Source: Fibrobacterota bacterium (lineage in GTDB: Bacteria; Fibrobacterota; Chitinivibrionia; Chitinivibrionales; FEN-1185). Taken from it: a stretch of DNA of 64,000 bases. Shown piece by piece: positions 1 to 64,000 of this stretch; the first letter of the stretch is position 1; every line of letters begins with the position of its first letter. The DNA lies in NCBI GenBank assembly GCA_003165595.1, contig PLWQ01000013.1, positions 62,001 through 126,000 of the forward strand, in the 5' to 3' direction. Made by a program: the position numbers and the translations under genes. The notes beneath the pieces were generated by a model that saw only the letters and a program-made list of their open reading frames with translations, did no database searches and was not told where the DNA came from.

Positions 1-2844
1 GTTACCATCGGCGCCGGCGTTCCTAAGTACATAGTATTGTACCCGGCCGAAGGTGCTCCCGGCCCGACTAATATGGCATATCCGGATCCCAGTCAGGTAA
101 TTCTTGATTCTGCCGGCAAAGCCTTTCCGGTTGTTGGAAAGGTGTTCGACAAGGCGAACGACTGGTTAAGTTCGTTTGAGACGTCGTCGTCGCCCGTGTC
201 GTGGACCATTGTCGAGGCGGCTGGGAACACTGATATTCCTACGGGATCAGTGGCGCCATTGAGCGGAGACAAGACAACACTTTCTGCGACGCGTGCGAAC
301 AATACAATTCTGGTGATCGGTTCTTTTGTCCAAAGCGGTCAGACATATCGCGATTCGATCAAGGTGACAGTGGTTCCCGGCAAGCCCGACCATTTGTCTC
401 TTGAGCCCACATCCGACGCTTCGGCGTCGCCGCACAAGGACAATCCTGCGGATACCGTTTCTATTGCCCAGAACCAGAATAACGGCGTCGTGTACGCGGT
501 AATTCGCGATCAATACGGGAACTACATCAGCGCCTCGCAAAGTACCGGGTGGCTGTCGCGGGATACCACGATCGTAACGGTAACGGACGGCCTCACGAGC
601 ATCGGCCAGGGCGTGATTACAAAAGTGCTTACCGCGCAGGGCGACCATGCAAGAGTGCTGGCAACGAGCCTTGTTTATCCCGGTTTCAAGGACTCAACCA
701 TGGCTGTCGTGCTCAAATACTATTACACTGCTTTGCGTATTATTAATGCAGCCGGAACCGCCATCACCAATCTCACAATGAATACGAACCAGGACACTAC
801 CATTCAGGTGCAGGGACTGCGTTCGGACGGCGGAGGATGGGAGCTGGTATACGGAGCGTGGACGGCAACATCGGGCCTGAGCACGGTTCCCGGGGCGCCC
901 ACCAACGCCGCTACGTGGTCATTCTCTCCCGACAAGCCAGGCACGGGCATAATCAGCGTCACACTCGGCGACACGACCAAGACCACGCCCGCCCATATTC
1001 CCGCAAACTTCACCGTTGGTCCGCCGATTTTGGTCGAGACGCAGATTTTGACTCCGGCAAACCTGCTGATCGCCGGTGACACGATAGTGGCCGTAACCCG
1101 CATCAAGAACAAGGACGGCCTGGTGCCCGGTGTATATTGCGATTCGGCAGTAGTATACAAGAATGCACTGGCGAGCCCGACCGGAACAAGGCCGAATCCC
1201 ACGGTAGACAGCACAACCATGGGCACGAACATGGATGAGTGTTTCCAGAACGGAATAGACACGGTAAAGTACGTTTTGTACTATGCTCCCGCAGACAAAG
1301 ACAGCATGGAAAAGGTGATGGTGACTCTGGAGGGCCTGAGCGCGTCTTCCGATCCGTTCGTGCTCAATCCGGGCGCGCTTGCCCGGATATCGCTCGAAGA
1401 CTTTAACGGCAATCATATAGATTCAATCCATCTGAATTATCCCACCGACTCCAAGCTGATTCTCGCCGTGGGCTACGACAAATACGGGAATCTGCGCGGT
1501 CCGGAGAACAGCGATTGGGGCGTGAGCGGAAACCTTCACTCCATAGACAATTCCACGAACGTGCCGCGGGTGTATTATACTTCCGATCCGGCCAAGGGTG
1601 ACGAGAGCGGGTACATTCATGCGTCGGCAATCGGCGTCGGCGGCGCAACCGTGAGCGACAGCACGCCGGTGACCATAACCGGTCCGCTCACGTATCTGGT
1701 GACCGCGGTGACGCGTGATACATCGGGTGACGGGTATCTGGACCAGATCGTATTGCACTTTGACAAGACTATCACGTTTCCCGCGGGCGCACAGGTCATG
1801 GTAACCTACGGCAACGGGAAGTACGTGTTGCTGGTTTCGGGCGTCAAGGGGTTGACCTCGGGTACGTCTACCGACTCGGTGTTTGTGGCAACTCTTGTGG
1901 AGCCCCAGAGCGGCGATCCCGACTATGGAATACCGGAAACGGATTGGCAGCCCTCGGTGACGGTTACCGGCCTTTCCGGCGTGAAACCGATCACCAACTA
2001 CGTTGCCACGGACGGCGCAGGCCCGGTGGTGTGGAGCGTGGTGAAGACGATAAGCGCAGCGAGCACGACAACCGACCATTCCCAGGACAAAGTGACGGTG
2101 ACCTTTAGCGAGCCGATTGGAACGGCCGGAGGCGATTTCAAGACGGTGCTCGCACCCGACAGCGTGTTTAGAGTGTGGGTGGTGAAGACCAACGCCGCTG
2201 GAGGCAAGGACACCGTTGAAGACACCACGATGCTCAGCGGAATAAACTCGGGATTCCAGGTTGAAAACAGTACGACGGTGTCGTTCTACATGACAAACGG
2301 CAACGACCTCACGTCATACGATTACATTAACCTTTCGGTGGACTCGACCGGAAAGCATATCACGGACAAGGACCCGCCGCTGGTGAATGCTCCCGTGGCA
2401 ACCAACCAGAAGGTGCAGGTCCAGATCAAGAGCGGCCCGCCCACCGTTGTCAAGGCAGTGCCGAACCCGACCGGTCCCACATTTATTCACGAGCGGGCCG
2501 GGACCTTTACTTTCGTGGATAACCCGCAAGCGCGGGACTGGGTGCGCACCGAGCGCGCAGGCTCGGTGATTACATTCCAGGTAGCGAACACGGGCGAGGT
2601 GATCAAGGGCAAGATTAACATCTACGACGTTGTGGGCAACCTCGTTGCCCAGGCAAGCGTCGACAATGTGCTTGCAACGCTGCGCTCCAGCGCAACCGCC
2701 TCCGGAAGCATTTACAACTACGATCTGTATTGGAACGGTTCCAATATGAAAGGCGAGAAGGTTGCGCCGGGAGCCTACGCAGTGCGCGTGTCCTTGTCGA
2801 ACTCTTCGAAACCGCTGTGGACAATGGTGGGTATGTCGTACTAG
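1..2844 (+). CDS. Large secreted adhesin-like protein, 5' end outside the window
   Basis: The reading frame is open from base 1, so the true start lies upstream and the 5' end is missing. About 947 residues are visible. They are Thr/Ser/Asp-rich beta-sandwich (Ig/invasin-like) segments. A central stretch of roughly 450 residues (from about base 718) clearly matches the protein at 26839-28758, for example the shared motif TMNTNQDTT and the phrase GLVPG. The last ~110 residues form a FlgD/Por-type beta-sandwich with the pattern KAVPNP...INIYDVVGNLV...WNGSN.KGEKVAPGAYAVRV, which in related phyla acts as a C-terminal sorting or cell-surface domain. Function is not known; a cell-surface or secreted structural protein is inferred. 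No catalytic motif was recognised. A strong hairpin terminator follows. Confidence 0.8.
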   Translation, partial: VTIGAGVPKYIVLYPAEGAPGPTNMAYPDPSQVILDSAGKAFPVVGKVFDKANDWLSSFETSSSPVSWTIVEAAGNTDIPTGSVAPLSGDKTTLSATRANNTILVIGSFVQSGQTYRDSIKVTVVPGKPDHLSLEPTSDASASPHKDNPADTVSIAQNQNNGVVYAVIRDQYGNYISASQSTGWLSRDTTIVTVTDGLTSIGQGVITKVLTAQGDHARVLATSLVYPGFKDSTMAVVLKYYYTALRIINAAGTAITNLTMNTNQDTTIQVQGLRSDGGGWELVYGAWTATSGLSTVPGAPTNAATWSFSPDKPGTGIISVTLGDTTKTTPAHIPANFTVGPPILVETQILTPANLLIAGDTIVAVTRIKNKDGLVPGVYCDSAVVYKNALASPTGTRPNPTVDSTTMGTNMDECFQNGIDTVKYVLYYAPADKDSMEKVMVTLEGLSASSDPFVLNPGALARISLEDFNGNHIDSIHLNYPTDSKLILAVGYDKYGNLRGPENSDWGVSGNLHSIDNSTNVPRVYYTSDPAKGDESGYIHASAIGVGGATVSDSTPVTITGPLTYLVTAVTRDTSGDGYLDQIVLHFDKTITFPAGAQVMVTYGNGKYVLLVSGVKGLTSGTSTDSVFVATLVEPQSGDPDYGIPETDWQPSVTVTGLSGVKPITNYVATDGAGPVVWSVVKTISAASTTTDHSQDKVTVTFSEPIGTAGGDFKTVLAPDSVFRVWVVKTNAAGGKDTVEDTTMLSGINSGFQVENSTTVSFYMTNGNDLTSYDYINLSVDSTGKHITDKDPPLVNAPVATNQKVQVQIKSGPPTVVKAVPNPTGPTFIHERAGTFTFVDNPQARDWVRTERAGSVITFQVANTGEVIKGKINIYDVVGNLVAQASVDNVLATLRSSATASGSIYNYDLYWNGSNMKGEKVAPGAYAVRVSLSNSSKPLWTMVGMSY

Positions 2845-2868
2845 GAAAAGAAACTACGCCTGTAAAAT

Positions 2869-2908
2869 ACGAAGGCCGCGTCTCCCGTACGGGTGGCGCG
2901 GCCTTCGT
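2869..2908. terminator. Hairpin terminator shared by two convergent genes
   Basis: A 12-bp perfect stem (ACGAAGGCCGCG at 2869-2880 pairs with 2897-2908) sits between the rightward gene ending at 2844 and the leftward gene ending at 2924. It has no long T tract, but its position and symmetry fit a bidirectional terminator. Confidence 0.65.
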
Positions 2909-2923
2909 TGCACTATAGGGGGA

Positions 2924-3391
2924 TCACATTCTGTCAATAAACTGCTTTGAATCGGCGCAGGTTTCGAGCTCGATGCGCAAATTGAGAACGTCGTCACGTG
3001 TAATGAAACGGGTGCATGGCATAAACGTGGCGGGTACGGTACAGAAGTTGTCACTATGGGCCGGGAGGTTCAGGCCTTCGCCGGCATGCTGCGCGCACCG
3101 CGTCTCGTGCTGTTCTTTCGATATGCTGTGCAGTATTTTTAGGACCGTGGTGTCCTGACGGCTCTTCCTGATCCTGTCAATCTGATGCCTGTTGAGCACG
3201 AAACATCTGGTTTTGTAATAAATGAGCGGAACTGAACACAGCGGACAGTTCAGGATGATCATGGAGGCATTATTGCTGAGAAGAACTTCAAACGTCTCTT
3301 TGCAGTGCGGGCATTCAATCGCAATTGTTTTGACCATGGTGCCGGTGTCTACTTTCGCGTTTGTTGGTGGCAGCAGCCTATCTGACTTCAT
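2924..3391 (-). CDS. Small zinc-ribbon-like protein of unknown function
   Basis: A 155-residue protein when started at the ATG at 3391. Longer upstream starts would run into the divergent gene at 3423, so the short start is preferred; an ATG at 3337 is also possible. The N-terminal third has two CxxC pairs (CPHC and CPLC, about 21 residues apart), as in a treble-clef or zinc-ribbon fold. The C-terminal part contains a predicted helical stretch (ELETCADSKQFIDRM) with no family I recognise. It could be a small nucleic-acid-binding or regulatory protein, but this is a guess. It is transcribed divergently from the NFACT-R gene with about 30 bp between the starts. Confidence 0.6.
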   Translation of the reverse strand: MKSDRLLPPTNAKVDTGTMVKTIAIECPHCKETFEVLLSNNASMIILNCPLCSVPLIYYKTRCFVLNRHQIDRIRKSRQDTTVLKILHSISKEQHETRCAQHAGEGLNLPAHSDNFCTVPATFMPCTRFITRDDVLNLRIELETCADSKQFIDRM

Positions 3392-3422
3392 TGTACCACC
3401 GGAGAGGGGATAAGTCAAGACA

Positions 3423-4355
3423 ATGATTGAAGAAACCGGTGATGGGGGATATGCGAGCGAAACGCTTGACCTGGAGGTTGGCCACCTCGTTTCCGTAACA
3501 AAAAGAGCCCTTAAGCGTGTAAGATCAAAACTGCTCAAACAGGAAGAAGAGCTCAAAGAGGCACAACGGTTTCCCCATTATTCCCAGATTGCGGATTCAC
3601 TGCTTGCGCATCCGGAAAGCGTCGCGCGCGGCGCCTCTGCCACGCAGGTCGAAAATGTACATACGCACGAAGATGAAACCGTTAAGCTCGATCCGGCAAG
3701 TACGGTATTCGAAAACGCCCGGGAATTTTACAAAAAATCCAGAAAAGGAAAACGCGGCGTCTCGATTATCGAAAGTAAACTAGCGGAAACGCACGGCGAA
3801 GAAGCCCGGCTTGTTCGCATCCTGGAAGATCTGGAATCGATTCGCAATGATGCGGCGCAGAACCCCGCCGGGTCCGCGCTGAGATCGCAGGAAGTTCACG
3901 CCGCGTTGGAGAACCTCGGTATTCTTCCCAAGAGCCGTGCTTCAAAACCACACGATGAGGCTGAGCGCGTGCCGTACCGGCACCTCACACTTGACGAATG
4001 GCATATCTACATCGGCAAGAACGACGCGCAGAACGACGAATTGTCCACCCGTTTCGCGCGTCCCTGGGATGTGTGGATGCATGTGGCGGCTTGCCCCGGT
4101 TCGCATGTGGTTATCCGCAGAGACAAGAATGGTCCGATGCCGCCCAAAGACATTTTGGTCAAGGTCGCATCGTTTACGGTCTGGTTTTCAAAGGCGAAAC
4201 ACACGTCGTACGCCGATGTGCATGTGACTGAGGCGCGGTATGTTCACAAACGGCGGCACTCGCCTCCGGGCGAAGTGATGCTGGACCAGTACAAGACGCT
4301 CCGGGTTTCGCCCCTGTCCCCTCAGGATTTGTTCGGCGGGGATTTCGATAAGTAA
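3423..4355 (+). CDS. NFACT-R (DUF814) protein lacking the NFACT-N domain
   Basis: A 310-residue protein whose C-terminal ~110 residues match the NFACT-R RNA-binding domain of RqcH/FbpA/Rqc2 (YIGKNDAQND, RPWDVWMHV, PGSHVVI, AKHTSYADV). The region before it (residues ~25-130) resembles the coiled-coil middle of RqcH: KLLKQEEELKEAQ, then LDPASTVFENAREFYKKSRKGKRG. The N-terminal NFACT-N domain and helix-hairpin-helix of full RqcH (about 550 residues) are absent. In full-length proteins the family binds tRNA and obstructed 60S/50S subunits in ribosome quality control. This short form probably still binds RNA or the ribosome, but its job is not established. It is divergent from the zinc-ribbon gene and lies just upstream of tRNA-fMet. 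Confidence 0.8.
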   Translation: MIEETGDGGYASETLDLEVGHLVSVTKRALKRVRSKLLKQEEELKEAQRFPHYSQIADSLLAHPESVARGASATQVENVHTHEDETVKLDPASTVFENAREFYKKSRKGKRGVSIIESKLAETHGEEARLVRILEDLESIRNDAAQNPAGSALRSQEVHAALENLGILPKSRASKPHDEAERVPYRHLTLDEWHIYIGKNDAQNDELSTRFARPWDVWMHVAACPGSHVVIRRDKNGPMPPKDILVKVASFTVWFSKAKHTSYADVHVTEARYVHKRRHSPPGEVMLDQYKTLRVSPLSPQDLFGGDFDK

Positions 4356-4440
4356 AGCAATCAATACGCTTGCCCAACAAACCCCTTGCGGCGTGAGGTC
4401 CCAGGTATTATCTTTATGGGCGAATTTGGGAAAGAATGAT

Positions 4441-4517
<77 letters not shown>

Positions 4518-4519
4518 AT

Positions 4520-4561
4520 AAAACAGAAAAGGTCAGTCGCAAGACTGGCCTTTTCTGTTTT
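4520..4561. terminator. Intrinsic terminator after tRNA-fMet
   Basis: A 19-bp stem with a GCAA tetraloop. The left arm starts AAAACAGAAAAGG and the right arm ends CCTTTTCTGTTTT, with one G.T pair. It is flanked by A-rich and T-rich tails and begins two bases after the tRNA CCA, so it can terminate in either direction. Confidence 0.9.
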
Positions 4562-4589
4562 ATTTTGGTATGGAGGTATAGACGAAGAT
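4534..4589 (+). repeat. Direct repeat copy 1 overlapping the tRNA terminator
   Basis: This segment starts at CAGTCGCAAGACTGGCC and ends GGTATAGACGAAGAT. It recurs about 139 bp downstream at 4673-4725 with a few substitutions and a short deletion. Confidence 0.7.
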
Positions 4590-4672
4590 CGATGTTCAAA
4601 GCCGCAGGCGAAGCCAAGTCTTGGGCGAGGAAGACTGCATACGCGGCCTTCGAGCCAAATCGAGCCTTGCTT

Positions 4673-4725
4673 CAGTCGCAAGACTGGCCTCTTCTGTTTC
4701 ATGACAGTAGGGTATAGACGAAGAT
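4673..4725 (+). repeat. Direct repeat copy 2, degenerate
   Basis: This second copy of 4534-4589 keeps CAGTCGCAAGACTGGCC and GGTATAGACGAAGAT but has lost much of the long terminator stem. The ~80 bp between copies holds no convincing gene. The 4518-4873 interval otherwise contains only the leader of the next gene. Confidence 0.65.
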
Positions 4726-4873
4726 GAGGATTCGGGGCAACGGCATAAGACACTTCTTGAGAGGGAGGCGGCAAGGGATCGCGGAAAAAAAATGGGCAAA
4801 GGCCCGATCCAAAGCGTATCTTAGTGACAATAACAGACGGCTGTGTAATTCACCAAAAAAGGGGGAGGGTGAA

Positions 4874-6427
4874 ATGAAAAGAGCAGCAGTGTCGTGTCTG
4901 ATGGTGACATTGTTCGCCTGGTCTGGTTTTTCCCAGACCGTCAACATTTGCGGTTCGGTTACGGACCCGAGCGGTAAACCTCTGACCCACACGGTGGTCA
5001 GGTTGGGACAGACAACGCAGGACGTCGGGTACGGGCCGATGCCGTATCTGGTAACCACGGATGCTAACGGCCAGTACCAACTGGGGACAGGGGCCTGCCC
5101 TCCTGTCAACGCACTTAAGGTAAGCAAGGCCGCTCATGGCGACGCATATCCGAAACCGGTGTACGCGGGCGGAAAAGTGCTGTTCAGCGTGCTTCAGGTC
5201 AAGGCATGGGTTAAGATGAGCATGTATGATCTGGCCGGCAGGTTCGTGAAAGACGTGATGAACAGCACGCTGACCAGGGGAAATTACTCCGGATCGATTG
5301 ACACGCGCGGGATTTCGTCACAGTACTATCTGCTTCGCGTGACCGTCAACGGCGCCACAACCGTCTTGAAATTCCGGCCGCTTTCACGCGTTCAAGGCAC
5401 AACCATGGCTCAAAACGTTCCAGAATTCCAAGCCAGGCTCGAAAAAGTCGCAGCCGTGGTGGACACGCTTCACGCAACCGAGCCGGGCTACACGATCGGC
5501 GTCACGCCGATTGACACGTTAGTGGGACATTACGATTTCGTGATGACGAAGACCACCACATGGACCGGCGACAAGGCCGCCATCGCCGCCTTCTGGGGAG
5601 ACACGAGCACCTATCCGAAGAACGGCCAGTACATTATCCTGAACAGGACCAATGGTGCATGGCCGGACAGCAAGGTGTGCTGGGGTGGGGCAAAGACTCC
5701 GCTTTCCACACAGCATATAAAGCCGATCGCCAGCGAAAGATTCTACGTCTATATTGATCCCGCCGATTCCAACAGCAGATATTTTGATTTTCTTGAAGTT
5801 AATTATGGCGGCGGCAGTTTCAATGGTAATTCCACCCGCGTGGACGGATGGAGGCTTCCCATAGCTTTCCGGCTCCATACCTCCACCGGCATCGATACCA
5901 TAATGGGCGACGAGTACGAAACGTTCTTTCAAACGCGCCAGGCGAAATTTGATGAATACCTGAACGAGGTGCCGAAGGAATTCACCCCTCTTGCCAAAGT
6001 AAATTTTGCCAATATCTATTCACCCCAGATGATGGCTGTCAACTATTACAACACAGGCGGCGTATATGCGAATTATTTCGACAAGTATCAGGACTCGGTA
6101 ATTGCTCACAATCCCGGTGCACCTGCCAAAACGACTCCCTGGAATGTTTTGGCCTGCGCGGGTCCATTGGGCGCATCGGCCGATTGGTGCGCCGCATACA
6201 ATAGACACGTCGGAACGCTGCCGCAAGGTGCAAATTTCGCGAACTGGCGCACCAACGACTCCGCATTATACTATCAGACGGCCCCATGTAACTATTTCTC
6301 GAGGTGGTGCCATCGCCGGTCGATAAACAATTACTGCTACGGGTTTGCCTACGACGACGACGGCGGCCACCAGGCATTTATGGGCATTGGCAATGTCCAG
6401 TGGATAGCGGTTGCGATAGGGTGGTAG
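4874..6427 (+). CDS. Secreted GH64-like beta-1,3-glucanase with nested N-terminal modules
   Basis: Start at ATG 4874 follows a purine-rich Shine-Dalgarno (GGGGGAGGG) and gives a signal peptide (MKRAAVSCLMVTLFAWSGFS). The 517-residue protein starts with a carboxypeptidase-regulatory-like beta-sandwich (CGSVTDPSGKP...TDANGQYQL). This appears interrupted by a FlgD/Por-type domain (SMYDLAGRFVKDV...YYLLRV) and resumes at ATEPGYTIGVTPIDTLVG. The C-terminal ~330 residues fit glycoside hydrolase family 64. DFLEVNYGG and TRVDGWRLPIAF place E308 and D324 sixteen residues apart, the same spacing as the catalytic Glu154/Asp170 pair described for the Streptomyces enzyme. NYYNTGG and CYGFAYDDDGG also fit the family. 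It likely cleaves beta-1,3-glucan outside the cell. A terminator follows. Confidence 0.75.
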   Translation: MKRAAVSCLMVTLFAWSGFSQTVNICGSVTDPSGKPLTHTVVRLGQTTQDVGYGPMPYLVTTDANGQYQLGTGACPPVNALKVSKAAHGDAYPKPVYAGGKVLFSVLQVKAWVKMSMYDLAGRFVKDVMNSTLTRGNYSGSIDTRGISSQYYLLRVTVNGATTVLKFRPLSRVQGTTMAQNVPEFQARLEKVAAVVDTLHATEPGYTIGVTPIDTLVGHYDFVMTKTTTWTGDKAAIAAFWGDTSTYPKNGQYIILNRTNGAWPDSKVCWGGAKTPLSTQHIKPIASERFYVYIDPADSNSRYFDFLEVNYGGGSFNGNSTRVDGWRLPIAFRLHTSTGIDTIMGDEYETFFQTRQAKFDEYLNEVPKEFTPLAKVNFANIYSPQMMAVNYYNTGGVYANYFDKYQDSVIAHNPGAPAKTTPWNVLACAGPLGASADWCAAYNRHVGTLPQGANFANWRTNDSALYYQTAPCNYFSRWCHRRSINNYCYGFAYDDDGGHQAFMGIGNVQWIAVAIGW

Positions 6428-6459
6428 CGGATTGAGAAGCCTGCGGCATTTTCTCACAA

Positions 6460-6492
6460 AGATATCACGTCCTATGGACGTGATATCTCTTT
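6460..6492 (+). terminator. Intrinsic terminator after the GH64-like gene
   Basis: A 13-bp perfect stem (AGATATCACGTCC, loop TAT, then its complement) is followed by TTTT. It lies about 30 bp after the stop codon at 6427. Confidence 0.85.
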
Positions 6493-6592
6493 TCCCGGGG
6501 CGTTTCTCATTGCGGATTGATGCCTACGAATCCAAGACGTGTATTGAATCCTAAATGGTCGGTGAAAAAACCCCCTTAGAGAGGCAATGACA

Positions 6593-9376
6593 ATGAAAGG
6601 CAAAATGCTTGGATGGGCGATGGTTGTCACGATGCTTGCTGCAGTGTCCGGCTTCGCGGAGACTTATACAGGAGAACCGAGCAACAGGGTGACCATTAAC
6701 ATGGGAGAAACACCCTGGATGTTTGTGAAATCAGATCCCATCGGCGCTCAGACCACCGCGTTCAACGATGCTTCCTGGAAGCAGATCGGCGTTCCGCACA
6801 CCTATAACGACACCGACACGTTTATCAACCAGCAAAGCGGCGGCGGCGACGGTTCGATGTTCGGGCAGATCGTGTGGTACAGGAAACATTTCTCGGTGGA
6901 CAATGCGTACTCGGGAAGGAAGATCTTTATAGAGTTCCAGGGTGTGCACGTAGGATGCGCGGTGTATATCAACGGCACTTTTCTCCCCGGCAACAGCGCG
7001 GTAACCGCGGATGCGAACGCGACCCACGTCATCGGGTTCATGGGATTCGTGGTGGATGTCACACCCTATGTCACCTTCGGAGGAGCGGACAATGTTTTGG
7101 CCGTGCGGGTCGGCAAGTATGGCGGGTTCTTTGAGGATCCCGGTTTTTCAACGGTATTCCGTTTCGGGTCTGAGGACGGCGGAATATTCCGCCCTGTGTA
7201 TATGCACATCACCGACAAGGTTCATGTTCCCGAGAATCTGTATGCGACGCTCAATCAGTGGGGGACCTACGTCGCCACCACTGCAATCGCTTCCGACGGC
7301 ACTCAGGCCACGCTGCGAATGTTGACAAACGTGAGAAACGACGGCGCTGCGGCCCAGAGCGTTTCGGTCACCACCAAGGTGGTGGACAGAAGCAACACGG
7401 TCGTCTTGTCTCTCACGGGTGCGGCGCAATCCGTGGCCGCGGGGCAGAGCTTCGTGTTCGACCAGACAGGCATTGTTTCCAATCCGCATCTGTGGTATCC
7501 CAATGCCAGCATCTACGGCACGCCGTACATGTACAAGGTGTACCACATCGTGCAGGTGGGCGGGGCCACCCTCGACGTGTTTACGAGCCCGCTGGGGATC
7601 CGCACCATCACGTGGGACGCAAATTTCCCGTATATCAACGGTCACAAGCACTACATGGACGGCGCGTCGGCCCGCTACGATTATCCCGCGCTGGGAACCG
7701 CCCTGCCTGCCGAAATCGAATACCGCGACGCCGTGCTCCTCACAAGGTGCGGCGGCCGCCTGTGGAGGCCCGGCCATTCGGCATGCAGCCCGGGGTTTGT
7801 TTACGCATGCGACAACACGGGCGTGATGCTGATGCAGCCCAGCGGCGACGGCGAGGGACTGTGGAACACCGCCGCGACCGCGGACGAGAAAACGCTCAAG
7901 CTCGAGGTGCAGCGCGACGGGGTGATACGCGACAGGAACAACCCGTCGATTTTGGCCTGGGAGGTCTGTAACGGAGACATCAACGCCGACTTCTGCACCA
8001 CGCTTCGCACGCTATGCCAGACATGGGACTCGCTTGCGCCGCGAGTGATTTCGGTGCGCGGCGCCGGACACGGGCCCAAGGACCTCATCTCGTGCACGGT
8101 CACCGGATGCGAAATCGGCATGAAGAACGGCAGTCCGGGCAATCCGGCCTGGGGCGCGGAAGCATGGGGCAACGCCGATTCGAGGACGGATTACAACGGT
8201 GAAATCTCCTTTGCCAACCAGTTCATGAACAACTGGCAGAGCAGCGTCAACGCCAACTGCTTCGGCCTGTGCCAGTGGTACATGGCAGAAACGCCGGGCG
8301 AGTGCCAGGCGTTCATGGACGGTACGCCTGCCACCGGAGTGCGTTCGTTCGGGTCCTCCATGATGGATTTCAACCGTTTGCCAAAGATGCTTTTTAAGAT
8401 GTACAGCGCGGCATGGACTCCTTTCGCGTTCCGTCCCGTGGTCTATCTCGCAAATCATTGGAACCGGTCCGGAACAGTAACGGTCAACGCGTTCTCCAAC
8501 TGCCCCAGCGTGGAGCTGCTTCTCAACGGGAACAGCCTTGGAAAGAAAACGCCCACCCCGTTGGGCGGCGCGAGCTGGAGCGTGGCCTGGGCAAGCGGAA
8601 CGCTTCTTGCAAACGGTCTTGACGCCGGCGGAAATGTCGTGTGCTCGGACCAGAAACAGACCGCGGGCGCGGCGGACCATATTGTGCTCATTCCGGACAC
8701 GGCGACCGTGCAGGCAAACGGCGACACGTTCCAGATAACGGCCAACGGAACCGACGCCAAGCTCATTCTCGCCAAGGTGGTTGACGCAAACGGAATCACG
8801 TGTCCCTTGGCGAGCAATACTATCACGTTCAGCGTGAGCGGGCCCGGCAATTATCGCGGCGGCGCCAACCAATATGTAACCGCGGGCCAGCCACTCGGAT
8901 TTCACGCGCCGCTGGATTCCAACCTTGCCGCAGAGGGCGGTCTCATCAAAGTGGCGGTACGTTCCACGTTCACGCCCGGCGAGGTGACCGTGACCGCCAC
9001 GTCGCCGGGTCTTGGAACGGGCAATGCCTCGTTTACCGTAGTTCCGGTTTCGCCTCCGTGCCCTACATGCCAGGGTACCATACGGCCGGCAGCGCGCACT
9101 GCTCCCGCTTCCACCATGCCAAGTCTCGACATTCGGACAAACAACGGAGTGATACGGTACTACCTAAGCAGACCCGCGCCGGTTTCCATGGAGATCCTTG
9201 ACGCAAGAGGAAAAATTCTGGAGCGGCTGTCGAATTCGAGGGCCGAGGCGGGTTGGCATCCGATCGCGGTTAACGGAATTTTCGACAAGGGCAAGTCAAT
9301 GGGAAGCGGAGTTTTGTTCGTCCGTCTTGACGCGGATGGCGGACACCTTGTCAAACAGGTTCTCTGGGCGCGATAA
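6593..9376 (+). CDS. Secreted GH2-superfamily glycosidase with C-terminal sorting-like domain (paralog A)
   Basis: The start at 6593 is preferred over the ATG at 6587 because AGAGAGG lies 8 bases upstream. The ~927-residue protein has a signal peptide, a GH2 sugar-binding jelly roll (~25-190), an Ig-like domain (~200-320), a TIM barrel (~330-600), a DUF4982-like domain (HWNRSGTVTVNAFSNCP), an Ig/invasin-like domain and a C-terminal FlgD/Por-type domain (SMEILDARGKI...LFVRLDADGG). The barrel has AWEVCNGD near residue 460 where GH2 enzymes usually have the acid/base motif ending NE; here the residue after Asn is Gly. WGAEAWG near residue 523 is the probable nucleophile motif. Substrate is unknown, and activity cannot be assumed. 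It is a paralog of the gene at 13264. Confidence 0.8.
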   Translation: MKGKMLGWAMVVTMLAAVSGFAETYTGEPSNRVTINMGETPWMFVKSDPIGAQTTAFNDASWKQIGVPHTYNDTDTFINQQSGGGDGSMFGQIVWYRKHFSVDNAYSGRKIFIEFQGVHVGCAVYINGTFLPGNSAVTADANATHVIGFMGFVVDVTPYVTFGGADNVLAVRVGKYGGFFEDPGFSTVFRFGSEDGGIFRPVYMHITDKVHVPENLYATLNQWGTYVATTAIASDGTQATLRMLTNVRNDGAAAQSVSVTTKVVDRSNTVVLSLTGAAQSVAAGQSFVFDQTGIVSNPHLWYPNASIYGTPYMYKVYHIVQVGGATLDVFTSPLGIRTITWDANFPYINGHKHYMDGASARYDYPALGTALPAEIEYRDAVLLTRCGGRLWRPGHSACSPGFVYACDNTGVMLMQPSGDGEGLWNTAATADEKTLKLEVQRDGVIRDRNNPSILAWEVCNGDINADFCTTLRTLCQTWDSLAPRVISVRGAGHGPKDLISCTVTGCEIGMKNGSPGNPAWGAEAWGNADSRTDYNGEISFANQFMNNWQSSVNANCFGLCQWYMAETPGECQAFMDGTPATGVRSFGSSMMDFNRLPKMLFKMYSAAWTPFAFRPVVYLANHWNRSGTVTVNAFSNCPSVELLLNGNSLGKKTPTPLGGASWSVAWASGTLLANGLDAGGNVVCSDQKQTAGAADHIVLIPDTATVQANGDTFQITANGTDAKLILAKVVDANGITCPLASNTITFSVSGPGNYRGGANQYVTAGQPLGFHAPLDSNLAAEGGLIKVAVRSTFTPGEVTVTATSPGLGTGNASFTVVPVSPPCPTCQGTIRPAARTAPASTMPSLDIRTNNGVIRYYLSRPAPVSMEILDARGKILERLSNSRAEAGWHPIAVNGIFDKGKSMGSGVLFVRLDADGGHLVKQVLWAR

Positions 9377-9432
9377 TTCCGCTCGGCATGAATCGAAAGA
9401 GAAAGGCATCCGAAAGGAACCTCGGCGTCTCG

Positions 9433-12400
9433 CTATGTCCGTGCGCGCCGTGCTTTTGCCTTTGCTTTTTCGTAAGCGCCGACCACCGTGGACTCAAGGT
9501 CTGCATAGGTCTGCGCATCAAGAAATTCGGCGAGCGAGGCGTGGTTCATTCGGAATCCTTTGTAGGCGTCCCACAATTTGTTTTTTGCAACCAATTGCCG
9601 CAGCTTCTTCGCATACTCGCGCACCTGACCGGCTTTCTTCTCAAGGTCGTCGTACGCGGAGGTCGCTTCATTGCGAACCCTGTCGAACTCGGCGCTTGAC
9701 AAATACGTTTCCAGGGTCTGCTGCGCATCGGTGAAGACCCGGTAGGCCTCTGCCGCCTTGTCCATGCTAAGCAGGCCATGGATTTTGGCGATTTTTTCGC
9801 GGGCCTCCTTTCTGCCCTGGAGTGTAGCTTGATAGGCCTGCGATACCTTTGCCGACAAATCGGCATATTCGTCGCGGGGAAGGTACCTGCCAAGGTTCCT
9901 TTCGACGTTCCGGAATTCGGCGGCCGCCTCCACGCCCTGGTTTTCCCGTATCAATCGCCTTATTGCCGAGCCTGTGGCCCGGGCTTGTTTTCGTTTATCC
10001 ATGAATGCATCGTAAGGCGCGCCGATGGCAGCCGCAAGCCGCGAGGATTTCCAATTGACAAGGTACTGTTCAAGGAAACCGCGTTTTTCTTCGAACTCGT
10101 CGTGCGCGGAAATCACCCCGTCTTCCTTCTGCGCCCTCATTTGCAACCGGTCGGCAAGGGCTTGGGCCGCGGCGGTATTGTCTTCCCATTCGGACTTTGC
10201 GCGTGACACGCGCGACCGAAGGCTCGCATATACACGGGCGGGCAAATATGCTTTGAGGACCCCGTCGTTGTTCGACAAAAGCACATATGCCGTGTCGCCC
10301 CGGTCCTTCTCGATGAGACGGTTGATGGCGTCCACGACTGCTCGAGCTTCACGTCTGTTGTCCTTGAGGTCGCTGTTGAATTTCTCTACAATCGTCTTGA
10401 GAGCCGAGAACTCGGGCTGTTCAAGGTAGAACTTGAGGTTCGGTTCGAGCGTGTCAAAGGCGGCGTAGGCGTCGTCGACGCGCTTTTGCACGATCATGCC
10501 GCGGATTGCAGTGGCGTTCTGCTCTGCGCTGGCCTTGGCGGCATTGAACCGCCTGTTTGCCGCGGTCGCGCTTGTGTCAAGCCGGGCAAGCGACTTGCCG
10601 TCGCAATAGTGCGCAAGCTGGGCGCACTCCTGCCTAAAGAGGGAATATGCTTCGTTGCCCCTTCTCTTGTCGATGAGTTCCCGCATGTGATGTACTTCCG
10701 AGGCTGCCCAGGTCTTGCGTTCCTTGTATTCGGCATAGGCGGCTTTAACGCGCTTTGCCAGAGCTCCGGCTGCGGTTTCGTCGGTGCAATAGAAGTCGAT
10801 ATCGTCTTCGGCCTTCCTAAAGACCGCGTAGGCTTGTTCCACCTTGGTCTGGTCGAGAAGCCCCGCGACTTCACTCATCGCTGTGGTTGTAGATGCCACC
10901 TTCTTGTCGTATTCCATGCGGGCGATGTCCGCTGAGGCCTGAAGCCGGACAAACGCGTTCGTTTCAAGGTACAACTTCAAAGACGGCGCATTCTCCTTGA
11001 AAAGCAGGTCGGCCTTTCGTCCTTGCCTGCCGTCAACAAAACGGTAGATCTTGTCGGAAATCGCTATTGCCTGGCGCTGTTGGTTGCGCATTTCACCGTA
11101 GGACCTGGACACCCGTTCCCTAAGATCGAAGAAACGCTTGTCGTCGGCCATGTCGCGCCTTAATCTGTCTTTGGCATTTTCAAAGAGGTCATGCGCTTCC
11201 TTGGGCCGGCCGGCGCCGACAAGGGAATCGATCCGGCCGGCAATGGATTTTGCTCCGGCCTGCCGCGCAGCAAAACCCGTGTTTGCTCGATCCACCTCCG
11301 CCTGCAGCGCGGCGAATGCCGCTGTATCCAGGGATTCGGAAAGCATGGCCCGGCTTTCCGAGAACCTCTCGCTCGCGTCAAGTTCTTTCCCGGCCTTGAT
11401 AAGCGACATAATGTCCCGCCGGCACGTCAGACTGAGTTTCTTCCTGTCCTTTACAGTCTCGTAGGTGGCTGCCACTTGTTTGTGAATCGCGTCGAACGTG
11501 TCGCGGAAGCAATACCGCACAAGGTCGGCCTGTTTTTTTTCAAAAAGTGAATATGCTTCCTCGATTTTCTTCTCTGCAATGAGCCTGCGAATGTCGTCGA
11601 CGGCGGCGTTGGCCCAGCCTTGCCTGCGTTGGTATTCGACGTATGCCTGGCCCACCCGTTTCTCCAAGTCACGCAATTCCTGTTTGTCCATGAACCGTTG
11701 CAGCTCGTCACGTGATTTTGTGAGCTCGCTCATGGCATCGGGGACGCGATCCTGGTCGAGCAGGCGCTCGATTGCCTGCGCGAGCTGTGAGGCCTGGGTG
11801 CGGCCCGTCTGTTTCTGCGAAAATGATGTTTCCACGCCGGACTCAAGACTCTCATAGGCCGGGGGGGCGAGAAACCGCTGCAGGTTCTTCTGATAGATAT
11901 GGAAGACGGTCATTGCCTCGTCGGTGTTGCCTTCGTCAAGCAGCGTGCGAACCTTTGCCGCGCTGGATGCTGCCGTGAGCCTTGCCCGCTCTTCATCGGC
12001 GTCAGGCTGTTGTTTCTCCGGCTTTGGCCGGACAGCCGGGGATTCCGGTTCGGGCGCCGCAGGTTGCGGCAAAGGCTCTGCTGCGTGCCGTATCGTGTCG
12101 GGGGTATGCACAGGCTGGGGCAAACGCGCAACCGCCTCCGCAGGCACCTCGACCTTACGCAAAGGTGCAGGGGCCAGCGCTTCTGCATGCTGTTGCGCCA
12201 CGTTTTGCTGAGGCTGTGGCTTGGGTGTCTGCTTCGGCGACGGCTGAATTTCCTGCGAAGGCGTTGGTGCGGCGGCAGGAGGCGAGGGGGGCGGCGACAG
12301 TCCGGAAACGGGAGTGGTTTCCTCTCCTTCGTTTGTGCTTTCCATTATCGCCTGGTCCACGGGCGCCAGTTCCGTTTCGGACAAGCCTGCCTGGACCGAA

Positions 12401-12873
12401 AGAAATTGCCTGAATTCGTACCCCGCCTTGCGGCCTTGTTTCTGCACTATGGCGATGTTGACCTTGATGAGAGAGTCAACCTTCTGTTTCATCCCGGCAT
12501 CGAGCGACGCCACTCTAAACTTGATGGCTCTCCTGTCGTCGTTGGAAAGCGATTTCTTGTATTTGTCGATTCTGAAATTGATAAGCGACAATTCCTGGTG
12601 AGCGGCCCGGAAATCGTCGGCGGCAATGTCGGAGGTTGCTTTTTGAAAATAGGCTTCGAGGTCGGCCTTGATCTGTTCGGGCCCCACGGCGAACAAATCG
12701 TTGTCGGCCGCCCAGGCCGGCGACATGATCTCCACCCGAGGCATCCATTGGATCGCCCGGGTGAAATGGAAATCGAGCAGTACGGCGCAAAGCGCAGGAC
12801 AAACTGCGAGTATTGCCGCTGAAAATGCCGGCAATCGGCGAGGATGGAACGTTGTCTTGAACCGAAATTTCAT
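9433..12873 (-). CDS. Membrane-anchored or secreted protein of fourteen 60-residue helical repeats
   Basis: I do not recognise a family. Starting at ATG 12873 the protein is 1146 residues. It has a hydrophobic N-terminal segment (PAFSAAILAVCPALCAVLL), a helical region, a Pro/Gln/Ala-rich linker (~190-305), and then fourteen tandem repeats of almost exactly 60 residues that run to the stop codon (about 11952 to 9433). The repeat pattern is IRxLIxxxxxxEAYxLFxxxxxxLxxYL, then ~15 residues, AYxxYxxRK. It should fold as helical hairpins, solenoid- or spectrin-like. It faces the GH2 paralog at 6593 tail to tail and lies back to back with the second paralog. A periplasmic or envelope scaffold is inferred only from the architecture. 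Upstream in-frame starts as far as 12969 are possible. Confidence 0.75.
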   Translation of the reverse strand: MKFRFKTTFHPRRLPAFSAAILAVCPALCAVLLDFHFTRAIQWMPRVEIMSPAWAADNDLFAVGPEQIKADLEAYFQKATSDIAADDFRAAHQELSLINFRIDKYKKSLSNDDRRAIKFRVASLDAGMKQKVDSLIKVNIAIVQKQGRKAGYEFRQFLSVQAGLSETELAPVDQAIMESTNEGEETTPVSGLSPPPSPPAAAPTPSQEIQPSPKQTPKPQPQQNVAQQHAEALAPAPLRKVEVPAEAVARLPQPVHTPDTIRHAAEPLPQPAAPEPESPAVRPKPEKQQPDADEERARLTAASSAAKVRTLLDEGNTDEAMTVFHIYQKNLQRFLAPPAYESLESGVETSFSQKQTGRTQASQLAQAIERLLDQDRVPDAMSELTKSRDELQRFMDKQELRDLEKRVGQAYVEYQRRQGWANAAVDDIRRLIAEKKIEEAYSLFEKKQADLVRYCFRDTFDAIHKQVAATYETVKDRKKLSLTCRRDIMSLIKAGKELDASERFSESRAMLSESLDTAAFAALQAEVDRANTGFAARQAGAKSIAGRIDSLVGAGRPKEAHDLFENAKDRLRRDMADDKRFFDLRERVSRSYGEMRNQQRQAIAISDKIYRFVDGRQGRKADLLFKENAPSLKLYLETNAFVRLQASADIARMEYDKKVASTTTAMSEVAGLLDQTKVEQAYAVFRKAEDDIDFYCTDETAAGALAKRVKAAYAEYKERKTWAASEVHHMRELIDKRRGNEAYSLFRQECAQLAHYCDGKSLARLDTSATAANRRFNAAKASAEQNATAIRGMIVQKRVDDAYAAFDTLEPNLKFYLEQPEFSALKTIVEKFNSDLKDNRREARAVVDAINRLIEKDRGDTAYVLLSNNDGVLKAYLPARVYASLRSRVSRAKSEWEDNTAAAQALADRLQMRAQKEDGVISAHDEFEEKRGFLEQYLVNWKSSRLAAAIGAPYDAFMDKRKQARATGSAIRRLIRENQGVEAAAEFRNVERNLGRYLPRDEYADLSAKVSQAYQATLQGRKEAREKIAKIHGLLSMDKAAEAYRVFTDAQQTLETYLSSAEFDRVRNEATSAYDDLEKKAGQVREYAKKLRQLVAKNKLWDAYKGFRMNHASLAEFLDAQTYADLESTVVGAYEKAKAKARRART

Positions 12874-13263
12874 GGCCCTTGTTCCGGATGGGGGTACGTG
12901 GCCAAGGCGCGGTCTTTTTGCAGGAATGCGCCTAGGGGAAATATGGGTTCTAACGAAGGTTCCCGGCAAGGGTTAGCAAGAAAAACTGTGGACAAGAGGA
13001 AGTGAGGCAATGGACCCCGCCTCTGATGCCAAAAACTCATGGTCCCCTGTTCACCCGAGTGAACACTAATAATGCAGGCAGGCAAATCCCCACTATTATT
13101 GAACCACAAATGTCTATATTTACGAATTGAGGGGTAAGGCCCGGCGGTTACCATGATTGACCTAAAGGGAGGAGGGTCATGTGCACCGGCTTGTGTTCAA
13201 CCTCTCAGCGCTGCCAGAAACCCAAATTCCGAAACCCCCAAATTTTCCAAAGGAGGAACTGCA
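12874..13263. other. Intergenic region between divergent genes
   Basis: This 390-bp stretch separates the repeat protein from the second GH2-type gene. It is AT-richer around 13090-13130 (with TATATT at 13115) and must carry the promoters for both genes, but no convincing -35/-10 pair could be assigned. No gene was seen in it. Confidence 0.5.
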
Positions 13264-16062
13264 ATGCTCAAAAAAATGCTGGCGTCGGCCGCATGTGTCT
13301 TTCTTGTGTCGGTGTTCGCAGGTTATGCCGCGACCTATACGCCGGAACCAAGCAACAGGCTAAGAATCAATTTGGGCGACACTCCATGGAAGTTCATCAA
13401 ATCAGACCCGGTTAATGCCCAAAGCGCTGCAGCAAGCGACGCGACATGGAAAGACGTGGGTGTTCCGTATACCCCGAATGACGACGATACCTTTGTGAAC
13501 GGCGAAAGCGGCGGAGGTCCGATGTTCGGGGGAGCCTGCTGGTACAGGAAACATTTCACCTTGGACAATGCATATGCGGGAAGAAAAATATTCATTGAAG
13601 TTGAAGGCGCGCACATGGGTTGTCAGTTGTATATCAACGGAACATTCATACCCGGAAACAGCGCGTATAATCCGCAGGCCACGCATGTCATCGGTTTTAT
13701 GGGGTTTGTGGTGGACGTCACGTCGAATGTGACGTTCGGGGGAGCGGACAATCTTCTGGCCATACGGACCAGCTTTTCAGGTGGGTTTTACGCGGACCCT
13801 GGTTTTTCAGAGGTTTTCAGGTTCGGATCGTCTGACGTTGGCCTATTCAGGCCGGTGTGGCTGCATATTACCGACCCGGTCCATGTGCCATTGAATTTGT
13901 ATTCGACTCTTAGCCAGTGGGGGACATATGTCGCGACAACAGCCGCGTCGGACGCTTCAGCCACGGTGCGAATCCAGACAAACGTTCGGAATGATGGCGG
14001 GGCAGCTCAGGCCGTTACGCTGACGACTAAAATCGTCGATGCGCAAAGCAACGTGGTATCGAGCCTCGACGCCAATCAGACCATTGCCGCAGGCGCGACA
14101 TTTATGTTCGACCAGACAGCCACAATAGCAAATCCTCACCTGTGGTATCCGAACAATAGCACATTCGGCACGCCGTATATGCACACGGTGTACAGTATCG
14201 TGAAGATAGGGGGGACCACGGTAGACGTTTTTACGACCCCGTTTGGAATCCGGACGATCACCTGGGACGCCAATTGGCCATATATCAACGGACACAAACA
14301 TTGTTTATACGGCGCGTCAGCGCGATACGATTATCCCGCGCTGGGCACGGCATTGAGTCCTGAGGTCGAATACCGCGACGCACAGATACTTGCGAAGATC
14401 GGCGGTAGCCTGTGGAGACCCGGACATTCATCGTGCAGTCCCGGGTTCGTCCAGGCTTGCAACGACGAAGGCATCATGCTGATGCAGCCCAGCGGCGATG
14501 GCGAGGGACTGTGGTCTACTAACGTGAGTGCGTACCAGAGCACGCTCAAACAGGAGATCCAGCGCGACGTGTGCATACGCGATAGGAACGATCCGTCGAT
14601 TCTCGCGTGGGAGGTTTGTAACGGCGATATTATCGCTGCCTTCTGCACCACGCTCAGGAACCTGTGCAATTCATGGGAGCCGCTTGCGCCGCGCGCGATC
14701 TCGGTCCGCGGTGCCGGAATGGGGCCCACGGACCTCATTTCGTGCACGGTCACCGGGTGCGAGATGGGCATGAAGAACGGCCATCCCGGCAATCCGGCCT
14801 GGGGCGCGGAAGCATGGGGCCATCAGGCCGCAAGGTTTGCCTACGATTATGAACTCCTGTTTGCCGAAGAGTTTGTACAAAACTGGAGAAAGAACATACA
14901 ACAAAACTGTTTCGGGTTATGCCAGTGGTATTTGGCGGAGACCCCGGGCGAGGCCGGGGATTTTGAAGGGGGTCCCACGGGGCCGGGAGTCCGCTCGTTC
15001 GGATCTTCCATGATGGATTTCAACCGTATTCCCAAGTTACTTTACAAGATATACAATGTCTGCTGGGTGCCATATTCCATTAAGCCTGTGGTTTTTCTAG
15101 CGTACCACTGGAACCGTTCCGGCACCGTGCGAGTCAATGCGTTCAGCAACTGCCCGCAGGTAAAACTTCTCCTTAATGGTAACGACCTGGGGAACAAAAC
15201 GCCAAATCCCTGGACCGGGACAGGGGACGAGACAACTAATCAGACCACCACGGAGATGCCGTTTCAATGCTGGTGGGACAACGTCGCGTGGGCTTCGGGA
15301 ACCCTCACCGCGGAGGGTCTTGACGCTGGCGGCGCCGTTGTCTGTTCCGATAAGAAAGTCACGGCCGGAGCAGCCGACCACATAGTTTTGACTGTGGATC
15401 CGGCTGTGGTAAAACCGGATGGAGAAGTCTTTAAGATCAGGGCCAACGGGTCGGACGCGGCCTTTATAGTGGCTACGGTAGTTGATGCGGCCGGCAACTG
15501 GGTTCCCACGGCGAGTATGAATATCAATTTCCACACGAGCGGTCCCTGCGAATATCGCGGCGGCACCGATCAACTGGTAACAGCGGGACAGGGCTATGGC
15601 TATCATGCACCTCTGGATTCTCAACTTCAGGCTGAGGGCGGCATGTGCAAAATAGCCGTGAGGTCTAGATGGACGGCAGGCCAGGTAACGGTTACCGCGA
15701 CTTCCACGGGACTGGGCACGGGCACGACATCATTCATGGTGAGCGACGTCGGAAGCCCGGTTGAATACAGAAAACCGTCTGCAACGTATTCGTCTTCCTT
15801 GCCAGCGTTCAAGATGGAATTGCTGGGGAAAACCCTGCGATATTTTGTCAGCAGACCCGGAATCGTCGCATTTGACATCATAACTGCGAGCGGAAGGGTG
15901 ATGAAGCATATTCCGGCTCTGCAATGTTCCAATGGCTGGCATCAGCTTGCGCTTTCCGGAGCGGGTGTCCTGGGCGATACCAAGGGCAACGGCGTATATT
16001 TCGTGCGTTGCAGCCTCGACGGCGCAAACCAGGGGGAGAAACGGATCGCCATGGTCCGCTGA
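13264..16062 (+). CDS. Secreted GH2-superfamily glycosidase with C-terminal sorting-like domain (paralog B)
   Basis: Start ATG 13264 follows a near-perfect AAAGGAGG. The 932-residue protein has the same layout as the gene at 6593: signal peptide, jelly roll, Ig-like domain, TIM barrel, DUF4982-like domain (HWNRSGTVRVNAFSNCP), invasin-like domain and a C-terminal FlgD/Por-type domain (FDIITASGRVMKHI). By eye roughly two thirds of barrel residues are identical between the two. AWEVCNGD (N453, G454) and WGAEAWG (E516) are both kept, so the missing canonical acid/base Glu is a shared trait and not a sequencing slip. A ~17-residue insertion rich in Thr and Gly (TGTGDETTNQTTTE) in the DUF4982-like part distinguishes it. 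The substrate is unknown. A terminator follows at 16178. Confidence 0.8.
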   Translation: MLKKMLASAACVFLVSVFAGYAATYTPEPSNRLRINLGDTPWKFIKSDPVNAQSAAASDATWKDVGVPYTPNDDDTFVNGESGGGPMFGGACWYRKHFTLDNAYAGRKIFIEVEGAHMGCQLYINGTFIPGNSAYNPQATHVIGFMGFVVDVTSNVTFGGADNLLAIRTSFSGGFYADPGFSEVFRFGSSDVGLFRPVWLHITDPVHVPLNLYSTLSQWGTYVATTAASDASATVRIQTNVRNDGGAAQAVTLTTKIVDAQSNVVSSLDANQTIAAGATFMFDQTATIANPHLWYPNNSTFGTPYMHTVYSIVKIGGTTVDVFTTPFGIRTITWDANWPYINGHKHCLYGASARYDYPALGTALSPEVEYRDAQILAKIGGSLWRPGHSSCSPGFVQACNDEGIMLMQPSGDGEGLWSTNVSAYQSTLKQEIQRDVCIRDRNDPSILAWEVCNGDIIAAFCTTLRNLCNSWEPLAPRAISVRGAGMGPTDLISCTVTGCEMGMKNGHPGNPAWGAEAWGHQAARFAYDYELLFAEEFVQNWRKNIQQNCFGLCQWYLAETPGEAGDFEGGPTGPGVRSFGSSMMDFNRIPKLLYKIYNVCWVPYSIKPVVFLAYHWNRSGTVRVNAFSNCPQVKLLLNGNDLGNKTPNPWTGTGDETTNQTTTEMPFQCWWDNVAWASGTLTAEGLDAGGAVVCSDKKVTAGAADHIVLTVDPAVVKPDGEVFKIRANGSDAAFIVATVVDAAGNWVPTASMNINFHTSGPCEYRGGTDQLVTAGQGYGYHAPLDSQLQAEGGMCKIAVRSRWTAGQVTVTATSTGLGTGTTSFMVSDVGSPVEYRKPSATYSSSLPAFKMELLGKTLRYFVSRPGIVAFDIITASGRVMKHIPALQCSNGWHQLALSGAGVLGDTKGNGVYFVRCSLDGANQGEKRIAMVR

Positions 16063-16177
16063 TTTCCATAGCCGGCGCGGCTGCCGCTGCAGTTTTTGAG
16101 TGGCGGCAGCCGTGGTCCTCGCAGGTTTGCTGCGGGGTCTTTGGAATGCGCAAATGTTAGGGCAATCAAAGGGAGAG

Positions 16178-16210
16178 AAAGGCACCCGATGCGGGTGCCT
16201 TTCCAGTTTT
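16178..16210 (+). terminator. Intrinsic terminator after GH2 paralog B
   Basis: A 10-bp stem, AAAGGCACCC with its complement around a GATGC loop, is followed by a T-rich tail (TTCCAGTTTT). It lies about 115 bp after the stop at 16062. Confidence 0.8.
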
Positions 16211-16373
16211 AGGATAGGAAGTCTGTGTTGCCTGGCGATGGTATATCCTATCCACGGAACCCGAATTCATGGTTTGATCCGCTATCTCCGATAAATAGAA
16301 AGAGCACCTGTTTCTATTTGCCCGGTAAAAACGCCTGGCAAAGGTTAAGGAAACCTCTTTCCCTGCCGATTAG

Positions 16374-16498
16374 TTGACAAGGTGTCACAAAGATCGAGGT
16401 TCGCATAATTCAACGCATATGCTTGCAGTTTGTTGAGCGGGATTTGAGTACTAACTCAAAACAAATGAAGTTTGCTAACCCCGAAGCCTGCTTCGGGG
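16374..16498 (+). promoter_or_regulatory. Leader of the kinase gene with inverted repeats
   Basis: Upstream of the kinase are a TTGACA at 16374 with no well-spaced -10, a 7-bp inverted repeat with a 4-base loop (TTTGAGT...ACTCAAA, 16443-16460), and a GC-rich hairpin (CCCCGAAG, loop CCTG, CTTCGGGG, 16479-16498) ending 19 bases before the start codon. The repeat could be an operator. The hairpin could be an attenuator or the 3' end of an upstream transcript. None is proven. Confidence 0.35.
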
Positions 16499-16517
16499 CT
16501 CTTCACTGAGGACTTCT

Positions 16518-17510
16518 ATGTCCATTATTCCTCGTACAATAAGCAGGTATCAAATTGTCAAGTTGTTGGGCAGCGGAGCCATGGGAAACGTCTATTTGGC
16601 CAGGGACCCGACGTTGGCTCGCCAGGTTGCACTCAAGGTCGTTACTCTGGACCCCGCCCTTGAATCCGAAGTCTGCAGTAGCTATCGAACCAGATTCTCA
16701 GCAGAAGCAAAAGCACTGGCAAGACTGGACCACCCTTGCATTGTGCAGATTTTTGATGCGGGTGAGGAGGACAATAATCCATGGATTGCATTCCAGCTGG
16801 TTGAAGGTGAAAGCCTGGAAACCGTCATTTCGAGGCGGGGAAAACTTACCATTCGCCGCGCCCTGCTCTTTGCAATAGATATTGCTTCGGCTCTGCAGCA
16901 TGCCCACAGCCGAAATATTGTCCACCGGGATGTAAAGCCCGCAAACATTCTTATTGAACCCAAGACGGGGTTGGCCAAGCTCACCGATTTCGGCATTGCC
17001 CAGGCGTGCTGGTCAAAATCCGTCGAAAACGGTTCCATGGTTGGCTCTCCAGGATATATGTCCCCCGAACAGATTGATGGAAAAGAAGTTGACCAGCGGT
17101 CCGACATTTTTTCGTTGGGTGTTGTTCTCTACCAGATGATATCAGGAGAGCAGCCCTTCCTCCGGGACTCGTTGTTGGCTACCATTGATTCCACCTGTCG
17201 TGGTGATTACATCCCACTTCAAGATCTTATGGCGGACGTGCCAAAAGGCATTGAAACAGCAGTGCGGCGGTGTCTTTTTGCGAATCAAAGGATGCGGGTA
17301 GGTTCGGCCGCAGAACTTGTTGACATGTTGAAGCCTCTTGTTCCTGATGAAAATGCAGGTGACCGCTTGAATACGATTTTCTCAACCCTTCCGGCCAAAG
17401 CCGAAACACGGCCGATGGCATCTCGAACGACTATTCTTGCCGGTATCTACTCCTTCGTGCAAACGAATCTGATATCACGCATCGTCGAATCGTTTACCTT
17501 GCCTGATTGA
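16518..17510 (+). CDS. Soluble Hanks-type Ser/Thr protein kinase
   Basis: A 330-residue protein with a complete kinase domain over about residues 10-265. It has the glycine loop LGSGAMGNVYLA, the ATP-anchoring Lys in VALKVV (K40), the catalytic loop HRDVKPAN (D138), the DFG motif (D157) and GSPGYMSPEQ. All catalytic residues are present. Unlike PknB-type kinases there is no transmembrane helix or PASTA/sensor domain after the kinase fold, only a short tail, so it should be cytoplasmic. Start ATG 16518 has GAGGA upstream. It stands alone and convergent with the protease at 17595, so the substrate and signal are unknown. Confidence 0.9.
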   Translation: MSIIPRTISRYQIVKLLGSGAMGNVYLARDPTLARQVALKVVTLDPALESEVCSSYRTRFSAEAKALARLDHPCIVQIFDAGEEDNNPWIAFQLVEGESLETVISRRGKLTIRRALLFAIDIASALQHAHSRNIVHRDVKPANILIEPKTGLAKLTDFGIAQACWSKSVENGSMVGSPGYMSPEQIDGKEVDQRSDIFSLGVVLYQMISGEQPFLRDSLLATIDSTCRGDYIPLQDLMADVPKGIETAVRRCLFANQRMRVGSAAELVDMLKPLVPDENAGDRLNTIFSTLPAKAETRPMASRTTILAGIYSFVQTNLISRIVESFTLPD

Positions 17511-17594
17511 CACGGCGCAAATCATCTTCGGCCGGATCGTTCGGCAAACATTCCTTTTTGTCTTCCCGCGCCTGCTAACGCTGTGACTCAAATT

Positions 17595-20390
17595 CTACTG
17601 GGCCTTCGATATCGCAACTCGCTCGCCGCCGACAACGAATCGCCGAAGAGTGATTTCGGCCCCGTCCTTGATCCGCGCAACGTAAAATCCCGGCGCCAGA
17701 TGCTGTGAGAAGGTCAGGCTGCTCACCGAAAATTGCCCGGTGATCAGTGTCTGAAGAATGCAGGCGCCGTGAGCGTCAATGATGCTCAGGCTGCGGGGCG
17801 CGGACCGGTCTGACGAGAAGAGGATCGCGGCGCCGACAGTGTTTCCCAGCGCTGCGGCCGCTTCGTTCGAGTAGTCCGAATACAGGTAGGCGTTGTACGC
17901 GCGGACCCTGTAGGAATAGGTTGTCTTGGTTGTCAAACCGATGTTCGAATAGGTCGCTATCGTCGGCCCGACGGATGCAATGGGCGCATAGGCGCCTGCT
18001 CCCGCTTTTCGCTCTATGTAGAAGCCCGCAATGGACCCGGCGGCCGCGTTGTTCTTCCAGGCAAGGTTGATCTGGGTCGTAAGTGCCTTTGTCGCGATCA
18101 AATTGGACGGCGCGGTGACCTTTATCGTTGTGAAACTTGCTTCGGAGGAGTAATCCGAAGTCAGCAGACTGCTGTAGGCACGAACGCGGAAGGTGTATGT
18201 CGTATTCGGCGTGAGCAGCGCAACGGCGACCGTCAGGACCGTTGACGATACCGCGGCAATTTGTCCGTAGGGGCCGGTTCCGATTTTACTTTCGACGTAG
18301 AACCCGCTTATTGAAGCCGGATTTTCCTGCCATTTCAGATTCACAAGGCTTGCGGTGACAGCCTGAACAGTGAGGCTTGTGGGCGCTGGCAGGTTTGTGG
18401 TTGTGGCACTTGCTTCATTGGAGTAGTCCGAATACAAATACGCGTTGTACGCGCGGACTCTATAGGTGTAGGCGGTATTGGATGTCAAGCCGCCGTTCGC
18501 ATAGGTCGTTGTCGTCGGCCCGACTGATGCAATCGGCGCATAGGCGGCCGAGCCTGTTTTACGTTCGATGTAGAAGCCTGCGAGCGAGCCGGCAGCCGCG
18601 TTGTTCTTCCAGCCGAGGTTGATCTGCGTCGAAGAGGCCTTTGTTGCGATCAAGCCGGTGGGCGCTGCAATGCTTATCGTGGTGAAGGTCACCTCGTTGG
18701 AATATGCCGAGGTCAGCAGATTGCTGTAGGCGCGAACCCGGAATGTATACGTCGTGCCTGGTGTGAGCAACGCGACGGCGACCGTGAGGACCGTTGACGG
18801 TTCGACGGCAATTTGTCCATAGGCGCCGGACCCGATCTTGCTTTCAATGTAGAACCCGGTGATCGAAGACGAACTCTCCTGCCATTTCAGGTTCACCAGG
18901 CTTGCGGTTGCAGCCTGCACGGTGAGGTTCGTGGGCGCAGGAACGTTTGTGGTGGTGGCACTTGCTTCGTTGGAGTAATCCGAATACAGCTGAGTGGTGT
19001 ACGCACGGACGCGGTATGTATACATCGTGTTCGATGTGAGCCCGGTATTTGCATATGTCAATACGTTCGCCCCGACAGCCGCAATCTGGGCGTAGGCGGC
19101 AGATCCGGTTCTGCGTTCGATGTAGAACCCGCTCACCGTGCCTGCATTGTTCTTCCACGAAAGGTTGATTTGCGTAACCGATGCCATGGCGGCGGTCAGG
19201 GTCGAGGGGGCGGCAAGCGTCGTGGTCATCGCCGATGCCTCATTCGAGTAATCGGATGTCAATTTTGTCGCATAGGCGCGCACCCGGTAGGTGTACACCG
19301 TGTTGGAGGCCAGGCCCGTGTTCGAGTAGAAGACGACGGTCGGGCCCACGGCGGCGATCTGGGCGTAGGCGGCAGATCCGGCTTTGCGTTCGATATAGAA
19401 CCCGCTTACCGTGCCTGCATTGTTCTTCCACGCGAGATTGATTTGCGATATCGAGGCCGTTGTCGCGGTCAAATTGGACGGCGCAGCCAATTGGGAATTT
19501 GTTCCAGCGGGTACGGCGTATTGTGTGCCTAGTCCGACCCTGAGGCACCCATAACCTATCCACATGTATCCGGCTTCGCCCCAGCCTGTGCCCCAGGAAT
19601 TCCGCAGGCGCCAGGCTTTCTTGGTGTCGTCCCATCCTACGAGAACGATGGCATGATTGGTGGGGGCGGCAGGATCATTATTGTCGAAAATGCCACCCGT
19701 GTAGGCCATGAAAGCGTTGGTGGCTGCGACTGTCGAATATACTCCGCCGTGGCTATATATCGCCTGCTTTATTGATGCTGCGCTGGTATCGACGCTGTAG
19801 GTCGCCTGGATGGGATAGTATTTTGGGCACTGACATCCCGGCTGCGTGCCGAGGTAAGGAGAACAGCTTTCCAGCGGGGTCCCGGCCGACATGGACGAAA
19901 ATGCACACGATCCTCCGACATTGCATCCATAGCCTTGAGGGCTGCAAAATACCAGGTACTCTTCTGAAAGGTCTGTCGTAACACTGTTGGAAATCTCGAG
20001 TGCCGATTCATAGGAACCAATCGATGCAAACGCCCAGCACGACAGGCAATTCCCTTGATTCTTGACAGGCGTGCATTTCCCTTGTGCATTCCAGTCGAAG
20101 GATAAAGGCAAGCTGAGAGTTTTTTCCAAAGAAGAAGGTTCCCTGGGCGCCAGATTCAACTGCTCCTTTTTGAAATCCAATCCGCACAGTTCGTCAACAG
20201 AGTAGCCGATAACGCTGGTGGGACCGACAGTATAATGATATCCCTTGTCCCTTATTTCCTGCTGTAACTTTGACAACAGCTGATTGATTTCCTGGGTTGA
20301 ATAGGTTTTTGCGGCCGCGCAGGTCACGAGTGCGGCAACCGCGACAAAAGCCGGAACCATCAAGCGGCGAACTGCATTTGTGTGTCTCAT
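17595..20390 (-). CDS. Secreted papain-family (C1A) cysteine protease with six FN3 domains
   Basis: The ATG at 20390 follows AGGAGG and encodes a signal peptide. A short prosegment (~30-95) precedes a C1A peptidase domain (~96-295) with oxyanion Gln112 (VKNQGNC), nucleophile Cys118 (SCWAF), His246 (NHAIVLVGWDD) and Asn264 (RNSWGTGWGE), so all catalytic residues are present. Six FN3 domains of ~90 residues follow (ATTASISQINLAWKNN and similar), then a C-terminal FlgD/Por-type domain (LSIIDAHGACI...GFYVARI). It should act outside the cell, possibly surface-attached, on proteins or peptides. A CRP-type promoter lies upstream at 20497-20546. Confidence 0.9.
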   Translation of the reverse strand: MRHTNAVRRLMVPAFVAVAALVTCAAAKTYSTQEINQLLSKLQQEIRDKGYHYTVGPTSVIGYSVDELCGLDFKKEQLNLAPREPSSLEKTLSLPLSFDWNAQGKCTPVKNQGNCLSCWAFASIGSYESALEISNSVTTDLSEEYLVFCSPQGYGCNVGGSCAFSSMSAGTPLESCSPYLGTQPGCQCPKYYPIQATYSVDTSAASIKQAIYSHGGVYSTVAATNAFMAYTGGIFDNNDPAAPTNHAIVLVGWDDTKKAWRLRNSWGTGWGEAGYMWIGYGCLRVGLGTQYAVPAGTNSQLAAPSNLTATTASISQINLAWKNNAGTVSGFYIERKAGSAAYAQIAAVGPTVVFYSNTGLASNTVYTYRVRAYATKLTSDYSNEASAMTTTLAAPSTLTAAMASVTQINLSWKNNAGTVSGFYIERRTGSAAYAQIAAVGANVLTYANTGLTSNTMYTYRVRAYTTQLYSDYSNEASATTTNVPAPTNLTVQAATASLVNLKWQESSSSITGFYIESKIGSGAYGQIAVEPSTVLTVAVALLTPGTTYTFRVRAYSNLLTSAYSNEVTFTTISIAAPTGLIATKASSTQINLGWKNNAAAGSLAGFYIERKTGSAAYAPIASVGPTTTTYANGGLTSNTAYTYRVRAYNAYLYSDYSNEASATTTNLPAPTSLTVQAVTASLVNLKWQENPASISGFYVESKIGTGPYGQIAAVSSTVLTVAVALLTPNTTYTFRVRAYSSLLTSDYSSEASFTTIKVTAPSNLIATKALTTQINLAWKNNAAAGSIAGFYIERKAGAGAYAPIASVGPTIATYSNIGLTTKTTYSYRVRAYNAYLYSDYSNEAAAALGNTVGAAILFSSDRSAPRSLSIIDAHGACILQTLITGQFSVSSLTFSQHLAPGFYVARIKDGAEITLRRFVVGGERVAISKAQ
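17850..18945 (-). repeat. Duplicated two-FN3 unit within the protease gene
   Basis: FN3 domains 3 and 5 are of one type (start NLTVQAATASLVNLKW or SLTVQAVTASLVNLKW). Domains 4 and 6 are of another (with an extra Ala in WKNNAAAGS). The gene therefore contains two tandem copies of a ~550-bp two-domain unit, about 18395-18945 and 17850-18395. Confidence 0.75.
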
Positions 20391-20496
20391 GCGAACCTCC
20401 TCTTGCTGTCTGTGTTAAGCGATTAAATTCCCAAACGTAGTTATTTGTGCCTATTCTGAAATCCGGGCCCCTCCGTCGTGACCATCTTGGGGCATC

Positions 20497-20546
20497 TGGC
20501 CTAATTATACCACCAAAATCGCAGAAAGACTGTGACAATCATCACA
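20497..20546 (-). promoter_or_regulatory. Class II CRP-type promoter for the secreted protease
   Basis: On the minus strand an extended -10 (TGGTATAAT, hexamer 20509-20504) lies 29 bases downstream of the centre of a perfect CRP consensus TGTGA-N6-TCACA (20531-20546). If the hexamer starts at -12, the site is centred at -41.5, exactly the class II activator position, and +1 is an A at 20497. There is no good -35, as expected for an activator-dependent promoter. The leader to the ATG at 20390 is about 107 nt. Confidence 0.6.
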
Positions 20547-20764
20547 CAATACCAAAAGAAATGTCGCCCGTCATAATTTGCATAACAAATTTTAATTCAG
20601 AATGTTACAAACAATAGAGCCGTCATGCGGTCACCAGCCGGATGATTTCCCGGCACGATTGAAGAAAACAAAACACGCGGTGAAGCATGGCTATTATCGC
20701 ACTTCTTTGGGAAATCACGAGGGCAACCCGGGGACGCCCGCTTGTTATATTTTCTGTTCTCACC

Positions 20765-22501
20765 ATGAAATCGCTGCGCGGCTACATCCTCAGATACTGG
20801 AAATCAATCAGTTTTGCCCTGGCTTTTCTCACCTGTGAAGCTGTGTGCGATCTGTTTCAGCCGACAATCATGGCGCGGATGGTGGACCGCGGAATTGCAC
20901 GCCGCGACATGCACACGGTTCTGTCGCTCATGGGCCTCATGTTTGCCGTCACGGCGGTCGGCGCGATCGCCGCGGTGGGCCGCAATATCATTTCCAGCAT
21001 GGCATCCACACGCTTCGGCGCAGACATACGCTCGGCGTTGTTCCGCAAGATTCAATCGTTTTCATTTGCCAGCCTCGATCGGTTCGAAACCGGGGCGCTT
21101 GTCACGCGACTCACCAGCGATGCCGGCCAGGTGCAGCTGTTCTTCAACGGGATGATGCGCATATTCGCCAAGGCGCCGATCATGGCCGCGGGAAGCATTG
21201 TAATGGCCATTCTGCTCAATGCGAAAATGTCTGTGGTGCTGGTCGCGGTAATACCGCTCATTCTCGTTGTTCTCGTGGTCAACCTCAGGCTCGGGTTCCC
21301 GTTGTTCACCAGGGTGCAGAAGGCGCTCGATTCGGTGAACACCGTGATGCAGGAGTACCTTGCGGGTGTGCGTGTTGTCAAGGCCTTCAACCGGTTCGAC
21401 TATGAGCGCGGCCGTTTCGAAGGGGCCAACGAAAGGCTCGCGGCCGTCACGACCCGCGTGATGCGGGTGATGGCCTTTTTCGGGCCCGGCATCGGCCTGT
21501 CGCTCAATATCGGAATAATTGCCGTGCTCTGGTTCGGGGGCCAAAGGGTTCAATACGGTGACGTGAAGGTGGGCGAGGTCATCGCATTCACCAATTACAT
21601 GACGCAGATTCTGTTCTCGCTCATGATGATTTCCATGGTGATCACAACGTTCGCCAGGGCGCGCGCCTCGGCGGAACGCATGGGCGAGGTGCTTGCCGAA
21701 AAAGAATCAATGCCGGATGCGGCGCACCCCCGGCCGCTCCCCGCAGCGCGGTCCGGCATCGTTTTCTCGCATGTTTACTTCAGCTACGGCGGCGAATCCG
21801 CGGCGCCCGTGCTCTCGGACATCCATTTTTCGGTCGCCGCCGGCGAGACGATCGGGATCATCGGATCCACGGGCGCGGGAAAATCGAGCCTCATGAACCT
21901 GGTACCGCGCTTTTACGATACGTCATCCGGTTCAATAACCGTTTTCGGCGTTGATGTAATGGAACTGGTCACTGCGGCGCTGCGCGATACTATCGCCGTT
22001 GTACCCCAGAAGACCACGCTGTTTACCGGAACGATTGGGGAAAACATCAGGTGGGGCCGGCCTTCGGCTTCGCCCGGGGAAATAGAGCGCGCTGCCGAAA
22101 TTGCCCAGGCGCGCGAATTCATCGAGGGATTGCCCGAGCGGTACGACACCATGCTCGGCCAGGGCGGCGTCAATCTCTCCGGCGGACAAAAACAGCGTAT
22201 CTCGATTGCGCGCGCACTCGTCCGCAACCCGTCGATACTGATACTTGACGATTGTACCAGTTCGGTTGACGTCGCCACCGAAGCAAAAATACGCTCGGGG
22301 CTTGCAGCATACATGCGGGAGCTTACGTCGTTTTTCGTGAGTCAGCGAATAACGTCGGTGATGCGCGCGGACAGGATACTGGTGCTCGAAAACGGAACAA
22401 TTGCCGGACTCGGAACGCATGCCGAGCTTGTGGGTTCCTGCGAGGTATACCGGGACATTTTCCGTTCCCAGATAGGATCGGACGGCATTCCAAATGCTTG
22501 A
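20765..22501 (+). CDS. ABC exporter half-transporter, subunit 1 (degenerate ATP site)
   Basis: Start 20765 (MKSLRGYILRYWKS) matches the usual start of this family; an in-frame ATG at 20687 would add 26 residues. About 578 residues: six transmembrane helices (~15-310), then an ATPase domain with Walker A GSTGAGKSS and signature LSGGQKQR. The Walker B end is LILDDCTSSVD, so the catalytic Glu is Asp. The switch His is Gln (VSQR). It overlaps the next half-transporter by 8 bp, and the two should form a heterodimer like TM287/288 or BmrCD, exporting drugs or lipids. The degenerate site uses this subunit's Walker motifs. Confidence 0.9.
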   Translation: MKSLRGYILRYWKSISFALAFLTCEAVCDLFQPTIMARMVDRGIARRDMHTVLSLMGLMFAVTAVGAIAAVGRNIISSMASTRFGADIRSALFRKIQSFSFASLDRFETGALVTRLTSDAGQVQLFFNGMMRIFAKAPIMAAGSIVMAILLNAKMSVVLVAVIPLILVVLVVNLRLGFPLFTRVQKALDSVNTVMQEYLAGVRVVKAFNRFDYERGRFEGANERLAAVTTRVMRVMAFFGPGIGLSLNIGIIAVLWFGGQRVQYGDVKVGEVIAFTNYMTQILFSLMMISMVITTFARARASAERMGEVLAEKESMPDAAHPRPLPAARSGIVFSHVYFSYGGESAAPVLSDIHFSVAAGETIGIIGSTGAGKSSLMNLVPRFYDTSSGSITVFGVDVMELVTAALRDTIAVVPQKTTLFTGTIGENIRWGRPSASPGEIERAAEIAQAREFIEGLPERYDTMLGQGGVNLSGGQKQRISIARALVRNPSILILDDCTSSVDVATEAKIRSGLAAYMRELTSFFVSQRITSVMRADRILVLENGTIAGLGTHAELVGSCEVYRDIFRSQIGSDGIPNA

Positions 22502-24407
22502 CAAAACAATAAGATCAGGCGGCCGGGGCGGCGCGCCGGCCGGACCGGGGATTCCCGGCAGGCCTGGACCATTCGGTGGTCGCGGGGATTTCGGCCGCCG
22601 CGGCATGCCCGTGGAGAAACCGAAGAATTTCTGGCCCACGGTGAGCCGTCTATGGACCTATTTCGGCGGCGAGCGGCGCCATCTTTTTGGAATCTTTCTT
22701 CTGATTGTACTCTCGTCATGCACAGGGCTTTCGGTTCCGTATCTTATCGGGCGAGTCGTCAATGTTCTGGCAAAGGGGAAAGGCGCGGTCGATCTGGGGC
22801 TTGCCGGTTGGTTTGTCCTGGTGCTGCTCGCGGTCTACGTGTGCGACACGGGCATCAATTTTCTGCAGAATTACTTTCTGGCCGGCGTGTCCCAGCGGAT
22901 AGTGAAACACCTGCGGCGCGCTCTCTTCGACAAGCTCCAGAAACTTCCGATTTCGTTTTTCGATTCGCGCACGCACGGCGAACTCATGAGCAGATTTACA
23001 AACGACATAGAAAATGTGAGCAGCACCATTTCACAGGCAACAATGCAGCTCATGGCGGGATCGCTTGCCGTTGTCGGATCGCTGGTGATGATGCTCGCGC
23101 TCAATCCGCTGCTTACGCTCGCGAGCATTGTTACCGTGCCGTTGGTGATCGCGTGCATCACCATCATTACGAGAAAGACCCAGCCGCTCTTCCGTGACCA
23201 GCAGGCGACCCTGGGCCGTCTCAACGGACACATTGAAGAGACCATGTCGGGAATGCATGTTGTCAAGGCCTTCGGCAGGGAAGAATGGACTATAGACGAA
23301 TTCGAACGGCACAACGCGCGGCTGCGCGACGTGGGCATGAAGGCCCAGATCTGGTCCGGGTACATCATGCCGCTCATGAACGTCATCAACAACATCGGAT
23401 TTGCCGCCGTGGCGGGCGTCGGGGGCATTCTTGCCGTGCGGGGGATGGCCACGGTGGGCGTCATCGCGAGTTTCCTGGGCTATTCGCGCCAGTTTTCCCG
23501 GCCGCTCAACGATCTGTCGGCCATATACAATATGCTGCAATCGGCTGTCGCCGGGGCCGAACGCGTTTTCGAGATCCTTGACGAAAAGCAGGAGCCCGTG
23601 GATCCGCCGGGCGCGATCGCGCTCGACAGCCCCTTGGGTCATGTCGTTTTTGACAATGTGTCCTTCGGATATCGCTCGGATGTGCCGGTACTCAGCGACA
23701 TCGCCTTCGAGGCGGAGGCGGGAAGCACCATGGCGCTCGTGGGCCCCACCGGCGCGGGAAAAACGACGATCGTCAATCTGCTCGCACGATTTTACGATGT
23801 TTCCCAGGGTAGGATTCTCATTGACGGAAGGGATATCCGGGAGTACACTCGCGACAGCCTCAGGCGCTGCTTCGGCATCGTGCTTCAGGACGCCTATCTT
23901 TTCTCAGGCACCATCCGCGAGAACATCCGCTACGGCAGGCTCGGCGCGACCGACGCGGAAGTGGAGTCTGCGGCGACAATGGCCAGGGCCGACCAGTTCA
24001 TACGGCGTTTGCCCAGGGGATACGAGACCGTGCTGGCCGGAAGCGACGGACTGCTGTCCCAGGGCGAGCGCCAGCTTCTGACGATCGCCAGGGCGATCCT
24101 TGCCGACCCGCGCATACTCATCCTCGACGAAGCCACAAGCAGCGTGGACACCCGCACCGAGGTGCATATACAGGAGGCGATGCGGTCACTGATGAAAGGC
24201 CGAACGAGTTTCATCATTGCCCACCGCCTTTCCACGATCCGCGACGCCGACAGCATCATGGTGATCGATCGCGGCCGGATCATCGAAAAGGGACGTCACC
24301 GCGACCTGCTCGACGCAAACGGCTTTTACAGGACAATGTACATGAGTCAGTTCGCCAACATTCCCGAGCCGGAAGCGGAAAAAAGCGACGTGAAGACAAT
24401 CAACTGA
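22494..24407 (+). CDS. ABC exporter half-transporter, subunit 2 (catalytic ATP site)
   Basis: A 637-residue protein that begins inside the end of subunit 1. It has the Gly/Pro/Arg-rich N-terminus and MPVEKPKNFWPT typical of the larger partner in these pairs, then six transmembrane helices. The ATPase domain has Walker A GPTGAGKTT, Walker B LILDEATSSVD with the catalytic Glu, and switch His in IIAHR. Its signature is LLSQGERQ instead of LSGGQ. It therefore supplies the active Walker site and the altered signature that completes subunit 1's weak site. It sits in the inner membrane; the substrate is unknown. Confidence 0.9.
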   Translation: MLDKTIRSGGRGGAPAGPGIPGRPGPFGGRGDFGRRGMPVEKPKNFWPTVSRLWTYFGGERRHLFGIFLLIVLSSCTGLSVPYLIGRVVNVLAKGKGAVDLGLAGWFVLVLLAVYVCDTGINFLQNYFLAGVSQRIVKHLRRALFDKLQKLPISFFDSRTHGELMSRFTNDIENVSSTISQATMQLMAGSLAVVGSLVMMLALNPLLTLASIVTVPLVIACITIITRKTQPLFRDQQATLGRLNGHIEETMSGMHVVKAFGREEWTIDEFERHNARLRDVGMKAQIWSGYIMPLMNVINNIGFAAVAGVGGILAVRGMATVGVIASFLGYSRQFSRPLNDLSAIYNMLQSAVAGAERVFEILDEKQEPVDPPGAIALDSPLGHVVFDNVSFGYRSDVPVLSDIAFEAEAGSTMALVGPTGAGKTTIVNLLARFYDVSQGRILIDGRDIREYTRDSLRRCFGIVLQDAYLFSGTIRENIRYGRLGATDAEVESAATMARADQFIRRLPRGYETVLAGSDGLLSQGERQLLTIARAILADPRILILDEATSSVDTRTEVHIQEAMRSLMKGRTSFIIAHRLSTIRDADSIMVIDRGRIIEKGRHRDLLDANGFYRTMYMSQFANIPEPEAEKSDVKTIN

Positions 24408-24452
24408 ATCAAGAAACGTATCGGTTCAGTTCAAACAATACAGGAGGGAAAA

Positions 24453-25265
24453 ATGGCAATCAAAGGCGAATGGATCGAGTACGACGGCCGGAAGGGTTAT
24501 TTTGCGGCGCCGGAAAAGGCGGCAGAACCTCTTCCTGCAATTATCGTGATTCAGGAGGCGTGGGGTGTCAACGAACACATTGAAGACGTCACGAGGCGTT
24601 TTGCCGCGGCCGGGTACGCGGTCCTGGCGCCTGACCTTTTTGCGGTCAACGGCGAGCGGCCTGCTGCGCTGTCCCGCGGACGCGTTGAGAAAGTGGTGAA
24701 ATTCGTTCGCCAACTTCCCCCCGGCGCCATGGGAAACCCGGCGCTGCGGGACGGGGAGCTTGCAAAACTCCCGGATGCCGACAAAAGGGAAATCAGCGAG
24801 ACGATGGGGCAGGTGTTTGGCGGCCCCGGGCGGTTTGCGGGGTACATGCCTCAGTTGAGGGATGCCGTTCGTCATCTGAGGACCCGGCAGCAGCAGACAA
24901 AAGACCAGAAGGTTGCCTGCGTGGGCTTCTGCATGGGAGGAGGACTTTCGGCGCTTCTTGCCTGTGAAGAACCGGACATTTCCGGCGCTGCCGTATTCTA
25001 CGGAACCACGCCTTCCGCGGAAAAAATACCATCCATCAATTGCCCCGTAATAGGATTCTACGGCGGCAACGACCAGCGGGTCAATGCGGGCATTCCATTG
25101 TTTGAAGAGGCCATGCGAAATGCGGGGAAGTCGTATGAACGCTTTGTGTATGAAGGCGCGAGCCATTCTTTCTTTAATGATGACGGTCATTCGTACAATG
25201 TCAAGGCGGTCCGGGATTCATTCGTGAGGCTTCTCACTTTCTTTCACAAAATACTGTCCGATTAG
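24453..25265 (+). CDS. Dienelactone hydrolase family protein
   Basis: A 270-residue alpha/beta hydrolase with a good Shine-Dalgarno (CAGGAGGG). The nucleophile is Cys160 in GFCMGGG, with Asp207 (GGNDQRV) and His238 (EGASHSFF) completing the triad and Glu36 in the usual position (QEAWG). This is the dienelactone hydrolase pattern. Members hydrolyse lactones or esters, and the true substrate is often not dienelactone. There is no signal peptide, so it is cytoplasmic. It is 46 bp after the ABC exporter and 9 bp before the radical SAM gene, so co-transcription is likely. Confidence 0.88.
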   Translation: MAIKGEWIEYDGRKGYFAAPEKAAEPLPAIIVIQEAWGVNEHIEDVTRRFAAAGYAVLAPDLFAVNGERPAALSRGRVEKVVKFVRQLPPGAMGNPALRDGELAKLPDADKREISETMGQVFGGPGRFAGYMPQLRDAVRHLRTRQQQTKDQKVACVGFCMGGGLSALLACEEPDISGAAVFYGTTPSAEKIPSINCPVIGFYGGNDQRVNAGIPLFEEAMRNAGKSYERFVYEGASHSFFNDDGHSYNVKAVRDSFVRLLTFFHKILSD

Positions 25266-25274
25266 GCGGCGCGC

Positions 25275-26423
25275 GTGGAGCAGTCTTCGGAATGCCTGGT
25301 GATGGCAAAACCAGTGGGGCCGCGCTGCAATATGCGCTGCGCCTATTGCTATTACCTTGGCAAAGAGCGCCTTTTCCCTGCCGGCCCGCTGCGGATGCCT
25401 GAGGCGCTTCTGGAGAAGTATATCGCTCAGCGGTTCGAAGCCTCGCTCGGCCCGGCCACTCATTTTGAATGGCACGGCGGCGAGCCGACTCTGCTCGGCT
25501 TGGATTATTTCCGCACCATCACACGACTGCAATGCAAGCACCGGCCCGACGGACGCACGGTTTCCAACGGCTTGCAGACCAATGGCCTGCTCATCGACTC
25601 CCAATGGGCCGATTTCCTGGCCCGGGAAGGATTTTCCGTGGGTCTCAGCCTCGACGGGCCCGAAGACTGTCACGATTGTTTCAGGAAGACCGCAGACAAT
25701 CGTCCAACGTATTCCGGCGTGGTCCGCACGTTTCATTTGCTCAACGAACGCCGGGTCTTTTGTAACGTGCTGTGCGTGCTCCATTCCGTAAACACGGCAG
25801 CGCCGGATAGGGTGTACGATTTCTTCCGCTCCCTGGGAGTCCGGTATGTCCAGTTCCTGCCGCTGGTCGGAGAAGGCAAGCCGTGCGCCAAACCCGAGGA
25901 CATAGGCACCTTTCTGTGCCGCATTTTCGACCGTTGGATTCGGCGAGATGTGGGACGCGTTGTAATCCAGAATGTCGATGAAGCCTTGCGGCCCATCTAT
26001 GGCATTCCGCATGCATTGTGCGTTCACCGGGAGACCTGCGGCAACGCGGCCGTTCTGGAACACGACGGAGGCTTTTACGTTTGCGACCATTTCGTCGATC
26101 CGGATCATTTGGTCGGCACCATCGAAGAACGACGTCTGGCGGAACTGGCCAAAGACCCGCAGATGATCCGCTTCGGGAGGGTCAAACGGGAAACCCTGCC
26201 GCGCGTTTGCAAACAATGCGAGGTGCTTGCTTTTTGCAACGGCGGCTGCCCCAAGGACCGCGTCGCAACCGCGCCTGACGGCGAACCCGGGCTCAATTGC
26301 CTTTGTCCGGCCTACAAGGCTTTTTTTCTCCACGCAAGACCGGAACTGGCGCGTCTGGCCGGTCACATGAAAGCCGGGAAGCCGCTGCGGGAGTTTTGTG
26401 CGGATGCAGACTCGTTTTTTTGA
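25275..26423 (+). CDS. Radical SAM enzyme, anaerobic sulfatase-maturase family
   Basis: A 382-residue protein with a GTG start 9 bp after the dienelactone hydrolase gene. The radical SAM cluster motif is CNMRCAYC (C18, C22, C25), followed by EWHGGEPTL. Two further Cys-rich clusters fit the SPASM region: CVHRETCG...YVCDHFV and CKQCEVLAFCNGGCPKDR. This pattern is that of anSME enzymes, which oxidise Cys or Ser of sulfatases to formylglycine without oxygen. No sulfatase gene is present in the window, so the partner is elsewhere or the enzyme modifies something else. It fits an anaerobic lifestyle. Confidence 0.88.
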   Translation: MEQSSECLVMAKPVGPRCNMRCAYCYYLGKERLFPAGPLRMPEALLEKYIAQRFEASLGPATHFEWHGGEPTLLGLDYFRTITRLQCKHRPDGRTVSNGLQTNGLLIDSQWADFLAREGFSVGLSLDGPEDCHDCFRKTADNRPTYSGVVRTFHLLNERRVFCNVLCVLHSVNTAAPDRVYDFFRSLGVRYVQFLPLVGEGKPCAKPEDIGTFLCRIFDRWIRRDVGRVVIQNVDEALRPIYGIPHALCVHRETCGNAAVLEHDGGFYVCDHFVDPDHLVGTIEERRLAELAKDPQMIRFGRVKRETLPRVCKQCEVLAFCNGGCPKDRVATAPDGEPGLNCLCPAYKAFFLHARPELARLAGHMKAGKPLREFCADADSFF

Positions 26424-26503
26424 GGCATGTTTCGGTGAGACAGGGCACCCGTTGCCCCTTCCTTACGCTTCCAGCCGAAACTACCAGACTTGTATTCTCA
26501 GAT

Positions 26504-26533
26504 TTGACAATGGTGAGCGGAAATGTCTATATT
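26504..26533 (+). promoter_or_regulatory. Candidate sigma-70-type promoter upstream of the adhesin-like gene
   Basis: TTGACA (26504-26509), an 18-base spacer and TATATT (26528-26533). It lies in the 415-bp gap 26424-26838 and would give a leader of about 300 nt to the gene at 26839. No gene or strong hairpin was seen in the rest of the gap. Confidence 0.5.
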
Positions 26534-26838
26534 TTTCCTCGGAACCGGATGCGGCGGGACGCTTCGAAGTGCCCAAGGGGTAGAGCGGGGAAGCGGGAAG
26601 AGGATTGGTCGTCTGTAAAAAACTCTCCTTGCGAATCCGGGTACCGTCACGAAACACAATCCCGGGCTCGGTGACACGCTGCCGTTTGGCCGGGAATTGA
26701 ATATAAAAGGCTAGCGGGTTTGCAATCGTAAGGAACGTGTGCGGCCGCGACCCGGCGGTAATTTCCAAACAGGACATTGGGCCAAAGAGTAATCGACCCG
26801 CCGCCACAGGCATTAAAGGTAATTCGAGGTAGCAGGTA

Positions 26839-28758
26839 ATGAAGTTCCGAATCCCGGTTTTGCTGCTGGCGGCATGCGCGTTTCACAGCGCGTGGACACA
26901 GTCTTCCTATTACACGGCGCTCAGAGTCGTAAGCGCGACGGACAGTCCGATTTCCTCTCTGACAATGAACACGAACCAGGACACTACGCTTCAAATGCAA
27001 GGGCAGCGATCCGACAACGGAGCGTGGGAAAACGTTTATGGAACATGGGAAACGACGCCGGGTCTCAGCACCGTTCCGGCCGCTCCCGACAGCGCGGATT
27101 CCTGGACATTCTCGCCGAACACGCCCGGCACGGGAACGATAAGTGCCGTGTATGGCACGGACACGGTTACCACCAAGCCCTATCATCTTCCGGTAATTTT
27201 CACGGTCGGCCCGCCTTCCAGGATCGAGACCGAGATCATAACCCCGCCCGGCCAGTGTGTCGCCGGAGACACCATCATCGCAATTGTCCGGATAATGAAC
27301 GCCGACGGACTTGTGCCGGGAATATGGTACGATTCGGTTACGTACCAGAATGCGCTCGGCACAGGCGGCAGGCCGGTTCCCACGATAGACCGCGTGCATA
27401 TGGGTACGCCGGTTGAAGAGTGTTTCCGGAACGGAATCGATACCGTTAAGTTCGTACTGTATTATGCACCCTACAGGGGTGACAGCTTAAACCAGATATC
27501 CGCAAACCTGGGCGGTCTCACCGCGAACACATCGTCCTTCAGTATGTTGCCCGGAGGCCTCTACAGCCTCCAGTTGCAGAATGCCGCCGGGGCGCACTTG
27601 GCCGGCACGGACACGCTGATTTACCCGAACGGGAGGGTTACAATTATTTCCGTGGGGTACGACGGCTTCGGCAACAAGATAGGAACGGTCAATTCGAACT
27701 GGAGCGTGAATCGGACTTTGCACGCGCTTACCCAAGACAGCATGATATCGCAGGTCTATTACGATGCAAGCAACTCGGTATCAAGCGAATCGGGCCTTGT
27801 AACTGCGAGAGCCCCTCGTTTTGTGAACGGGGTTTTCGCCGACTCCCTTGCTGCCGACAGTCTCGGGATTGTGATCCTCGGTCCTCCGTCGTCGCTCGAT
27901 TCCGCCGTGACAAGGGACGTCAACGGCGACGGCTATCTTGACGAAATAGAGGTCTTCTTCACCAGGCCGGTGACGTTCCTTCAGTCGACTGCCTTTACAA
28001 TCACGTGCGGCGCTACGGCGTTTCGGGTCGATAGCGTTGCCGGGGTTGGAGCTACGGGCGCTGCGAGCACCCACTTTGTGATATGCCTTCACGAGTTGCA
28101 GAATGGTCATCCCCAGACCGCCTGGAGGCCCTTGATCGGCATTTCCGGCTTGCAGGGCGCTTCCGACATCGTAAGATTTCAGACAAGAGACGGCGCCGGT
28201 CCGGTGATTTGGAGCGCTACCGAAGCAATCAAAAATCCCTCCGACCGCAATCAGGATGTTCTTACGGTTGTTTTTTCCGAGCCGATAAGTAAACCCGACG
28301 GATCCCCTTTCGACATCCTGACGAGCCCTGCATCAGCCTTCTCCGCATTTCGGTCATCGTCCGCATCCGGGAATTTCCTTTTTGAGCCGGATTCGGGGGC
28401 GTTCGACGGAATCCCTTCATATGCCGAAATTGTGAACGACAGCACCGTGGAGGTGATCATGTCCAACGGCTTTGAATTCACCCCGGATGATTATCTCGCC
28501 ATAAAAAGCGCCCCGGGAACGATTGCTGACCGGAACGGGAACCAACCGGACATCAACAATCAGCGGGTTATTGTAAACATTCCAAACTATCAGGCTTACG
28601 TAAACTCCACTTCATCGCAGAAGAAATCCGGATTGTGCGGATCGGGATTCGGTTTGGCTTTTCTGCCGCCCATAGGATTCAAGATCGGATCGCTTGTGCG
28701 AAAGAAGAACAAGAAACGCCTTGTCGGCAAGAGACGCTTAAGTACTTCCGGTAAGTAA
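26839..28758 (+). CDS. Surface protein related to the gene at 1-2844, with a Cys-containing basic C-terminal tail
   Basis: A 639-residue protein with a signal peptide (IPVLLLAACAFHSAWTQ). Residues ~20-480 match the truncated protein at the window start: YYTALRVV, TMNTNQDTT, GLSTVPAAP, GLVPGIW, ECFRNGIDTVKFVLYYAP and AVTRDVNGDGYLDEIEV. The last ends in a calcium-loop-like DxNxDGxxD. It lacks the FlgD-type C-terminus of its paralog. It ends instead with GLCGSGFGLAFLPPIGFKI followed by a Lys/Arg cluster, which looks like a three-part sorting tail (short motif with Cys, hydrophobic stretch, basic end). Function is unknown; a cell-surface protein anchored by this tail is inferred. Confidence 0.8.
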   Translation: MKFRIPVLLLAACAFHSAWTQSSYYTALRVVSATDSPISSLTMNTNQDTTLQMQGQRSDNGAWENVYGTWETTPGLSTVPAAPDSADSWTFSPNTPGTGTISAVYGTDTVTTKPYHLPVIFTVGPPSRIETEIITPPGQCVAGDTIIAIVRIMNADGLVPGIWYDSVTYQNALGTGGRPVPTIDRVHMGTPVEECFRNGIDTVKFVLYYAPYRGDSLNQISANLGGLTANTSSFSMLPGGLYSLQLQNAAGAHLAGTDTLIYPNGRVTIISVGYDGFGNKIGTVNSNWSVNRTLHALTQDSMISQVYYDASNSVSSESGLVTARAPRFVNGVFADSLAADSLGIVILGPPSSLDSAVTRDVNGDGYLDEIEVFFTRPVTFLQSTAFTITCGATAFRVDSVAGVGATGAASTHFVICLHELQNGHPQTAWRPLIGISGLQGASDIVRFQTRDGAGPVIWSATEAIKNPSDRNQDVLTVVFSEPISKPDGSPFDILTSPASAFSAFRSSSASGNFLFEPDSGAFDGIPSYAEIVNDSTVEVIMSNGFEFTPDDYLAIKSAPGTIADRNGNQPDINNQRVIVNIPNYQAYVNSTSSQKKSGLCGSGFGLAFLPPIGFKIGSLVRKKNKKRLVGKRRLSTSGK

Positions 28759-28979
28759 TTTCGAACGGGTTTGCCGGTCTTTGGCAACGTCCTTCTGTCT
28801 CGATCGGGGCTAGTAACTGAAAAAGAGATTCGAATTCCCCCGGAAACTTCGCACGGATGCGCTCCATGGCATAGAGAGAGGAATGCCTGCGGGCGCTACG
28901 ACCCCCAAATGCATTTTGATCTATTTTCGCCAGGATTAATTCTGGGGCTGCTACAATTCACGTATTTTCCTCTTTATCC

Positions 28980-29831
28980 ATGGAACCAATACCCCTTTCC
29001 CTTAGCCACCGCGAAATTCTCTTCAAGCCGCTTCGGTCAATCGGCACCGCGGTTTCCGAATACAGCTTTGCCAATCTCTATTTGTTTCGCAGGGAACACG
29101 ATTACAAGGTAATCACCGGAGACGAACTGCTCATAACCGGAAAAACTCGCGCTGGGCTGCCGTACGTCATGCCCACGCGCGATGTGCGAGCTATTCCAAA
29201 GGAGACACTCGACCAGGCGATCCGGCAGCACGGCATGATGTTCCCGGTTATCGCAGAGTGGCTTCCCGTGTTCGATTCTCCGGCGTACACGGTTACCTCC
29301 GAAGATGGCGACAGCGACTACCTGCACGATGTTGCGAAGCTGACAACATATGCGGGCAACAAGCTTCACAGCAAGAAGAACCTGATGAATCAGTTCGTCA
29401 AGACCTACACGTCCAGCGAGCTTCCGCTTACCTCAGACCGGCTGCCTCACGCCCGAGAAATTCTTGACGCGTGGCAGGCGGAATCCGGTTCGCCTGCCGG
29501 CGTCACCGACTACGAGGCCTGCGGGGAAGCCATCGCATTGTACGATGAACTGTGTTTATGCGGCGGTATCTATTATGCCGACGGCGTGCCTGCGGGCTTT
29601 GTAATAGGCGAGGAGCTCAACGAAACCACGTTTGCCCTGCACTTTGCAAAAGCGAAACGTGCGTTTGTGGGAATAAATCAGTACATGTTCAGCAGGTTCG
29701 CCGCTATTATGCCCCCCAAATACTCGGCATTCAATTTTGAACAGGATTTGGGTCTTGAGTCGCTACGGCGGTCCAAGGCCTCCTACCGGCCGGAAAGGAT
29801 GCTCCGGAAATACAGGGTGACGCTGCTATAA
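28980..29831 (+). CDS. DUF2156 (phosphatidylglycerol lysyltransferase C-terminal-like) protein
   Basis: A 283-residue cytoplasmic protein that matches the DUF2156 family: FSFANLYLF-like opening, HSKKNLMNQF in the middle, AGFVIGEELN, and FNFEQDLGLESLRRSKASYRPE near the end. The fold is a double GNAT acyltransferase related to the C-terminal half of MprF and to FemX. Such proteins transfer aminoacyl or acyl groups, but the substrate of stand-alone bacterial DUF2156 proteins is not known. It lacks the MprF membrane domain. The Shine-Dalgarno is weak, so the exact start is uncertain. It stands alone between the surface-protein gene and phoH2. Confidence 0.85.
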   Translation: MEPIPLSLSHREILFKPLRSIGTAVSEYSFANLYLFRREHDYKVITGDELLITGKTRAGLPYVMPTRDVRAIPKETLDQAIRQHGMMFPVIAEWLPVFDSPAYTVTSEDGDSDYLHDVAKLTTYAGNKLHSKKNLMNQFVKTYTSSELPLTSDRLPHAREILDAWQAESGSPAGVTDYEACGEAIALYDELCLCGGIYYADGVPAGFVIGEELNETTFALHFAKAKRAFVGINQYMFSRFAAIMPPKYSAFNFEQDLGLESLRRSKASYRPERMLRKYRVTLL

Positions 29832-29863
29832 GAAACGATAGAGTACCTGCAATGAGCTAATGC

Positions 29864-29930
29864 CGGGCGTTACCCTCGCTTCGCTCGGGTCGGTTCTTCT
29901 TGCTGGCTCGGCCGGTCGGCCTCGGTACCG
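29864..29930 (+). repeat. Dispersed GC-rich repeat, copy A
   Basis: This begins GGGCGTTACCCTCGCTTCGC and ends GGCTCGGCCGGTCGGC plus CGGTAC. Both ends recur in inverted orientation at 57259-57346 with a different internal length. It lies just after the DUF2156 stop codon. Confidence 0.65.
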
Positions 29931-30212
29931 CCTGCCGCCACGGCCTGCGGCCGCGGTCAGGCGGCACTGCGCTCTGCGCACCATCCAGTCGCCCCTAACG
30001 CTGGGCAGAGGAACTTTGCCCTCATGTCAATAGCGTCCTTTGCAAGGGTCCGACTTCGAGTGTTTTCATTCGCTGTAAAGCGTAGATCACGTCCAAAGAG
30101 AAGTCACCTTATCACTTCTCGCTGAAAAAAAATGCAAACACATATAGGCCGGCATTAATTTAACATCAGTCCACACTCAACCTGTCGCTAGAAAATCCCA
30201 AAGGGCTTCCCT
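29931..30212. other. Intergenic region before phoH2
   Basis: The first ~70 bases are extremely GC-rich and self-complementary (around CACGGCCTGCGGCCGCGG), an extension of the repeat and possibly a structured RNA or terminator. The remaining ~210 bases turn AT-rich. No gene was seen, and no promoter could be assigned with confidence. Confidence 0.45.
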
Positions 30213-31529
30213 ATGAAAAACTATATACTCGATACAACCGTTCTCCTGTACGATGCCCACGCATTGTTCAGCTTTGAGGAGAACAACGTCATTATCCCGA
30301 TCACGGTCATCGAAGACATCGATCATTTCAAGAAGGACCAGAACGAAACCGGGCGAAACGCGCGCCAGACCTCGCGCTACCTCGACGCGCTTCGCAAACG
30401 CGGATCGCTTACCAAGGGGGTCAAGCTCGACAACGGCGGCACGCTGTTCGTCACGCTCAGCGACGCGGAAGCGGTGCGCCGGATACCCCGCGAGTTCCAG
30501 GAAAAGGCCCGCGACAATTTCATCCTCGCCACGACGCTTGCGGTAAAGGAAAGGGCGGGAAATATCCCCACGGTATTCGTAAGCAAGGATATCAACCTGC
30601 GGATCAAGGCCGACGCGCTCGGGTTCGTGGTGGAGGATTACGAGTCCGACAAAGTTGATATAGAGGAACTCTACTCGGGACAGACGCACCTGACCGTCGA
30701 TGCGGCCGCCCTTGACGCGTTTCGGGAACAGGGCACGGTGGAAACGCGCGAGCCCTTGTTTCCCAATCAGTACGTGACGCTCGTGGACGCAGCGGACGCT
30801 TCCCGTTTTGCACTGGGCCGGTTCGACACAACGCAGAAGAAGATTGTCCGCCTCATATCCGAAGGCAAAGAGGGAATGTTCCGGATAAAGCCGCGCAACG
30901 CCGAGCAGTTGTTCACCATGGATGCGCTCCTTTCGGACGCCATCCAACTGGTGACCCTGGTGGGGAAGGCCGGTACCGGCAAGACACTGCTGGCCGTGGC
31001 GGCAAGCCTCAGCAAGACCATAGACGAAAACCTGTTTTCGCGGATTCTCGTGTCGCGTCCAACGCTTCCCATGGGAAAGGATATCGGGTTTCTTCCGGGA
31101 ACCGTGGAAGAAAAGCTCACGCCGTGGATGTACCCCATCATCGACAACGTTGATCTGCTCCTGCGCACTGAGGCAAAGGCAAGGCGGCACATCCGGGGCT
31201 TCAAGGAACTCATGGACACGGGAATACTCATCATTGAGCCGCTCACCTACATTCGCGGCCGGTCCATCCACAACCAGTACCTGATCGTGGACGAGGCGCA
31301 GAACCTCACTCCTCACGAAATCAAAACGATCATCACGCGGGTGGGAGACGGGACAAAGATCGTGCTCACCGGCGATCCGTATCAGATAGACAATCCGTAT
31401 ATCGATTCGTCAAGTAACGGCCTCACGTATGTGGTGGAGAAGTTCAAGGCGCAGGAAATCGCGGCGCATGTGACGCTCACCAAAGGGGAGCGGTCGGCAC
31501 TGTCCGAACTGGCCGCGAATATTTTGTAG
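30213..31529 (+). CDS. phoH2: PhoH2-type protein: PIN ribonuclease domain fused to PhoH ATPase/helicase
   Basis: A 438-residue protein. Residues 1-~135 are a PIN domain with the acidic residues expected of a nuclease (ILDTTVLLYD, VIEDIDHFKKD, NFILATTLAV). Residues ~215-438 are a PhoH domain with Walker A GKAGTGKT and Walker B YLIVDEAQN, then TRVGDGTKIVLTGDPYQID. PhoH2 proteins are RNA helicases/ribonucleases that unwind and cut RNA. In some bacteria the gene follows a small antitoxin-like gene; none is seen here. It stands alone and convergent with the flavodoxin gene. It acts in the cytoplasm. Confidence 0.92.
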   Translation: MKNYILDTTVLLYDAHALFSFEENNVIIPITVIEDIDHFKKDQNETGRNARQTSRYLDALRKRGSLTKGVKLDNGGTLFVTLSDAEAVRRIPREFQEKARDNFILATTLAVKERAGNIPTVFVSKDINLRIKADALGFVVEDYESDKVDIEELYSGQTHLTVDAAALDAFREQGTVETREPLFPNQYVTLVDAADASRFALGRFDTTQKKIVRLISEGKEGMFRIKPRNAEQLFTMDALLSDAIQLVTLVGKAGTGKTLLAVAASLSKTIDENLFSRILVSRPTLPMGKDIGFLPGTVEEKLTPWMYPIIDNVDLLLRTEAKARRHIRGFKELMDTGILIIEPLTYIRGRSIHNQYLIVDEAQNLTPHEIKTIITRVGDGTKIVLTGDPYQIDNPYIDSSSNGLTYVVEKFKAQEIAAHVTLTKGERSALSELAANIL

Positions 31530-31555
31530 AAATCGCCCGTGCCGGCTGGCCCGCG

Positions 31556-32038
31556 CTAGGCGGCGCCGCCGAGCACCGTTGCGCAGATCTTTTCGACTGC
31601 CGAGTCCAGCCTCTTCTTGCTGCACCACAGTCCCCACGACAGCGAACAGCCTTCGAGCACAACCGAACCGGCCTCTTGGAGCAGACCGCTCACACGGGCT
31701 TGGGCGCGTTTACAGCCCGACACGGGACCGGGAAGGAACGATGTGAGGAAGTAAAGGGCTTTCTTGCCTTTGAGCCCGGGGATCTGTTTGATGGCCGAAG
31801 TCACCACCGGTGAGGCCGAAAAAGCCCAGATGGGCCCGCCGACAAGCACCGCCTCGTAACCCGTGGCGTCTGGCAGGTTTCGGAATTCAACGTGGGGCGA
31901 TCCGGGATTTACCTTGCCGACAGGCCGCAACAGCTCAACCGCGACGTCGTGCCCCTTTTCGCGCAGGGCATGAGTGACTGCCAGCGCCAGGCGGGCGGTG
32001 TTCCCGGTCTTCGAATGGACGAATACGCCGATCTTCAT
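31556..32038 (-). CDS. Flavodoxin-like protein
   Basis: A 160-residue protein with the FMN phosphate-binding loop near the N-terminus (VHSKTGNTARLA) and GGPIWAFSASP at the second flavin loop, as in flavodoxin and NAD(P)H-dependent FMN oxidoreductases. The C-terminal half has three Cys residues (GCKRAQ, GCSLSWGLWCSKK) that could be redox active. It would carry electrons or reduce small molecules in the cytoplasm; the partner is unknown. It is the last of a leftward group and starts 15 bp after the M16 peptidase gene. Confidence 0.85.
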   Translation of the reverse strand: MKIGVFVHSKTGNTARLALAVTHALREKGHDVAVELLRPVGKVNPGSPHVEFRNLPDATGYEAVLVGGPIWAFSASPVVTSAIKQIPGLKGKKALYFLTSFLPGPVSGCKRAQARVSGLLQEAGSVVLEGCSLSWGLWCSKKRLDSAVEKICATVLGGAA

Positions 32039-32053
32039 GAAACGGCTCCTAGC

Positions 32054-33511
32054 TTATTTTGCGCGGAACAGAGAATCCGCAACGCCGACGGCAACGCGCG
32101 GCTTCTGCGACCGGAGCGAAAACCCGGCGATCGTGTCGGCCCTGAAGACTGCTGCCGTGTCTCCGACAATGGTGTAGGTGATGTTCGCGGGGTCCAGATA
32201 TTTTTTTGCCGCTGCGAGAACATCTGCTTTTGTCAATGCATTGACCTTGTCGGGATATACCGCGTAATGGTTTGCCGGCCGTTTGAGAAATTCGTTGTCC
32301 GCATAATTGTCCACGATGTCGGCCGGCGAGCGGAACATGGAGGGGAAACCGTCAATGAGCACTTTCTTGGCATGGCTGAGTTCTTCGTCGGTTATACCCG
32401 ATTCCCTGATTCGTTTGACCTCTTCGAGCGACAGCGCTATTGCGCGGGACGCGGTCTCGTTCTTGGTTTGAAACTCAATAAAAAAGGTTGCGGGATAGAC
32501 GTAGTTTGAGCCGGCGCTGGAATAGACCACGTAGGCGAGTCCTTCGTTGGACCGGACCTTGCTGCCCAGACGCGAGGTGAATCCTTCACCGCCGAGCACC
32601 GTGTTGAGGAGCTGCACGGCGTAGAAATCGTCGTTGGGCCGCTTGAAGAGCGGCAGTCCCATCCTGATGTAGCTCTGGGTGATCGGCTTGTTGACAACGA
32701 TGCATTTCGCAATCGGCTTGACCGCGATCTCAGGGTAAACCGATTCCGCGCCGGCCGAGGCCTTGGGAAAAAGAACGGCCAGCTTCTGCGCCAGATTCCT
32801 CTTTGAAAAGCTACCCGATGCGGCCACGATCATGTTCTCGGTCCTGAATATCTTTTTGTGGAGATCGACCAGATCTTTTCTGGTGATCCTGCCGATGGTT
32901 TCGGGAAAAGGCAGGAGGCTATTCTGGCCGTCCCGGTACATGGCTTTCTCGTAGGCAGCGTCCAGCACCGGGTCCGGGTTGTCGAAACGGTGTGCAATGG
33001 CTTCCAGAAACAAAGAGGTCTCCTTCTTGACCTTCTTCTCTTCGAATGCCGGATGAAAAAGCACCTGCGAAAGGATGTAGAGGCAGGTATCCATGTACTC
33101 CGAAAGGCAGGCGCAGGAGAAAGTCACGCGCGTATCCGAGGCGGATACCGAGACATGCATTGCATACAGGTCGATAATTGCGTCAAGGGTGTCCGAGTGG
33201 TACGCCGCGGTTCCGCCCAGCCGCATGATGCTTGTGAGCAGCGATGATATTCCCTCTTTGCCCGCCGGATCGCAAATCTCACCGTAGCGAACGATGCCGG
33301 AAAGCTGAAAGTACGGCAATGCATGATCTTCGGCGATGTAGGCGACCAGGCCGTTATCCAGCACCTGACGATACGATTCGCCAAGCGGGACCTTCCAGCC
33401 AAGCGGCGGATACGCAATTTTTGACGGGCTGGCAGGCACCTGCGGGGTCGCGGAGAACCACAGCGCAGTCATGGCAACGATAAGAGCGGATGTGACGGTT
33501 GTCTTTCGCAT
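32054..33511 (-). CDS. M16 peptidase-family protein without the zinc motif (non-catalytic partner)
   Basis: A 485-residue protein with a signal peptide and two M16 domains. Where active members have HxxEH, this one has GISSLLTSIMRLGGT, so it cannot bind zinc there. The C-terminal half keeps the conserved loop KVRSNEGLAYVVYS (Arg...Tyr pair) that helps bind substrate. It lies 72 bp downstream of an M16 gene that has the zinc site, so the two most likely form a heterodimeric M16B protease in the periplasm, comparable to mitochondrial processing peptidase alpha/beta. Peptide substrates are unknown. Confidence 0.88.
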   Translation of the reverse strand: MRKTTVTSALIVAMTALWFSATPQVPASPSKIAYPPLGWKVPLGESYRQVLDNGLVAYIAEDHALPYFQLSGIVRYGEICDPAGKEGISSLLTSIMRLGGTAAYHSDTLDAIIDLYAMHVSVSASDTRVTFSCACLSEYMDTCLYILSQVLFHPAFEEKKVKKETSLFLEAIAHRFDNPDPVLDAAYEKAMYRDGQNSLLPFPETIGRITRKDLVDLHKKIFRTENMIVAASGSFSKRNLAQKLAVLFPKASAGAESVYPEIAVKPIAKCIVVNKPITQSYIRMGLPLFKRPNDDFYAVQLLNTVLGGEGFTSRLGSKVRSNEGLAYVVYSSAGSNYVYPATFFIEFQTKNETASRAIALSLEEVKRIRESGITDEELSHAKKVLIDGFPSMFRSPADIVDNYADNEFLKRPANHYAVYPDKVNALTKADVLAAAKKYLDPANITYTIVGDTAAVFRADTIAGFSLRSQKPRVAVGVADSLFRAK

Positions 33512-33583
33512 GTGTCGGTGTTCCTTATTATAAATGTCGGTTGATGTCGTTGAGTGTCGGGTGCACGCCGAGCCGGGCGCCGG

Positions 33584-35050
33584 TTACTGCTTTTGCAGCA
33601 GGACCCCCACGGTCGCCTTGTCGAAATCGATGTACTTCTTTACGATGGCCGGAACATCTTCCGGCTTTATCGCCGCGATCCTGTCTGGATATTGCAGCAT
33701 TGCTTTCCAGGACCCAAGCCGCTCGAACCAGGCGAGACGGTCCGACAATCCTTCAAGGCTCCGCAAATTGGAGACAAAGGACATGCGGATGGTGTTCTTG
33801 ATTCGTTCCATTTCCCGCACGGATGGCGGCGTTTTTGCAAGCGCGGCGATTTCTTCCTTGATGATTTTTTCGACCTTGGCCGGGTCGGTGTCCTTCTTGA
33901 GGGATGCGTTGATCTCGAAATAGCCGTTGTTGAGCCGGACGGCATTTTCGGCTTCGGCGCCCGTGCACAAATCTTCGCGGTTGACAAGTCGGTCGTAGAG
34001 TCTGCCGCTGCGGCCGGAGAGAATCGATTCAAGTACATCCAGTTTGTAAAGATCGTCGTTGTCGTAGCCGGGCGTGTGAAACATCATGTCGATCTGTGGC
34101 GCGGCGTCGTCGCGCACCGTAAAGCGGGTCTCGCCGATGGGCTGCGGCTCGCGCGTCACCACTTCCTGTTTCGGCGTTGCGGCGCGGGGAATGGCGCCGA
34201 AATAGTGTTTGATGTCCGCAACGGCTTTTTTGGGGTCGATATTGCCCACCAGAATAATAACGGCGTTGTCGGGCGTGTAGAATTGCTTGACATGGCTGGA
34301 AAGGTCCTGAATCGTGTAGTTTTCTATGTCCGATTTCCACCCGATGGTGGGGAGGCGGTACGGGTGAGCCAGATAGAAGAGCGAATTAAGATATTCGAAG
34401 AACCTGTTGGCAGGCTGGTTTTCGTACCGCATTCGCCGTTCTTCGAGCACCACCTCGCGCTCGCTGTAGAATTCCCTGAACACGGGGTTCGACATGCGGT
34501 CGGATTCTATCCAGTAGAACAGCTCAACCTTGTTCTTGGGAAGCGTTACGATGTAGGCGGTCATGTCGTCGGCGGTCCAGGCGTTCAAATGCGTTCCGCC
34601 ATTGCCCATGTACAATTCCCAGATTTCGTCTTTCTTGATGTAGGCTCGTTCCTTTTCCATGAAGCCTGAAATTTCCTTGCGTAGCTTCACGGTTTGGGCC
34701 GACGTATCGAAGATGCCGTGACTCTTGAGCGAAAAAATGATTTTGTCGACGGAATCGATTTTCGCAAGCCAAACGGATTCCTTTGCGAAGTCGGAAGTAT
34801 TGAGCCGGTGCGTTCCCTTGAACATCATGTGCTCGTACATGTGGGAAAGACCCGACCTGCTGAACTGCTCGTACATCGAGCCCACAAAGTAGTACAGCCG
34901 GCAGGACACGATTGCCACATTCGTGTCCGGCACCACAATGATCCGCATGCCGTTCTTGAGCGTGTCGTAGGTGACCGGCACGTTGATGTCATAGGCAAAC
35001 GCGCTTGTCGAAACAAGAAGCAGCAGGGGAATCAGGAATGCTTTTTTCAT
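33584..35050 (-). CDS. M16 zinc peptidase, catalytic subunit
   Basis: A 488-residue protein with a signal peptide (MKKAFLIPLLLLVSTSAFA). The inverted zinc motif is HMYEH (H70, E73, H74), with the third ligand in REVVLEERRMRYEN near residues 198-204. The N-terminal domain is followed by a second M16 domain of the usual size. It should degrade peptides or small proteins in the periplasm together with the inactive partner encoded just downstream. The distance between the HxxEH and the third Glu is longer than usual because of an inserted helical segment (~95-145, KIIFSLKSHGIFD). It is 73 bp downstream of the chorismate synthase gene. Confidence 0.9.
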   Translation of the reverse strand: MKKAFLIPLLLLVSTSAFAYDINVPVTYDTLKNGMRIIVVPDTNVAIVSCRLYYFVGSMYEQFSRSGLSHMYEHMMFKGTHRLNTSDFAKESVWLAKIDSVDKIIFSLKSHGIFDTSAQTVKLRKEISGFMEKERAYIKKDEIWELYMGNGGTHLNAWTADDMTAYIVTLPKNKVELFYWIESDRMSNPVFREFYSEREVVLEERRMRYENQPANRFFEYLNSLFYLAHPYRLPTIGWKSDIENYTIQDLSSHVKQFYTPDNAVIILVGNIDPKKAVADIKHYFGAIPRAATPKQEVVTREPQPIGETRFTVRDDAAPQIDMMFHTPGYDNDDLYKLDVLESILSGRSGRLYDRLVNREDLCTGAEAENAVRLNNGYFEINASLKKDTDPAKVEKIIKEEIAALAKTPPSVREMERIKNTIRMSFVSNLRSLEGLSDRLAWFERLGSWKAMLQYPDRIAAIKPEDVPAIVKKYIDFDKATVGVLLQKQ

Positions 35051-35123
35051 TGGCTTTTTGTCTCCGTATTAGTCTTTTCTTGTTTGCGTTTCCTTCGTGT
35101 CCTTTGCGCCTTGGCGGTGAATC

Positions 35124-36464
35124 TCATTTTCTGCTTTTTTCGATCTTTTCCCGCATGGTCTGATATCCGTAATGCAAGAGGAGGTGGTCGAGCAAAACCA
35201 TCGAGGTATAGTTCTCGGCAACCGGCCATACGCGCGCAACGATGGTCGGGTCACGCCGCGTGATTGCAGCCAGTTCTTTGTTTTCGAGAGTGTATTTGTC
35301 GATGGTGTGCTGCTTCTTTGCAATAGTGGGTGTGGGCTTGACCGCCAGCCGCACGATAAGGGGGGCGCCGTTCGAAAGCCCTCCCGTGACTCCGCCCGCC
35401 TGGTTGGAATCGAATATTACCTTGCCGTCCTCCGAATGCATTTGATCGTTGCTCTGTATGCCGGTCATATCTTTTGCTGCAATTCCCGCGCCAACCTCCA
35501 CGGCTTTTACCGCGCCGATGCCGAGCATTCTGCCGAGTTCCGCGTCGAGCTTGTCGAACACCGGCTCGCCAAGGCCCACCGGCAACCCCGTTGCGACAAC
35601 TTCGACGACGCCGCCGCTGGAATCGCCCGTTGCCGTAATGTCGTTGATCGCCTTGACCATTGCGTCCGCAACGCCGATGTCGGGGCAATTGATAACGGGG
35701 TGGACGTCGTAGGTACGGCGGATCTCATCCGGTTTCGCCACAGGCGCGCGTTCGCGGATGGCATCTATTTCGTTCTCGATCTCGGCAAAGACCGCGGCCT
35801 TTTCCAGAAAGCGCATGTCGGGGGTTATGCGGTGCTTCGCATACACTTCCTGGTAGAACGGATCGAGGTCACGCCGCATTTTCTTGTACGAATTCGTACG
35901 GCGCTCTATGATTTCCAGAGAAAGGTCGCCGCAGCGGACGCCCGCGGCCTCCTTAACATAGGCGAACACTTTGATGCCGCATTGCGCAAGCACTTTCTTG
36001 GCAATGCTGCCTGCCGCGACGATGGACGACGTGTAGCGTCCGGAAAAAATGCCCGCTCCCACGGAGTCGTCGTCGGGACCGTACTTGACAAAAGATGCAT
36101 ACGAAGCATGGCCCGGGCGGGGCGTCCGGTTGGTGTCCTGGTACTGCTTGATGTGCACGAAGTGCCGGTCGAGGTTGGGAATGAGCACCGTGATTGGCGT
36201 GCCGTTTGTATAGTTCTTGTTGCCGGCATTCTCTATGGTGTCGGCGGGGTTGACGCCCGTATATATAAGAGGAAGGTCGGGCTCTTTGCGCGGAGACGAA
36301 AGCTCGTCTGCGCCGGGTTTACGCAGGAGAAGGTCCGCATAGATTTCCTCCTCGGTAAGAAGCAGCCCGGGCGGTACGCCCTGCACAATAGCGGTGAGCC
36401 CTTCCTGGTACGATCCGCCGGCAACGGTTGCCTGAAAAAATCGGCCGAAATGGCATCCAATCAT
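35124..36464 (-). CDS. aroC: Divergent chorismate synthase
   Basis: A 446-residue member of the chorismate synthase family, longer than the usual 350-400. It keeps RPGHASYASFVKYG, the signature GIFSGRYTSSIVAAGS, GGVTGGLSNGAP and a near-complete RRDPTIVARVWPVAEN. However, the first signature, normally ending ESHG, reads GGSYQEGL, so the His that usually protonates FMN is Tyr. The RDxRGGG stretch before the second signature is replaced by DDDSVGAG. The family converts EPSP to chorismate with reduced FMN in the last shikimate step. Whether this version does so is uncertain. It heads a leftward group and is divergent from the B12 locus. It has no signal peptide. Confidence 0.8.
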   Translation of the reverse strand: MIGCHFGRFFQATVAGGSYQEGLTAIVQGVPPGLLLTEEEIYADLLLRKPGADELSSPRKEPDLPLIYTGVNPADTIENAGNKNYTNGTPITVLIPNLDRHFVHIKQYQDTNRTPRPGHASYASFVKYGPDDDSVGAGIFSGRYTSSIVAAGSIAKKVLAQCGIKVFAYVKEAAGVRCGDLSLEIIERRTNSYKKMRRDLDPFYQEVYAKHRITPDMRFLEKAAVFAEIENEIDAIRERAPVAKPDEIRRTYDVHPVINCPDIGVADAMVKAINDITATGDSSGGVVEVVATGLPVGLGEPVFDKLDAELGRMLGIGAVKAVEVGAGIAAKDMTGIQSNDQMHSEDGKVIFDSNQAGGVTGGLSNGAPLIVRLAVKPTPTIAKKQHTIDKYTLENKELAAITRRDPTIVARVWPVAENYTSMVLLDHLLLHYGYQTMREKIEKSRK

Positions 36465-36542
36465 AAATTCCGGTTCCTTGAATCAAAGGTGCTTTTGGGT
36501 GGTGATTACCACTTAAAATACATGAATCCATACAAAATAATG

Positions 36543-36572
36543 TTGCTCTGATATAGTATCACAAAATATATT
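36543..36572 (+). promoter_or_regulatory. Candidate promoter of the cobalamin operon
   Basis: TTGCTC (36543-36548), an 18-base spacer and TATATT (36567-36572). The predicted start of transcription near 36580 falls exactly at the beginning of the riboswitch. Confidence 0.55.
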
Positions 36573-36582
36573 TTTGTCGGTT

Positions 36583-36765
36583 ATCAAAATTGCATTTCAG
36601 GTGCCGGGGAATACCGGTGAGAATCCGGAGCGGACCTGCCACTGTAATCCCAGTACCGATTCCGTAGAATCGGGGACTGTCAATCCAAGCCACTGTTCCA
36701 TTTGGAATGGGAAGGCGACAGTACCGGGAGAGCCAGGAGACCTGCCTGAATGCTTTCAATTCTTT
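36583..36765 (+). promoter_or_regulatory. Cobalamin (AdoCbl) riboswitch
   Basis: This has the conserved blocks of the class: CCGGTGAGAATCCGGAGCGG, then CTGCCACTGTAA, and the B12 box AGCCAGGAGACCTGCC at 36731-36746. The core ends about 10 bases before the start of the BtuB-like gene, so ligand binding could hide its translation start. It should switch off the corrinoid uptake operon when adenosylcobalamin is plentiful. Confidence 0.95.
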
Positions 36766-36774
36766 TGAGCCCTC

Positions 36775-38913
36775 ATGGTACGGGGTTCAGGGGGGGCTTC
36801 GTTGCATTCTCTTCCCGGGTTCGTTCGTGCGGGGCGCATATCCGTCCTGCTGCTCTGTATGGTACCATATCGGCTTCTTGCCGATAGGAGTGACACGCTC
36901 GTCTCCGATACATCTGCCGCTATTTCGGGAAGCTCCTTGAGGCAGGATTCCGACAAGTCCGCGACGTCTCACCCGCAACGCGCCGAGAAAAGCTCTGATA
37001 CGTCAAGCGTGGTGATCGTTGACAAAATGGTCGTTACCGCCGGCAGGATCAGGGAATACACGCCGTCAAAAGTAACGCTGGATGCGAAAAATTTCTCGGG
37101 CAGGTACATCGATCTGCAATCGGTGCTTGAAACGGTATCCGGCGTAACCATCAGTAACATGGGCGGTTTCGGGCATTATGCGGATGTGTCGATCCGGGGA
37201 AGCTCATCAAGTCAGGTACAGGTGTTTCTTGACGGAATTCCGCTCAACGGCGCAACCGGATACGCGGTGGATGTTTCAAAGATACCTTTGCCGACTTTGC
37301 AAACCATATCGATTTACAAAAGCACGCCATCGATCGAGTTTTTCGGGGAAAATGCTGGAGGGGTCATCAGCCTTTCAACGGATGTAACCAAGGATGCCAC
37401 CACCGCCTCCGTGGAAGTCGGATCATTCGGTTATCGGGAAGGGAGCGCAATAATCAGTAAAGCGCTGGGTCCTATGGTCCATCGGCTGTCTGTTAATTAT
37501 GGGTGGGCGGACAACAATTATCCCTATACGGACAGAGTCATTACGCTCGGACCAACGGTGGCAACTGACGATTCGCAGAAAACCATGGACAACAATTTCT
37601 TTTCAACGTTTTCTTCAATATATTCAAATACCTTCACAATCAATAACCATAATAAGCTAACTTCGCAGTTTTCCGCAATAGTCACCGACGAAGGAATTTT
37701 CTACTTTCCCCAGGCAGGTTCCAACGACGGGAACATACGAAACACAAAATTCTCATTGATTGAATCATACACGAACACGATTAATTCAAACGTTTCCCTC
37801 ACGTTAACCGCAAAAGGGAAAACCGAAGACGACCTGCTGCGAAGGTTCAAGCCTTTTTATTTGACGGCAAGCCCTAATGAGGCAACTTTACATGATATCA
37901 ACCAGCCCTATGGATCGTTGGAAAGCATACTTAAGGGTAATATCAACAATCATGTTGCACTCACCGGCGTATTGACCGCGAGCTATGATGGGTATGATTA
38001 CAACAACCTTCTTGTTCCTGCGGGCCAAACGCAGCCGCGCTATTTCCGCCTCACCGAAAAAACAGGGGTAGAGGCAAAAATCTATTTCTGCAACAATCTT
38101 TCCGGTAGAATCGGCGGTCTTTACAGATACGAAATAGATTCTACCAACGACAGCATAACCTCGTTCGGTTCCTCTGTGCCCTATGGCAAGTCCACAAAAA
38201 ACGGGTTCCCGGCCGGGTTCTCCGAACTGCATTACCAGCTATTCGATTGCCTGGGACTTCTCGCGAGCGTTCAATACGGCAGCCGCAGCCCCGGATTTTC
38301 CGAGAAGTTTTCCGAAGGCGCAAATGTTTCGGGGAATCCGACCCTCCGCCCGGAAACACGGTTGGAATACAATGCGGGTCTATCCTTCCTGAAGCCGTAC
38401 ATGGCCGTATCGGCGGCGTTTTTCGCAAGTACGACGAAAGATAAGATCATTTACACAATGACGTCGCACATGTTTGTTCCGAGGAACGTGTCCAATGTCG
38501 ACGGATGGGGCTTGGAAAACGATATCACGTTAACGCCGTTTTCGTGGGTATCTGTTGTCAATTCGCTGACGTACATGGAAAACACCATGCATTCGAGTTC
38601 CATCATTTCCTGGAACGGAAAAGACGAACCGCTGCTTCCGCGCTTTACGGACAATCTGAATATCAAATTCATGTACAAAAATTTTTATGCGGGCCATTCT
38701 GCCCGCTTCGCTTCCCGCTATTTCACGGACTTCGACAATACCGTTCCGGTGTATAAGGCCAGGCCGCAATTGGACGCCTCCATCGGTTGCACGCTGGGCG
38801 AGCACTTTGATATTTCGTACCGGATCGAAAACTATCTCGATGTTCAGGATTACAATTTTGAGAGGCCGTTGCCGGGACTTGCGCAGTATGCCGTATTGAA
38901 ATGCCGATTGTAA
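36775..38913 (+). CDS. btuB: TonB-dependent outer-membrane receptor for cobalamin
   Basis: A 712-residue protein directly downstream of a cobalamin riboswitch. After a hydrophobic leader and a Ser-rich spacer come a plug domain (~80-200; VVTAGRI, SVLETVSGVTI, VSIRGSSSSQVQVFLDGIPLN, ENAGGVISL) and a beta-barrel with alternating strands to a C-terminal strand (AQYAVLKCRL). This is the BtuB/TonB-dependent receptor layout. It should carry corrinoids across the outer membrane using TonB energy. The start codon is not certain: there is no clear Shine-Dalgarno at 36775, and a GTG near 36826 is an alternative. It is followed by a beta-propeller protein and BtuFDC. Confidence 0.92.
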   Translation: MVRGSGGASLHSLPGFVRAGRISVLLLCMVPYRLLADRSDTLVSDTSAAISGSSLRQDSDKSATSHPQRAEKSSDTSSVVIVDKMVVTAGRIREYTPSKVTLDAKNFSGRYIDLQSVLETVSGVTISNMGGFGHYADVSIRGSSSSQVQVFLDGIPLNGATGYAVDVSKIPLPTLQTISIYKSTPSIEFFGENAGGVISLSTDVTKDATTASVEVGSFGYREGSAIISKALGPMVHRLSVNYGWADNNYPYTDRVITLGPTVATDDSQKTMDNNFFSTFSSIYSNTFTINNHNKLTSQFSAIVTDEGIFYFPQAGSNDGNIRNTKFSLIESYTNTINSNVSLTLTAKGKTEDDLLRRFKPFYLTASPNEATLHDINQPYGSLESILKGNINNHVALTGVLTASYDGYDYNNLLVPAGQTQPRYFRLTEKTGVEAKIYFCNNLSGRIGGLYRYEIDSTNDSITSFGSSVPYGKSTKNGFPAGFSELHYQLFDCLGLLASVQYGSRSPGFSEKFSEGANVSGNPTLRPETRLEYNAGLSFLKPYMAVSAAFFASTTKDKIIYTMTSHMFVPRNVSNVDGWGLENDITLTPFSWVSVVNSLTYMENTMHSSSIISWNGKDEPLLPRFTDNLNIKFMYKNFYAGHSARFASRYFTDFDNTVPVYKARPQLDASIGCTLGEHFDISYRIENYLDVQDYNFERPLPGLAQYAVLKCRL

Positions 38914-38999
38914 AAGACTGCGGTGCGGGATCAAAAACTGTTTCTCGATTATATGTGCCGGATTCATAAATAACCAACCCCTTGAAAGGAAGGAAATCC

Positions 39000-40673
39000 A
39001 TGAAACACATTGCGGGACTAATCATTGCGGTCGCCGGTATTTCAATCTTTGCTCAAATTAATATTACCGGTACGGTAACCGAAGCAATACACGGCTCACC
39101 CGTGGCAGGCGTTGTGGTGACCCTCAAGAGCGGCGCCGTAGGTGCGGACACAAGCGATGCGAAAGGACAATATAAGTTGACAACAGCGACTCTGGTCCGG
39201 GGTCGCCCGGCCCAGGCCACTCTTTGGTCGTCGGCAAGAATCTGCGGCAATGTGTTGCGTTTTGCGGTATCGGACGGGGCGCCGCTTTCGATAGAGATAT
39301 TTAACGCACACGGCACAAAGTGCTTGACGCTGTTTCGCAACAGCAGTCCGGCAAAAGGCGACTATACCGTAGGTCTTGCCTGTGGCGGCCTGGCGGAGGG
39401 AATATATCTGATTCGTGTCACCCAAGGTTCCAAACAGACAGTCCTTCGTACAACAGTTCTATCCAAGGGGGTTCCCACGGTGGGCATTGCGCCCGATCGC
39501 GCCGGCGCCGGACTTGCGAAAAAGTCGGATGCAGCAGTCAATGACACGCTGCTGTTTGCTAAAGCCGGTTTTAAGACCGCTGCGGTCCCGATTTCGGCAT
39601 ATACCGGATCAACCAATGCCGTTCTTCTGGATTTGGCGGCATCCCAGTCAATTGTGTCGGTCGGCATTTCCGCTGACTATTCCGCGGGAAACATGGGCCA
39701 GTACGACATCTTGAAGGGAACGTCGAATGCCAACCTTCTCACGATTTATTCCGACAACGATGTTCGCGCGTTCGATGGTTGCTTGTACGTGCTTGAGCGG
39801 TATGGGAAGGATAATCTGCTTAAGATTACCGGTTCAACTATTTCCAACTCAACCGTTGCCTACGAAAAAAACATCGGGGCATCAGTTAACATACAGGACA
39901 TAGCATGCATCGATACAACCAAGGCATATATCACTCAACTTGGAAGCGCCCAGATAGTTATTTTCAATCCTTCAACGGGCCTGAAATCAAGCAAGACTAT
40001 CGATCTGTCCGCTTTTGATACGTACGCGGTAACAGACAGCGCCGACGTTGTTCCCTACATGACCAGGGCATTGCTCTATAACGGTAAAGTGTATGTCGCC
40101 TGTCAACGACTTCATGCGCCTGTTGGCGGGTTCATTCAAGCGGCCGATACGAGCAAAATCGTCGTGATCAACGCAACGACGGACAGCGTCGAAAAGGCCA
40201 TTAACCTGCTGTACAAAGACCCGCAGGAGTTGTACATTTTCAATGGAAAGCTCTATGTTGCCAGTGTGGGCGTATGGGGCGTTGGAGATGCGGGCATCGA
40301 GGCAATCGATCTGGCGACGGACGCGAGTGCCGGGTCGGTGGTTACCGAATCGGAATTTTCGGGCGATGTAGCATCGGTTGTGGTGGTGAGTGACACGAAG
40401 GGATATGCGGTTATCTCGGATTTGTCGACCTTCACGACGTCATTGTATTCCTTCAATCCCCAGGCGAAAACCGTCGGTAGCAAAATCACCGGTATTGACG
40501 CGCCCTGCAGCGGGCATATTGCCTTTGACGGCACGTATGTGTATGTGGGTGACCGCAGCAGCACATCTCCGGGAATCGTGGTTATCAATCCTGCGACTGA
40601 TGCGAAGGTTGGCACGACAAAGAACATCGGTTTGCCACCCAATTCTCTGGCGTTGCTGGAAACAACCAAATAA
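39000..40673 (+). CDS. Surface beta-propeller protein of the B12 operon (BtuG-like role inferred)
   Basis: ATG 39000 follows AAGGAAGGAA. The 557-residue protein has a signal peptide, a carboxypeptidase-regulatory-like domain (GTVTEAIHGSPVAGVVVTLK) interrupted by a FlgD/Por-type domain (IEIFNAHGTKCLTLF...GIYLIRVTQG) that resumes at LLFAKAGFKTAAVPISAYTG, and then ~340 residues of YncE-like propeller blades (VRAFDGCLYVLERYG, LLYNGKVYVACQRL, LYIFNGKLYVASVG, IAFDGTYVYVGDRS). In Bacteroidota a propeller protein, BtuG, sits next to BtuB and binds B12 at the surface. The gene order and fold suggest the same role here, but with a different N-terminus and no lipobox. Confidence 0.75.
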   Translation: MKHIAGLIIAVAGISIFAQINITGTVTEAIHGSPVAGVVVTLKSGAVGADTSDAKGQYKLTTATLVRGRPAQATLWSSARICGNVLRFAVSDGAPLSIEIFNAHGTKCLTLFRNSSPAKGDYTVGLACGGLAEGIYLIRVTQGSKQTVLRTTVLSKGVPTVGIAPDRAGAGLAKKSDAAVNDTLLFAKAGFKTAAVPISAYTGSTNAVLLDLAASQSIVSVGISADYSAGNMGQYDILKGTSNANLLTIYSDNDVRAFDGCLYVLERYGKDNLLKITGSTISNSTVAYEKNIGASVNIQDIACIDTTKAYITQLGSAQIVIFNPSTGLKSSKTIDLSAFDTYAVTDSADVVPYMTRALLYNGKVYVACQRLHAPVGGFIQAADTSKIVVINATTDSVEKAINLLYKDPQELYIFNGKLYVASVGVWGVGDAGIEAIDLATDASAGSVVTESEFSGDVASVVVVSDTKGYAVISDLSTFTTSLYSFNPQAKTVGSKITGIDAPCSGHIAFDGTYVYVGDRSSTSPGIVVINPATDAKVGTTKNIGLPPNSLALLETTK

Positions 40674-40734
40674 AGAGTATTCATAAGGGCGGTTCGCTGC
40701 GGCGAGCCGCCGCTTGTCCAACGTGGGAACCGAT

Positions 40735-41640
40735 ATGAAACCTTTCTGCTCATTACATATCTTGGCGGTAGGCATTTTGATTGCAACCGTTATTGGATGC
40801 TCGCATAACCGGCAGGAGCAAGCGCCGGTCATGCCGAAACGGATTATTTCCCTGGCGCCAAGCATAACGGAAACGCTGTTTGCTCTGGGGCTTGGCGATC
40901 GGATTGTCGGTATTACCAGATATTGTACGTATCCGGCGCAAACAAAAAGCATTGAAAAAGTAGGCGGTTACTCCGATGCCAATCTTGAAAAGATCATTGT
41001 TTTGCGCCCCGACCTTGTCGTGCTCTTGCGGGAGCATGAAAAACAACAAAGCTACCTGAATCGATTCGGGGTAAGCACGCTTATGATTGACAATTCAACC
41101 TGCGCGGCGGTTTGCAGTTCCTTTGCTCTTATCGGAAGGCGTTGCGGCGTGACTCATGCATCCGACAGCTTGATTGGATTGTTCCATGTGCAATTGACAC
41201 AACCTACTCACGGGCAAACAGCACGCCCAAAGGTGCTGTTATGCGTGGGACGCGACAGCCCCGGCGCGGGGGGAATAAAAAGCATCTATGCGGCAGGGAG
41301 AGGATCGTATTATAACGACCTTGTTGAATCTGCCGGAGGAACAAATGCCTTTTCCGACAGCGCGCCAGCCTACCCCCGCTTATCGGCGGAAGGAATTCTG
41401 ACACTCTTGCCCGACATCGTGATCGATGTTGCTCCGGCAATGGGCAACTACAATTGCAGTTCGCTTGTTGCAGATTGGAATTCAATGAACCGAATCCCTG
41501 CTGTAAATAACAAGAGGGTTTACTGCATGGGAAAAGATTATGCAACCGTGCCCGGGCCGCGCATGCTTCTGCTTCTCGACGACCTGAAGCGAATTATCGC
41601 GGATACCAACGGGACCTATCGGGAACACCGTTCCTTATGA
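40735..41640 (+). CDS. btuF: Cobalamin ABC transporter substrate-binding lipoprotein
   Basis: Start ATG 40735 gives a lipoprotein signal ending in VIGC. The ~301-residue protein is a cluster-A-type binding protein of the BtuF/FhuD class: RIISLAPSITETLFALGLGDRIVG, TRYCTYP, VGGYSDANLEKIIVLRPDLVV and the long linking helix. It would bind corrinoids in the periplasm and pass them to BtuC. Its stop overlaps the start of the ATPase gene (ATGA), so translation is probably coupled. Confidence 0.93.
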   Translation: MKPFCSLHILAVGILIATVIGCSHNRQEQAPVMPKRIISLAPSITETLFALGLGDRIVGITRYCTYPAQTKSIEKVGGYSDANLEKIIVLRPDLVVLLREHEKQQSYLNRFGVSTLMIDNSTCAAVCSSFALIGRRCGVTHASDSLIGLFHVQLTQPTHGQTARPKVLLCVGRDSPGAGGIKSIYAAGRGSYYNDLVESAGGTNAFSDSAPAYPRLSAEGILTLLPDIVIDVAPAMGNYNCSSLVADWNSMNRIPAVNNKRVYCMGKDYATVPGPRMLLLLDDLKRIIADTNGTYREHRSL

Positions 41641-42446
41641 ATACACCGACACCTATGATTCAAGTCCACGACGTCCGCGCCGTGTACGGTCCCCATGAGG
41701 TATTGCAAGGAGTTTCTCTTGCCGTGGAACGAAATCAGCGCTGGGCCATCATCGGACGCAACGGCGCCGGAAAATCCACCCTTATCAAGCTTATCGCGGG
41801 ATTATTGCATCCGAACAAAGGAGCGCTTCAGGTCAACGGCATGGAGGCGCGGCGATATTCTGCACGCAAGCGGGCGCAGATCATGGCGTATGTGCCGCAG
41901 AAGCCCGACGGCGTAATCCCTTATTCGGTGCATGATTTTGTCATGCTTGGTCGCTACAGCGCAATGGGACTTATGGGCATGCCGTCGCACAAAGATCGCG
42001 AAGCCGTCCGCGAAGCAATTGATATATGCGATATCCATCATCTGGCCGACCGCCTGATGAGCACGCTGTCCGGCGGCGAATTGCAACGGGTGCTTCTCGC
42101 GGGCGCAGTCGCTCAGCAAACGCCGCTGCTGTTACTCGATGAGCCGACCACATCTCTCGACCCGGCTCACGAACGGCTCTTTTTTGAAGCCCTCGGCCGT
42201 CTTCATGAACAGCGGGAATTGACGATTGTCATGGTAACGCACGATATCAATACCGCTCTTGTCCAGTGTACGCATATAGGTGCGCTGCTAAACGGGCATT
42301 TTATCTTTGCCGGCAGTGCCGGTGAATTCAAGAAACAATGTCCCGCGGTCCTTGAGGAAATATTCAAGGTTCGCTTTGAACGCTATGTCTGGAGTGAGGG
42401 AAAGTCGGAAGCGTTTGGCGCGTGGGGGGTGTCATGTCCGGAATAA
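41637..42446 (+). CDS. btuD: Cobalamin ABC transporter ATPase
   Basis: A 269-residue ATPase with Walker A GRNGAGKST, signature LSGGELQR, Walker B LLLLDEPTTSLD and switch His VTHD. The sequence type is that of FecE/BtuD iron and corrinoid importers. It overlaps btuF by 4 bp and btuC by 13 bp, so the three form one translated unit that powers uptake of corrinoids through the inner membrane. Confidence 0.93.
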   Translation: MNTPTPMIQVHDVRAVYGPHEVLQGVSLAVERNQRWAIIGRNGAGKSTLIKLIAGLLHPNKGALQVNGMEARRYSARKRAQIMAYVPQKPDGVIPYSVHDFVMLGRYSAMGLMGMPSHKDREAVREAIDICDIHHLADRLMSTLSGGELQRVLLAGAVAQQTPLLLLDEPTTSLDPAHERLFFEALGRLHEQRELTIVMVTHDINTALVQCTHIGALLNGHFIFAGSAGEFKKQCPAVLEEIFKVRFERYVWSEGKSEAFGAWGVSCPE

Positions 42447-43429
42447 AGAACCCTGTGGGTGCAGTGGCGATTTTATCGCTCGCGACAATAGTAACGCTCA
42501 TTGTTTGTCCAATGATCGGGATCAAATGGATTTTGCCTTCAAATATTGCGAATGACAGCGACCTTCGATTTGTCTTCCTGACAATGAGACTTCCACGAAC
42601 GCTTGTTGCATTTTTCGCAGGAGGCGGGCTTGCCGTTGCGGGAATGATTTACCAGGCCCTATTCCGCAATCCCCTTGCCGATCCGTATACGCTGGGCGTT
42701 TCGAGCGGAGCGTCGCTTGGCGCTGCGTTGTGCATCGTTCTTGGAGCCGGAGGCTCGGCTTTTGGACTGTCGATCGTGACCCTCGGAGCTTTCGCCGGAG
42801 CCGTAGGATCGATACTCATTATTTACACCTTTGCCTGGTCGAAAGAAAGTAACTCCAGCACACTGCTTCTCGCCGGCGTTATCGTGGCGACATTGTGCTC
42901 AGGCCTTATCATGTTTCTAAATTTTATCGGCGGGCTGAACCAGTCTTTCCAGATTCTCCGCTGGATAATGGGGGGCGTTGACGGGGCAAGCTACTCGCTG
43001 TTCTTTATTATGGTGGTGCCGCTGGCTGCATTCTTCGCCATCGCCGGGATACTCATGCCGCAGCTCGACCAGTTCTTGACAGGGGACAATATCGCGCATT
43101 CGCGTGGAATAAACATCCGGGCAAGCAGGAATCTGTTTATCGTCATCACCGCCCTGGCGGTAGGGGCTATTGTTGCGATATGCGGCCCCATAGGATTCAT
43201 TGGGATACTCGCGCCCCACGCGGGCCGTATGATGATTCCCGGAGTGCGGCACCGGCTTCTTTCTCTATGCTCATTCTTATTGGGTGGATCCTTTCTGGTT
43301 CTTGCCGATACGTTGGCGAGATCCGTTGTGCCCCCGTCCGAAATCCCTGTCGGAATAATTACTGCGATGTTGGGAGGACCATTCTTCTTGCTCGTGCTAT
43401 TCCGAAGCAAAAATCGGTTGTTGATGTAG
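42434..43429 (+). CDS. btuC: Cobalamin ABC transporter permease
   Basis: ATG 42434 has GGGGGGT just upstream and is preferred to the GTG at 42422. The ~331-residue protein has about ten hydrophobic helices and FecCD-family landmarks: RLPRTLVAFFAGGGLAVAG, FRNPLADPYTLGVSSGASLGA, GPIGFIGILAPH and PSEIPVGIITAMLGGPFFL. It forms the inner-membrane channel with BtuD and docks BtuF. Confidence 0.94.
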   Translation: MSGIKNPVGAVAILSLATIVTLIVCPMIGIKWILPSNIANDSDLRFVFLTMRLPRTLVAFFAGGGLAVAGMIYQALFRNPLADPYTLGVSSGASLGAALCIVLGAGGSAFGLSIVTLGAFAGAVGSILIIYTFAWSKESNSSTLLLAGVIVATLCSGLIMFLNFIGGLNQSFQILRWIMGGVDGASYSLFFIMVVPLAAFFAIAGILMPQLDQFLTGDNIAHSRGINIRASRNLFIVITALAVGAIVAICGPIGFIGILAPHAGRMMIPGVRHRLLSLCSFLLGGSFLVLADTLARSVVPPSEIPVGIITAMLGGPFFLLVLFRSKNRLLM

Positions 43430-43440
43430 GTAAGATTTCG

Positions 43441-44973
43441 ATGAACAACACAAAGAGCATAATGATACAAGGCACCGCAAGTTCAAGCGGGAAATCGCTG
43501 ATTGTTACCGCGCTCTGTCGCATCTTGCATCAGGATGGATATCGGGTTGCGCCGTTCAAAGCCCAGAATATGTCGAACAACTCCTTTGTAACAGCCTCCG
43601 GGCTTGAAATGGGCCGCGCGCAGGTCGTGCAGGCGTATGCGGCCGGTCTTGAGCCTGACGTGAGAATGAACCCCGTGCTTTTGAAACCGTCAGGTGGTAC
43701 AGGAGCACAGGTTGTTCTTAAAGGCAAACCGGAGTTTACGATGAACGCGAAAGAATGGTATGAAACCAGGGAACGGTTACGAGGTACAATTCGCCAGTGT
43801 TATGACTCGCTTGCGGCCGAATACGAAATGATTGTTATCGAGGGGGCCGGCAGTCCAGCCGAAATCAATCTCAAAAAGAACGACATTGTCAACATGGGCA
43901 TGGCAAAGATGGCGGATGCTCCTGTTCTTATCGTGGGTGATATCGATCGCGGTGGAGTATTTGCGTCGCTGGTAGGGACTATGCAACTGCTCGATCCCGA
44001 TGAACGTGCTCGTGTCAAGGGATTCATCATCAACAAATTCCGCGGCGACGCGGGGCTGCTCAAGCCTGGCCTCGACGAGTTGGAAAAACTCGCCGGAGTT
44101 CCTGTTCTGGGGGTCGTACCGTGGCTAGACCACGCGATTGACGATGAAGACGGCGTGGCGGAGCGATTTACCAGAGAACATTCCGGCTCGGCGGACGTTG
44201 ATATTTGCGTAGTACGCCTACCGCATATTTCCAATTTCACCGACTTCATTCCGCTTGAAGCAGTGCCCGGCGTCAGGGTACGCTGGTGCGAAACGAAAGA
44301 ATCAATCGGATCGCCCGACCTTCTCATTCTTCCCGGCACAAAGGCGACTATCGTCGATTTGCAGGCGGTAAGAAAAGCCGGGATAGCGGAGGAGATCATT
44401 CAATATGCACATAGTGGCGGCACCGTTGTAGGCATATGCGGCGGGTTTCAGATGCTTGGCGGCACGATAGCGGATCCGGCGCATGTCGAAAGCGCGGCGG
44501 TAAGCGAAAAGGGACTGGATCTGCTCGACATGGAAACGGTATTTAATGCTGAAAAAAGGACAGCTCAGGTGACCGCCGCGATAGACGGAACATGCTCATG
44601 GTTGCTTGCAGGCATTGATCGCGTCGAAGTGCGCGGGTATGAAATTCACATGGGGGAAAGTCGCTATGGGCCGTCAAGCGTGCCTTTCACCCGCGCTGTC
44701 GATGGATTGGGGCAGGGAAGCGTGACCGGTGCTGCGGATGCGTCGGGCCGCATTCTGGGCACCTATCTTCACGGTTTGTTCGATACCGGCGTTGTGGTAT
44801 CGGGTATGGTAAACGCGATAAGGGTTAAAAAGGGTCTGCCGGTACTTGATGCTGCTGTTGTCGACCGTCAAAGATTGCTCGTTAATGATCTGGATCGCCT
44901 TGCAACGGTGTGCAGAAATAGCCTTAACATGAATCGTATATACGAAATTATTCGGGAACCGGCGGTAGTGTGA
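43441..44973 (+). CDS. cobQ: Cobyric acid synthase (glutamine-hydrolysing)
   Basis: ATG 43441 (11 bp after btuC) gives 510 residues. The N-terminal ATP-binding domain starts with IQGTASSSGKS and has APFKAQNMSNNSFV and LLKPSGG. The C-terminal glutamine amidotransferase domain has the nucleophile Cys in GICGGFQMLGG and a YEIHMGES/YLHGLFD ending. The enzyme amidates four side chains of adenosylcobyrinic acid a,c-diamide to make adenosylcobyric acid. Its place behind the transporter suggests that imported incomplete corrinoids are finished in the cell. Other late genes (cobD, cobU, cobS, cobT) are not in the window. Confidence 0.95.
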   Translation: MNNTKSIMIQGTASSSGKSLIVTALCRILHQDGYRVAPFKAQNMSNNSFVTASGLEMGRAQVVQAYAAGLEPDVRMNPVLLKPSGGTGAQVVLKGKPEFTMNAKEWYETRERLRGTIRQCYDSLAAEYEMIVIEGAGSPAEINLKKNDIVNMGMAKMADAPVLIVGDIDRGGVFASLVGTMQLLDPDERARVKGFIINKFRGDAGLLKPGLDELEKLAGVPVLGVVPWLDHAIDDEDGVAERFTREHSGSADVDICVVRLPHISNFTDFIPLEAVPGVRVRWCETKESIGSPDLLILPGTKATIVDLQAVRKAGIAEEIIQYAHSGGTVVGICGGFQMLGGTIADPAHVESAAVSEKGLDLLDMETVFNAEKRTAQVTAAIDGTCSWLLAGIDRVEVRGYEIHMGESRYGPSSVPFTRAVDGLGQGSVTGAADASGRILGTYLHGLFDTGVVVSGMVNAIRVKKGLPVLDAAVVDRQRLLVNDLDRLATVCRNSLNMNRIYEIIREPAVV

Positions 44974-45007
44974 CTGCGCCGAGTTTTGTCAAAGAGAAAA
45001 TCCTCTG

Positions 45008-45023
45008 TGGTATGACCATACCA
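45008..45023. promoter_or_regulatory. Perfect palindrome upstream of the Dph6-like gene
   Basis: TGGTATG-AC-CATACCA is a 7+2+7 inverted repeat in the 124-bp gap between cobQ and the next gene. It could be an operator or a small hairpin; no bound protein can be named. Confidence 0.35.
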
Positions 45024-45097
45024 TGCGCGGGAATTGCGATCGCCTGGCTTGCTCTCCGGAACGGGTTGGTTTTGCAATGATGGAAAATGGAGGTTGT

Positions 45098-45799
45098 ATG
45101 ACGAAAAACTCCTCTGAACAAGTTTCACGATTTTTTTGTTCTTGGAGCGGCGGCAAGGATTCGTGCCTGTCATTGTACCGCGCTCTAAAACGCGGATATT
45201 CCTGTGCCTCGCTTTTTACCATGATTGACGAGTCCGGAAAGCACTCACGGTCGCATGGATTGCTCCCGGAATCGCTCAAAGCGCAGGCTGAGGCGATGCA
45301 AATTCCATTGCGTACAGCCGCTGCAACATGGGGAAACTATGAGTCGCAATTCAAGGAGCAGGCGGCACTCTATAGAAACGAAAATGTTCGGCACGGCGTA
45401 TTCGGCGATATCGATCTCGAACCGCATCGCGAATGGGTTGAGCGGGTGTGCCGTGAGTCTGGGATTACTGCTCATTTGCCGCTCTGGAAAGGCGTTCGCC
45501 GAACACTGGTTCGGGAATTCATTGATGCCGGATTTAAGGCGGTCATCGTGGTAGTGAATACGAAGAAGATGCCCGACCGGTTTTTGGGACGTTTGATTGA
45601 CGCCGCGCTTGTTGATGAGCTTGAAGCAATCGGAGTTGATGCCTGCGGTGAGAACGGGGAATTCCATACCTTTGTTTACGACGGGCCGTTGTTTAAAAAG
45701 GGGCTCATCTTTGCTAAAGAAGATGAGATTGCAATTGAAGGATATGCATTTCTGCGCATCACTGTTTCGGGCAATTCCGACAGGGGGGTATGTTCATGA
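45098..45799 (+). CDS. Dph6-like PP-loop ATP pyrophosphatase in the B12 operon
   Basis: A 233-residue protein (start ATG 45098 with GGAGG upstream; ATGs at 45077 and 45080 are alternatives). The PP-loop is SWSGGKDSCLSLYRA. The C-terminal part has GENGEFHTFVYDGPLF, the second hallmark of the diphthine-ammonia ligase (Dph6/MJ0570) family. These enzymes activate a carboxylate with ATP to make an amide. Bacteria lack diphthamide, so the substrate must differ. Being between cobQ and cobO, with a 4-bp overlap into the latter, it may act on a corrinoid or its precursor. That is inference. Confidence 0.82.
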   Translation: MTKNSSEQVSRFFCSWSGGKDSCLSLYRALKRGYSCASLFTMIDESGKHSRSHGLLPESLKAQAEAMQIPLRTAAATWGNYESQFKEQAALYRNENVRHGVFGDIDLEPHREWVERVCRESGITAHLPLWKGVRRTLVREFIDAGFKAVIVVVNTKKMPDRFLGRLIDAALVDELEAIGVDACGENGEFHTFVYDGPLFKKGLIFAKEDEIAIEGYAFLRITVSGNSDRGVCS

Positions 45800-46311
45800 A
45801 AGGATACGTCCAGGTGTACACCGGCAACGGCAAAGGAAAGACGACCGCAGCGATCGGATTGGCGATCCGGGCGGCAGGGGCGGGGCTGCCGGTTTTCTTT
45901 GCTCAATTCGTCAAAGGCATGAAATACAGCGAAATCGGTGCACTTGAAAGATATGCCGATTTGATTGCTGTTCGACAATATGGTCGGGGCTGCTTTATTA
46001 CCCGTGAAGCCGATAAAGAAGATGTAGAACAATCACGGAAAGGGCTTGCTGATAGTGCAGAAGCGCTAAAGACGGGCAATTATCGATTGGTAATACTGGA
46101 CGAGGCATGCATTGCCATTCATTACAAACTGTTCAGCATCGATGATCTCCTCCAAGCGATTGACAGAAGAAAAGCTGATTGCGAAGTCGTAGTAACCGGC
46201 CGTTATGCACCCCAGGAGCTGTTGGATATGGCTGATCTGGTGACGGAAATGAAGGAGGTTAAGCACTATTATGCGAAAGGCGTTCAAGCTCGGACGGGAA
46301 TCGAGCGATGA
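45796..46311 (+). CDS. cobO: Corrinoid adenosyltransferase (CobO/BtuR type)
   Basis: ATG 45796 overlaps the previous stop (ATGA) and is well spaced from GGGGGGT. The 171-residue protein has the P-loop YTGNGKGKTTAAIGLAIRAAG, FAQFVKGMKYSE, LVILDEACIAI and VVTGRYAPQEL. This is the CobO/BtuR family. It transfers the adenosyl group from ATP to reduced corrinoid to form the coenzyme, and so supplies the riboswitch ligand. A GC-rich hairpin follows. Confidence 0.94.
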   Translation: MKGYVQVYTGNGKGKTTAAIGLAIRAAGAGLPVFFAQFVKGMKYSEIGALERYADLIAVRQYGRGCFITREADKEDVEQSRKGLADSAEALKTGNYRLVILDEACIAIHYKLFSIDDLLQAIDRRKADCEVVVTGRYAPQELLDMADLVTEMKEVKHYYAKGVQARTGIER

Positions 46312-46312
46312 G

Positions 46313-46333
46313 GCCCCGCCATGGCGGCGGGGC
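46313..46333. terminator. GC-rich hairpin between convergent genes
   Basis: An 8-bp GCCCCGCC/GGCGGGGC stem with a 5-base loop begins just after the cobO stop and ends 14 bp before the end of the leftward gene. There is no T tract in the + direction; the role as terminator is inferred from position. Confidence 0.6.
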
Positions 46334-46346
46334 GCACGCTGGTTGG

Positions 46347-46844
46347 TTAGTTCTTTTTTGCTTCTGCGACAATGTCGCCGAGTCTAAAGAGCGCATACAC
46401 TGCCGATCCGGGCATGCCCGCAATGAGCAGTATGGGAATCCACAGTCCGTTAAACTTCGCCCGTTTGGCCATGTCGAGGCTTACCAGAACGGTCAGCAGT
46501 ATATTAATAAGAAGAAATGCCAGGATTGCAGCGTGGATAAGTCTGTGACCCATCACCATAAAGTGCGGACGCATCCCACAGCAACCGTTGGCCCTCCATG
46601 CCTGGCCGTTTTGGAACACCGGACCGAATCCGTGCCTGCCCATCATGCCGCCCCACTGGCGTCCGGTCCATTGTCCTTGTTGGACGCAACACCCCTGCGC
46701 GGCCATTTGCGGACATATCTTTCCGCCGGCGTACTGCGCGGAATCCGGAGCTTTGGCTGAAGGAGTAGCTACATTAGCTTCCGCCGACGCAATTCCAATG
46801 CTGGCGCCCACGAGAAGTACGAGAAATAGACTTGGTTTGTTCAT
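46347..46844 (-). CDS. Small Cys-rich membrane protein of unknown function
   Basis: The ATG at 46844 follows a perfect AAGGAGG, giving 165 residues. A signal peptide (LFLVLLVGASIGIASA) is followed by a Gln/Gly/Met/Cys-rich exported segment (QGCCVQQGQWTGRQWGGMMG, then NGCCGM) and two transmembrane helices (LIHAAILAFLLINILLTVLV and LWIPILLIAGMPGSAVYALF). The CC pairs with His and Met suggest metal binding or redox chemistry, but I recognise no family. It is convergent with the B12 operon and has its own start signals, so a link to B12 is not implied. Confidence 0.7.
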   Translation of the reverse strand: MNKPSLFLVLLVGASIGIASAEANVATPSAKAPDSAQYAGGKICPQMAAQGCCVQQGQWTGRQWGGMMGRHGFGPVFQNGQAWRANGCCGMRPHFMVMGHRLIHAAILAFLLINILLTVLVSLDMAKRAKFNGLWIPILLIAGMPGSAVYALFRLGDIVAEAKKN

Positions 46845-47158
46845 ACCTTGCCTCCTTTTAAGTGTGTGCCTCAAATCTTTGCGGCTTCCCCTGCAGTTCT
46901 TCATAGTATTGGACGGATGGAAAGGTGGTTTTGTTTCAAACAGACTCAAGTTGGGCACAGGCCAAACCGGAACCTTACCCGGACACGGGCGTGCCCAGAG
47001 AGGGTTATTCAGGAGCGATTGCGTTGTTTCAAGAATGGACAGGGGCTTTTGGGCCCGGCAATTCGCAAAATTTCTTTTCTCACACTTTTTTGCATTCGCG
47101 CTCACAATCAATCATTTTCTATGATCCTGAAAAATGAACTCATTCGTCTGGGAGGCCA
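46845..47158. other. Intergenic region before purH
   Basis: About 315 bp between divergent genes. It must contain the promoters of purH and the membrane protein, but no well-spaced -35/-10 pair could be identified. Small open frames here lack ribosome-binding sites and are not believed. Confidence 0.4.
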
Positions 47159-48769
47159 ATGGGCGACATTGTAAAGATCAAGAGAGCGTTGATAAGTGTG
47201 TCGGACAAGACGGGAATCGTGGAACTCGCGCGAATTCTCTCCGACGCCGGCGTGGAAATATTGTCGACGGGCGGCACCGCGCGAATTCTGGCGGAAAACC
47301 GTGTGCCGGTAAAATCCGTTGAGTCGCACACGGGGTTTCCAGAAATAATGGATGGCCGGGTAAAGACGCTGCACCCGAAGATTCACGGGGGACTTCTTGC
47401 CGTGCGCGACAATCCGGTGCATGTCCAGCAAATGGCGGCAAACGATATCGCCCCCATCGATCTGGTTGTCATAAATCTCTATCCCTTCAAGGTTACCATC
47501 GAAAAACCCGGCGTTACGGTCGAGGAAGCCATCGAGAACATCGATATTGGCGGGCCGGCCATGATACGCAGCGCGGCAAAAAACCACGCCTATGTCACTG
47601 TGGTAGTTGACCCGGCCGACTATGCCACCATCGGCCAGGCGGTGAGCACCGCGGGGGCGATTACCTTTGACATGAGGAAATACCTTGCCGTAAAGGCGTT
47701 CAACCACACGGCGGATTACGATGCCGCGATAGACGCGTACTTTTCCAGGCAGTATCTCAACGAAGAGGTGCTGCGCCTCAATTACCGCAACGGTTTTGAA
47801 TTGCGCTACGGTGAGAACCCGCATCAGTCGGCCCTGTTTTTCAAGTCGAAGGAATGCACCGAACCGTGCATGGGAACGGCCATGCAGCTTCACGGAAAAG
47901 ACTTGTCGTACAATAATATCGTGGATGGCGACGCCGCAATTGAGGTAGTCAAGGAGCTTGCGGGTACGCCGGCCGCGGCGGTTGTCAAGCACACCAACCC
48001 GTGCGGCTACGCAACGGGAAAAACTCTTGCCGACGCTCTTGAGGCCGCATGGTCCGGCGACCCGATTTCGGCGTACGGCAGCGTTATCGCCGTGACGCAA
48101 ACGGTCGATTTGAAAACAGCGCAGGTCCTTGGCGGCAGGTTCGTGGAAATTCTCATTGCCCCGGATTTTACGGAGGACGGCCTACGGTATCTCAAGGAAA
48201 AGAGCTCGCAACTGCGAATTCTCAAGATAGGGGACCTCGGCCGCAAGAAAGAGGAACGTTTTGTTTACAAACACGTGGTGGGGGCAATGCTCAAGCAGGA
48301 TCGCGACGTTGTTGAATGCGAAAAATGGGACACCGTCACCAGTGCGCAGTTCCCGGACGGCAAAGCGCCGCTTGCCAGGTTCGCATGGAAGGCGTGCAAG
48401 CACACAAAATCGAACGCCATCGTCCTTGCGCAGGAATATGGGCCTGGCGTGTACCGGGTGGTGGGAATGGGCGCCGGTCAGCCCAACAGGGTCGATTCCT
48501 TGCGGAAACTGAGCGTTACCAAGGCCAGAGAGAATTTTGCCGCCGAGCAGAAAGCTCCGGAAGGGGATTTCGCCGGGGAATTTTCCGAACTGGTGCTCGC
48601 GTCCGATGCGTTTTTTCCGTTCGCCGACACTATCGAAGAGGCTCGCAAGGCCGGCATCCGTTATATTGTCCAGCCGGGCGGTTCCAAGCGAGACGGCGAG
48701 GTTATTGACGCGTGCAATAAACACGGAATCGCCATGGTGTTTACCGGCACGCGCCATTTCCGCCACTAG
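47159..48769 (+). CDS. purH: Bifunctional AICAR transformylase/IMP cyclohydrolase
   Basis: A 536-residue protein with GGAGG before ATG 47159. The N-terminal IMP cyclohydrolase (MGS-like) domain has [24 protein letters not shown], and [16 protein letters not shown]. The C-terminal AICAR transformylase has [30 protein letters not shown] and the ending [12 protein letters not shown]. It catalyses the last two steps of de novo purine synthesis with 10-formyl-tetrahydrofolate. Length is normal for the family. Neighbouring topA and trmFO follow in the same direction. Confidence 0.97.
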
Positions 48770-48889
48770 TCGGGCCGATGTATATTAGGACGCGTTTGTA
48801 TCCCGGCAACTCCCATGCCAAAATGGAGCAAAAGGAGTCTGCGGCTTTGGTCGCTGAGGTCTTTTTTTTGCAATAGATCAAGGAATACG

Positions 48890-51175
48890 ATGCTTATGCC
48901 GAAAAATCTGGTTATTGTCGAGTCTCCCGCAAAATGCAAAACCATCTCCAAGTATTTGGGCAAGAATTACACGGTCCGGGCCACCATGGGCCACATCATC
49001 GATTTGCCCAGCAAGGAGTTCGGCGTCGACATTGAGAACGATTTCAAGCCCAAATATACGGTTGCAAAAGGAAAGAGCCGCGTCCTCAAGACCCTCAAGG
49101 ACGATGCCGCGCAATCGGACATCGTTTATCTGGCGCCCGACCCTGACCGCGAAGGGGAGGCCATTGCCTGGCATGTGGCCCAACACATTTCCAAAGCGAA
49201 TACCAACGTAAAACGCGTACTGTTCAACGAAATTACCAAACCAGCGGTGCTGGGCGCCATAGAGCACCCCGGCGAAATCGACATGAACAAGGTAAATGCC
49301 CAACAGGCGCGGAGGATCCTCGACCGTATCGTGGGGTACCAGATTTCTCCTATTCTGTGGCGAACCGTGTTCCGGGGGCTTTCGGCGGGCCGCGTGCAGT
49401 CGGTGGCTTTGCGCCTCATCTGCGAGCGCGAGGATGAGATCAAGAAATTCGTCAAGGAAGAATACTGGTCTTTGCACGCGCAGCTGGAATACAACTCGCT
49501 GAGTTTCTGGGCGAAGCTTCTTTCCGTCGACGGCAAGAAAGCCGAACTGGCCAACGAGGCCGCCACCAAGGCGGTTATCGCGCGGGTAAAGGATCCCTTT
49601 ACCGTCACGGATGTGCAGCGCGTGGAAAAGTCGCGCAAGCCGTACGCCCCGTTTATTACAAGCACGCTCCAGCAGGAGGCGGCCCGAACTCTCAACTTCT
49701 CCGCAACCAAAACAATGATCATCGCCCAGCAGCTCTACGAAGGGCTTGAATTGGGAGATCTCGGCAGTATGGGACTCATCACCTATATGCGTACCGATTC
49801 CACGCGCATAGCCCAGGAAGCGCTTGCAAGCGCACGGACGCTCATCGGCGCGCAGTACGGTGAGAAATACCTTACCCCGGAGCCGCGGGTGTATGCCAAG
49901 AACAAGAACGCGCAGGACGCCCATGAGGCGATCCGGCCGTCGCAGGTTTTGCCCGATTTCGCTCCGGACAAGGTGCGCAACTACCTGAGCAAAGACCAAC
50001 TGCGGCTGTACGAGCTGGTTTGGAAACGGTTTCTTGCTTCACAAATGGCAAACGCGCTGTACGATTCCACGCGCATCGACATGCAATCGGACGGCTGTGT
50101 GTTTCGCGCCACCGGTTCCATCCAGAAATTCGACGGATTTCTGGCGCTGTACGAGGAAACCGTGGAAGAGAACTCTGCCGAGAACAGCGAAGACGAAAAC
50201 GAACGGCTTCCCGAGATCGACACCGGTGCCGCAGTCGCGCTGCAGAAGCTCCTCGACAAGCAGCATTTTACGCAGCCGCCGCCGCGGTATTCCGAAGCGT
50301 CGCTCGTTCGCGAACTGGAAGACAAGGGAATCGGAAGGCCGAGCACCTATGCGCAAATCATCGACACGCTCAAGCGGCGGAAATACGTGAACGTCGAGAA
50401 CAAGCGTTTTTCGCCCACCGAAGTGGGAGGCATGGTCAAGGATATCTTGGTGAAGCAGTTTTCTAGCGTTTTTGACGTCGGTTTCACCGCAACAATGGAA
50501 AACTCACTGGACAAAATAGAGCTCGGCGAGGCGGATTGGGTATCGGTGCTCAAGGAGTTCTACGGCCCGTTTTCCCATCGCCTCGAAGAGGTCAAGCTGA
50601 ATATCCGGGACCTGAAGGCGGCCAACCAGACAATCACGGATCGCACCTGCCCGGAATGCAAGAAATTCCCGCTTGTCATCAAGTGGAGCAGGAACGGTAA
50701 ATTCCTGGCGTGCCAGGGATTTCCCGCCTGCCGCTACACCGAGCCTCTCGAGAAGATCGCGCCTCAGGAGTCGGGCGAAGTATGCGACAAGTGCGGGGCG
50801 CCCATGGTGGTGCTCAACATTAACGGCAACCGGTTTCTTGGCTGTTCGCGCTATCCCGAATGCAAGAACACAAAGTCGATTTCAACGGGAGTTGCGTGCC
50901 CGCGCGAAGGGTGCACGGGCCAGCTTATCGAGCGGAAAACGAGACGCGGCCGGCTCTTCTTCGGATGCAATACCTACCCGAAATGCAACTACGCAACGTG
51001 GGACCGGCCGGTTGCGCAGAAATGCCCGCAGTGCGGATTCGGCATCCTTGTGTACAAGGACACCAAGCGCAAGGGCGCCTATCACCGTTGTCCGCAGTGC
51101 AAGGCTGAATATCCTATCCCGGGAGCCACGATCGAAGCGGGCGCCGCAGCCGAATCGGGTGCGACCGAAGGCTGA
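48890..51175 (+). CDS. topA: DNA topoisomerase I (type IA)
   Basis: ATG 48890 is 5 bases after AAGGA; the next ATG (48896) is also possible. The ~761-residue enzyme has the TOPRIM domain (LVIVESPAKCKTISKYLG, APDPDREGEAIAWH), the active-site Tyr in GLITYMRTDSTRI, and DAHEAIRP. The C-terminus carries four C4 zinc ribbons beginning CPECKKFPL, CDKCGAPMV, CPREGCTGQ and CPQCGFGIL, each with a second CxxxxPxC or CPQC pair. It relaxes negative supercoils. An acidic linker (ENSAENSEDENERLPEID) interrupts the core. A short trmFO leader follows. Confidence 0.96.
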   Translation: MLMPKNLVIVESPAKCKTISKYLGKNYTVRATMGHIIDLPSKEFGVDIENDFKPKYTVAKGKSRVLKTLKDDAAQSDIVYLAPDPDREGEAIAWHVAQHISKANTNVKRVLFNEITKPAVLGAIEHPGEIDMNKVNAQQARRILDRIVGYQISPILWRTVFRGLSAGRVQSVALRLICEREDEIKKFVKEEYWSLHAQLEYNSLSFWAKLLSVDGKKAELANEAATKAVIARVKDPFTVTDVQRVEKSRKPYAPFITSTLQQEAARTLNFSATKTMIIAQQLYEGLELGDLGSMGLITYMRTDSTRIAQEALASARTLIGAQYGEKYLTPEPRVYAKNKNAQDAHEAIRPSQVLPDFAPDKVRNYLSKDQLRLYELVWKRFLASQMANALYDSTRIDMQSDGCVFRATGSIQKFDGFLALYEETVEENSAENSEDENERLPEIDTGAAVALQKLLDKQHFTQPPPRYSEASLVRELEDKGIGRPSTYAQIIDTLKRRKYVNVENKRFSPTEVGGMVKDILVKQFSSVFDVGFTATMENSLDKIELGEADWVSVLKEFYGPFSHRLEEVKLNIRDLKAANQTITDRTCPECKKFPLVIKWSRNGKFLACQGFPACRYTEPLEKIAPQESGEVCDKCGAPMVVLNINGNRFLGCSRYPECKNTKSISTGVACPREGCTGQLIERKTRRGRLFFGCNTYPKCNYATWDRPVAQKCPQCGFGILVYKDTKRKGAYHRCPQCKAEYPIPGATIEAGAAAESGATEG

Positions 51176-51278
51176 GAGTCCGGCGAGCCGAGGCCCGGGA
51201 GTTTCCTGAGGAAATCTTCCGTACGTCCAGGCCGCGGGCGCGATCGCAAATCCCTGTTTGTCAAATCGGATGTTACCC

Positions 51279-52589
51279 ATGCAATCTGTCGGCATAATCG
51301 GCGCAGGGCTGGCCGGATGCGAGGCGGCGCTCGCATTGGCGCGGGAAGAATTCTCGGTGACCCTGTACGAGATGCGGCCCGAGAAAATGACTCCCGCGCA
51401 TGCCACAGGCCTTCCCGCGGAACTGGTCTGCTCCAACTCGCTTAAATCAACGGAATTGCCGGGCGCCCAGGCGCTCCTCAAAGAAGAACTTGCGCTGCTC
51501 GGCTGCAGCCTCCTTGCGCTGGCGAAGCGGTGCGCGGTGCCGGCAGGGAAAGCGCTGGCAGTGGAGAGGCGGGCGTTTTCGGAAACCGTGCTGACCGCGC
51601 TGCGCGAAATGCCGAACATTATCATGGAAACCCGAGACGTGTCTGCGCCGCCGGCCGGCCACGACGCAGTCATTATCGCCTCCGGCCCTTTATCGTCCGA
51701 CGCCATCGTGTCGTGGCTCACCCGGCAATGCTCGGCGGAATCACTGTATTTCTACGATGCCATCGCTCCCATCGTGGCGGCTGAATCCATCGACATGAGC
51801 CGCGCGTTTCTGGGATCGAGGTGGAAGCCCGGCGAAACGGACTACTGCAACTGTCCGTTTACGGACGAGGAATATGATGCGTTCTACGCGGCCATAACCT
51901 CGGCGGAGACCACGGAGCGTCATTCGTTTGAGGAGGAACGGTACTTTGAGGCCTGCCTGCCTCTGGACATCGTAGCGCGGCGGGGAAAACTAGCCATGGC
52001 ATACGGTCCGCTCAAGCCGGTTGGATTCGAGGATCCGAACACGGGGAAGCGGCCGTTTGCTGTTTGTCAGCTAAGGCGGGAGGATACCCAGGGCGGCAGT
52101 TACAGCCTGGTGGCCTGCCAGTCGCGGCTCAAACAGGGCGAACAGGAGCGCGTATTCCGCATGATTCCTGGCCTCCGGCGTGCGGAATTCCTCCGGTTCG
52201 GATCGTGCCACCGCAACACCTATGTCGATTCGCCGTCGCTTTTGGGACACAATCTCTCCCTCAAGGCTATGCCGTCGGTCTTCCTGGCGGGCCAATTGTG
52301 CGGCAACGAAGGCTATGTGGAAAGCATTGCCACCGGCAGACTCGCGGCGATGTTCGTTTCAGCATTTCTTTCCAAAAAGGAATGTGTTGCGCCGCCGCCG
52401 ACCACGGCGCTCGGATCGCTGCTGCTCCATGTCACGGGATCGCCGGTTCGTCCGTTTGCGCCGAGCAGTTTTCATTTCGGGCTGCTGCCGCCCCTCGACC
52501 CGCCGCCGAGGCGGGCGTCCAAGAAAGAACGGCACGCGCTGCTGTGCGATCGTGCGCTTCGCGATGCGAGACAACGGGTCGGCGCGTAG
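51279..52589 (+). CDS. trmFO: Folate/FAD-dependent tRNA (uracil-54-C5) methyltransferase
   Basis: About 436 residues from ATG 51279 (ATG 51270 is an alternative). It has the FAD-binding GIIGAGLAGCEAA, the family-specific TLYEMRPEKMTPAH, ELVCSNSLKS, RCAVPAGKALAVER, and later GLRRAEFLRFGSCHRNTYV and AGQLCGNEGYVESIATG. TrmFO makes ribothymidine at position 54 of tRNA using methylene-tetrahydrofolate. It lies directly downstream of topA, a common bacterial arrangement. Confidence 0.96.
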   Translation: MQSVGIIGAGLAGCEAALALAREEFSVTLYEMRPEKMTPAHATGLPAELVCSNSLKSTELPGAQALLKEELALLGCSLLALAKRCAVPAGKALAVERRAFSETVLTALREMPNIIMETRDVSAPPAGHDAVIIASGPLSSDAIVSWLTRQCSAESLYFYDAIAPIVAAESIDMSRAFLGSRWKPGETDYCNCPFTDEEYDAFYAAITSAETTERHSFEEERYFEACLPLDIVARRGKLAMAYGPLKPVGFEDPNTGKRPFAVCQLRREDTQGGSYSLVACQSRLKQGEQERVFRMIPGLRRAEFLRFGSCHRNTYVDSPSLLGHNLSLKAMPSVFLAGQLCGNEGYVESIATGRLAAMFVSAFLSKKECVAPPPTTALGSLLLHVTGSPVRPFAPSSFHFGLLPPLDPPPRRASKKERHALLCDRALRDARQRVGA

Positions 52590-52629
52590 CAACCTTCCAG
52601 GTAGCGAAAACTGTTGGCGCCGGGATAGA

Positions 52630-52659
52630 GGGGTTCGGGGGCTACGCCCCTCGAATCCC
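52630..52659 (+). terminator. Hairpin after trmFO
   Basis: GGGGTTCG-GGGGC-TAC-GCCCC-T-CGAATCCC folds as a 13-bp stem with one bulge, starting about 40 bp after the trmFO stop. It has no T run, so it is a probable rather than certain terminator. The rest of the gap up to 52860 shows no gene. Confidence 0.55.
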
Positions 52660-52860
52660 TGCGTACTTTGTCACTGTCGTTCCCACGAGTATTGTAGTAG
52701 TACTTCGAACTATCGATTGCGTCGTTTGCCCTTTCTGTCTGCAGCTACGGAAAGTATGCAGACAGCTCCGCGTCCGATCAACTGCCCTCCTCACAACTGA
52801 GTGCGAAATCCAATCAATTCCCATAAGAATCAAGGAGTAGAAGAGTATTGTGGAAATTGT

Positions 52861-52924
52861 TGTTCCGGAATTCGGAACACTTTGTGGACAATTATTTGGT
52901 TTTGTCAAAACAATTTCTTATACT
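52861..52924 (+). promoter_or_regulatory. Palindromic operator candidate plus promoter of the TIGR02147 gene
   Basis: A perfect 7+5+7 palindrome (TGTTCCG-GAATT-CGGAACA, 52861-52879) lies 16 bases upstream of a -35-like TTGGTT (52896-52901). This is spaced 17 bases from -10 TATACT (52919-52924). The start codon is at 52978. The palindrome is a natural site for autoregulation by the downstream protein, which is inference. Confidence 0.5.
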
Positions 52925-52977
52925 TAAGCACAAGCATCTTCGAACAACTCTTCGGATCTTCCAAAGGCCTTTGAGAC

Positions 52978-53841
52978 ATGTCACGACATAAATCATCAGT
53001 ACGGGTTTTCGATTACACGGACTATCGGAAGTATCTTGACGCCTATTACAAGGAGCATAAGGCCCGCAACGCCAATTTTTCCTACCGCTATTTTGCCGGC
53101 CGCGCCCGCGTAAGCTCCATAGGCCTCTACAAGGATGTTGTTGACGGAAGACAATCACTTTCCAGACGTGCTGTCGCCAGGTTTTCCGAAGCAATGGGAC
53201 ATTCCAAACGGGAAACGGAATATTTTGAGGCCATGGTTTTTTTCTGCGACGCCAGGACCGTTGACGAGCAAAAGCTCTATTTCGAACGCATGATGGCATG
53301 CCGCGAGTCGAAAGCGAGAAAGGTGGATGCATCGCAGTACGAATACTATTCCTGCTGGTATTACGGGGCCATTCGCGCCTTGCTGTCTTTCTATCGTTTT
53401 GACGGCTCCGGTTTTGATGGACTGGCGAAAAAAATTTCTCCTCCCATCAAGACCGAACAGGCGAAAAAAGCCATAGAGGTTCTCCAGCGGCTGGCAATGA
53501 TCCGTAAAAACCCTTCCGGCGTGTACGAACCCTGCGACCGTGTCATCACCACCGGCAGTTTACAAAACGACCAGAACGTCCTCAGCCTCAGCGTCGTCAC
53601 CATGCAAAGAAACTGCATGCAGCTCTCGGCTGAGGCGTTCGACCGGTATTCGGCGCAACAAATGGATATGTCTACCGTCACCGTGAGCGTTTCCAGACAG
53701 ATGCGAACGGCCATCAAGGAGGAAATCGCGATGTTCAGGAAGAAGATACTGAACATCGCCGAAAATGACCGGCATCCTGAGTGCGTCTACCAGCTCAATT
53801 GCCACTTTTTCCCTCTCACTGATCCGGGAAAGGACGAGTAA
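52978..53841 (+). CDS. TIGR02147-family protein (putative transcriptional regulator)
   Basis: A 287-residue protein of the TIGR02147 family, a paralog group expanded in Fibrobacter. Family features are VFDYTDYRKYLDAYYKEHK at the start, SYRYFAGRARVSSIGLYKDVVDGRQSLS (a helix-turn-helix-like region), YFEAMVFFC, YEYYSCWYYGAIRALL, and the ending FPLTD. The N-terminal half resembles a lambda-repressor-type HTH, so a DNA-binding role is likely although the family is formally uncharacterised. Its stop codon is immediately followed by the start of a lipoprotein gene, so the two are translated as a pair. Confidence 0.88.
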   Translation: MSRHKSSVRVFDYTDYRKYLDAYYKEHKARNANFSYRYFAGRARVSSIGLYKDVVDGRQSLSRRAVARFSEAMGHSKRETEYFEAMVFFCDARTVDEQKLYFERMMACRESKARKVDASQYEYYSCWYYGAIRALLSFYRFDGSGFDGLAKKISPPIKTEQAKKAIEVLQRLAMIRKNPSGVYEPCDRVITTGSLQNDQNVLSLSVVTMQRNCMQLSAEAFDRYSAQQMDMSTVTVSVSRQMRTAIKEEIAMFRKKILNIAENDRHPECVYQLNCHFFPLTDPGKDE

Positions 53842-55485
53842 ATGGGCGCGATGATTCGCTTCGTGAGCCTGCTTCCGGCGCTGCTCGCAGGCGCGTTGTG
53901 GCTCTCGTGCTCCCCGGCAAAGTCCATTACCGCGGGCGGTACCGGCTCCGAAACGGTCATCGGGCGGGCGCTCACTCCGAGCGGTCAACCCGCCGCAAAC
54001 GCCGTTGTGCATCTTCGGCGCGCAGATTATGTCTCTCCTCCGGCAACCGACTCCAAGGTACCTGTTGGGGACTATGCGGATGATACCGCCAATGCCGATG
54101 GCTATTTTGCCATGGCAGGCATACAGGCTGGATCGTACCGGATCGAGGTGAATGACGGAATTTCCAATGCAATCCTGTTCGACTGCACGGTGGACGGCAG
54201 GGGCGACACCGCGGACGTCGGGACAGGGACCTTGCAGCCATATGCCATTGTGAATGTCGCGGTAGTTGCCTCCAGCCAGGGCAGTAGCCGGCTGTTGGTG
54301 CAGGTTCGCGGTTTGGAACGGCTTGTCGACGTAGTCGCAGACGGGAAAATCACGGTGGCTAACCTGCCGCCGTGCATGCTCGATTTGCGCGTGATCAGCG
54401 CCGATTCGTCAATTGCGCCCTTCGAGACGGAAGGCATCACCGCGGCCGACGGCGCTGCCGCAAACGTGACCATGGACCCAAACTGGCGTTTTGCGAAACG
54501 GCTGTATATCAATACAACAGCATCCGGCGCAAACGTCAACGAAGCGGTCGTCGACTTCCCGCTGCTTGTGAGATTGGACTCGGCGAATTTCAACTTTAGC
54601 CAAGCATCGGGTTCCGGGCAGGACATCCGGTTTGCCAAGGCCGATCTCACGCCTCTGCCGTACCAAATCGAGGAATTCAACAACAAGGCAAGGTCCGCCG
54701 CACTATGGGTGAGGGCCGACACTGTTTACGGCAATACCAGCGCGCAGTTTATCACCATTCTTTGGGGAAATCCTTCGGCGTCCAGCCAATCCGACGGCGC
54801 GGCGGTGTTCGATACCGCCAACGGGTTTGCGGGCGTATGGCACCTCGGGGAAGCGGCCGGGGCTGTTCGCGCTGATGCAACGGCAAACCACGCCGATGCA
54901 AAACCGGTGGGCTACGATGGCGATGAGCAAGTACAAGGATACATCGCCGGCGGCGACAGCCTTGACAACAACAACGACGCGCTCGACGCCGGCAACCTTG
55001 CTGTGGCCGGTTCGCTCACCCTGAGCATGTGGATCGACGCAGCCGCGTACAAACCGTGGGGCCACCTTATCGCAAAGGCCTACGACCCCGCCGTCTATCC
55101 GTGGCTTGCCTACGGTTTGCAGCTCGACAGCACCGATACTCCCCATGTTTCGATGACCGTAACCACCCAAAACGGCGATTCGTCCATCGAAACCATTTCC
55201 CGTGTTCCTCTCCAGCAATGGGTCTACGTGGCCGGTACCTTTGACGGCTCGTCCCTGCGGCTGTACTTCAACGGGGCCAAGGAAATAGACGTTCCCTTTT
55301 CCGGAGCGATAGTCCAGAATTCGAAAGATGTTTATATAGGGGAACTCGAAACATCTCCCGAGCAGCGGTTTTGCGGCAAAATTGACGAAATAAGAATTGC
55401 CACTGTCGCGCGGAGCGCCGGATGGGTCAAGCTGTGCTATGAAACGCAGAAGCAAAACAGCGCGGTCCTGGTTTTCCCGAAGTAA
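53842..55485 (+). CDS. Outer-surface lipoprotein with DUF2341 and LamG domains
   Basis: Start ATG 53842 directly abuts the previous stop. The 547-residue protein has a lipoprotein signal (GALWLSC, Cys near residue 23), a carboxypeptidase-regulatory-like domain (~40-100; GRALTPSGQPAANAVVHLRR), a linker sandwich, DUF2341 (~213-310; FPLLVRLDSANFNF, DIRFAKADLTPLPYQIEEFN, ILWGNPSA) and a C-terminal LamG/concanavalin-like domain (~335-540; GVWHLGEA, LTLSMWIDA, VYVAGTFDGSSLRLYFNG, GKIDEIRIATVARS). DUF2341 plus LamG proteins bind polysaccharides or surface polymers. It would be an outer-membrane-attached binding protein, with expression tied to the TIGR02147 regulator. Confidence 0.88.
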   Translation: MGAMIRFVSLLPALLAGALWLSCSPAKSITAGGTGSETVIGRALTPSGQPAANAVVHLRRADYVSPPATDSKVPVGDYADDTANADGYFAMAGIQAGSYRIEVNDGISNAILFDCTVDGRGDTADVGTGTLQPYAIVNVAVVASSQGSSRLLVQVRGLERLVDVVADGKITVANLPPCMLDLRVISADSSIAPFETEGITAADGAAANVTMDPNWRFAKRLYINTTASGANVNEAVVDFPLLVRLDSANFNFSQASGSGQDIRFAKADLTPLPYQIEEFNNKARSAALWVRADTVYGNTSAQFITILWGNPSASSQSDGAAVFDTANGFAGVWHLGEAAGAVRADATANHADAKPVGYDGDEQVQGYIAGGDSLDNNNDALDAGNLAVAGSLTLSMWIDAAAYKPWGHLIAKAYDPAVYPWLAYGLQLDSTDTPHVSMTVTTQNGDSSIETISRVPLQQWVYVAGTFDGSSLRLYFNGAKEIDVPFSGAIVQNSKDVYIGELETSPEQRFCGKIDEIRIATVARSAGWVKLCYETQKQNSAVLVFPK

Positions 55486-55538
55486 CGATTCGCGCCCCAT
55501 ATGTTCGATGTAAACGCCATTTCCTTCAAAGAGGCCCC

Positions 55539-57194
55539 ATGAAACGAATAGTTTCCCCAAAAACAATGGTAGGTTCGGGTTTACTGGCTGCGGCGCTGTT
55601 CTGCTCTGCCGATGCCGCCGCGATTATCGTCGCAAAGACGGGCGGTGCCTATGCCACGATTCAGGCAGGACTAAACGCCGCGAATGCGGGTGACACGGTG
55701 TTTGTCAAGGCCGGCGCGTACACCGAGACCGTGACGTTTGGGAAAAGCGGCACACCCACCGCGCCAATCGTGCTGCAGAACTACGGAACCGACGCGCCGG
55801 TGATCGATGGAAACGGCACTACCGGAAATGTTGTTTCCATTTCAAGCAGGAGCAACGTCCGGATCATCGGCTTCGAGGTAATGAACGCTTCCGGCGGAGA
55901 CCCGTCCATCGGCATCAGCGTAGAAGGCGCGGGAAGCAATATTCTCGTCAAGAATTGCAAAGTCCACGACATTGTATCCGACAACAAGAACGCTCACGGT
56001 ATCGCGGCCTACGGCACCAGCGGATCAGCGCCCATCACCAGGCTTACCCTCGACAGCAACGAGGTTTACAATTGCAAGCTCGGCCAAAGCGAGTCCGTGG
56101 TGCTCAACGGAAACGTGGATTCCTTCACCGTTATCAATAATGTGGTCCACGACAACGACAATATCGGGATTGATTTTATCGGATTTGAAGGCACTGCCTC
56201 GGCCAACGATCAGGCGCGCGACGGCCTCTGCGCAAATAATCATGTCTACAACATCAGCAGCAAATCCAATCCCACCTATGGCGGCGATCAATCGGCCGAC
56301 GGGCTGTATGTCGACGGCGGGAAAAACATCATCATTGAACGGAACATAGTAGATAATTGCGACATCGGCATTGAGGTCGCGAGCGAGCACGGCGGAAAAA
56401 CCACCAGTGATATTACGGTGAGAAGCAATTTTGTTTCGCGGTCGTATCAATCGAACCTTCTTACCGGAGGTTATGCTTCCAGCAAGGGGAATGCACTAAA
56501 TATCATGTTTGTCAATAACACCCTCTACCACGGCGCTCAGGGCGAGGTGGCGCTCCAGTTCAATTGCAGCAACATTACGATCAAAAACAATATCTGCTAC
56601 GCGAGCTCAGGACAGGCCTACCTCGGCAATTGGGGCAGCAACAATTCGGGCGTGACGGTCGACAACAACCTCTACTACGGCGCCGGCACGAATTCGCCCG
56701 GCGCCTGGGCCGATGCGCATGCCACATACGCAGACCCCAAGCTGGTGAACGCTCCGACAGACATGCACCTCTTATCGAATTCGCCGGCAATCAATGCCGG
56801 TGCGGCGCTCACTTCCGATCTGGTGGGCGCCCTCGACATCGACGGCCAGGCTCGCGTAGCCGGCGGCACGATTGATATCGGTGCGGACGAATACGCCTCG
56901 ACGCAGACCATAAGCGCCAATGCCCGGTCGCTGCGGTCCTCGTCGCTGGTCCGATTAGAAAAGACGTCTCCGTCGAAATGGCTGCTCACCTATACCTTGA
57001 CCGAACCGGCAGCGGTTTCTTATATCCTTGTGGGGGCGAATGGCCGAGTCCTGTTTGCTTCCGCAACGCGGCATCAATCGGCCGGTACCAATTCTTTGTC
57101 CATAGATTGCAGTACGCTGGCCGGAAGCGTCTGCTGCATCCGGGCGAAATTGGGAATCGCGTTTCATTCGTTTGCACTTGCAACGATGCGGTAG
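55539..57194 (+). CDS. Secreted right-handed beta-helix protein (PL9-like or binding)
   Basis: A 551-residue protein with AAAGAGG upstream and a signal peptide ending near ADAA. Residues ~28-420 are a parallel beta-helix. The opening YATIQAGLNAANAGDTVFVKAGAY and the repeated N-rich turns (NNVVHDNDNIGIDF, ERNIVDNCDIGIEV, IKNNICYASS) fit pectate lyase-like/DUF1565 proteins, followed by the ending SPAINAGAAL...DIDGQARVAGGTIDIGADEY found in choice-of-anchor proteins. The C-terminus is a short FlgD/Por-type domain (SYILVGANGRVLFAS). A polysaccharide lyase is possible, but I could not assign catalytic residues. It is 53 bp downstream of the LamG lipoprotein. Confidence 0.82.
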   Translation: MKRIVSPKTMVGSGLLAAALFCSADAAAIIVAKTGGAYATIQAGLNAANAGDTVFVKAGAYTETVTFGKSGTPTAPIVLQNYGTDAPVIDGNGTTGNVVSISSRSNVRIIGFEVMNASGGDPSIGISVEGAGSNILVKNCKVHDIVSDNKNAHGIAAYGTSGSAPITRLTLDSNEVYNCKLGQSESVVLNGNVDSFTVINNVVHDNDNIGIDFIGFEGTASANDQARDGLCANNHVYNISSKSNPTYGGDQSADGLYVDGGKNIIIERNIVDNCDIGIEVASEHGGKTTSDITVRSNFVSRSYQSNLLTGGYASSKGNALNIMFVNNTLYHGAQGEVALQFNCSNITIKNNICYASSGQAYLGNWGSNNSGVTVDNNLYYGAGTNSPGAWADAHATYADPKLVNAPTDMHLLSNSPAINAGAALTSDLVGALDIDGQARVAGGTIDIGADEYASTQTISANARSLRSSSLVRLEKTSPSKWLLTYTLTEPAAVSYILVGANGRVLFASATRHQSAGTNSLSIDCSTLAGSVCCIRAKLGIAFHSFALATMR

Positions 57195-57258
57195 CGCCGG
57201 TCAAGGCGGTTGCGATAATCCAGCGAGTAAAATTCCAAGGCTTTGGCTGAGCTGACCA

Positions 57259-57346
57259 GTACCGCCGACCGGCCGAGCCCGGAGATGAAACCCGCCCAGT
57301 GTGAAGAGGGGGTTAGACCGGCCCGAGCGTAACGAGGGAAACGCCC
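57259..57346 (-). repeat. Dispersed GC-rich repeat, copy B (inverted relative to copy A)
   Basis: Read on the minus strand it starts GGGCGTTTCCCTCGTTACGC and ends GGCTCGGCCGGTCGGC plus GGTAC, matching copy A at 29864-29930 at both ends. The middle is about 25 bases longer. It sits after the stop of the beta-helix gene, as copy A sits after the DUF2156 gene. Confidence 0.65.
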
Positions 57347-57485
57347 AGTTCCCTATCTTGATATCGCTGCAATTATTCTTAAAATCTCAATAACCCTCTT
57401 TATTTTCCTCCGCACAATTTTATAAAACTATATTTTATGGTCGGCCTTTTTTATGTGCGGCCGCGCTTCAGGGAAAGGAATGCGC

Positions 57486-58214
57486 ATGAACGTACCAGTC
57501 ATAGACATGATCCTTCGGTCCGGGTGGGTCGCGCGATCGATCCTCATTCTCCTGGGAATCTTCTCGGTTATCACGTGGGCCGTGATTTTCAACCGGTTGT
57601 ACTATTTTGGAAGGGTCGTCAAACGCAACAGGCTGTTCCACAAGAAGTACATGAGTGTCAAGGCACTTGTCGAAATAGAAAAGACCGACATCGTTCTGCT
57701 GTCGTCGCCCATGGGGATGCTCGGCCTCAAGGGGGTGGGCGAGTTCCGGCGCATCCTCGACGATTCGTCCACGCACACGGGCATTCGCGACTGGTCGTTT
57801 TTTATTCAGAGCCAGTTTTCCATCGCGCAGGAACGGATCGACACGGTGTTTGCCGAACTGTCAAGGAAATTCGATTCCGGTCTCATCGTTCTTGCCATAT
57901 CCGCCAGCGTGTGCCCGTTTCTGGGGCTGTTGGGAACGGTGTGGGGCATCATGAACTCGTTTTTCGAAATCGGCAACCAAGGGTCGGCCAGCCTGCCGGT
58001 TGTGGCGCCCGGCATCGCCGAAGCGCTCATAACCACGCTCGTCGGGCTTGCGGTTGCCATCCCCGCGGTGCTGTTTTACAACTACTTCGTCCACCGCGTC
58101 GACACGATTGAAAACGAAGTTGACGAATTCAAGAGTCTGCTGTTCTCGCACATGAAAAGAGATATTCTGAGCGTCCTGTATCGCGACAAATCCGTCGGCA
58201 CACCCAAGGCATAG
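57486..58214 (+). CDS. tolQ: TolQ/ExbB-type proton channel subunit
   Basis: ATG 57486 with AAAGGA upstream gives 242 residues. Three transmembrane helices are seen: SILILLGIFSVITWAVIF near the start, and LIVLAISASVCPFLGLLGTV and LITTLVGLAVAIPAVLFYNYF in the MotA/TolQ/ExbB core. PFLGLLGTVWGIMNSF is the family signature. It forms the proton-driven motor of the Tol system with TolR. It heads an operon with tolR, a TolA/TonB-like gene, tolB and cpoB, which maintains outer-membrane constriction during division. Confidence 0.92.
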   Translation: MNVPVIDMILRSGWVARSILILLGIFSVITWAVIFNRLYYFGRVVKRNRLFHKKYMSVKALVEIEKTDIVLLSSPMGMLGLKGVGEFRRILDDSSTHTGIRDWSFFIQSQFSIAQERIDTVFAELSRKFDSGLIVLAISASVCPFLGLLGTVWGIMNSFFEIGNQGSASLPVVAPGIAEALITTLVGLAVAIPAVLFYNYFVHRVDTIENEVDEFKSLLFSHMKRDILSVLYRDKSVGTPKA

Positions 58215-58228
58215 CCGGGTCTTTCGCC

Positions 58229-58645
58229 ATGAAATCACGCCAACGAAGAAAAGCCATTGCCGACCTCAACATTACGAACCTCGTGGACGTGGTGTTTACG
58301 CTGCTCATTATCTTTATGATTACCGCGCCCATGATGACGCAGGGCGTCCAGGTAGATCTGCCCAAAGCCGAGGCGGAAAACGTTGAGGTGAACGATTACA
58401 TTCAGGTTTCCATCAACGGCCGCAGTGAGATATTCATCGATCAGGAGAGAATCAACCTCGTCGACTTCAAGAAGCGTTTTCGGGAAGTATTCCGCGGTCG
58501 CATCAAGACGCCGGTCTTTATCAACGCGGACAAAAAAGTGCCCTACGGTCTCGTGATCCGCGTGATCGCGGACATCCAGAACGCCGGCGTCGTGAAACTC
58601 GGTTTTCTCACGCTGCCGGTCAAAGAGGGAGACGGTGGTTCGTGA
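58229..58645 (+). CDS. tolR: TolR/ExbD-type motor subunit
   Basis: A 138-residue protein with one transmembrane helix (VDVVFTLLIIFMITAPMM) that contains the proton-carrying Asp in NLVDVVFTLLI. A periplasmic domain follows (VDLPKAEAENVE...PVFINADKKVPYGLVIRVI). It matches ExbD/TolR. It starts 14 bp after tolQ, and its stop overlaps the GTG start of the next gene. Confidence 0.92.
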   Translation: MKSRQRRKAIADLNITNLVDVVFTLLIIFMITAPMMTQGVQVDLPKAEAENVEVNDYIQVSINGRSEIFIDQERINLVDFKKRFREVFRGRIKTPVFINADKKVPYGLVIRVIADIQNAGVVKLGFLTLPVKEGDGGS

Positions 58646-59313
58646 CCTCCCCGGCTGCCTTTGCAATGCCGACCGGGAATGCCGTTCAGTCGCGCGGAGG
58701 ATCGTTTGCCCCGGTTCTGCTTGCCTCGCTTGCGTTTCACCTTGTTGTCTTCGTGGGAATTCCCGTGTTTGCGCGGATGCTGTATCACGCAGAAAAATAC
58801 GAACGGCCCAAGACGTTTACTCTTGTAAACATGCCCAAGCTCTTGCCCCAGGCAATGCAACAGGCTGCCCGGCCCAAGCCGAAGGCGACCACGCCTGTGC
58901 CGAGCAAGTCAAGGGCGAAGAGCGCAACAAAGAAAGAAGACAAGCCGCAGGATAAGAACGATGATTTGAATGAGTTGCTGGACGCGATACCGGCCTCGGT
59001 GTCGGAGGTTACGGCCGGCCAGTCATTTAAGTTCCCGTGGTACCTGAACAGTGTTATCTCGAAGGTTGAAGAAAACTGGAAGCCGCCCATGGGACTCACC
59101 GACAAGAAAGACGCCTCAGTGACCGTTCTTTTCACCATTTTTTCATCCGGAGATATTTCCAAGGTGACGATCGCGGCGTCCTCCGGTATTTCCACGCTCG
59201 ACAATGTGGCGATCAAAGCCGTACAGACGGCTGCGCCGTTCGGCAAATTGCCCGTCGGATTTCAAGCCGACAGGCTCGACATCAATTATGTTCTTCACTA
59301 TGTCAAGCAGTAG
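58642..59313 (+). CDS. tolA: TolA/TonB-like energy transducer
   Basis: A 223-residue protein starting at GTG 58642 within the tolR stop. It has an N-terminal anchor (FAPVLLASLAFHLVVFVGIPVF) with the SxxxH-type motif (SLAFH) shared by TonB and TolA. A Pro/Lys-rich linker (RPKPKATTPVPSKSRAKS) spans the periplasm, and a TonB-type C-terminal domain follows (VISKVEENWKPP, VTVLFTIFSSGDISKVTIAAS). It couples the TolQR motor to outer-membrane partners. From sequence alone TonB is as possible as TolA; position before tolB favours TolA. Confidence 0.86.
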   Translation: MTSPAAFAMPTGNAVQSRGGSFAPVLLASLAFHLVVFVGIPVFARMLYHAEKYERPKTFTLVNMPKLLPQAMQQAARPKPKATTPVPSKSRAKSATKKEDKPQDKNDDLNELLDAIPASVSEVTAGQSFKFPWYLNSVISKVEENWKPPMGLTDKKDASVTVLFTIFSSGDISKVTIAASSGISTLDNVAIKAVQTAAPFGKLPVGFQADRLDINYVLHYVKQ

Positions 59314-59337
59314 GCACAAGAAAGGCCCGGGCTCACG

Positions 59338-60582
59338 TTGAAAAAATCGTTTCACTTGTTGCTGATTCTCTGTGCCGGGTTGTGGACCTTTGCATTCTCG
59401 GAACGGATAACGCTTGAATCCTATGCCAGCAACCTCGACAGCATTGCCGTTGCCATAGCTCCCTTCAAGGGCATTGGCGACAGCCGCATTGCCAAGGATG
59501 AACCGTGGAAGGTGTTGGCTGCCGATCTTGAATTTTCCGGCAAGTTTACCGTGTTTCGCGTCACCAAGCCCGATAGCAGCCAGTTTGCCCAGAAAAGCAT
59601 CCCCGTGTATGTCGACGGCGACTTCGAGGTGTTCGGCCAGCAGTATGTACGGGTCGATTGCTCGCTTCGGGACGCCAGGTCGGGGAGCGAGCTTGCGACC
59701 AGGAAATACGAGGGCGACGTCAATCACCTGCGGCCAATAGGACACAAGTTCGCAAACGAGCTTGTGAAGATGTTGTTCAACGAAAAAGGGATCTTCGAAA
59801 GCAAGATGCTCTTTGTGAAAGACGATGGCGCCAAGAAGAACATCATGATCATGGATTGGGACGGCACGAACATGCACCCGCTCACCATCACCTCAACCGT
59901 CAACATCTTCCCGACATTCGTCGATTCGAGCACCTTTCTGTGGACGTCGTTTATCCGCGGCCATCCGGACATCTATAAGGCGACGATCGGCGGCAGGGGA
60001 GGAGCGATCATGGCGAGCCGGTTCATCCAGACCTCGCCCGCCTACTCGCCCGTCACGGGCACGGTGGCGTTCGCGTCGTCGCGGGACGGAAACATGGAAA
60101 TTTACAGTTGCGATTTGGACGGCAAGAACATCAAGCGGCTCACCAAGGCTCCATCGATAGAAACATCGCCGTGCTGGTCGCCCAACGGGTATCAGATCGC
60201 CTTTACTTCCGACAGAACCGGCGCGCCGAGAATTTTCGTGATGGACGCCGACGGAACGAAGGTGCATCAACTGGCATTCGAGGGCGGATACCAGGATTCC
60301 CCGGCGTGGTCGCCCAAGGGCGACAAGATCGCCTACCAGTGCATGGCCGGCGGCAAGTTTGAAATATTCACGACGCAGCCCGACGGGTCAAACACGTTTC
60401 AGGTCACCAGTTGTCCGGGGAGCAACGAATATCCGGCCTGGGCCGCGGACGGGGAACACATCGTCTTTTCGAGCGGCCGCGGCGGGAGCATCGATTTGTA
60501 TGCGATAAAGGCTGATGGGACGCATTTGACAAGATTGACAATCAGTGGAAATGCCAAAATGCCCGATTGGGGAAATTGGTAA
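59338..60582 (+). CDS. tolB: TolB periplasmic beta-propeller
   Basis: A 414-residue protein with a TTG start (59338) after AAAGG. It has a signal peptide, an N-terminal alpha/beta domain (SIAVAIAPFKGIGD...LEFSGKFTVFRV) and a C-terminal six-bladed propeller with the repeated TolB pattern AYSPVTGTVAFASSRDGN, CWSPNGYQIAFTSDRTG, AWSPKGDKIAYQC and AWAADGEHIVFSSGRGG. TolB links TolA to Pal at the outer membrane. No pal gene follows; the next gene is cpoB-like. Confidence 0.94.
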   Translation: MKKSFHLLLILCAGLWTFAFSERITLESYASNLDSIAVAIAPFKGIGDSRIAKDEPWKVLAADLEFSGKFTVFRVTKPDSSQFAQKSIPVYVDGDFEVFGQQYVRVDCSLRDARSGSELATRKYEGDVNHLRPIGHKFANELVKMLFNEKGIFESKMLFVKDDGAKKNIMIMDWDGTNMHPLTITSTVNIFPTFVDSSTFLWTSFIRGHPDIYKATIGGRGGAIMASRFIQTSPAYSPVTGTVAFASSRDGNMEIYSCDLDGKNIKRLTKAPSIETSPCWSPNGYQIAFTSDRTGAPRIFVMDADGTKVHQLAFEGGYQDSPAWSPKGDKIAYQCMAGGKFEIFTTQPDGSNTFQVTSCPGSNEYPAWAADGEHIVFSSGRGGSIDLYAIKADGTHLTRLTISGNAKMPDWGNW

Positions 60583-60610
60583 CGAAACCTTTTGCGTGAG
60601 AGGTCGTATC

Positions 60611-61357
60611 ATGAAAGTAATTCAGATCGGTGGAATCGCGATGGCCTGCGTTTCCCTGGGTACTTTTTCCTCCTGCTCTTCCATAACCCTTCTTCGTATC
60701 CAGGAACTCAAGCAAGTGGAAGCGCATGTCGACTCGCTGAAGGCGGAAGTAGCCGCTCAAAACGAGCAGTTGCAGATTGAGCAGAAAAACCAGAATGAAC
60801 TTCTGCGTCTCATCCGGGCCGATATGCAGGTGAGGTTCGAGGATCTAGGGCAGAAGATTTCCTCGCTCGAGGGAAGCCTGTCGGAAAACAAGTACAAGCT
60901 GTCTCTTATAGACAAAAAGACGCAGGAGATTCAGGATCAGTGGAAGGCCAAAGCGGTTGCCGATTCCGTTGCAACGACCCAGAAAAACACGCAAGTGGAG
61001 AAACTGTATCAGATCGCCTACGGCGATTACACCGCGTCGCGCTGGGATCTGGCGGCAAACGGTTTCCTTGATCTTGTCAACCAGTATCCGGAATCAGCGC
61101 TTGCCGATGAGGCTTCTTACTGGTACGCCGAGTGCTTTTATGGAAAGAAGGACTTCGATAAGGCCGAGCAGCTGTATTCCGATTACCTGAGGAAATACCG
61201 CAACGGGAAGAAGGTGTGCCCGGCGCTCTATAAGATGGGCCTTGTGTTTGAGGGCAGGAAATTAATGGAGAAGCGTAAGTTGGTCTGGCAAAAGCTGCTG
61301 ACAACGTGTCCCGGATCGCAGGAGGCTACTGCCGCGAAGGAGAAGATGGGAAAGTAG
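60611..61357 (+). CDS. cpoB: CpoB/YbgF-like lipoprotein with coiled coil and TPRs
   Basis: ATG 60611 follows GAGAGGT. The 248-residue protein has a lipoprotein signal (LGTFSSC), a coiled coil (~30-115; ELKQVEAHVDSLKAEV...) and C-terminal TPRs (~130-245; YQIAYGDYTASRWDLAANGF, EASYWYAECFYGKKDFDKAEQLY, PALYKMGLVFE). CpoB coordinates outer-membrane constriction with cell-wall synthesis and is normally the last gene of the tol-pal operon, as here. E. coli CpoB is a soluble periplasmic protein; this one seems to be lipid-anchored. Confidence 0.88.
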   Translation: MKVIQIGGIAMACVSLGTFSSCSSITLLRIQELKQVEAHVDSLKAEVAAQNEQLQIEQKNQNELLRLIRADMQVRFEDLGQKISSLEGSLSENKYKLSLIDKKTQEIQDQWKAKAVADSVATTQKNTQVEKLYQIAYGDYTASRWDLAANGFLDLVNQYPESALADEASYWYAECFYGKKDFDKAEQLYSDYLRKYRNGKKVCPALYKMGLVFEGRKLMEKRKLVWQKLLTTCPGSQEATAAKEKMGK

Positions 61358-61418
61358 AAAAGGCTCTTGTTACCCTGGCTGCCCATGCGAAAGCCGTCGG
61401 GAAACAAGGGCCTTTTTT
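61358..61418. terminator. Terminator of the tol operon
   Basis: A 14-bp stem (AAAAGGCTCTTGTT paired with AACAAGGGCCTTTT, one G.T pair) starts immediately after the cpoB stop. It has a ~31-base loop and ends in a T run, so it works for the rightward operon and may also serve the convergent gene. Confidence 0.75.
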
Positions 61419-61456
61419 GATCTGGGATTAGCATTACAGGCAGTTGTGGAGTACGC

Positions 61457-63802
61457 CTATTTCTTTTCCGGCTCCAGATTGTTCATCTGCTGTTTAAGCT
61501 TCTGTATCTGGCCGTCGAGTTCCTTCTGTTTCTGGTCCATCTTCTGCTCGGTTTCGGCCTTGTTGGACTGCTGTGAAATTTTCTGCACGATCGCGAGCGC
61601 GTATTCGATATCGTTCTTGACTACGTCGATGTTCCTCGAGAAAAACGAAGCCCGGTGAAACTCATTCGCATACACCTGAAATTTGTCGAGTTTCGTTTTG
61701 TCTTCACCCTGCGTTTTGTGCAGGCTGTCTACCTGATGCAGCACGGTTGACGACGGCAGTTCAAGCGAAATCTTGTTGACGTCGAAGGCGAGCACTTCGT
61801 AGGACTTGCGATTGACCCTGTATTTCACTTGTTCGGCGTCAAGCGTGTCGGCGGGCGGTGCCTTGAGCGTCTGGGCTTTTGTGGAAGCGGCAGTGAGGAC
61901 CGTCAGAGCCTGAGAGTAATTCTTTTGCATCAGGAGTGCATATGCCTCTATGAGGGCTCCTTCACACTGCAGGGTCGGTTTGGGAGTCGCTTTTTGCAGG
62001 GTTTGGCCGTAGGAAATGCAATCGGCCCATTGGCGGGCGCGCAGTGCGGTCCAGCACATTCCCAGAAGCGCATCTTCGTAGTAATAGCTCATGTTCGAAA
62101 CCGAGCGAAGCGCGGTAACCGCCTTGGACAAAGCAAGCTGTTCGTAGAACATATACCCGAGAAACACGTAGGATCTGTTGACGATCTCCCGCTGTTCGTT
62201 CGTTGTCACCTTCGACTCGATGCAGTTGCCCAAGGCATTGAGAGCATCTTCCATGTTATAGGTGAGCACATAGGCAATGGCAAGAGAGTGCTGGGCAAAT
62301 GGATATTCCGGATGGTTATCGGGAATAAGCAAGAACAGCTGGATGGCTTGCTGAAAATTCTTGTCTCTCATGTTCTGTTCGGCCATTAGATAGTAGGCAT
62401 GAAACTTGAGCGAGTCGGGAACGCCGGGGGAGTTGAGGAGCTGAAACTGGCTTCCCACCACCGCCGCGTTCTCATCCCGATAGGCCAGTCGCATAAGCCC
62501 GAGATCGGCATAGGGAACCACCGAGCTTTTGGGATAGTCTTTCTTCGTGTCCGAATAATTCTGCGCGGAAAGGTCTCTCATGTCAAGCTTTTCCAGGCAC
62601 GCTCCCCGGTAGTATTGCACCCAGTCGTTCTTAAAGAACGAGGGAAACTGCACGAGGATCTGGCTAAAAAGGAAAAACGAGTCCCAGTATTTTGCCTCAA
62701 AGTACAGTTTGCAGGCGCGGTTGTACAGTTCGTTGGGCGCCATGTCGAGCACACGCGCCATCTTCTTGGCGTACATTTCTTCCCGGTGGAGGCCCACATC
62801 GCCGCGGAGATAGAACGAGTAGGTGGAAACGTCTCCCGTGTACGGCATGCCGATGTACTGGAACAGGAACTGCAGATCGCGTCCTTCGTTGAGGTGCGGC
62901 ACATTTACGCCGGCGGAAAACCCGTAGTATTCGTTAGGCTGCCGGATATTTCCCATAAGGTAATAGATATCCAACATGCGCATGATCCAGCCGCCCACCC
63001 GGAAATTGTAATCGTACTCCAAAGTGGCTGTGCCGGTATCCGCGCTCAGGACCGTAACACGGTGAGCAAGGGCGCTGTAGACGTTCTTTACGCTTACGTC
63101 GATGCCCGCATCTATTTGCTTTTCGAGAAAATAGGCAAGCCACGTAAGCTTTACATTGCTTGTGTAGGTCGGCTCGCTCAGGGATGCTATCTTTAAATTG
63201 TCAAGAACAGGCTCTAGGATGTTCTGCAACGAAATGCCGATCACGTGGTCGCCAAAGACGGGGTCCCGCAGCAGCCGGTACGTGAGTCCGACATCGCCCG
63301 TCATATTGTAATACGGGGTTGTGTAGTTGGTACTCAGGGAAAAACCGAGATTTACCCCGATGCTTAGTCCGCCCCAAATGTTGTTTGCATAGGTGCCGAG
63401 CACGAGAAACTTCTCGTCGTACTGCAGATTGTGGATATTCGAGGTGTCCAAGGTGCCGTCGGCTGCATAATTTGTCGGCGCCACGCCGCCCGATCCCTGC
63501 GCACAGACCGTGATTCCCCACGATTCGTACAGCCCGACGGGAATGGTGACGCCCAGTTCGCCGAGCTGATATGCACCTTGCAACGGCAAGGCTCCGCAGG
63601 CCCGCAAATCTATGTAGTTGTCTTCGGTCAGCAAGGCCGGATTTGTAAGCGGCGAATATCGCGAGAACATGTCACGCCATCGCTGTGTTGTCAAATACTC
63701 GCCCGATAAGCCCTGCGCTAGAAGCGGATAGAGGCATCCGCACGCGATAATGGCAAGAACCGCGCAATGCACGTGTCTGGAGAATTTGTTTGTAATGTTC
63801 AT
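61457..63802 (-). CDS. Outer-membrane beta-barrel fused to TPR repeats and coiled coil
   Basis: A 781-residue protein not matched to a named family. A signal peptide is followed by ~320 residues that look like an outer-membrane barrel: RYSPLTNPALLTEDNYIDL, then alternating strands (GELGVTIPVGLYESWGITV, WGGLSIGVNLGFSLS, FGDHVIGISLQNILEP, YDYNFRVGGWIM), reminiscent of PorV/PorP-type proteins. Residues ~345-640 are TPR-like helices (NELYNRACKLYFEAKYWDSFFLFSQIL, AQHSLAIAYVLTYNMEDALNALG). The last ~100 residues form a coiled coil rich in Lys/Gln. TPRs would face the periplasm. It is convergent with the tol operon and may be an envelope organiser or secretion component; that is inference. Confidence 0.75.
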   Translation of the reverse strand: MNITNKFSRHVHCAVLAIIACGCLYPLLAQGLSGEYLTTQRWRDMFSRYSPLTNPALLTEDNYIDLRACGALPLQGAYQLGELGVTIPVGLYESWGITVCAQGSGGVAPTNYAADGTLDTSNIHNLQYDEKFLVLGTYANNIWGGLSIGVNLGFSLSTNYTTPYYNMTGDVGLTYRLLRDPVFGDHVIGISLQNILEPVLDNLKIASLSEPTYTSNVKLTWLAYFLEKQIDAGIDVSVKNVYSALAHRVTVLSADTGTATLEYDYNFRVGGWIMRMLDIYYLMGNIRQPNEYYGFSAGVNVPHLNEGRDLQFLFQYIGMPYTGDVSTYSFYLRGDVGLHREEMYAKKMARVLDMAPNELYNRACKLYFEAKYWDSFFLFSQILVQFPSFFKNDWVQYYRGACLEKLDMRDLSAQNYSDTKKDYPKSSVVPYADLGLMRLAYRDENAAVVGSQFQLLNSPGVPDSLKFHAYYLMAEQNMRDKNFQQAIQLFLLIPDNHPEYPFAQHSLAIAYVLTYNMEDALNALGNCIESKVTTNEQREIVNRSYVFLGYMFYEQLALSKAVTALRSVSNMSYYYEDALLGMCWTALRARQWADCISYGQTLQKATPKPTLQCEGALIEAYALLMQKNYSQALTVLTAASTKAQTLKAPPADTLDAEQVKYRVNRKSYEVLAFDVNKISLELPSSTVLHQVDSLHKTQGEDKTKLDKFQVYANEFHRASFFSRNIDVVKNDIEYALAIVQKISQQSNKAETEQKMDQKQKELDGQIQKLKQQMNNLEPEKK

Positions 63803-64000
63803 GGGGAAGGTCCTTGGTTTCTAAGAGGTTTGGGGGGTTAAAGGATTATTCCCTTACTTTACCGGTTTAATGGACTGAGCACGCGGCCACCTTTTCTGGA
63901 AAGTGAAATTCTCTCACTTGTAGGATAATATAGTATTGTAACGGATCGAAATAAAACATAATTGGTTTCACGAGATTATTTTTTGTTGTGCGTGCGGGGC
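63803..64000. other. Upstream region of the barrel/TPR gene
   Basis: This AT-rich stretch contains an inverted repeat AAGTGA-N7-TCACTT (63901-63919) that could be an operator. Alternating A/T runs near 63925-63945 could hold a promoter. No gene start is visible before the window ends. Confidence 0.3.

Follow-up and report, generated by a model that had tools for sequence, protein, structure and literature searches.

BtuG has been published as a protein exclusive to Bacteroidetes (PMC6143338) and as absent from other users of BtuB (PMC12751083). The B12-binding face of BtuG2 is negatively charged (PMC10404256). Two other kinds of propeller are also comparable. XusB (DUF4374; PDB 9HQK, 9HQE) is likewise a surface propeller beside a TonB receptor and captures a ligand for that receptor, and the YncE/YVTN proteins (E. 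coli YncE 3VGZ, archaeal 1L0Q) have the same seven-bladed YVTN-type propeller fold. Among the papers searched, none brings a beta-propeller together with a cobalamin riboswitch.

The stretch of DNA analysed here (the window, 64,000 nucleotides) is part of contig C6 of a 5.4 Mb genome in 42 contigs. The closest named relatives of this genome are Chitinivibrionales/Chitinispirillales MAGs, which places it outside Bacteroidota, as a sequence-only reading of the window had stated. The product of the gene at 39000-40673 is quite probably a propeller of a BtuG-like family that captures corrinoids on the outer surface, a binding and a location that we infer.

The riboswitch-controlled B12 locus

An Rfam scan located a cobalamin riboswitch (E 2.8e-17) upstream of a run of genes on the plus strand, in the order btuB, propeller gene, btuF, btuD, btuC, cobQ, diphthamide-synthase-like ATPase and cobA. 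The element heads this operon, in agreement with the riboswitch control that had been read from the sequence. The features are:

36582..36763, +, cobalamin riboswitch (RF00174, 77.2 bits; sole copy in the genome)
36775..38913, +, btuB-like TonB-dependent receptor, plug plus barrel (Plug, TonB_dep_Rec; best B12-specific model TIGR01779, E 1e-22)
39000..40673, +, BtuG-like propeller protein, whole gene, 557 aa (ORF)
40735..41640, +, btuF, periplasmic B12-binding lipoprotein (domain and family profile matches)
41637..42446, +, btuD, ABC ATPase (domain profile match)
42434..43429, +, btuC, FecCD permease (domain and family profile matches)
43435..44973, +, cobQ/cbiP, cobyric acid synthase (family model above cut-off)
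45023..45799, +, diphthamide-synthase-like ATP pyrophosphatase, PF01902 (profile matches; recurs in the B12 loci of relatives)
45790..46311, +, cobA/btuR, corrinoid adenosyltransferase (domain and family profile matches)

The propeller gene starts at ATG 39000, with the ribosome-binding-like GGAAGGAAA immediately 5' of it, and TTG 38982 is a less likely start. A cobM/cbiF equivalog, the single marker of de novo synthesis checked, was not found above cut-off in the genome, which agrees with salvage of corrinoids. The PF01902 ATP pyrophosphatase recurs in the B12 loci L037, L050, L052 and L055, where its neighbour is often cobA or cobQ, and may represent an enzyme of cobamide salvage that is still uncharacterised.

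The propeller protein has three parts, residues 1-19, 20-214 and 215-557:

39000..39056, +, Sec-type signal peptide MKHIAGLIIAVAGISIFAQ, without a lipobox Cys (sequence; lipobox rule negative)
39057..39641, +, nested module, a CarboxypepD_reg-like domain split by a Por_Secre_tail-like domain at 39282-39449 (profile matches; about 30 paralogous modules in the genome; low-confidence model)
39642..40670, +, seven-bladed beta-propeller, DUF5074/BtuG-like (predicted structure, profiles)

In the nested module, CarbopepD_reg_2 matches residues 22-62 and Por_Secre_tail residues 95-150, the latter domain lying within residues 86-150 (20.1-20.7 bits), both under the curated cut-offs, and this weak pattern repeats across the genome. 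The structure model of the module, built from two input sequences, is poor (pLDDT 45). No C-terminal T9SS sorting domain at or above cut-off was found in the propeller protein. The AlphaFold2 model of the propeller, built with ten relatives, has a pLDDT of 87.4, a pTM of 0.89 and 28 strands.

Occurrence in Fibrobacterota and in other phyla

Homologues of the propeller were found in 132 of the 168 genomes of the phylum by a single-sequence search and in 155 of the 168 by a profile search, a number obtained from the genomes that were listed as lacking a match. For the gene-neighbour check, 40 loci were sampled across the families of the phylum. In 38 of these loci the propeller has a BtuB-like gene as its same-strand neighbour; one of the two exceptions is cut at a contig end, and the other (L056) is a stand-alone second copy. 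A cobalamin riboswitch was found in 30 of the 35 loci scanned with Rfam. Of the five riboswitch-less loci, four are truncated: their contigs stop at btuB, inside it or a short way upstream of the propeller. The remaining one is again L056. The riboswitch stands directly upstream of btuB in nearly all loci of the phylum, and 3.2 kb upstream in L045. The adjacency of btuB and propeller expected by the sequence-only reading is thus conserved in the phylum, where homologues do not occur mainly away from btuB. The riboswitch linkage rules out a chance propeller in a B12 locus. A recent horizontal transfer into this genome is ruled out as well, because 155 of 168 genomes of the phylum have the propeller. 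Searches of plasmids with the propeller yielded no match.

Two variants of the gene were also seen. The second copy at L056 (7906-9066, minus strand, genome G039) encodes a stand-alone lipoprotein paralogue on a 13-kb contig without btuB or riboswitch. In L078 (2964-4070, plus strand) and L079 (7902-9032, plus strand), which belong to two genomes from separate families, the propeller's opening two segments, of about 30 and 33 aa, have changed places, which looks like a local blade permutation or a common assembly artefact.

Beyond the phylum, 37 of 224 sampled genomes match the profile at E<=1e-10, and the 16S identity of the out-of-phylum genomes to the phylum of the window is about 73-81%. 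Each of the 14 best loci has a BtuB-like receptor in the cluster and is preceded on its strand by a cobalamin riboswitch. Among the remaining homologues, 21 of 23 are preceded, on their own contig and strand, by a riboswitch no more than about 6 kb away, so that 35 of the 37 are downstream of a cobalamin riboswitch. An adjacent BtuB-like receptor was found in 15 of the 20 remaining loci examined, and a few second-tier homologues do not adjoin btuB. Whole-phylum searches of three small disjoint phyla, which are not Bacteroidota because they are so small, found the propeller in 7 of 7, 3 of 4 and 30 of 47 genomes. At least three further non-Bacteroidota phyla therefore carry the BtuG-like propeller family. 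The restriction to Bacteroidota published for BtuG does not extend to this family, which is present in genomes on the Fibrobacterota side and in at least three small phyla. DUF4465 (BtuJ) is also multi-phylum (PMC13398666).

Some loci have other arrangements. In L136 and L138 (genomes G249 and G390, of one family), the riboswitch is directly upstream of the propeller gene, and btuF comes next after the propeller in L136. No BtuB-like gene was found near either locus, so that in these genomes the propeller may do without a TonB receptor. Two tandem propeller genes occur in each of the riboswitch-controlled B12 loci L113, L135 and L151.

Relation to BtuG and the putative binding face

The propeller model was compared with 350,542 PDB chains by Foldseek. 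The 15 best matches are exclusively BtuG1, BtuG2 and BtuG3 (E 1.3e-14 to 5.6e-12, TM 0.68-0.74 by query length). XusB follows at ranks 16-21, below all 15 BtuG entries, which sets the propeller apart from the XusB-type siderophore propellers, and 1L0Q and YncE come next. The comparison of the propeller family with BtuG2 by hhalign gave 97.3% and E 2.1e-11. When a sequence profile of 32 homologues was searched against the PDB, BtuG chains were matched at about 1e-11 with a single long stretch of about 43 bits over blades 3-5. The nominal top match of this search is 1L0Q, with a score that sums short repeats of 15-24 bits. The Pfam domain DUF5074 is matched above its cut-off of 27.2 by BtuG2, with 73 bits, and by the window propeller, with 39 bits. 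These structure and profile comparisons agree with the BtuG-like propeller recognised by the sequence-only reading, and they point to homology with BtuG and not to convergence. The same reading had suggested a convergent or transferred capture protein; as a peculiarity of this genome, this is not supported, since the propeller is near-universal in the phylum and occurs in further phyla, and the comparisons speak for homology with BtuG.

The top and bottom of the propeller were assigned from the strands of the model, the top being the edge of the D-A and B-C loops; residues are given in propeller numbering. Near-invariant residues lie at the top edge in 15 of 21 cases, against 43% of positions (Fisher p=0.011). 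The mean conservation of the loops did not differ significantly between the two faces (p=0.47). In 26 of 32 homologues, the negative charge is greater on the top half than on the bottom half (p=0.002, an optimistic value because the sequences are related). The residues D12, D38, R53, D57, N83, Q155, N193, G241 and P333 form a signature that is present in most or all of 15 out-of-phylum proteins; the window propeller carries Asp at the position of the near-universal Asn193. Where the alignment is trustworthy, this signature is mostly absent from BtuG2. In the hhalign alignment, the BtuG2 pocket residue Trp194 is aligned with Gln155 of the propeller and Trp272 with Val243, and the pocket residues are not kept. 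Corrinoid binding is a candidate function of the propeller.

The propeller could have another role in the B12 locus, for instance as a periplasmic chaperone, as a gate for BtuB or as a binder of some non-corrinoid ligand, and resemble BtuG in fold only. Beta-propellers are versatile, the next-best structure, XusB, is a propeller that binds siderophores and sits next to a TonB receptor, and the pocket tryptophans of BtuG2 are not conserved. However, nearly all out-of-phylum homologues are downstream of a cobalamin riboswitch, and BtuG stands above all other propellers in the structure search and, by single-stretch score, in the profile search; such a role is improbable. A further alternative is that generic YncE/YVTN propellers were recruited repeatedly to B12 loci and became similar to BtuG by convergence. 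Two second-tier homologues, L142 and L153, are indeed YncE/YVTN-like (they match TIGR02276 and YNCE), and the conserved residues are unlike those of BtuG2. In contrast, the first-tier homologues of several phyla have one in-register top-face signature, and the alignment of the profile with BtuG is one long stretch over blades 3-5. We regard repeated recruitment as unlikely, although less so than another role in the locus.

By the tests applied, the propeller family is a sister family to BtuG and not strict BtuG, because its conserved top-face signature differs from BtuG2. Strict BtuG membership of the window protein is ruled out by the failed lipobox and pocket tests. The family has the fold, the locus and the face in common with BtuG and a different pocket chemistry, and it is predicted to work like BtuG.

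Surface anchors and the proposed route of capture

The strict lipobox rule was passed by 33 of 39 homologues of the phylum, one of them, L058, probably because its start is misassigned. Among the others, most have lipobox-like ends by eye (LSAC, LSGC, MTAC, LVAC), and VQHC of L034 is borderline. The propeller family looks ancient, because it is near-universal in the phylum, is normally a lipoprotein and stands under cobalamin riboswitches in further phyla. The window copy fails the lipobox rule and so lacks the lipobox plus LES of BtuG as a surface lipoprotein; the absence of a lipobox had already been noted from the sequence. A signal peptide and the nested module replace the lipoprotein leader, as the different attachment module proposed at that time implied. 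The copies of the same genus (G031) and the same family (G032) are lipoproteins with 65-71% identity in the propeller, and the anchor exchange in the window lineage is for this reason predicted to be recent. These two copies also allow the reading that the fusion at the N-terminus arose as a chimera of the assembly or MAG, the true protein being a lipoprotein like its counterparts in the sister genomes. This is very improbable. The ORF runs uninterrupted within a contig of 228 kb and has a proper signal peptide and ribosome-binding site, and its module is only about 30% identical to the nearest paralogue, which argues that it is not an assembler-stitched copy.

The nested two-domain N-terminus described by the sequence-only reading is present, with matches under cut-off, but it is not specific to B12, since about 30 mostly secreted proteins of the genome carry the module. 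In the cases checked, the module is mostly straight behind the signal peptide, on GH30, GH64, esterase/Fib_succ_major and other proteins. It also occurs in the window at 4940-5542 (plus strand) and at the genome loci L082-L101. The SprA/Sov translocon was found in the genome (434.7 bits, cut-off 200) and also in relatives. The module has weak similarity to the T9SS type A sorting domain (TIGR04183/PF18962), which has C-terminal forms on out-of-phylum homologues, whereas the version of the window is inside an N-terminal CarboxypepD_reg domain, is not C-terminal and stays under the cut-off. No Por_Secre_tail-like domain is known to serve as a T9SS signal from a position other than the C-terminus. 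In this SprA-bearing genome, the module can be read, tentatively, as a T9SS-type domain in a nested, N-terminal version. Among the out-of-phylum homologues, a C-terminal T9SS type A sorting domain above cut-off was found on L108, L109, L111, L142 and L153, a FlgD_ig-like domain on L106 and L117, and a lipobox on L105 and L114. The capture domain is predicted to be tethered in at least three ways, because a lipobox, a C-terminal T9SS domain and the nested module are each seen on homologues.

With this N-terminus, the window copy could instead be a released corrinoid scavenger, the counterpart of a hemophore, that has lost its lipid anchor and uses the nested module for secretion and not for attachment. 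The missing lipobox, the same module at the head of the GH30, GH64 and esterase proteins, which are likely extracellular, and the SprA translocon agree with this reading. On the other side, BtuG requires proximity to BtuB, and a Por_Secre_tail-like domain suggests the T9SS, which commonly attaches its cargo; release is possible and rather doubtful.

In the preferred reading, surface capture, low adenosylcobalamin would let the riboswitch permit expression of btuB and the propeller gene. From homology and context, the propeller would be exported and placed over or beside BtuB, would capture the corrinoid on its negatively charged top face and would hand it over to BtuB. Transport over the inner membrane would then fall to BtuF and BtuCD, and remodelling of the corrinoid to CobQ and CobA. 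In this genome, the lipoprotein leader appears to have been swapped for a signal peptide and a generic nested CarboxypepD/T9SS-like module. Because the leader is replaced by the generic secretion-type module of the genome, the protein is probably held on the surface, or released, through the route of the secreted enzymes of the cell, with a presumed dependence on the T9SS. On balance, we favour an ancient, multi-phylum family of corrinoid-capture propellers, sisters of BtuG with a conserved binding face of their own and BtuB partners in many bacteria outside Bacteroidota, whose modular surface tether has repeatedly switched between a lipid anchor, a C-terminal T9SS domain and, here, an N-terminal nested secretion module.

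Riboswitch-linked BtuG-like propellers in a second whole phylum and in other phyla suggest that B12 is probably captured at the cell surface by far more bacteria than the literature describes, with several kinds of tether. Gram-negative bacteria probably use surface-assisted uptake of B12 as a general strategy, and this would change the modelling of B12 competition in rumen, termite-gut, soil and sediment communities. For mutagenesis, the family supplies a set of conserved residues; its members could also serve as corrinoid-binding reagents, and their changes of surface anchor amount to a natural experiment on the partner of a TonB receptor.

Compared with known systems, BtuH and BtuJ (DUF4465) are likewise accessory surface B12-binding lipoproteins of riboswitch-controlled btuB loci, and their folds are unrelated to propellers. 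The YncE/YVTN proteins differ from the window propeller by a weaker structural match (E 1e-8 to 1e-10), weaker single-stretch profile scores and the lack of a B12 context. XusB has a siderophore as ligand, is a weaker structural match (E 2e-11 and worse) and is absent among the listed matches of the family sequence profile; the part of the XusB source consulted describes no cobalamin riboswitch. BtuG differs in that the window protein is from outside Bacteroidota, has a structure-based identity of about 14-19%, lacks the lipobox and carries the nested N-terminal module, and in that Trp194 and Trp272 of BtuG2 give way to another set of invariant top-face residues in this family. BtuG (BtuG2/BT1954, BtuG3, BtuG1; PDB 3DSM, 8BMY, 8BAI, 8OKV, 8P97) is nevertheless the best structure and profile match, with the same seven-bladed propeller, the same location beside btuB under a cobalamin riboswitch, a negatively charged face and an exported protein.

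What the first reader, a model, noticed from the sequence alone, without database searches (positions are those of the whole stretch)
45098..45799. Dph6-like ATP-dependent amide ligase between cobQ and cobO
Dph6 makes diphthamide in archaea and eukaryotes, which bacteria lack. This homologue has both family motifs (SGGKDS and GENGEFHTF) and is locked into the B12 operon by a 4-bp overlap with cobO. It may add or activate an amide on a corrinoid, or process a lower-ligand or aminopropanol part in salvage.
Basis: partly seen in the sequence, partly recalled or inferred. Interest (0 to 1): 0.55.

Follow-up and report, generated by a model that had tools for sequence, protein, structure and literature searches.

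The report
Dph6-like enzyme in B12 salvage operon
A bacterial relative of the enzyme that finishes diphthamide in archaea sits in a vitamin B12 uptake operon; the family was already predicted in 2012 to act in B12 salvage, but no later pathway step that this prediction needs was found in this genome, so what the enzyme does there is still open.

Summary
Window 45098-45799 (+) encodes a 233-aa PF01902 (DUF71/COG2102) protein in an apparent operon with TonB receptor, BtuF, BtuD, BtuC, cobyric acid synthase (CbiP) and CobO behind a cobalamin riboswitch. It is not filed as Dph6: it misses the Dph6 cut-off and has His for Dph6's Glu188, like the published DUF71-B12 subgroup. The B12 link is thus in print, as a prediction that these proteins stand in for CbiZ and supply cobyric acid to CbiB. 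New evidence strains that model: the window genome (98% complete) has CbiP and this gene but no match to CbiB, CbiZ, CobU, CobS or CbiC; CbiZ co-occurs with the gene in 11 of 50 chosen genomes; a CbiR-like gene lies by cobU in 5 of 7 genomes of the phylum with this gene. B12 linkage recurs across the tree, yet only 20 of 80 close relatives show it within 6 kb. Best reading: an AMP-forming enzyme acting on an imported corrinoid, perhaps amidating a side chain. Reaction untested.

The parts
36582..36763 (+). cobalamin riboswitch aptamer (RF00174) at the head of the operon
   Evidence: 77.2 bits against a gathering score of 31.5, full length 1-189
36775..38913 (+). TonB-dependent receptor, BtuB-like by position
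   Evidence: Pfam Plug and TonB barrel; TIGR01779 B12 receptor 80.2 bits, far under its cut-off of 599.7, so not proven BtuB
38982..40673 (+). exported protein of unknown family between receptor and BtuF, conserved in the phylum's B12 operons
   Evidence: weak sorting-domain hits under cut-off; homologues in the same place in G005, G018, G020, G022
40714..41640 (+). BtuF-like binding protein
   Evidence: PF01497; best named model BtuF NF002894 89.3 bits, under its cut-off of 234
41637..42446 (+). BtuD-like ABC ATPase
   Evidence: PF00005; no named model over its cut-off among those shown
42422..43429 (+). BtuC-like permease
   Evidence: PF01032 FecCD, 268.3 bits; BtuC NF003001 201.7 bits, under its cut-off of 334
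43441..44973 (+). cobyric acid synthase CbiP/CobQ, 510 aa, P-loop and glutaminase motifs present
   Evidence: NF001989 617.8 bits over cut-off 273; motif positions
45098..45799 (+). the finding: DUF71-B12 type N-type ATP pyrophosphatase
   Evidence: PF01902 E=3.5e-46; model pLDDT 92.9; best structures 2d13, 3rjz, 3rk1
45796..46311 (+). CobO/BtuR corrinoid adenosyltransferase, ATGA overlap with the finding
   Evidence: PF02572 and NF004637; start chosen from sequence

Best explanation
The gene is a member of the published DUF71-B12 subgroup and works in corrinoid salvage under a cobalamin riboswitch, between import (BtuFCD) and adenosylation (CobO). Shown here: fold, ATP-site residues, subgroup motif, operon position, riboswitch upstream of the operon. 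Inferred: it transfers AMP to a carbonyl or carboxylate of an imported corrinoid and an amine attacks. The step I think likeliest is amidation of a corrin side chain, alone or together with CbiP, which does not need the nucleotide-loop assembly enzymes that were not found in this genome. My odds: corrinoid-related substrate about 0.75; the whole statement, side-chain amidation included, about 0.3.
For: PF01902 membership. ATP-site residues of PF0828 kept (S17 G18 G19 K20 D21 H53 T191) and Glu188 replaced by His190; His190 invariant in 55 aligned relatives. Cobalamin riboswitch and operon. Same order TonB-exported protein-BtuF-BtuD-BtuC-(CbiP)-(CbiB)-gene-CobO in G005, G018 and G020. B12 linkage in several separate lineages, at least 10 changes on the tree, with different partners. 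The window genome keeps CbiP and this gene while CbiB, CbiZ, CbiC, CobS and CobU gave no match; it has 31 B12-binding-domain matches. G179 (L070) also has the gene beside a BtuFCD-CbiP operon, with no CbiB or CobS found.
Against: No activity shown for any member. Two of seven clade A genomes of the phylum (G017, G022) have no CbiP over cut-off, and G032 has CbiP without this gene. 60 of 80 close relatives show no B12 gene within 6 kb. In G179 the gene is divergent from the riboswitch-led operon. Absence of CbiB, CobU and CobS from a 98% complete assembly is strong but not proof; CobT and CbiA were not searched. 34 of 50 chosen genomes with the gene do have CbiB and 43 of 50 have CobS, as the older model expects.
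Confidence: 0.3

Rival explanations
1. Published hypothesis: DUF71-B12 does the job of bacterial CbiZ, cleaving pseudo-B12 (or opening another salvage route) to adenosylcobyric acid, which CbiB then rebuilds.
For: Published neighbourhoods and distribution (PMC3541065). CbiB in 34 of 50 and CobS in 43 of 50 chosen genomes with the gene. No clade A genome of the phylum has CbiZ, 0 of 7, but this is not significant (p=1).
Against: The window genome gave no match to CbiB, CobU or CobS. CbiZ co-occurs in 11 of 50 genomes, ten of them bacterial, one of these split over two frames. CbiR-like genes lie beside cobU in 5 of 7 clade A genomes of the phylum. This coexistence is only suggestive: Mok 2020 reports that nearly 20% of CbiR taxa also have CbiZ homologues. 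Amide hydrolysis needs no ATP (general chemistry).
Confidence: 0.25
2. CbiB-like: the protein joins aminopropanol or its phosphate to cobyric acid, as a soluble AMP-forming ligase in place of the membrane enzyme CbiB.
For: The chemistry fits an ATP-dependent amide ligase (inference). G020 has CbiC, CbiP, CobU, CobT and CobS homologues and this gene but no CbiB match. 11 of 50 genomes have the gene and CobS without CbiB.
Against: 34 of 50 genomes hold both. G023, G027 and G165 have CbiP, CobU and CobS without CbiB and without this gene, so CbiB absence does not track it. In the window genome later steps are missing too.
Confidence: 0.1
3. The substrate is not a corrinoid; B12 linkage is a side effect in some lineages.
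For: 60 of 80 close relatives have no B12 gene found within 6 kb, including all 21 loci from named Bacillaceae/Caryophanaceae genera. Seven of 50 chosen genomes lack a CobS match, six of them unlinked. Clade B paralogues share the ENGEFH motif, and none of six such loci (L022-L027, several cut by contig ends) shows a labelled B12 gene.
Against: Recurrent linkage with different B12 partners in separate phyla; riboswitch in 10 of the 17 loci searched, and downstream in 4 of 9 unlinked loci; CobS in 25 of 31 unlinked genomes. A clade-B-like fragment in G155 lies near BtuC and BtuD homologues.
Confidence: 0.2
4. Relic: in this lineage the nucleotide-loop genes were lost and CbiP and this gene are leftovers of a decaying operon.
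For: The 124-bp gap sits where G005 has cbiB and a second btuF-like gene. Such decay exists elsewhere: Jeotgalibacillus campisalis keeps a 94-aa piece of CbiP and no CbiB. Congener G031 has neither gene.
Against: Both frames are intact with their motifs, and the window protein keeps the residues invariant in the family.
Confidence: 0.1

Closest known systems
DUF71-B12 subgroup of DUF71/COG2102 (de Crecy-Lagard et al. 2012, PMC3541065; e.g. PF0295)
   Same: PP-loop, ENGEFH motif, neighbours btuFCD and cob genes
   Different: Window genome gave no match to CbiB, the enzyme to which the published role would deliver its product
Dph6 diphthine-ammonia ligase (TIGR03679; PF0828 structures 3rk0/3rk1)
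   Same: Fold and ATP site
   Different: Under the equivalog cut-off, 111.2 against 197.3; Glu188 is His190; bacterial B12 context
CbiZ adenosylcobinamide amidohydrolase (PF01955)
   Same: Proposed equivalent role in salvage
   Different: No sequence match; PF01902 was the one Pfam hit of the window protein at E<=0.001; CbiZ itself co-occurs with the gene in 11 of 50 genomes
CbiR cobamide remodelling hydrolase (PMC7733943, passages read)
   Same: CbiR-like genes lie in salvage loci of the same phylum
   Different: AP endonuclease 2 family enzyme that makes Cbi-P and alpha-ribazole, unrelated to PF01902

Membership tests
DUF71/COG2102 (PF01902) | Match to the Pfam model over its cut-off | tested here: met
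   157.9 bits against 23.2
DUF71/COG2102 (PF01902) | N-type ATP pyrophosphatase fold with SGGKD loop | tested here: met
   AF2 pLDDT 92.9; eight best Foldseek rows are Pyrococcus DUF71 chains
DUF71-B12 subgroup | ENGEF/YH188 in place of EGGE/DxE188 | tested here: met
   GENGEFHT at residue 184 (definition); the motif also occurs in clade B, so it does not suffice
DUF71-B12 subgroup | Gene beside B12 transport or salvage genes | tested here: met
   BtuF, BtuD, BtuC, CbiP, CobO and riboswitch
DUF71-B12 subgroup | Genome has CbiB but not CbiZ (published distribution) | tested here: not met
   Neither CbiB nor CbiZ found in G000; this is a distribution trend of the paper, not a sequence criterion
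Dph6 | Equivalog score | tested here: not met
   TIGR03679 111.2 bits, cut-off 197.3
Dph6 | Glu at position 188 of PF0828 | tested here: not met
   His190 in the window protein
Dph6 | Diphthamide pathway (Dph2, Dph5) in the genome | not tested
   Bacteria are held to lack it (PMC3541065); not searched in G000
CbiZ (functional equivalent) | Cleavage of pseudo-B12 or cobinamide to cobyric acid | not testable with these tools
   Needs biochemistry

The most novel reading that the evidence does not exclude
DUF71-B12 is a corrin side-chain amidating (repair) enzyme: with CbiP it restores primary amides on imported, partly hydrolysed cobamides, so that bacteria without any nucleotide-loop assembly can still use damaged B12. 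This would be a vitamin damage-repair route distinct from cobamide remodelling.
Probability: 0.15. Interest if true: 0.65.

Novelty: new member of a known kind. Interest (0 to 1): 0.32.

Why it matters
The subgroup's reaction was left open in 2012, and I found no later test in the papers held. Genomes like this one, which keep the gene although CbiB, CobU and CobS were not found, narrow the possible substrates to a short list that can be assayed. They also show that calling such proteins diphthine-ammonia ligase would mislead. If side-chain repair is right, it adds a new way for B12 auxotrophs to use the environmental corrinoid pool.

Tried and rejected
Dph6 function: rejected on the equivalog score and the Glu188-to-His change. 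CbiB replacement as the general role: not preferred, because 34 of 50 genomes hold CbiB too. The ENGEFH motif as a test for the B12 subgroup: it also occurs in clade B paralogues. A link to methionine-type ABC transporters in some Clostridia (L064, L072, L105; sequences, family names recalled): seen in one related group, not pursued. Significance of the CbiZ non-overlap inside the phylum: none. A PDB relative of the exported protein at 38982-40673: none. The promoter scan found 7 promoter-like sites against a shuffled mean of 10.8, and 24 terminator-like ones against 13.6; none was used.

Limits. The 80 loci are the best of 167 relatives found with two peptide patterns, rich in Bacillota. I chose 50 of the 80 for genome searches, 19 linked and 31 unlinked, not at random; L034-L037 were left out because the phylum searches cover those genomes. 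No completeness is given for the 50 genomes, so absences there are weaker. Alignment A2 holds 53 of the 80 loci. 18 of 80 were dropped before the tree as near-copies or short; five undetermined rows and the clade B rows were left out of the number of changes, which has no shuffled control. Neighbour genes were labelled by profiles grown from a few sequences of this phylum, so divergent or PduO-type neighbours can be missed and linkage undercounted; three loci (L084, L089, L096) were too short to judge and several others are cut on one side. Fisher values are not corrected for kinship. A note says 15 linked and 22 in all; recounted it is 13 by transport or biosynthesis genes, 4 by cobO only, 3 by TonB receptor with riboswitch: 20 within 6 kb. 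L060 and L075 are linked only within 10 kb; both were counted as linked. CbiR-like genes were named by homology to one PF01261 protein and by position; no CbiR model was used, and G000 was not searched for CbiR, CobT or CbiA.

Full report
Observation. The frame 45098-45799 (+) is intact and belongs to PF01902 at E=3.5e-46. The locus reads: cobalamin riboswitch 36582-36763, TonB receptor, an exported protein, BtuF, BtuD, BtuC, cobyric acid synthase CbiP/CobQ, the finding, CobO. CbiP is over its curated cut-off, and CobO over one of two; the receptor and the three transport genes are named by Pfam family and position, since the named models score under their cut-offs. Gaps are 68 bp or less, or overlaps, except 124 bp before the finding. 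The 4-bp overlap with cobO holds for the start at 45796.

Identity. The archaeal Dph6 equivalog model gives 111.2 bits, well under its cut-off of 197.3. Against PF0828 the ATP-site residues are kept, but Glu188, which the 2012 paper predicts to be involved in catalysis, aligns with His190. In an alignment of 55 sequences His190 is invariant. An AlphaFold2 model (pLDDT 92.9, pTM 0.89) has as its eight best Foldseek rows chains of two Pyrococcus DUF71 proteins (2d13, 3rjz, 3rk0, 3rk1; TMq 0.76-0.83, 25-28% identity); two more rows at E<=0.001 are far weaker (TMq 0.38-0.45). A sequence profile finds the same two proteins and no other at E<=0.01.

Prior art. De Crecy-Lagard et al. 2012 (PMC3541065; I read the abstract, sections 12 and 13, and found passages) split DUF71 into Dph6 and DUF71-B12, gave the ENGEF/YH188 signature, reported 75/102 members next to B12 transporter genes and 18/102 next to cbiB, and proposed a role like that of bacterial CbiZ. 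In the held open-access library I saw no later experimental test (search listings; most subscription papers and preprints are not held). A 2016 review table still gives the group as function unknown, B12 salvage (PMC5041015, passage).

The phylum. Of 167 genomes 14 carry PF01902. By alignment seven are close to the window protein (clade A: G000, G005, G017, G018, G020, G022, G033; G017 is a fragment, and G017 and G033 reach contig ends) and seven look like a second type (clade B: G002, G003, G021, G034, G039, G166, and a fragment in G155). The tree, with G003, G017 and G155 left out, separates the two types with 100% SH-aLRT in a quick search. In G000, G005, G018 and G020 the order is TonB, exported protein, BtuF, BtuD, BtuC, then CbiP and CbiB in part, the gene, CobO; G022 has TonB, exported protein, gene; G017 has gene, CobO, CbiR-like, CobU. 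Clade A genomes hold CobU 6/7, CobS 5/7, CbiP 5/7, CbiB 3/7, CbiZ 0/7; the other 160 hold 13, 24, 15, 14 and 8. Genomes G005, G017, G018, G022 and G033 have beside cobU a homologue of the PF01261 protein of G005. By position and family I read it as CbiR, which cuts cobamides to Cbi-P and alpha-ribazole (PMC7733943, passages). None was seen in the 9 kb around cobU of G020.

The window genome. G000 (98% complete, 42 contigs) has CbiP and the finding but no match to CbiB, CbiZ, CbiC, CobS or CobU. It has 31 B12-binding-domain matches at E<=0.001, two in frames of 1,246 and 1,265 aa, so it very probably uses cobamides. Its congener G031 has 27 such matches and no match to the finding, CbiP, CbiB, CobS, CobU or CbiZ. 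G032, of the same family but 79% complete, has CbiP without CbiB, CobS, CobU or the finding. So in G000 the pair CbiP plus finding stands without nucleotide-loop assembly. A CbiZ-like product, adenosylcobyric acid, would be a dead end there unless genes are missing from the assembly.

Wider survey. 167 relatives were found in named genomes and the best 80 kept. Within 6 kb, 20 of 80 are linked to B12 genes: 13 by transport or biosynthesis genes, 4 by cobO only, 3 by a TonB receptor with a cobalamin riboswitch. All 21 loci from named Bacillaceae/Caryophanaceae genera are unlinked. Linkage needs at least 10 changes on the tree and involves different partners, which argues for a shared corrinoid-related role rather than one inherited cluster. 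In 50 chosen genomes CbiB is found in 34, CobS in 43, CbiZ in 11; by group, linked 15/19, 18/19, 3/19 and unlinked 19/31, 25/31, 8/31. Ten of the 11 with CbiZ are bacteria, one with CbiZ split over two frames (domain from titles). The strict anti-correlation published for bacteria therefore does not hold in this sample. G179 (L070) resembles the window genome: the gene lies beside a riboswitch-led TonB-CbiP-BtuF-BtuC-BtuD operon, though divergent from it, and no CbiB or CobS was found.

Mechanism. N-type ATP pyrophosphatases transfer AMP to a carbonyl or carboxylate oxygen, which a nucleophile then displaces (family knowledge, recalled). The operon places the protein between uptake and adenosylation of corrinoids. 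Three chemically sensible choices are amidation of a corrin carboxylate, joining of aminopropanol to cobyric acid (CbiB-like), and breaking of the nucleotide-loop amide (CbiZ-like). That CbiB, CobU and CobS were not found here speaks against the last two in this organism; coexistence with CbiB in most chosen genomes speaks against a CbiB replacement in general. Coexistence with CbiZ or CbiR weakens the CbiZ reading only a little, since CbiR and CbiZ homologues themselves co-occur in nearly 20% of CbiR taxa. Side-chain amidation fits the retained partner CbiP, but nothing measured shows it, and two of seven clade A genomes have no CbiP over cut-off. I hold it only as the least strained reading.

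Verdict. A sound observation and a sensible reading, but the family and its B12 link are already published. The added value is a set of genomes, this one included, that the published function does not easily explain.

Noticed in passing
L154:9173-10000 and L110:9321-10166: Short cobyric acid synthases (275 and 281 aa) that match only the synthetase-domain models and not the glutaminase domain GATase_3; their ends look by eye like the end of full-length CbiP. Both genomes also carry the Dph6-like gene.
   Followed up: partly
window 38982-40673: Exported protein between TonB receptor and BtuF, conserved in that place in G005, G018, G020 and G022; weak sorting-domain hits under cut-off, no PDB match. 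A role like the surface B12 binder BtuG of Bacteroides is a guess from position (recalled).
   Followed up: partly
L018:10242-11036, L118:3563-4351, and the cobU loci L028, L115, L116, L150: CbiR-like PF01261 genes beside cobU in Fibrobacterota, also in G004, which has no PF01902 match.
   Followed up: partly
L152:8044-9510: BtuD-CbiZ fusion (ABC_tran plus CbiZ domains) in Jeotgalibacillus campisalis, in an operon where CbiP is reduced to a 94-aa piece.
   Followed up: no
L022-L027 and L029 (clade B): A second DUF71 type with the same ENGEFH motif but no labelled B12 gene near it in L022-L027; a fragment in G155 (L029) lies near BtuC and BtuD homologues. Role unknown.
   Followed up: no
G000 as a whole: 31 B12-binding-domain matches, most in frames of about 430-660 aa (size of B12 radical-SAM proteins, not checked), in a genome where no nucleotide-loop assembly gene tested (CbiB, CobU, CobS) was found.
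   Followed up: no
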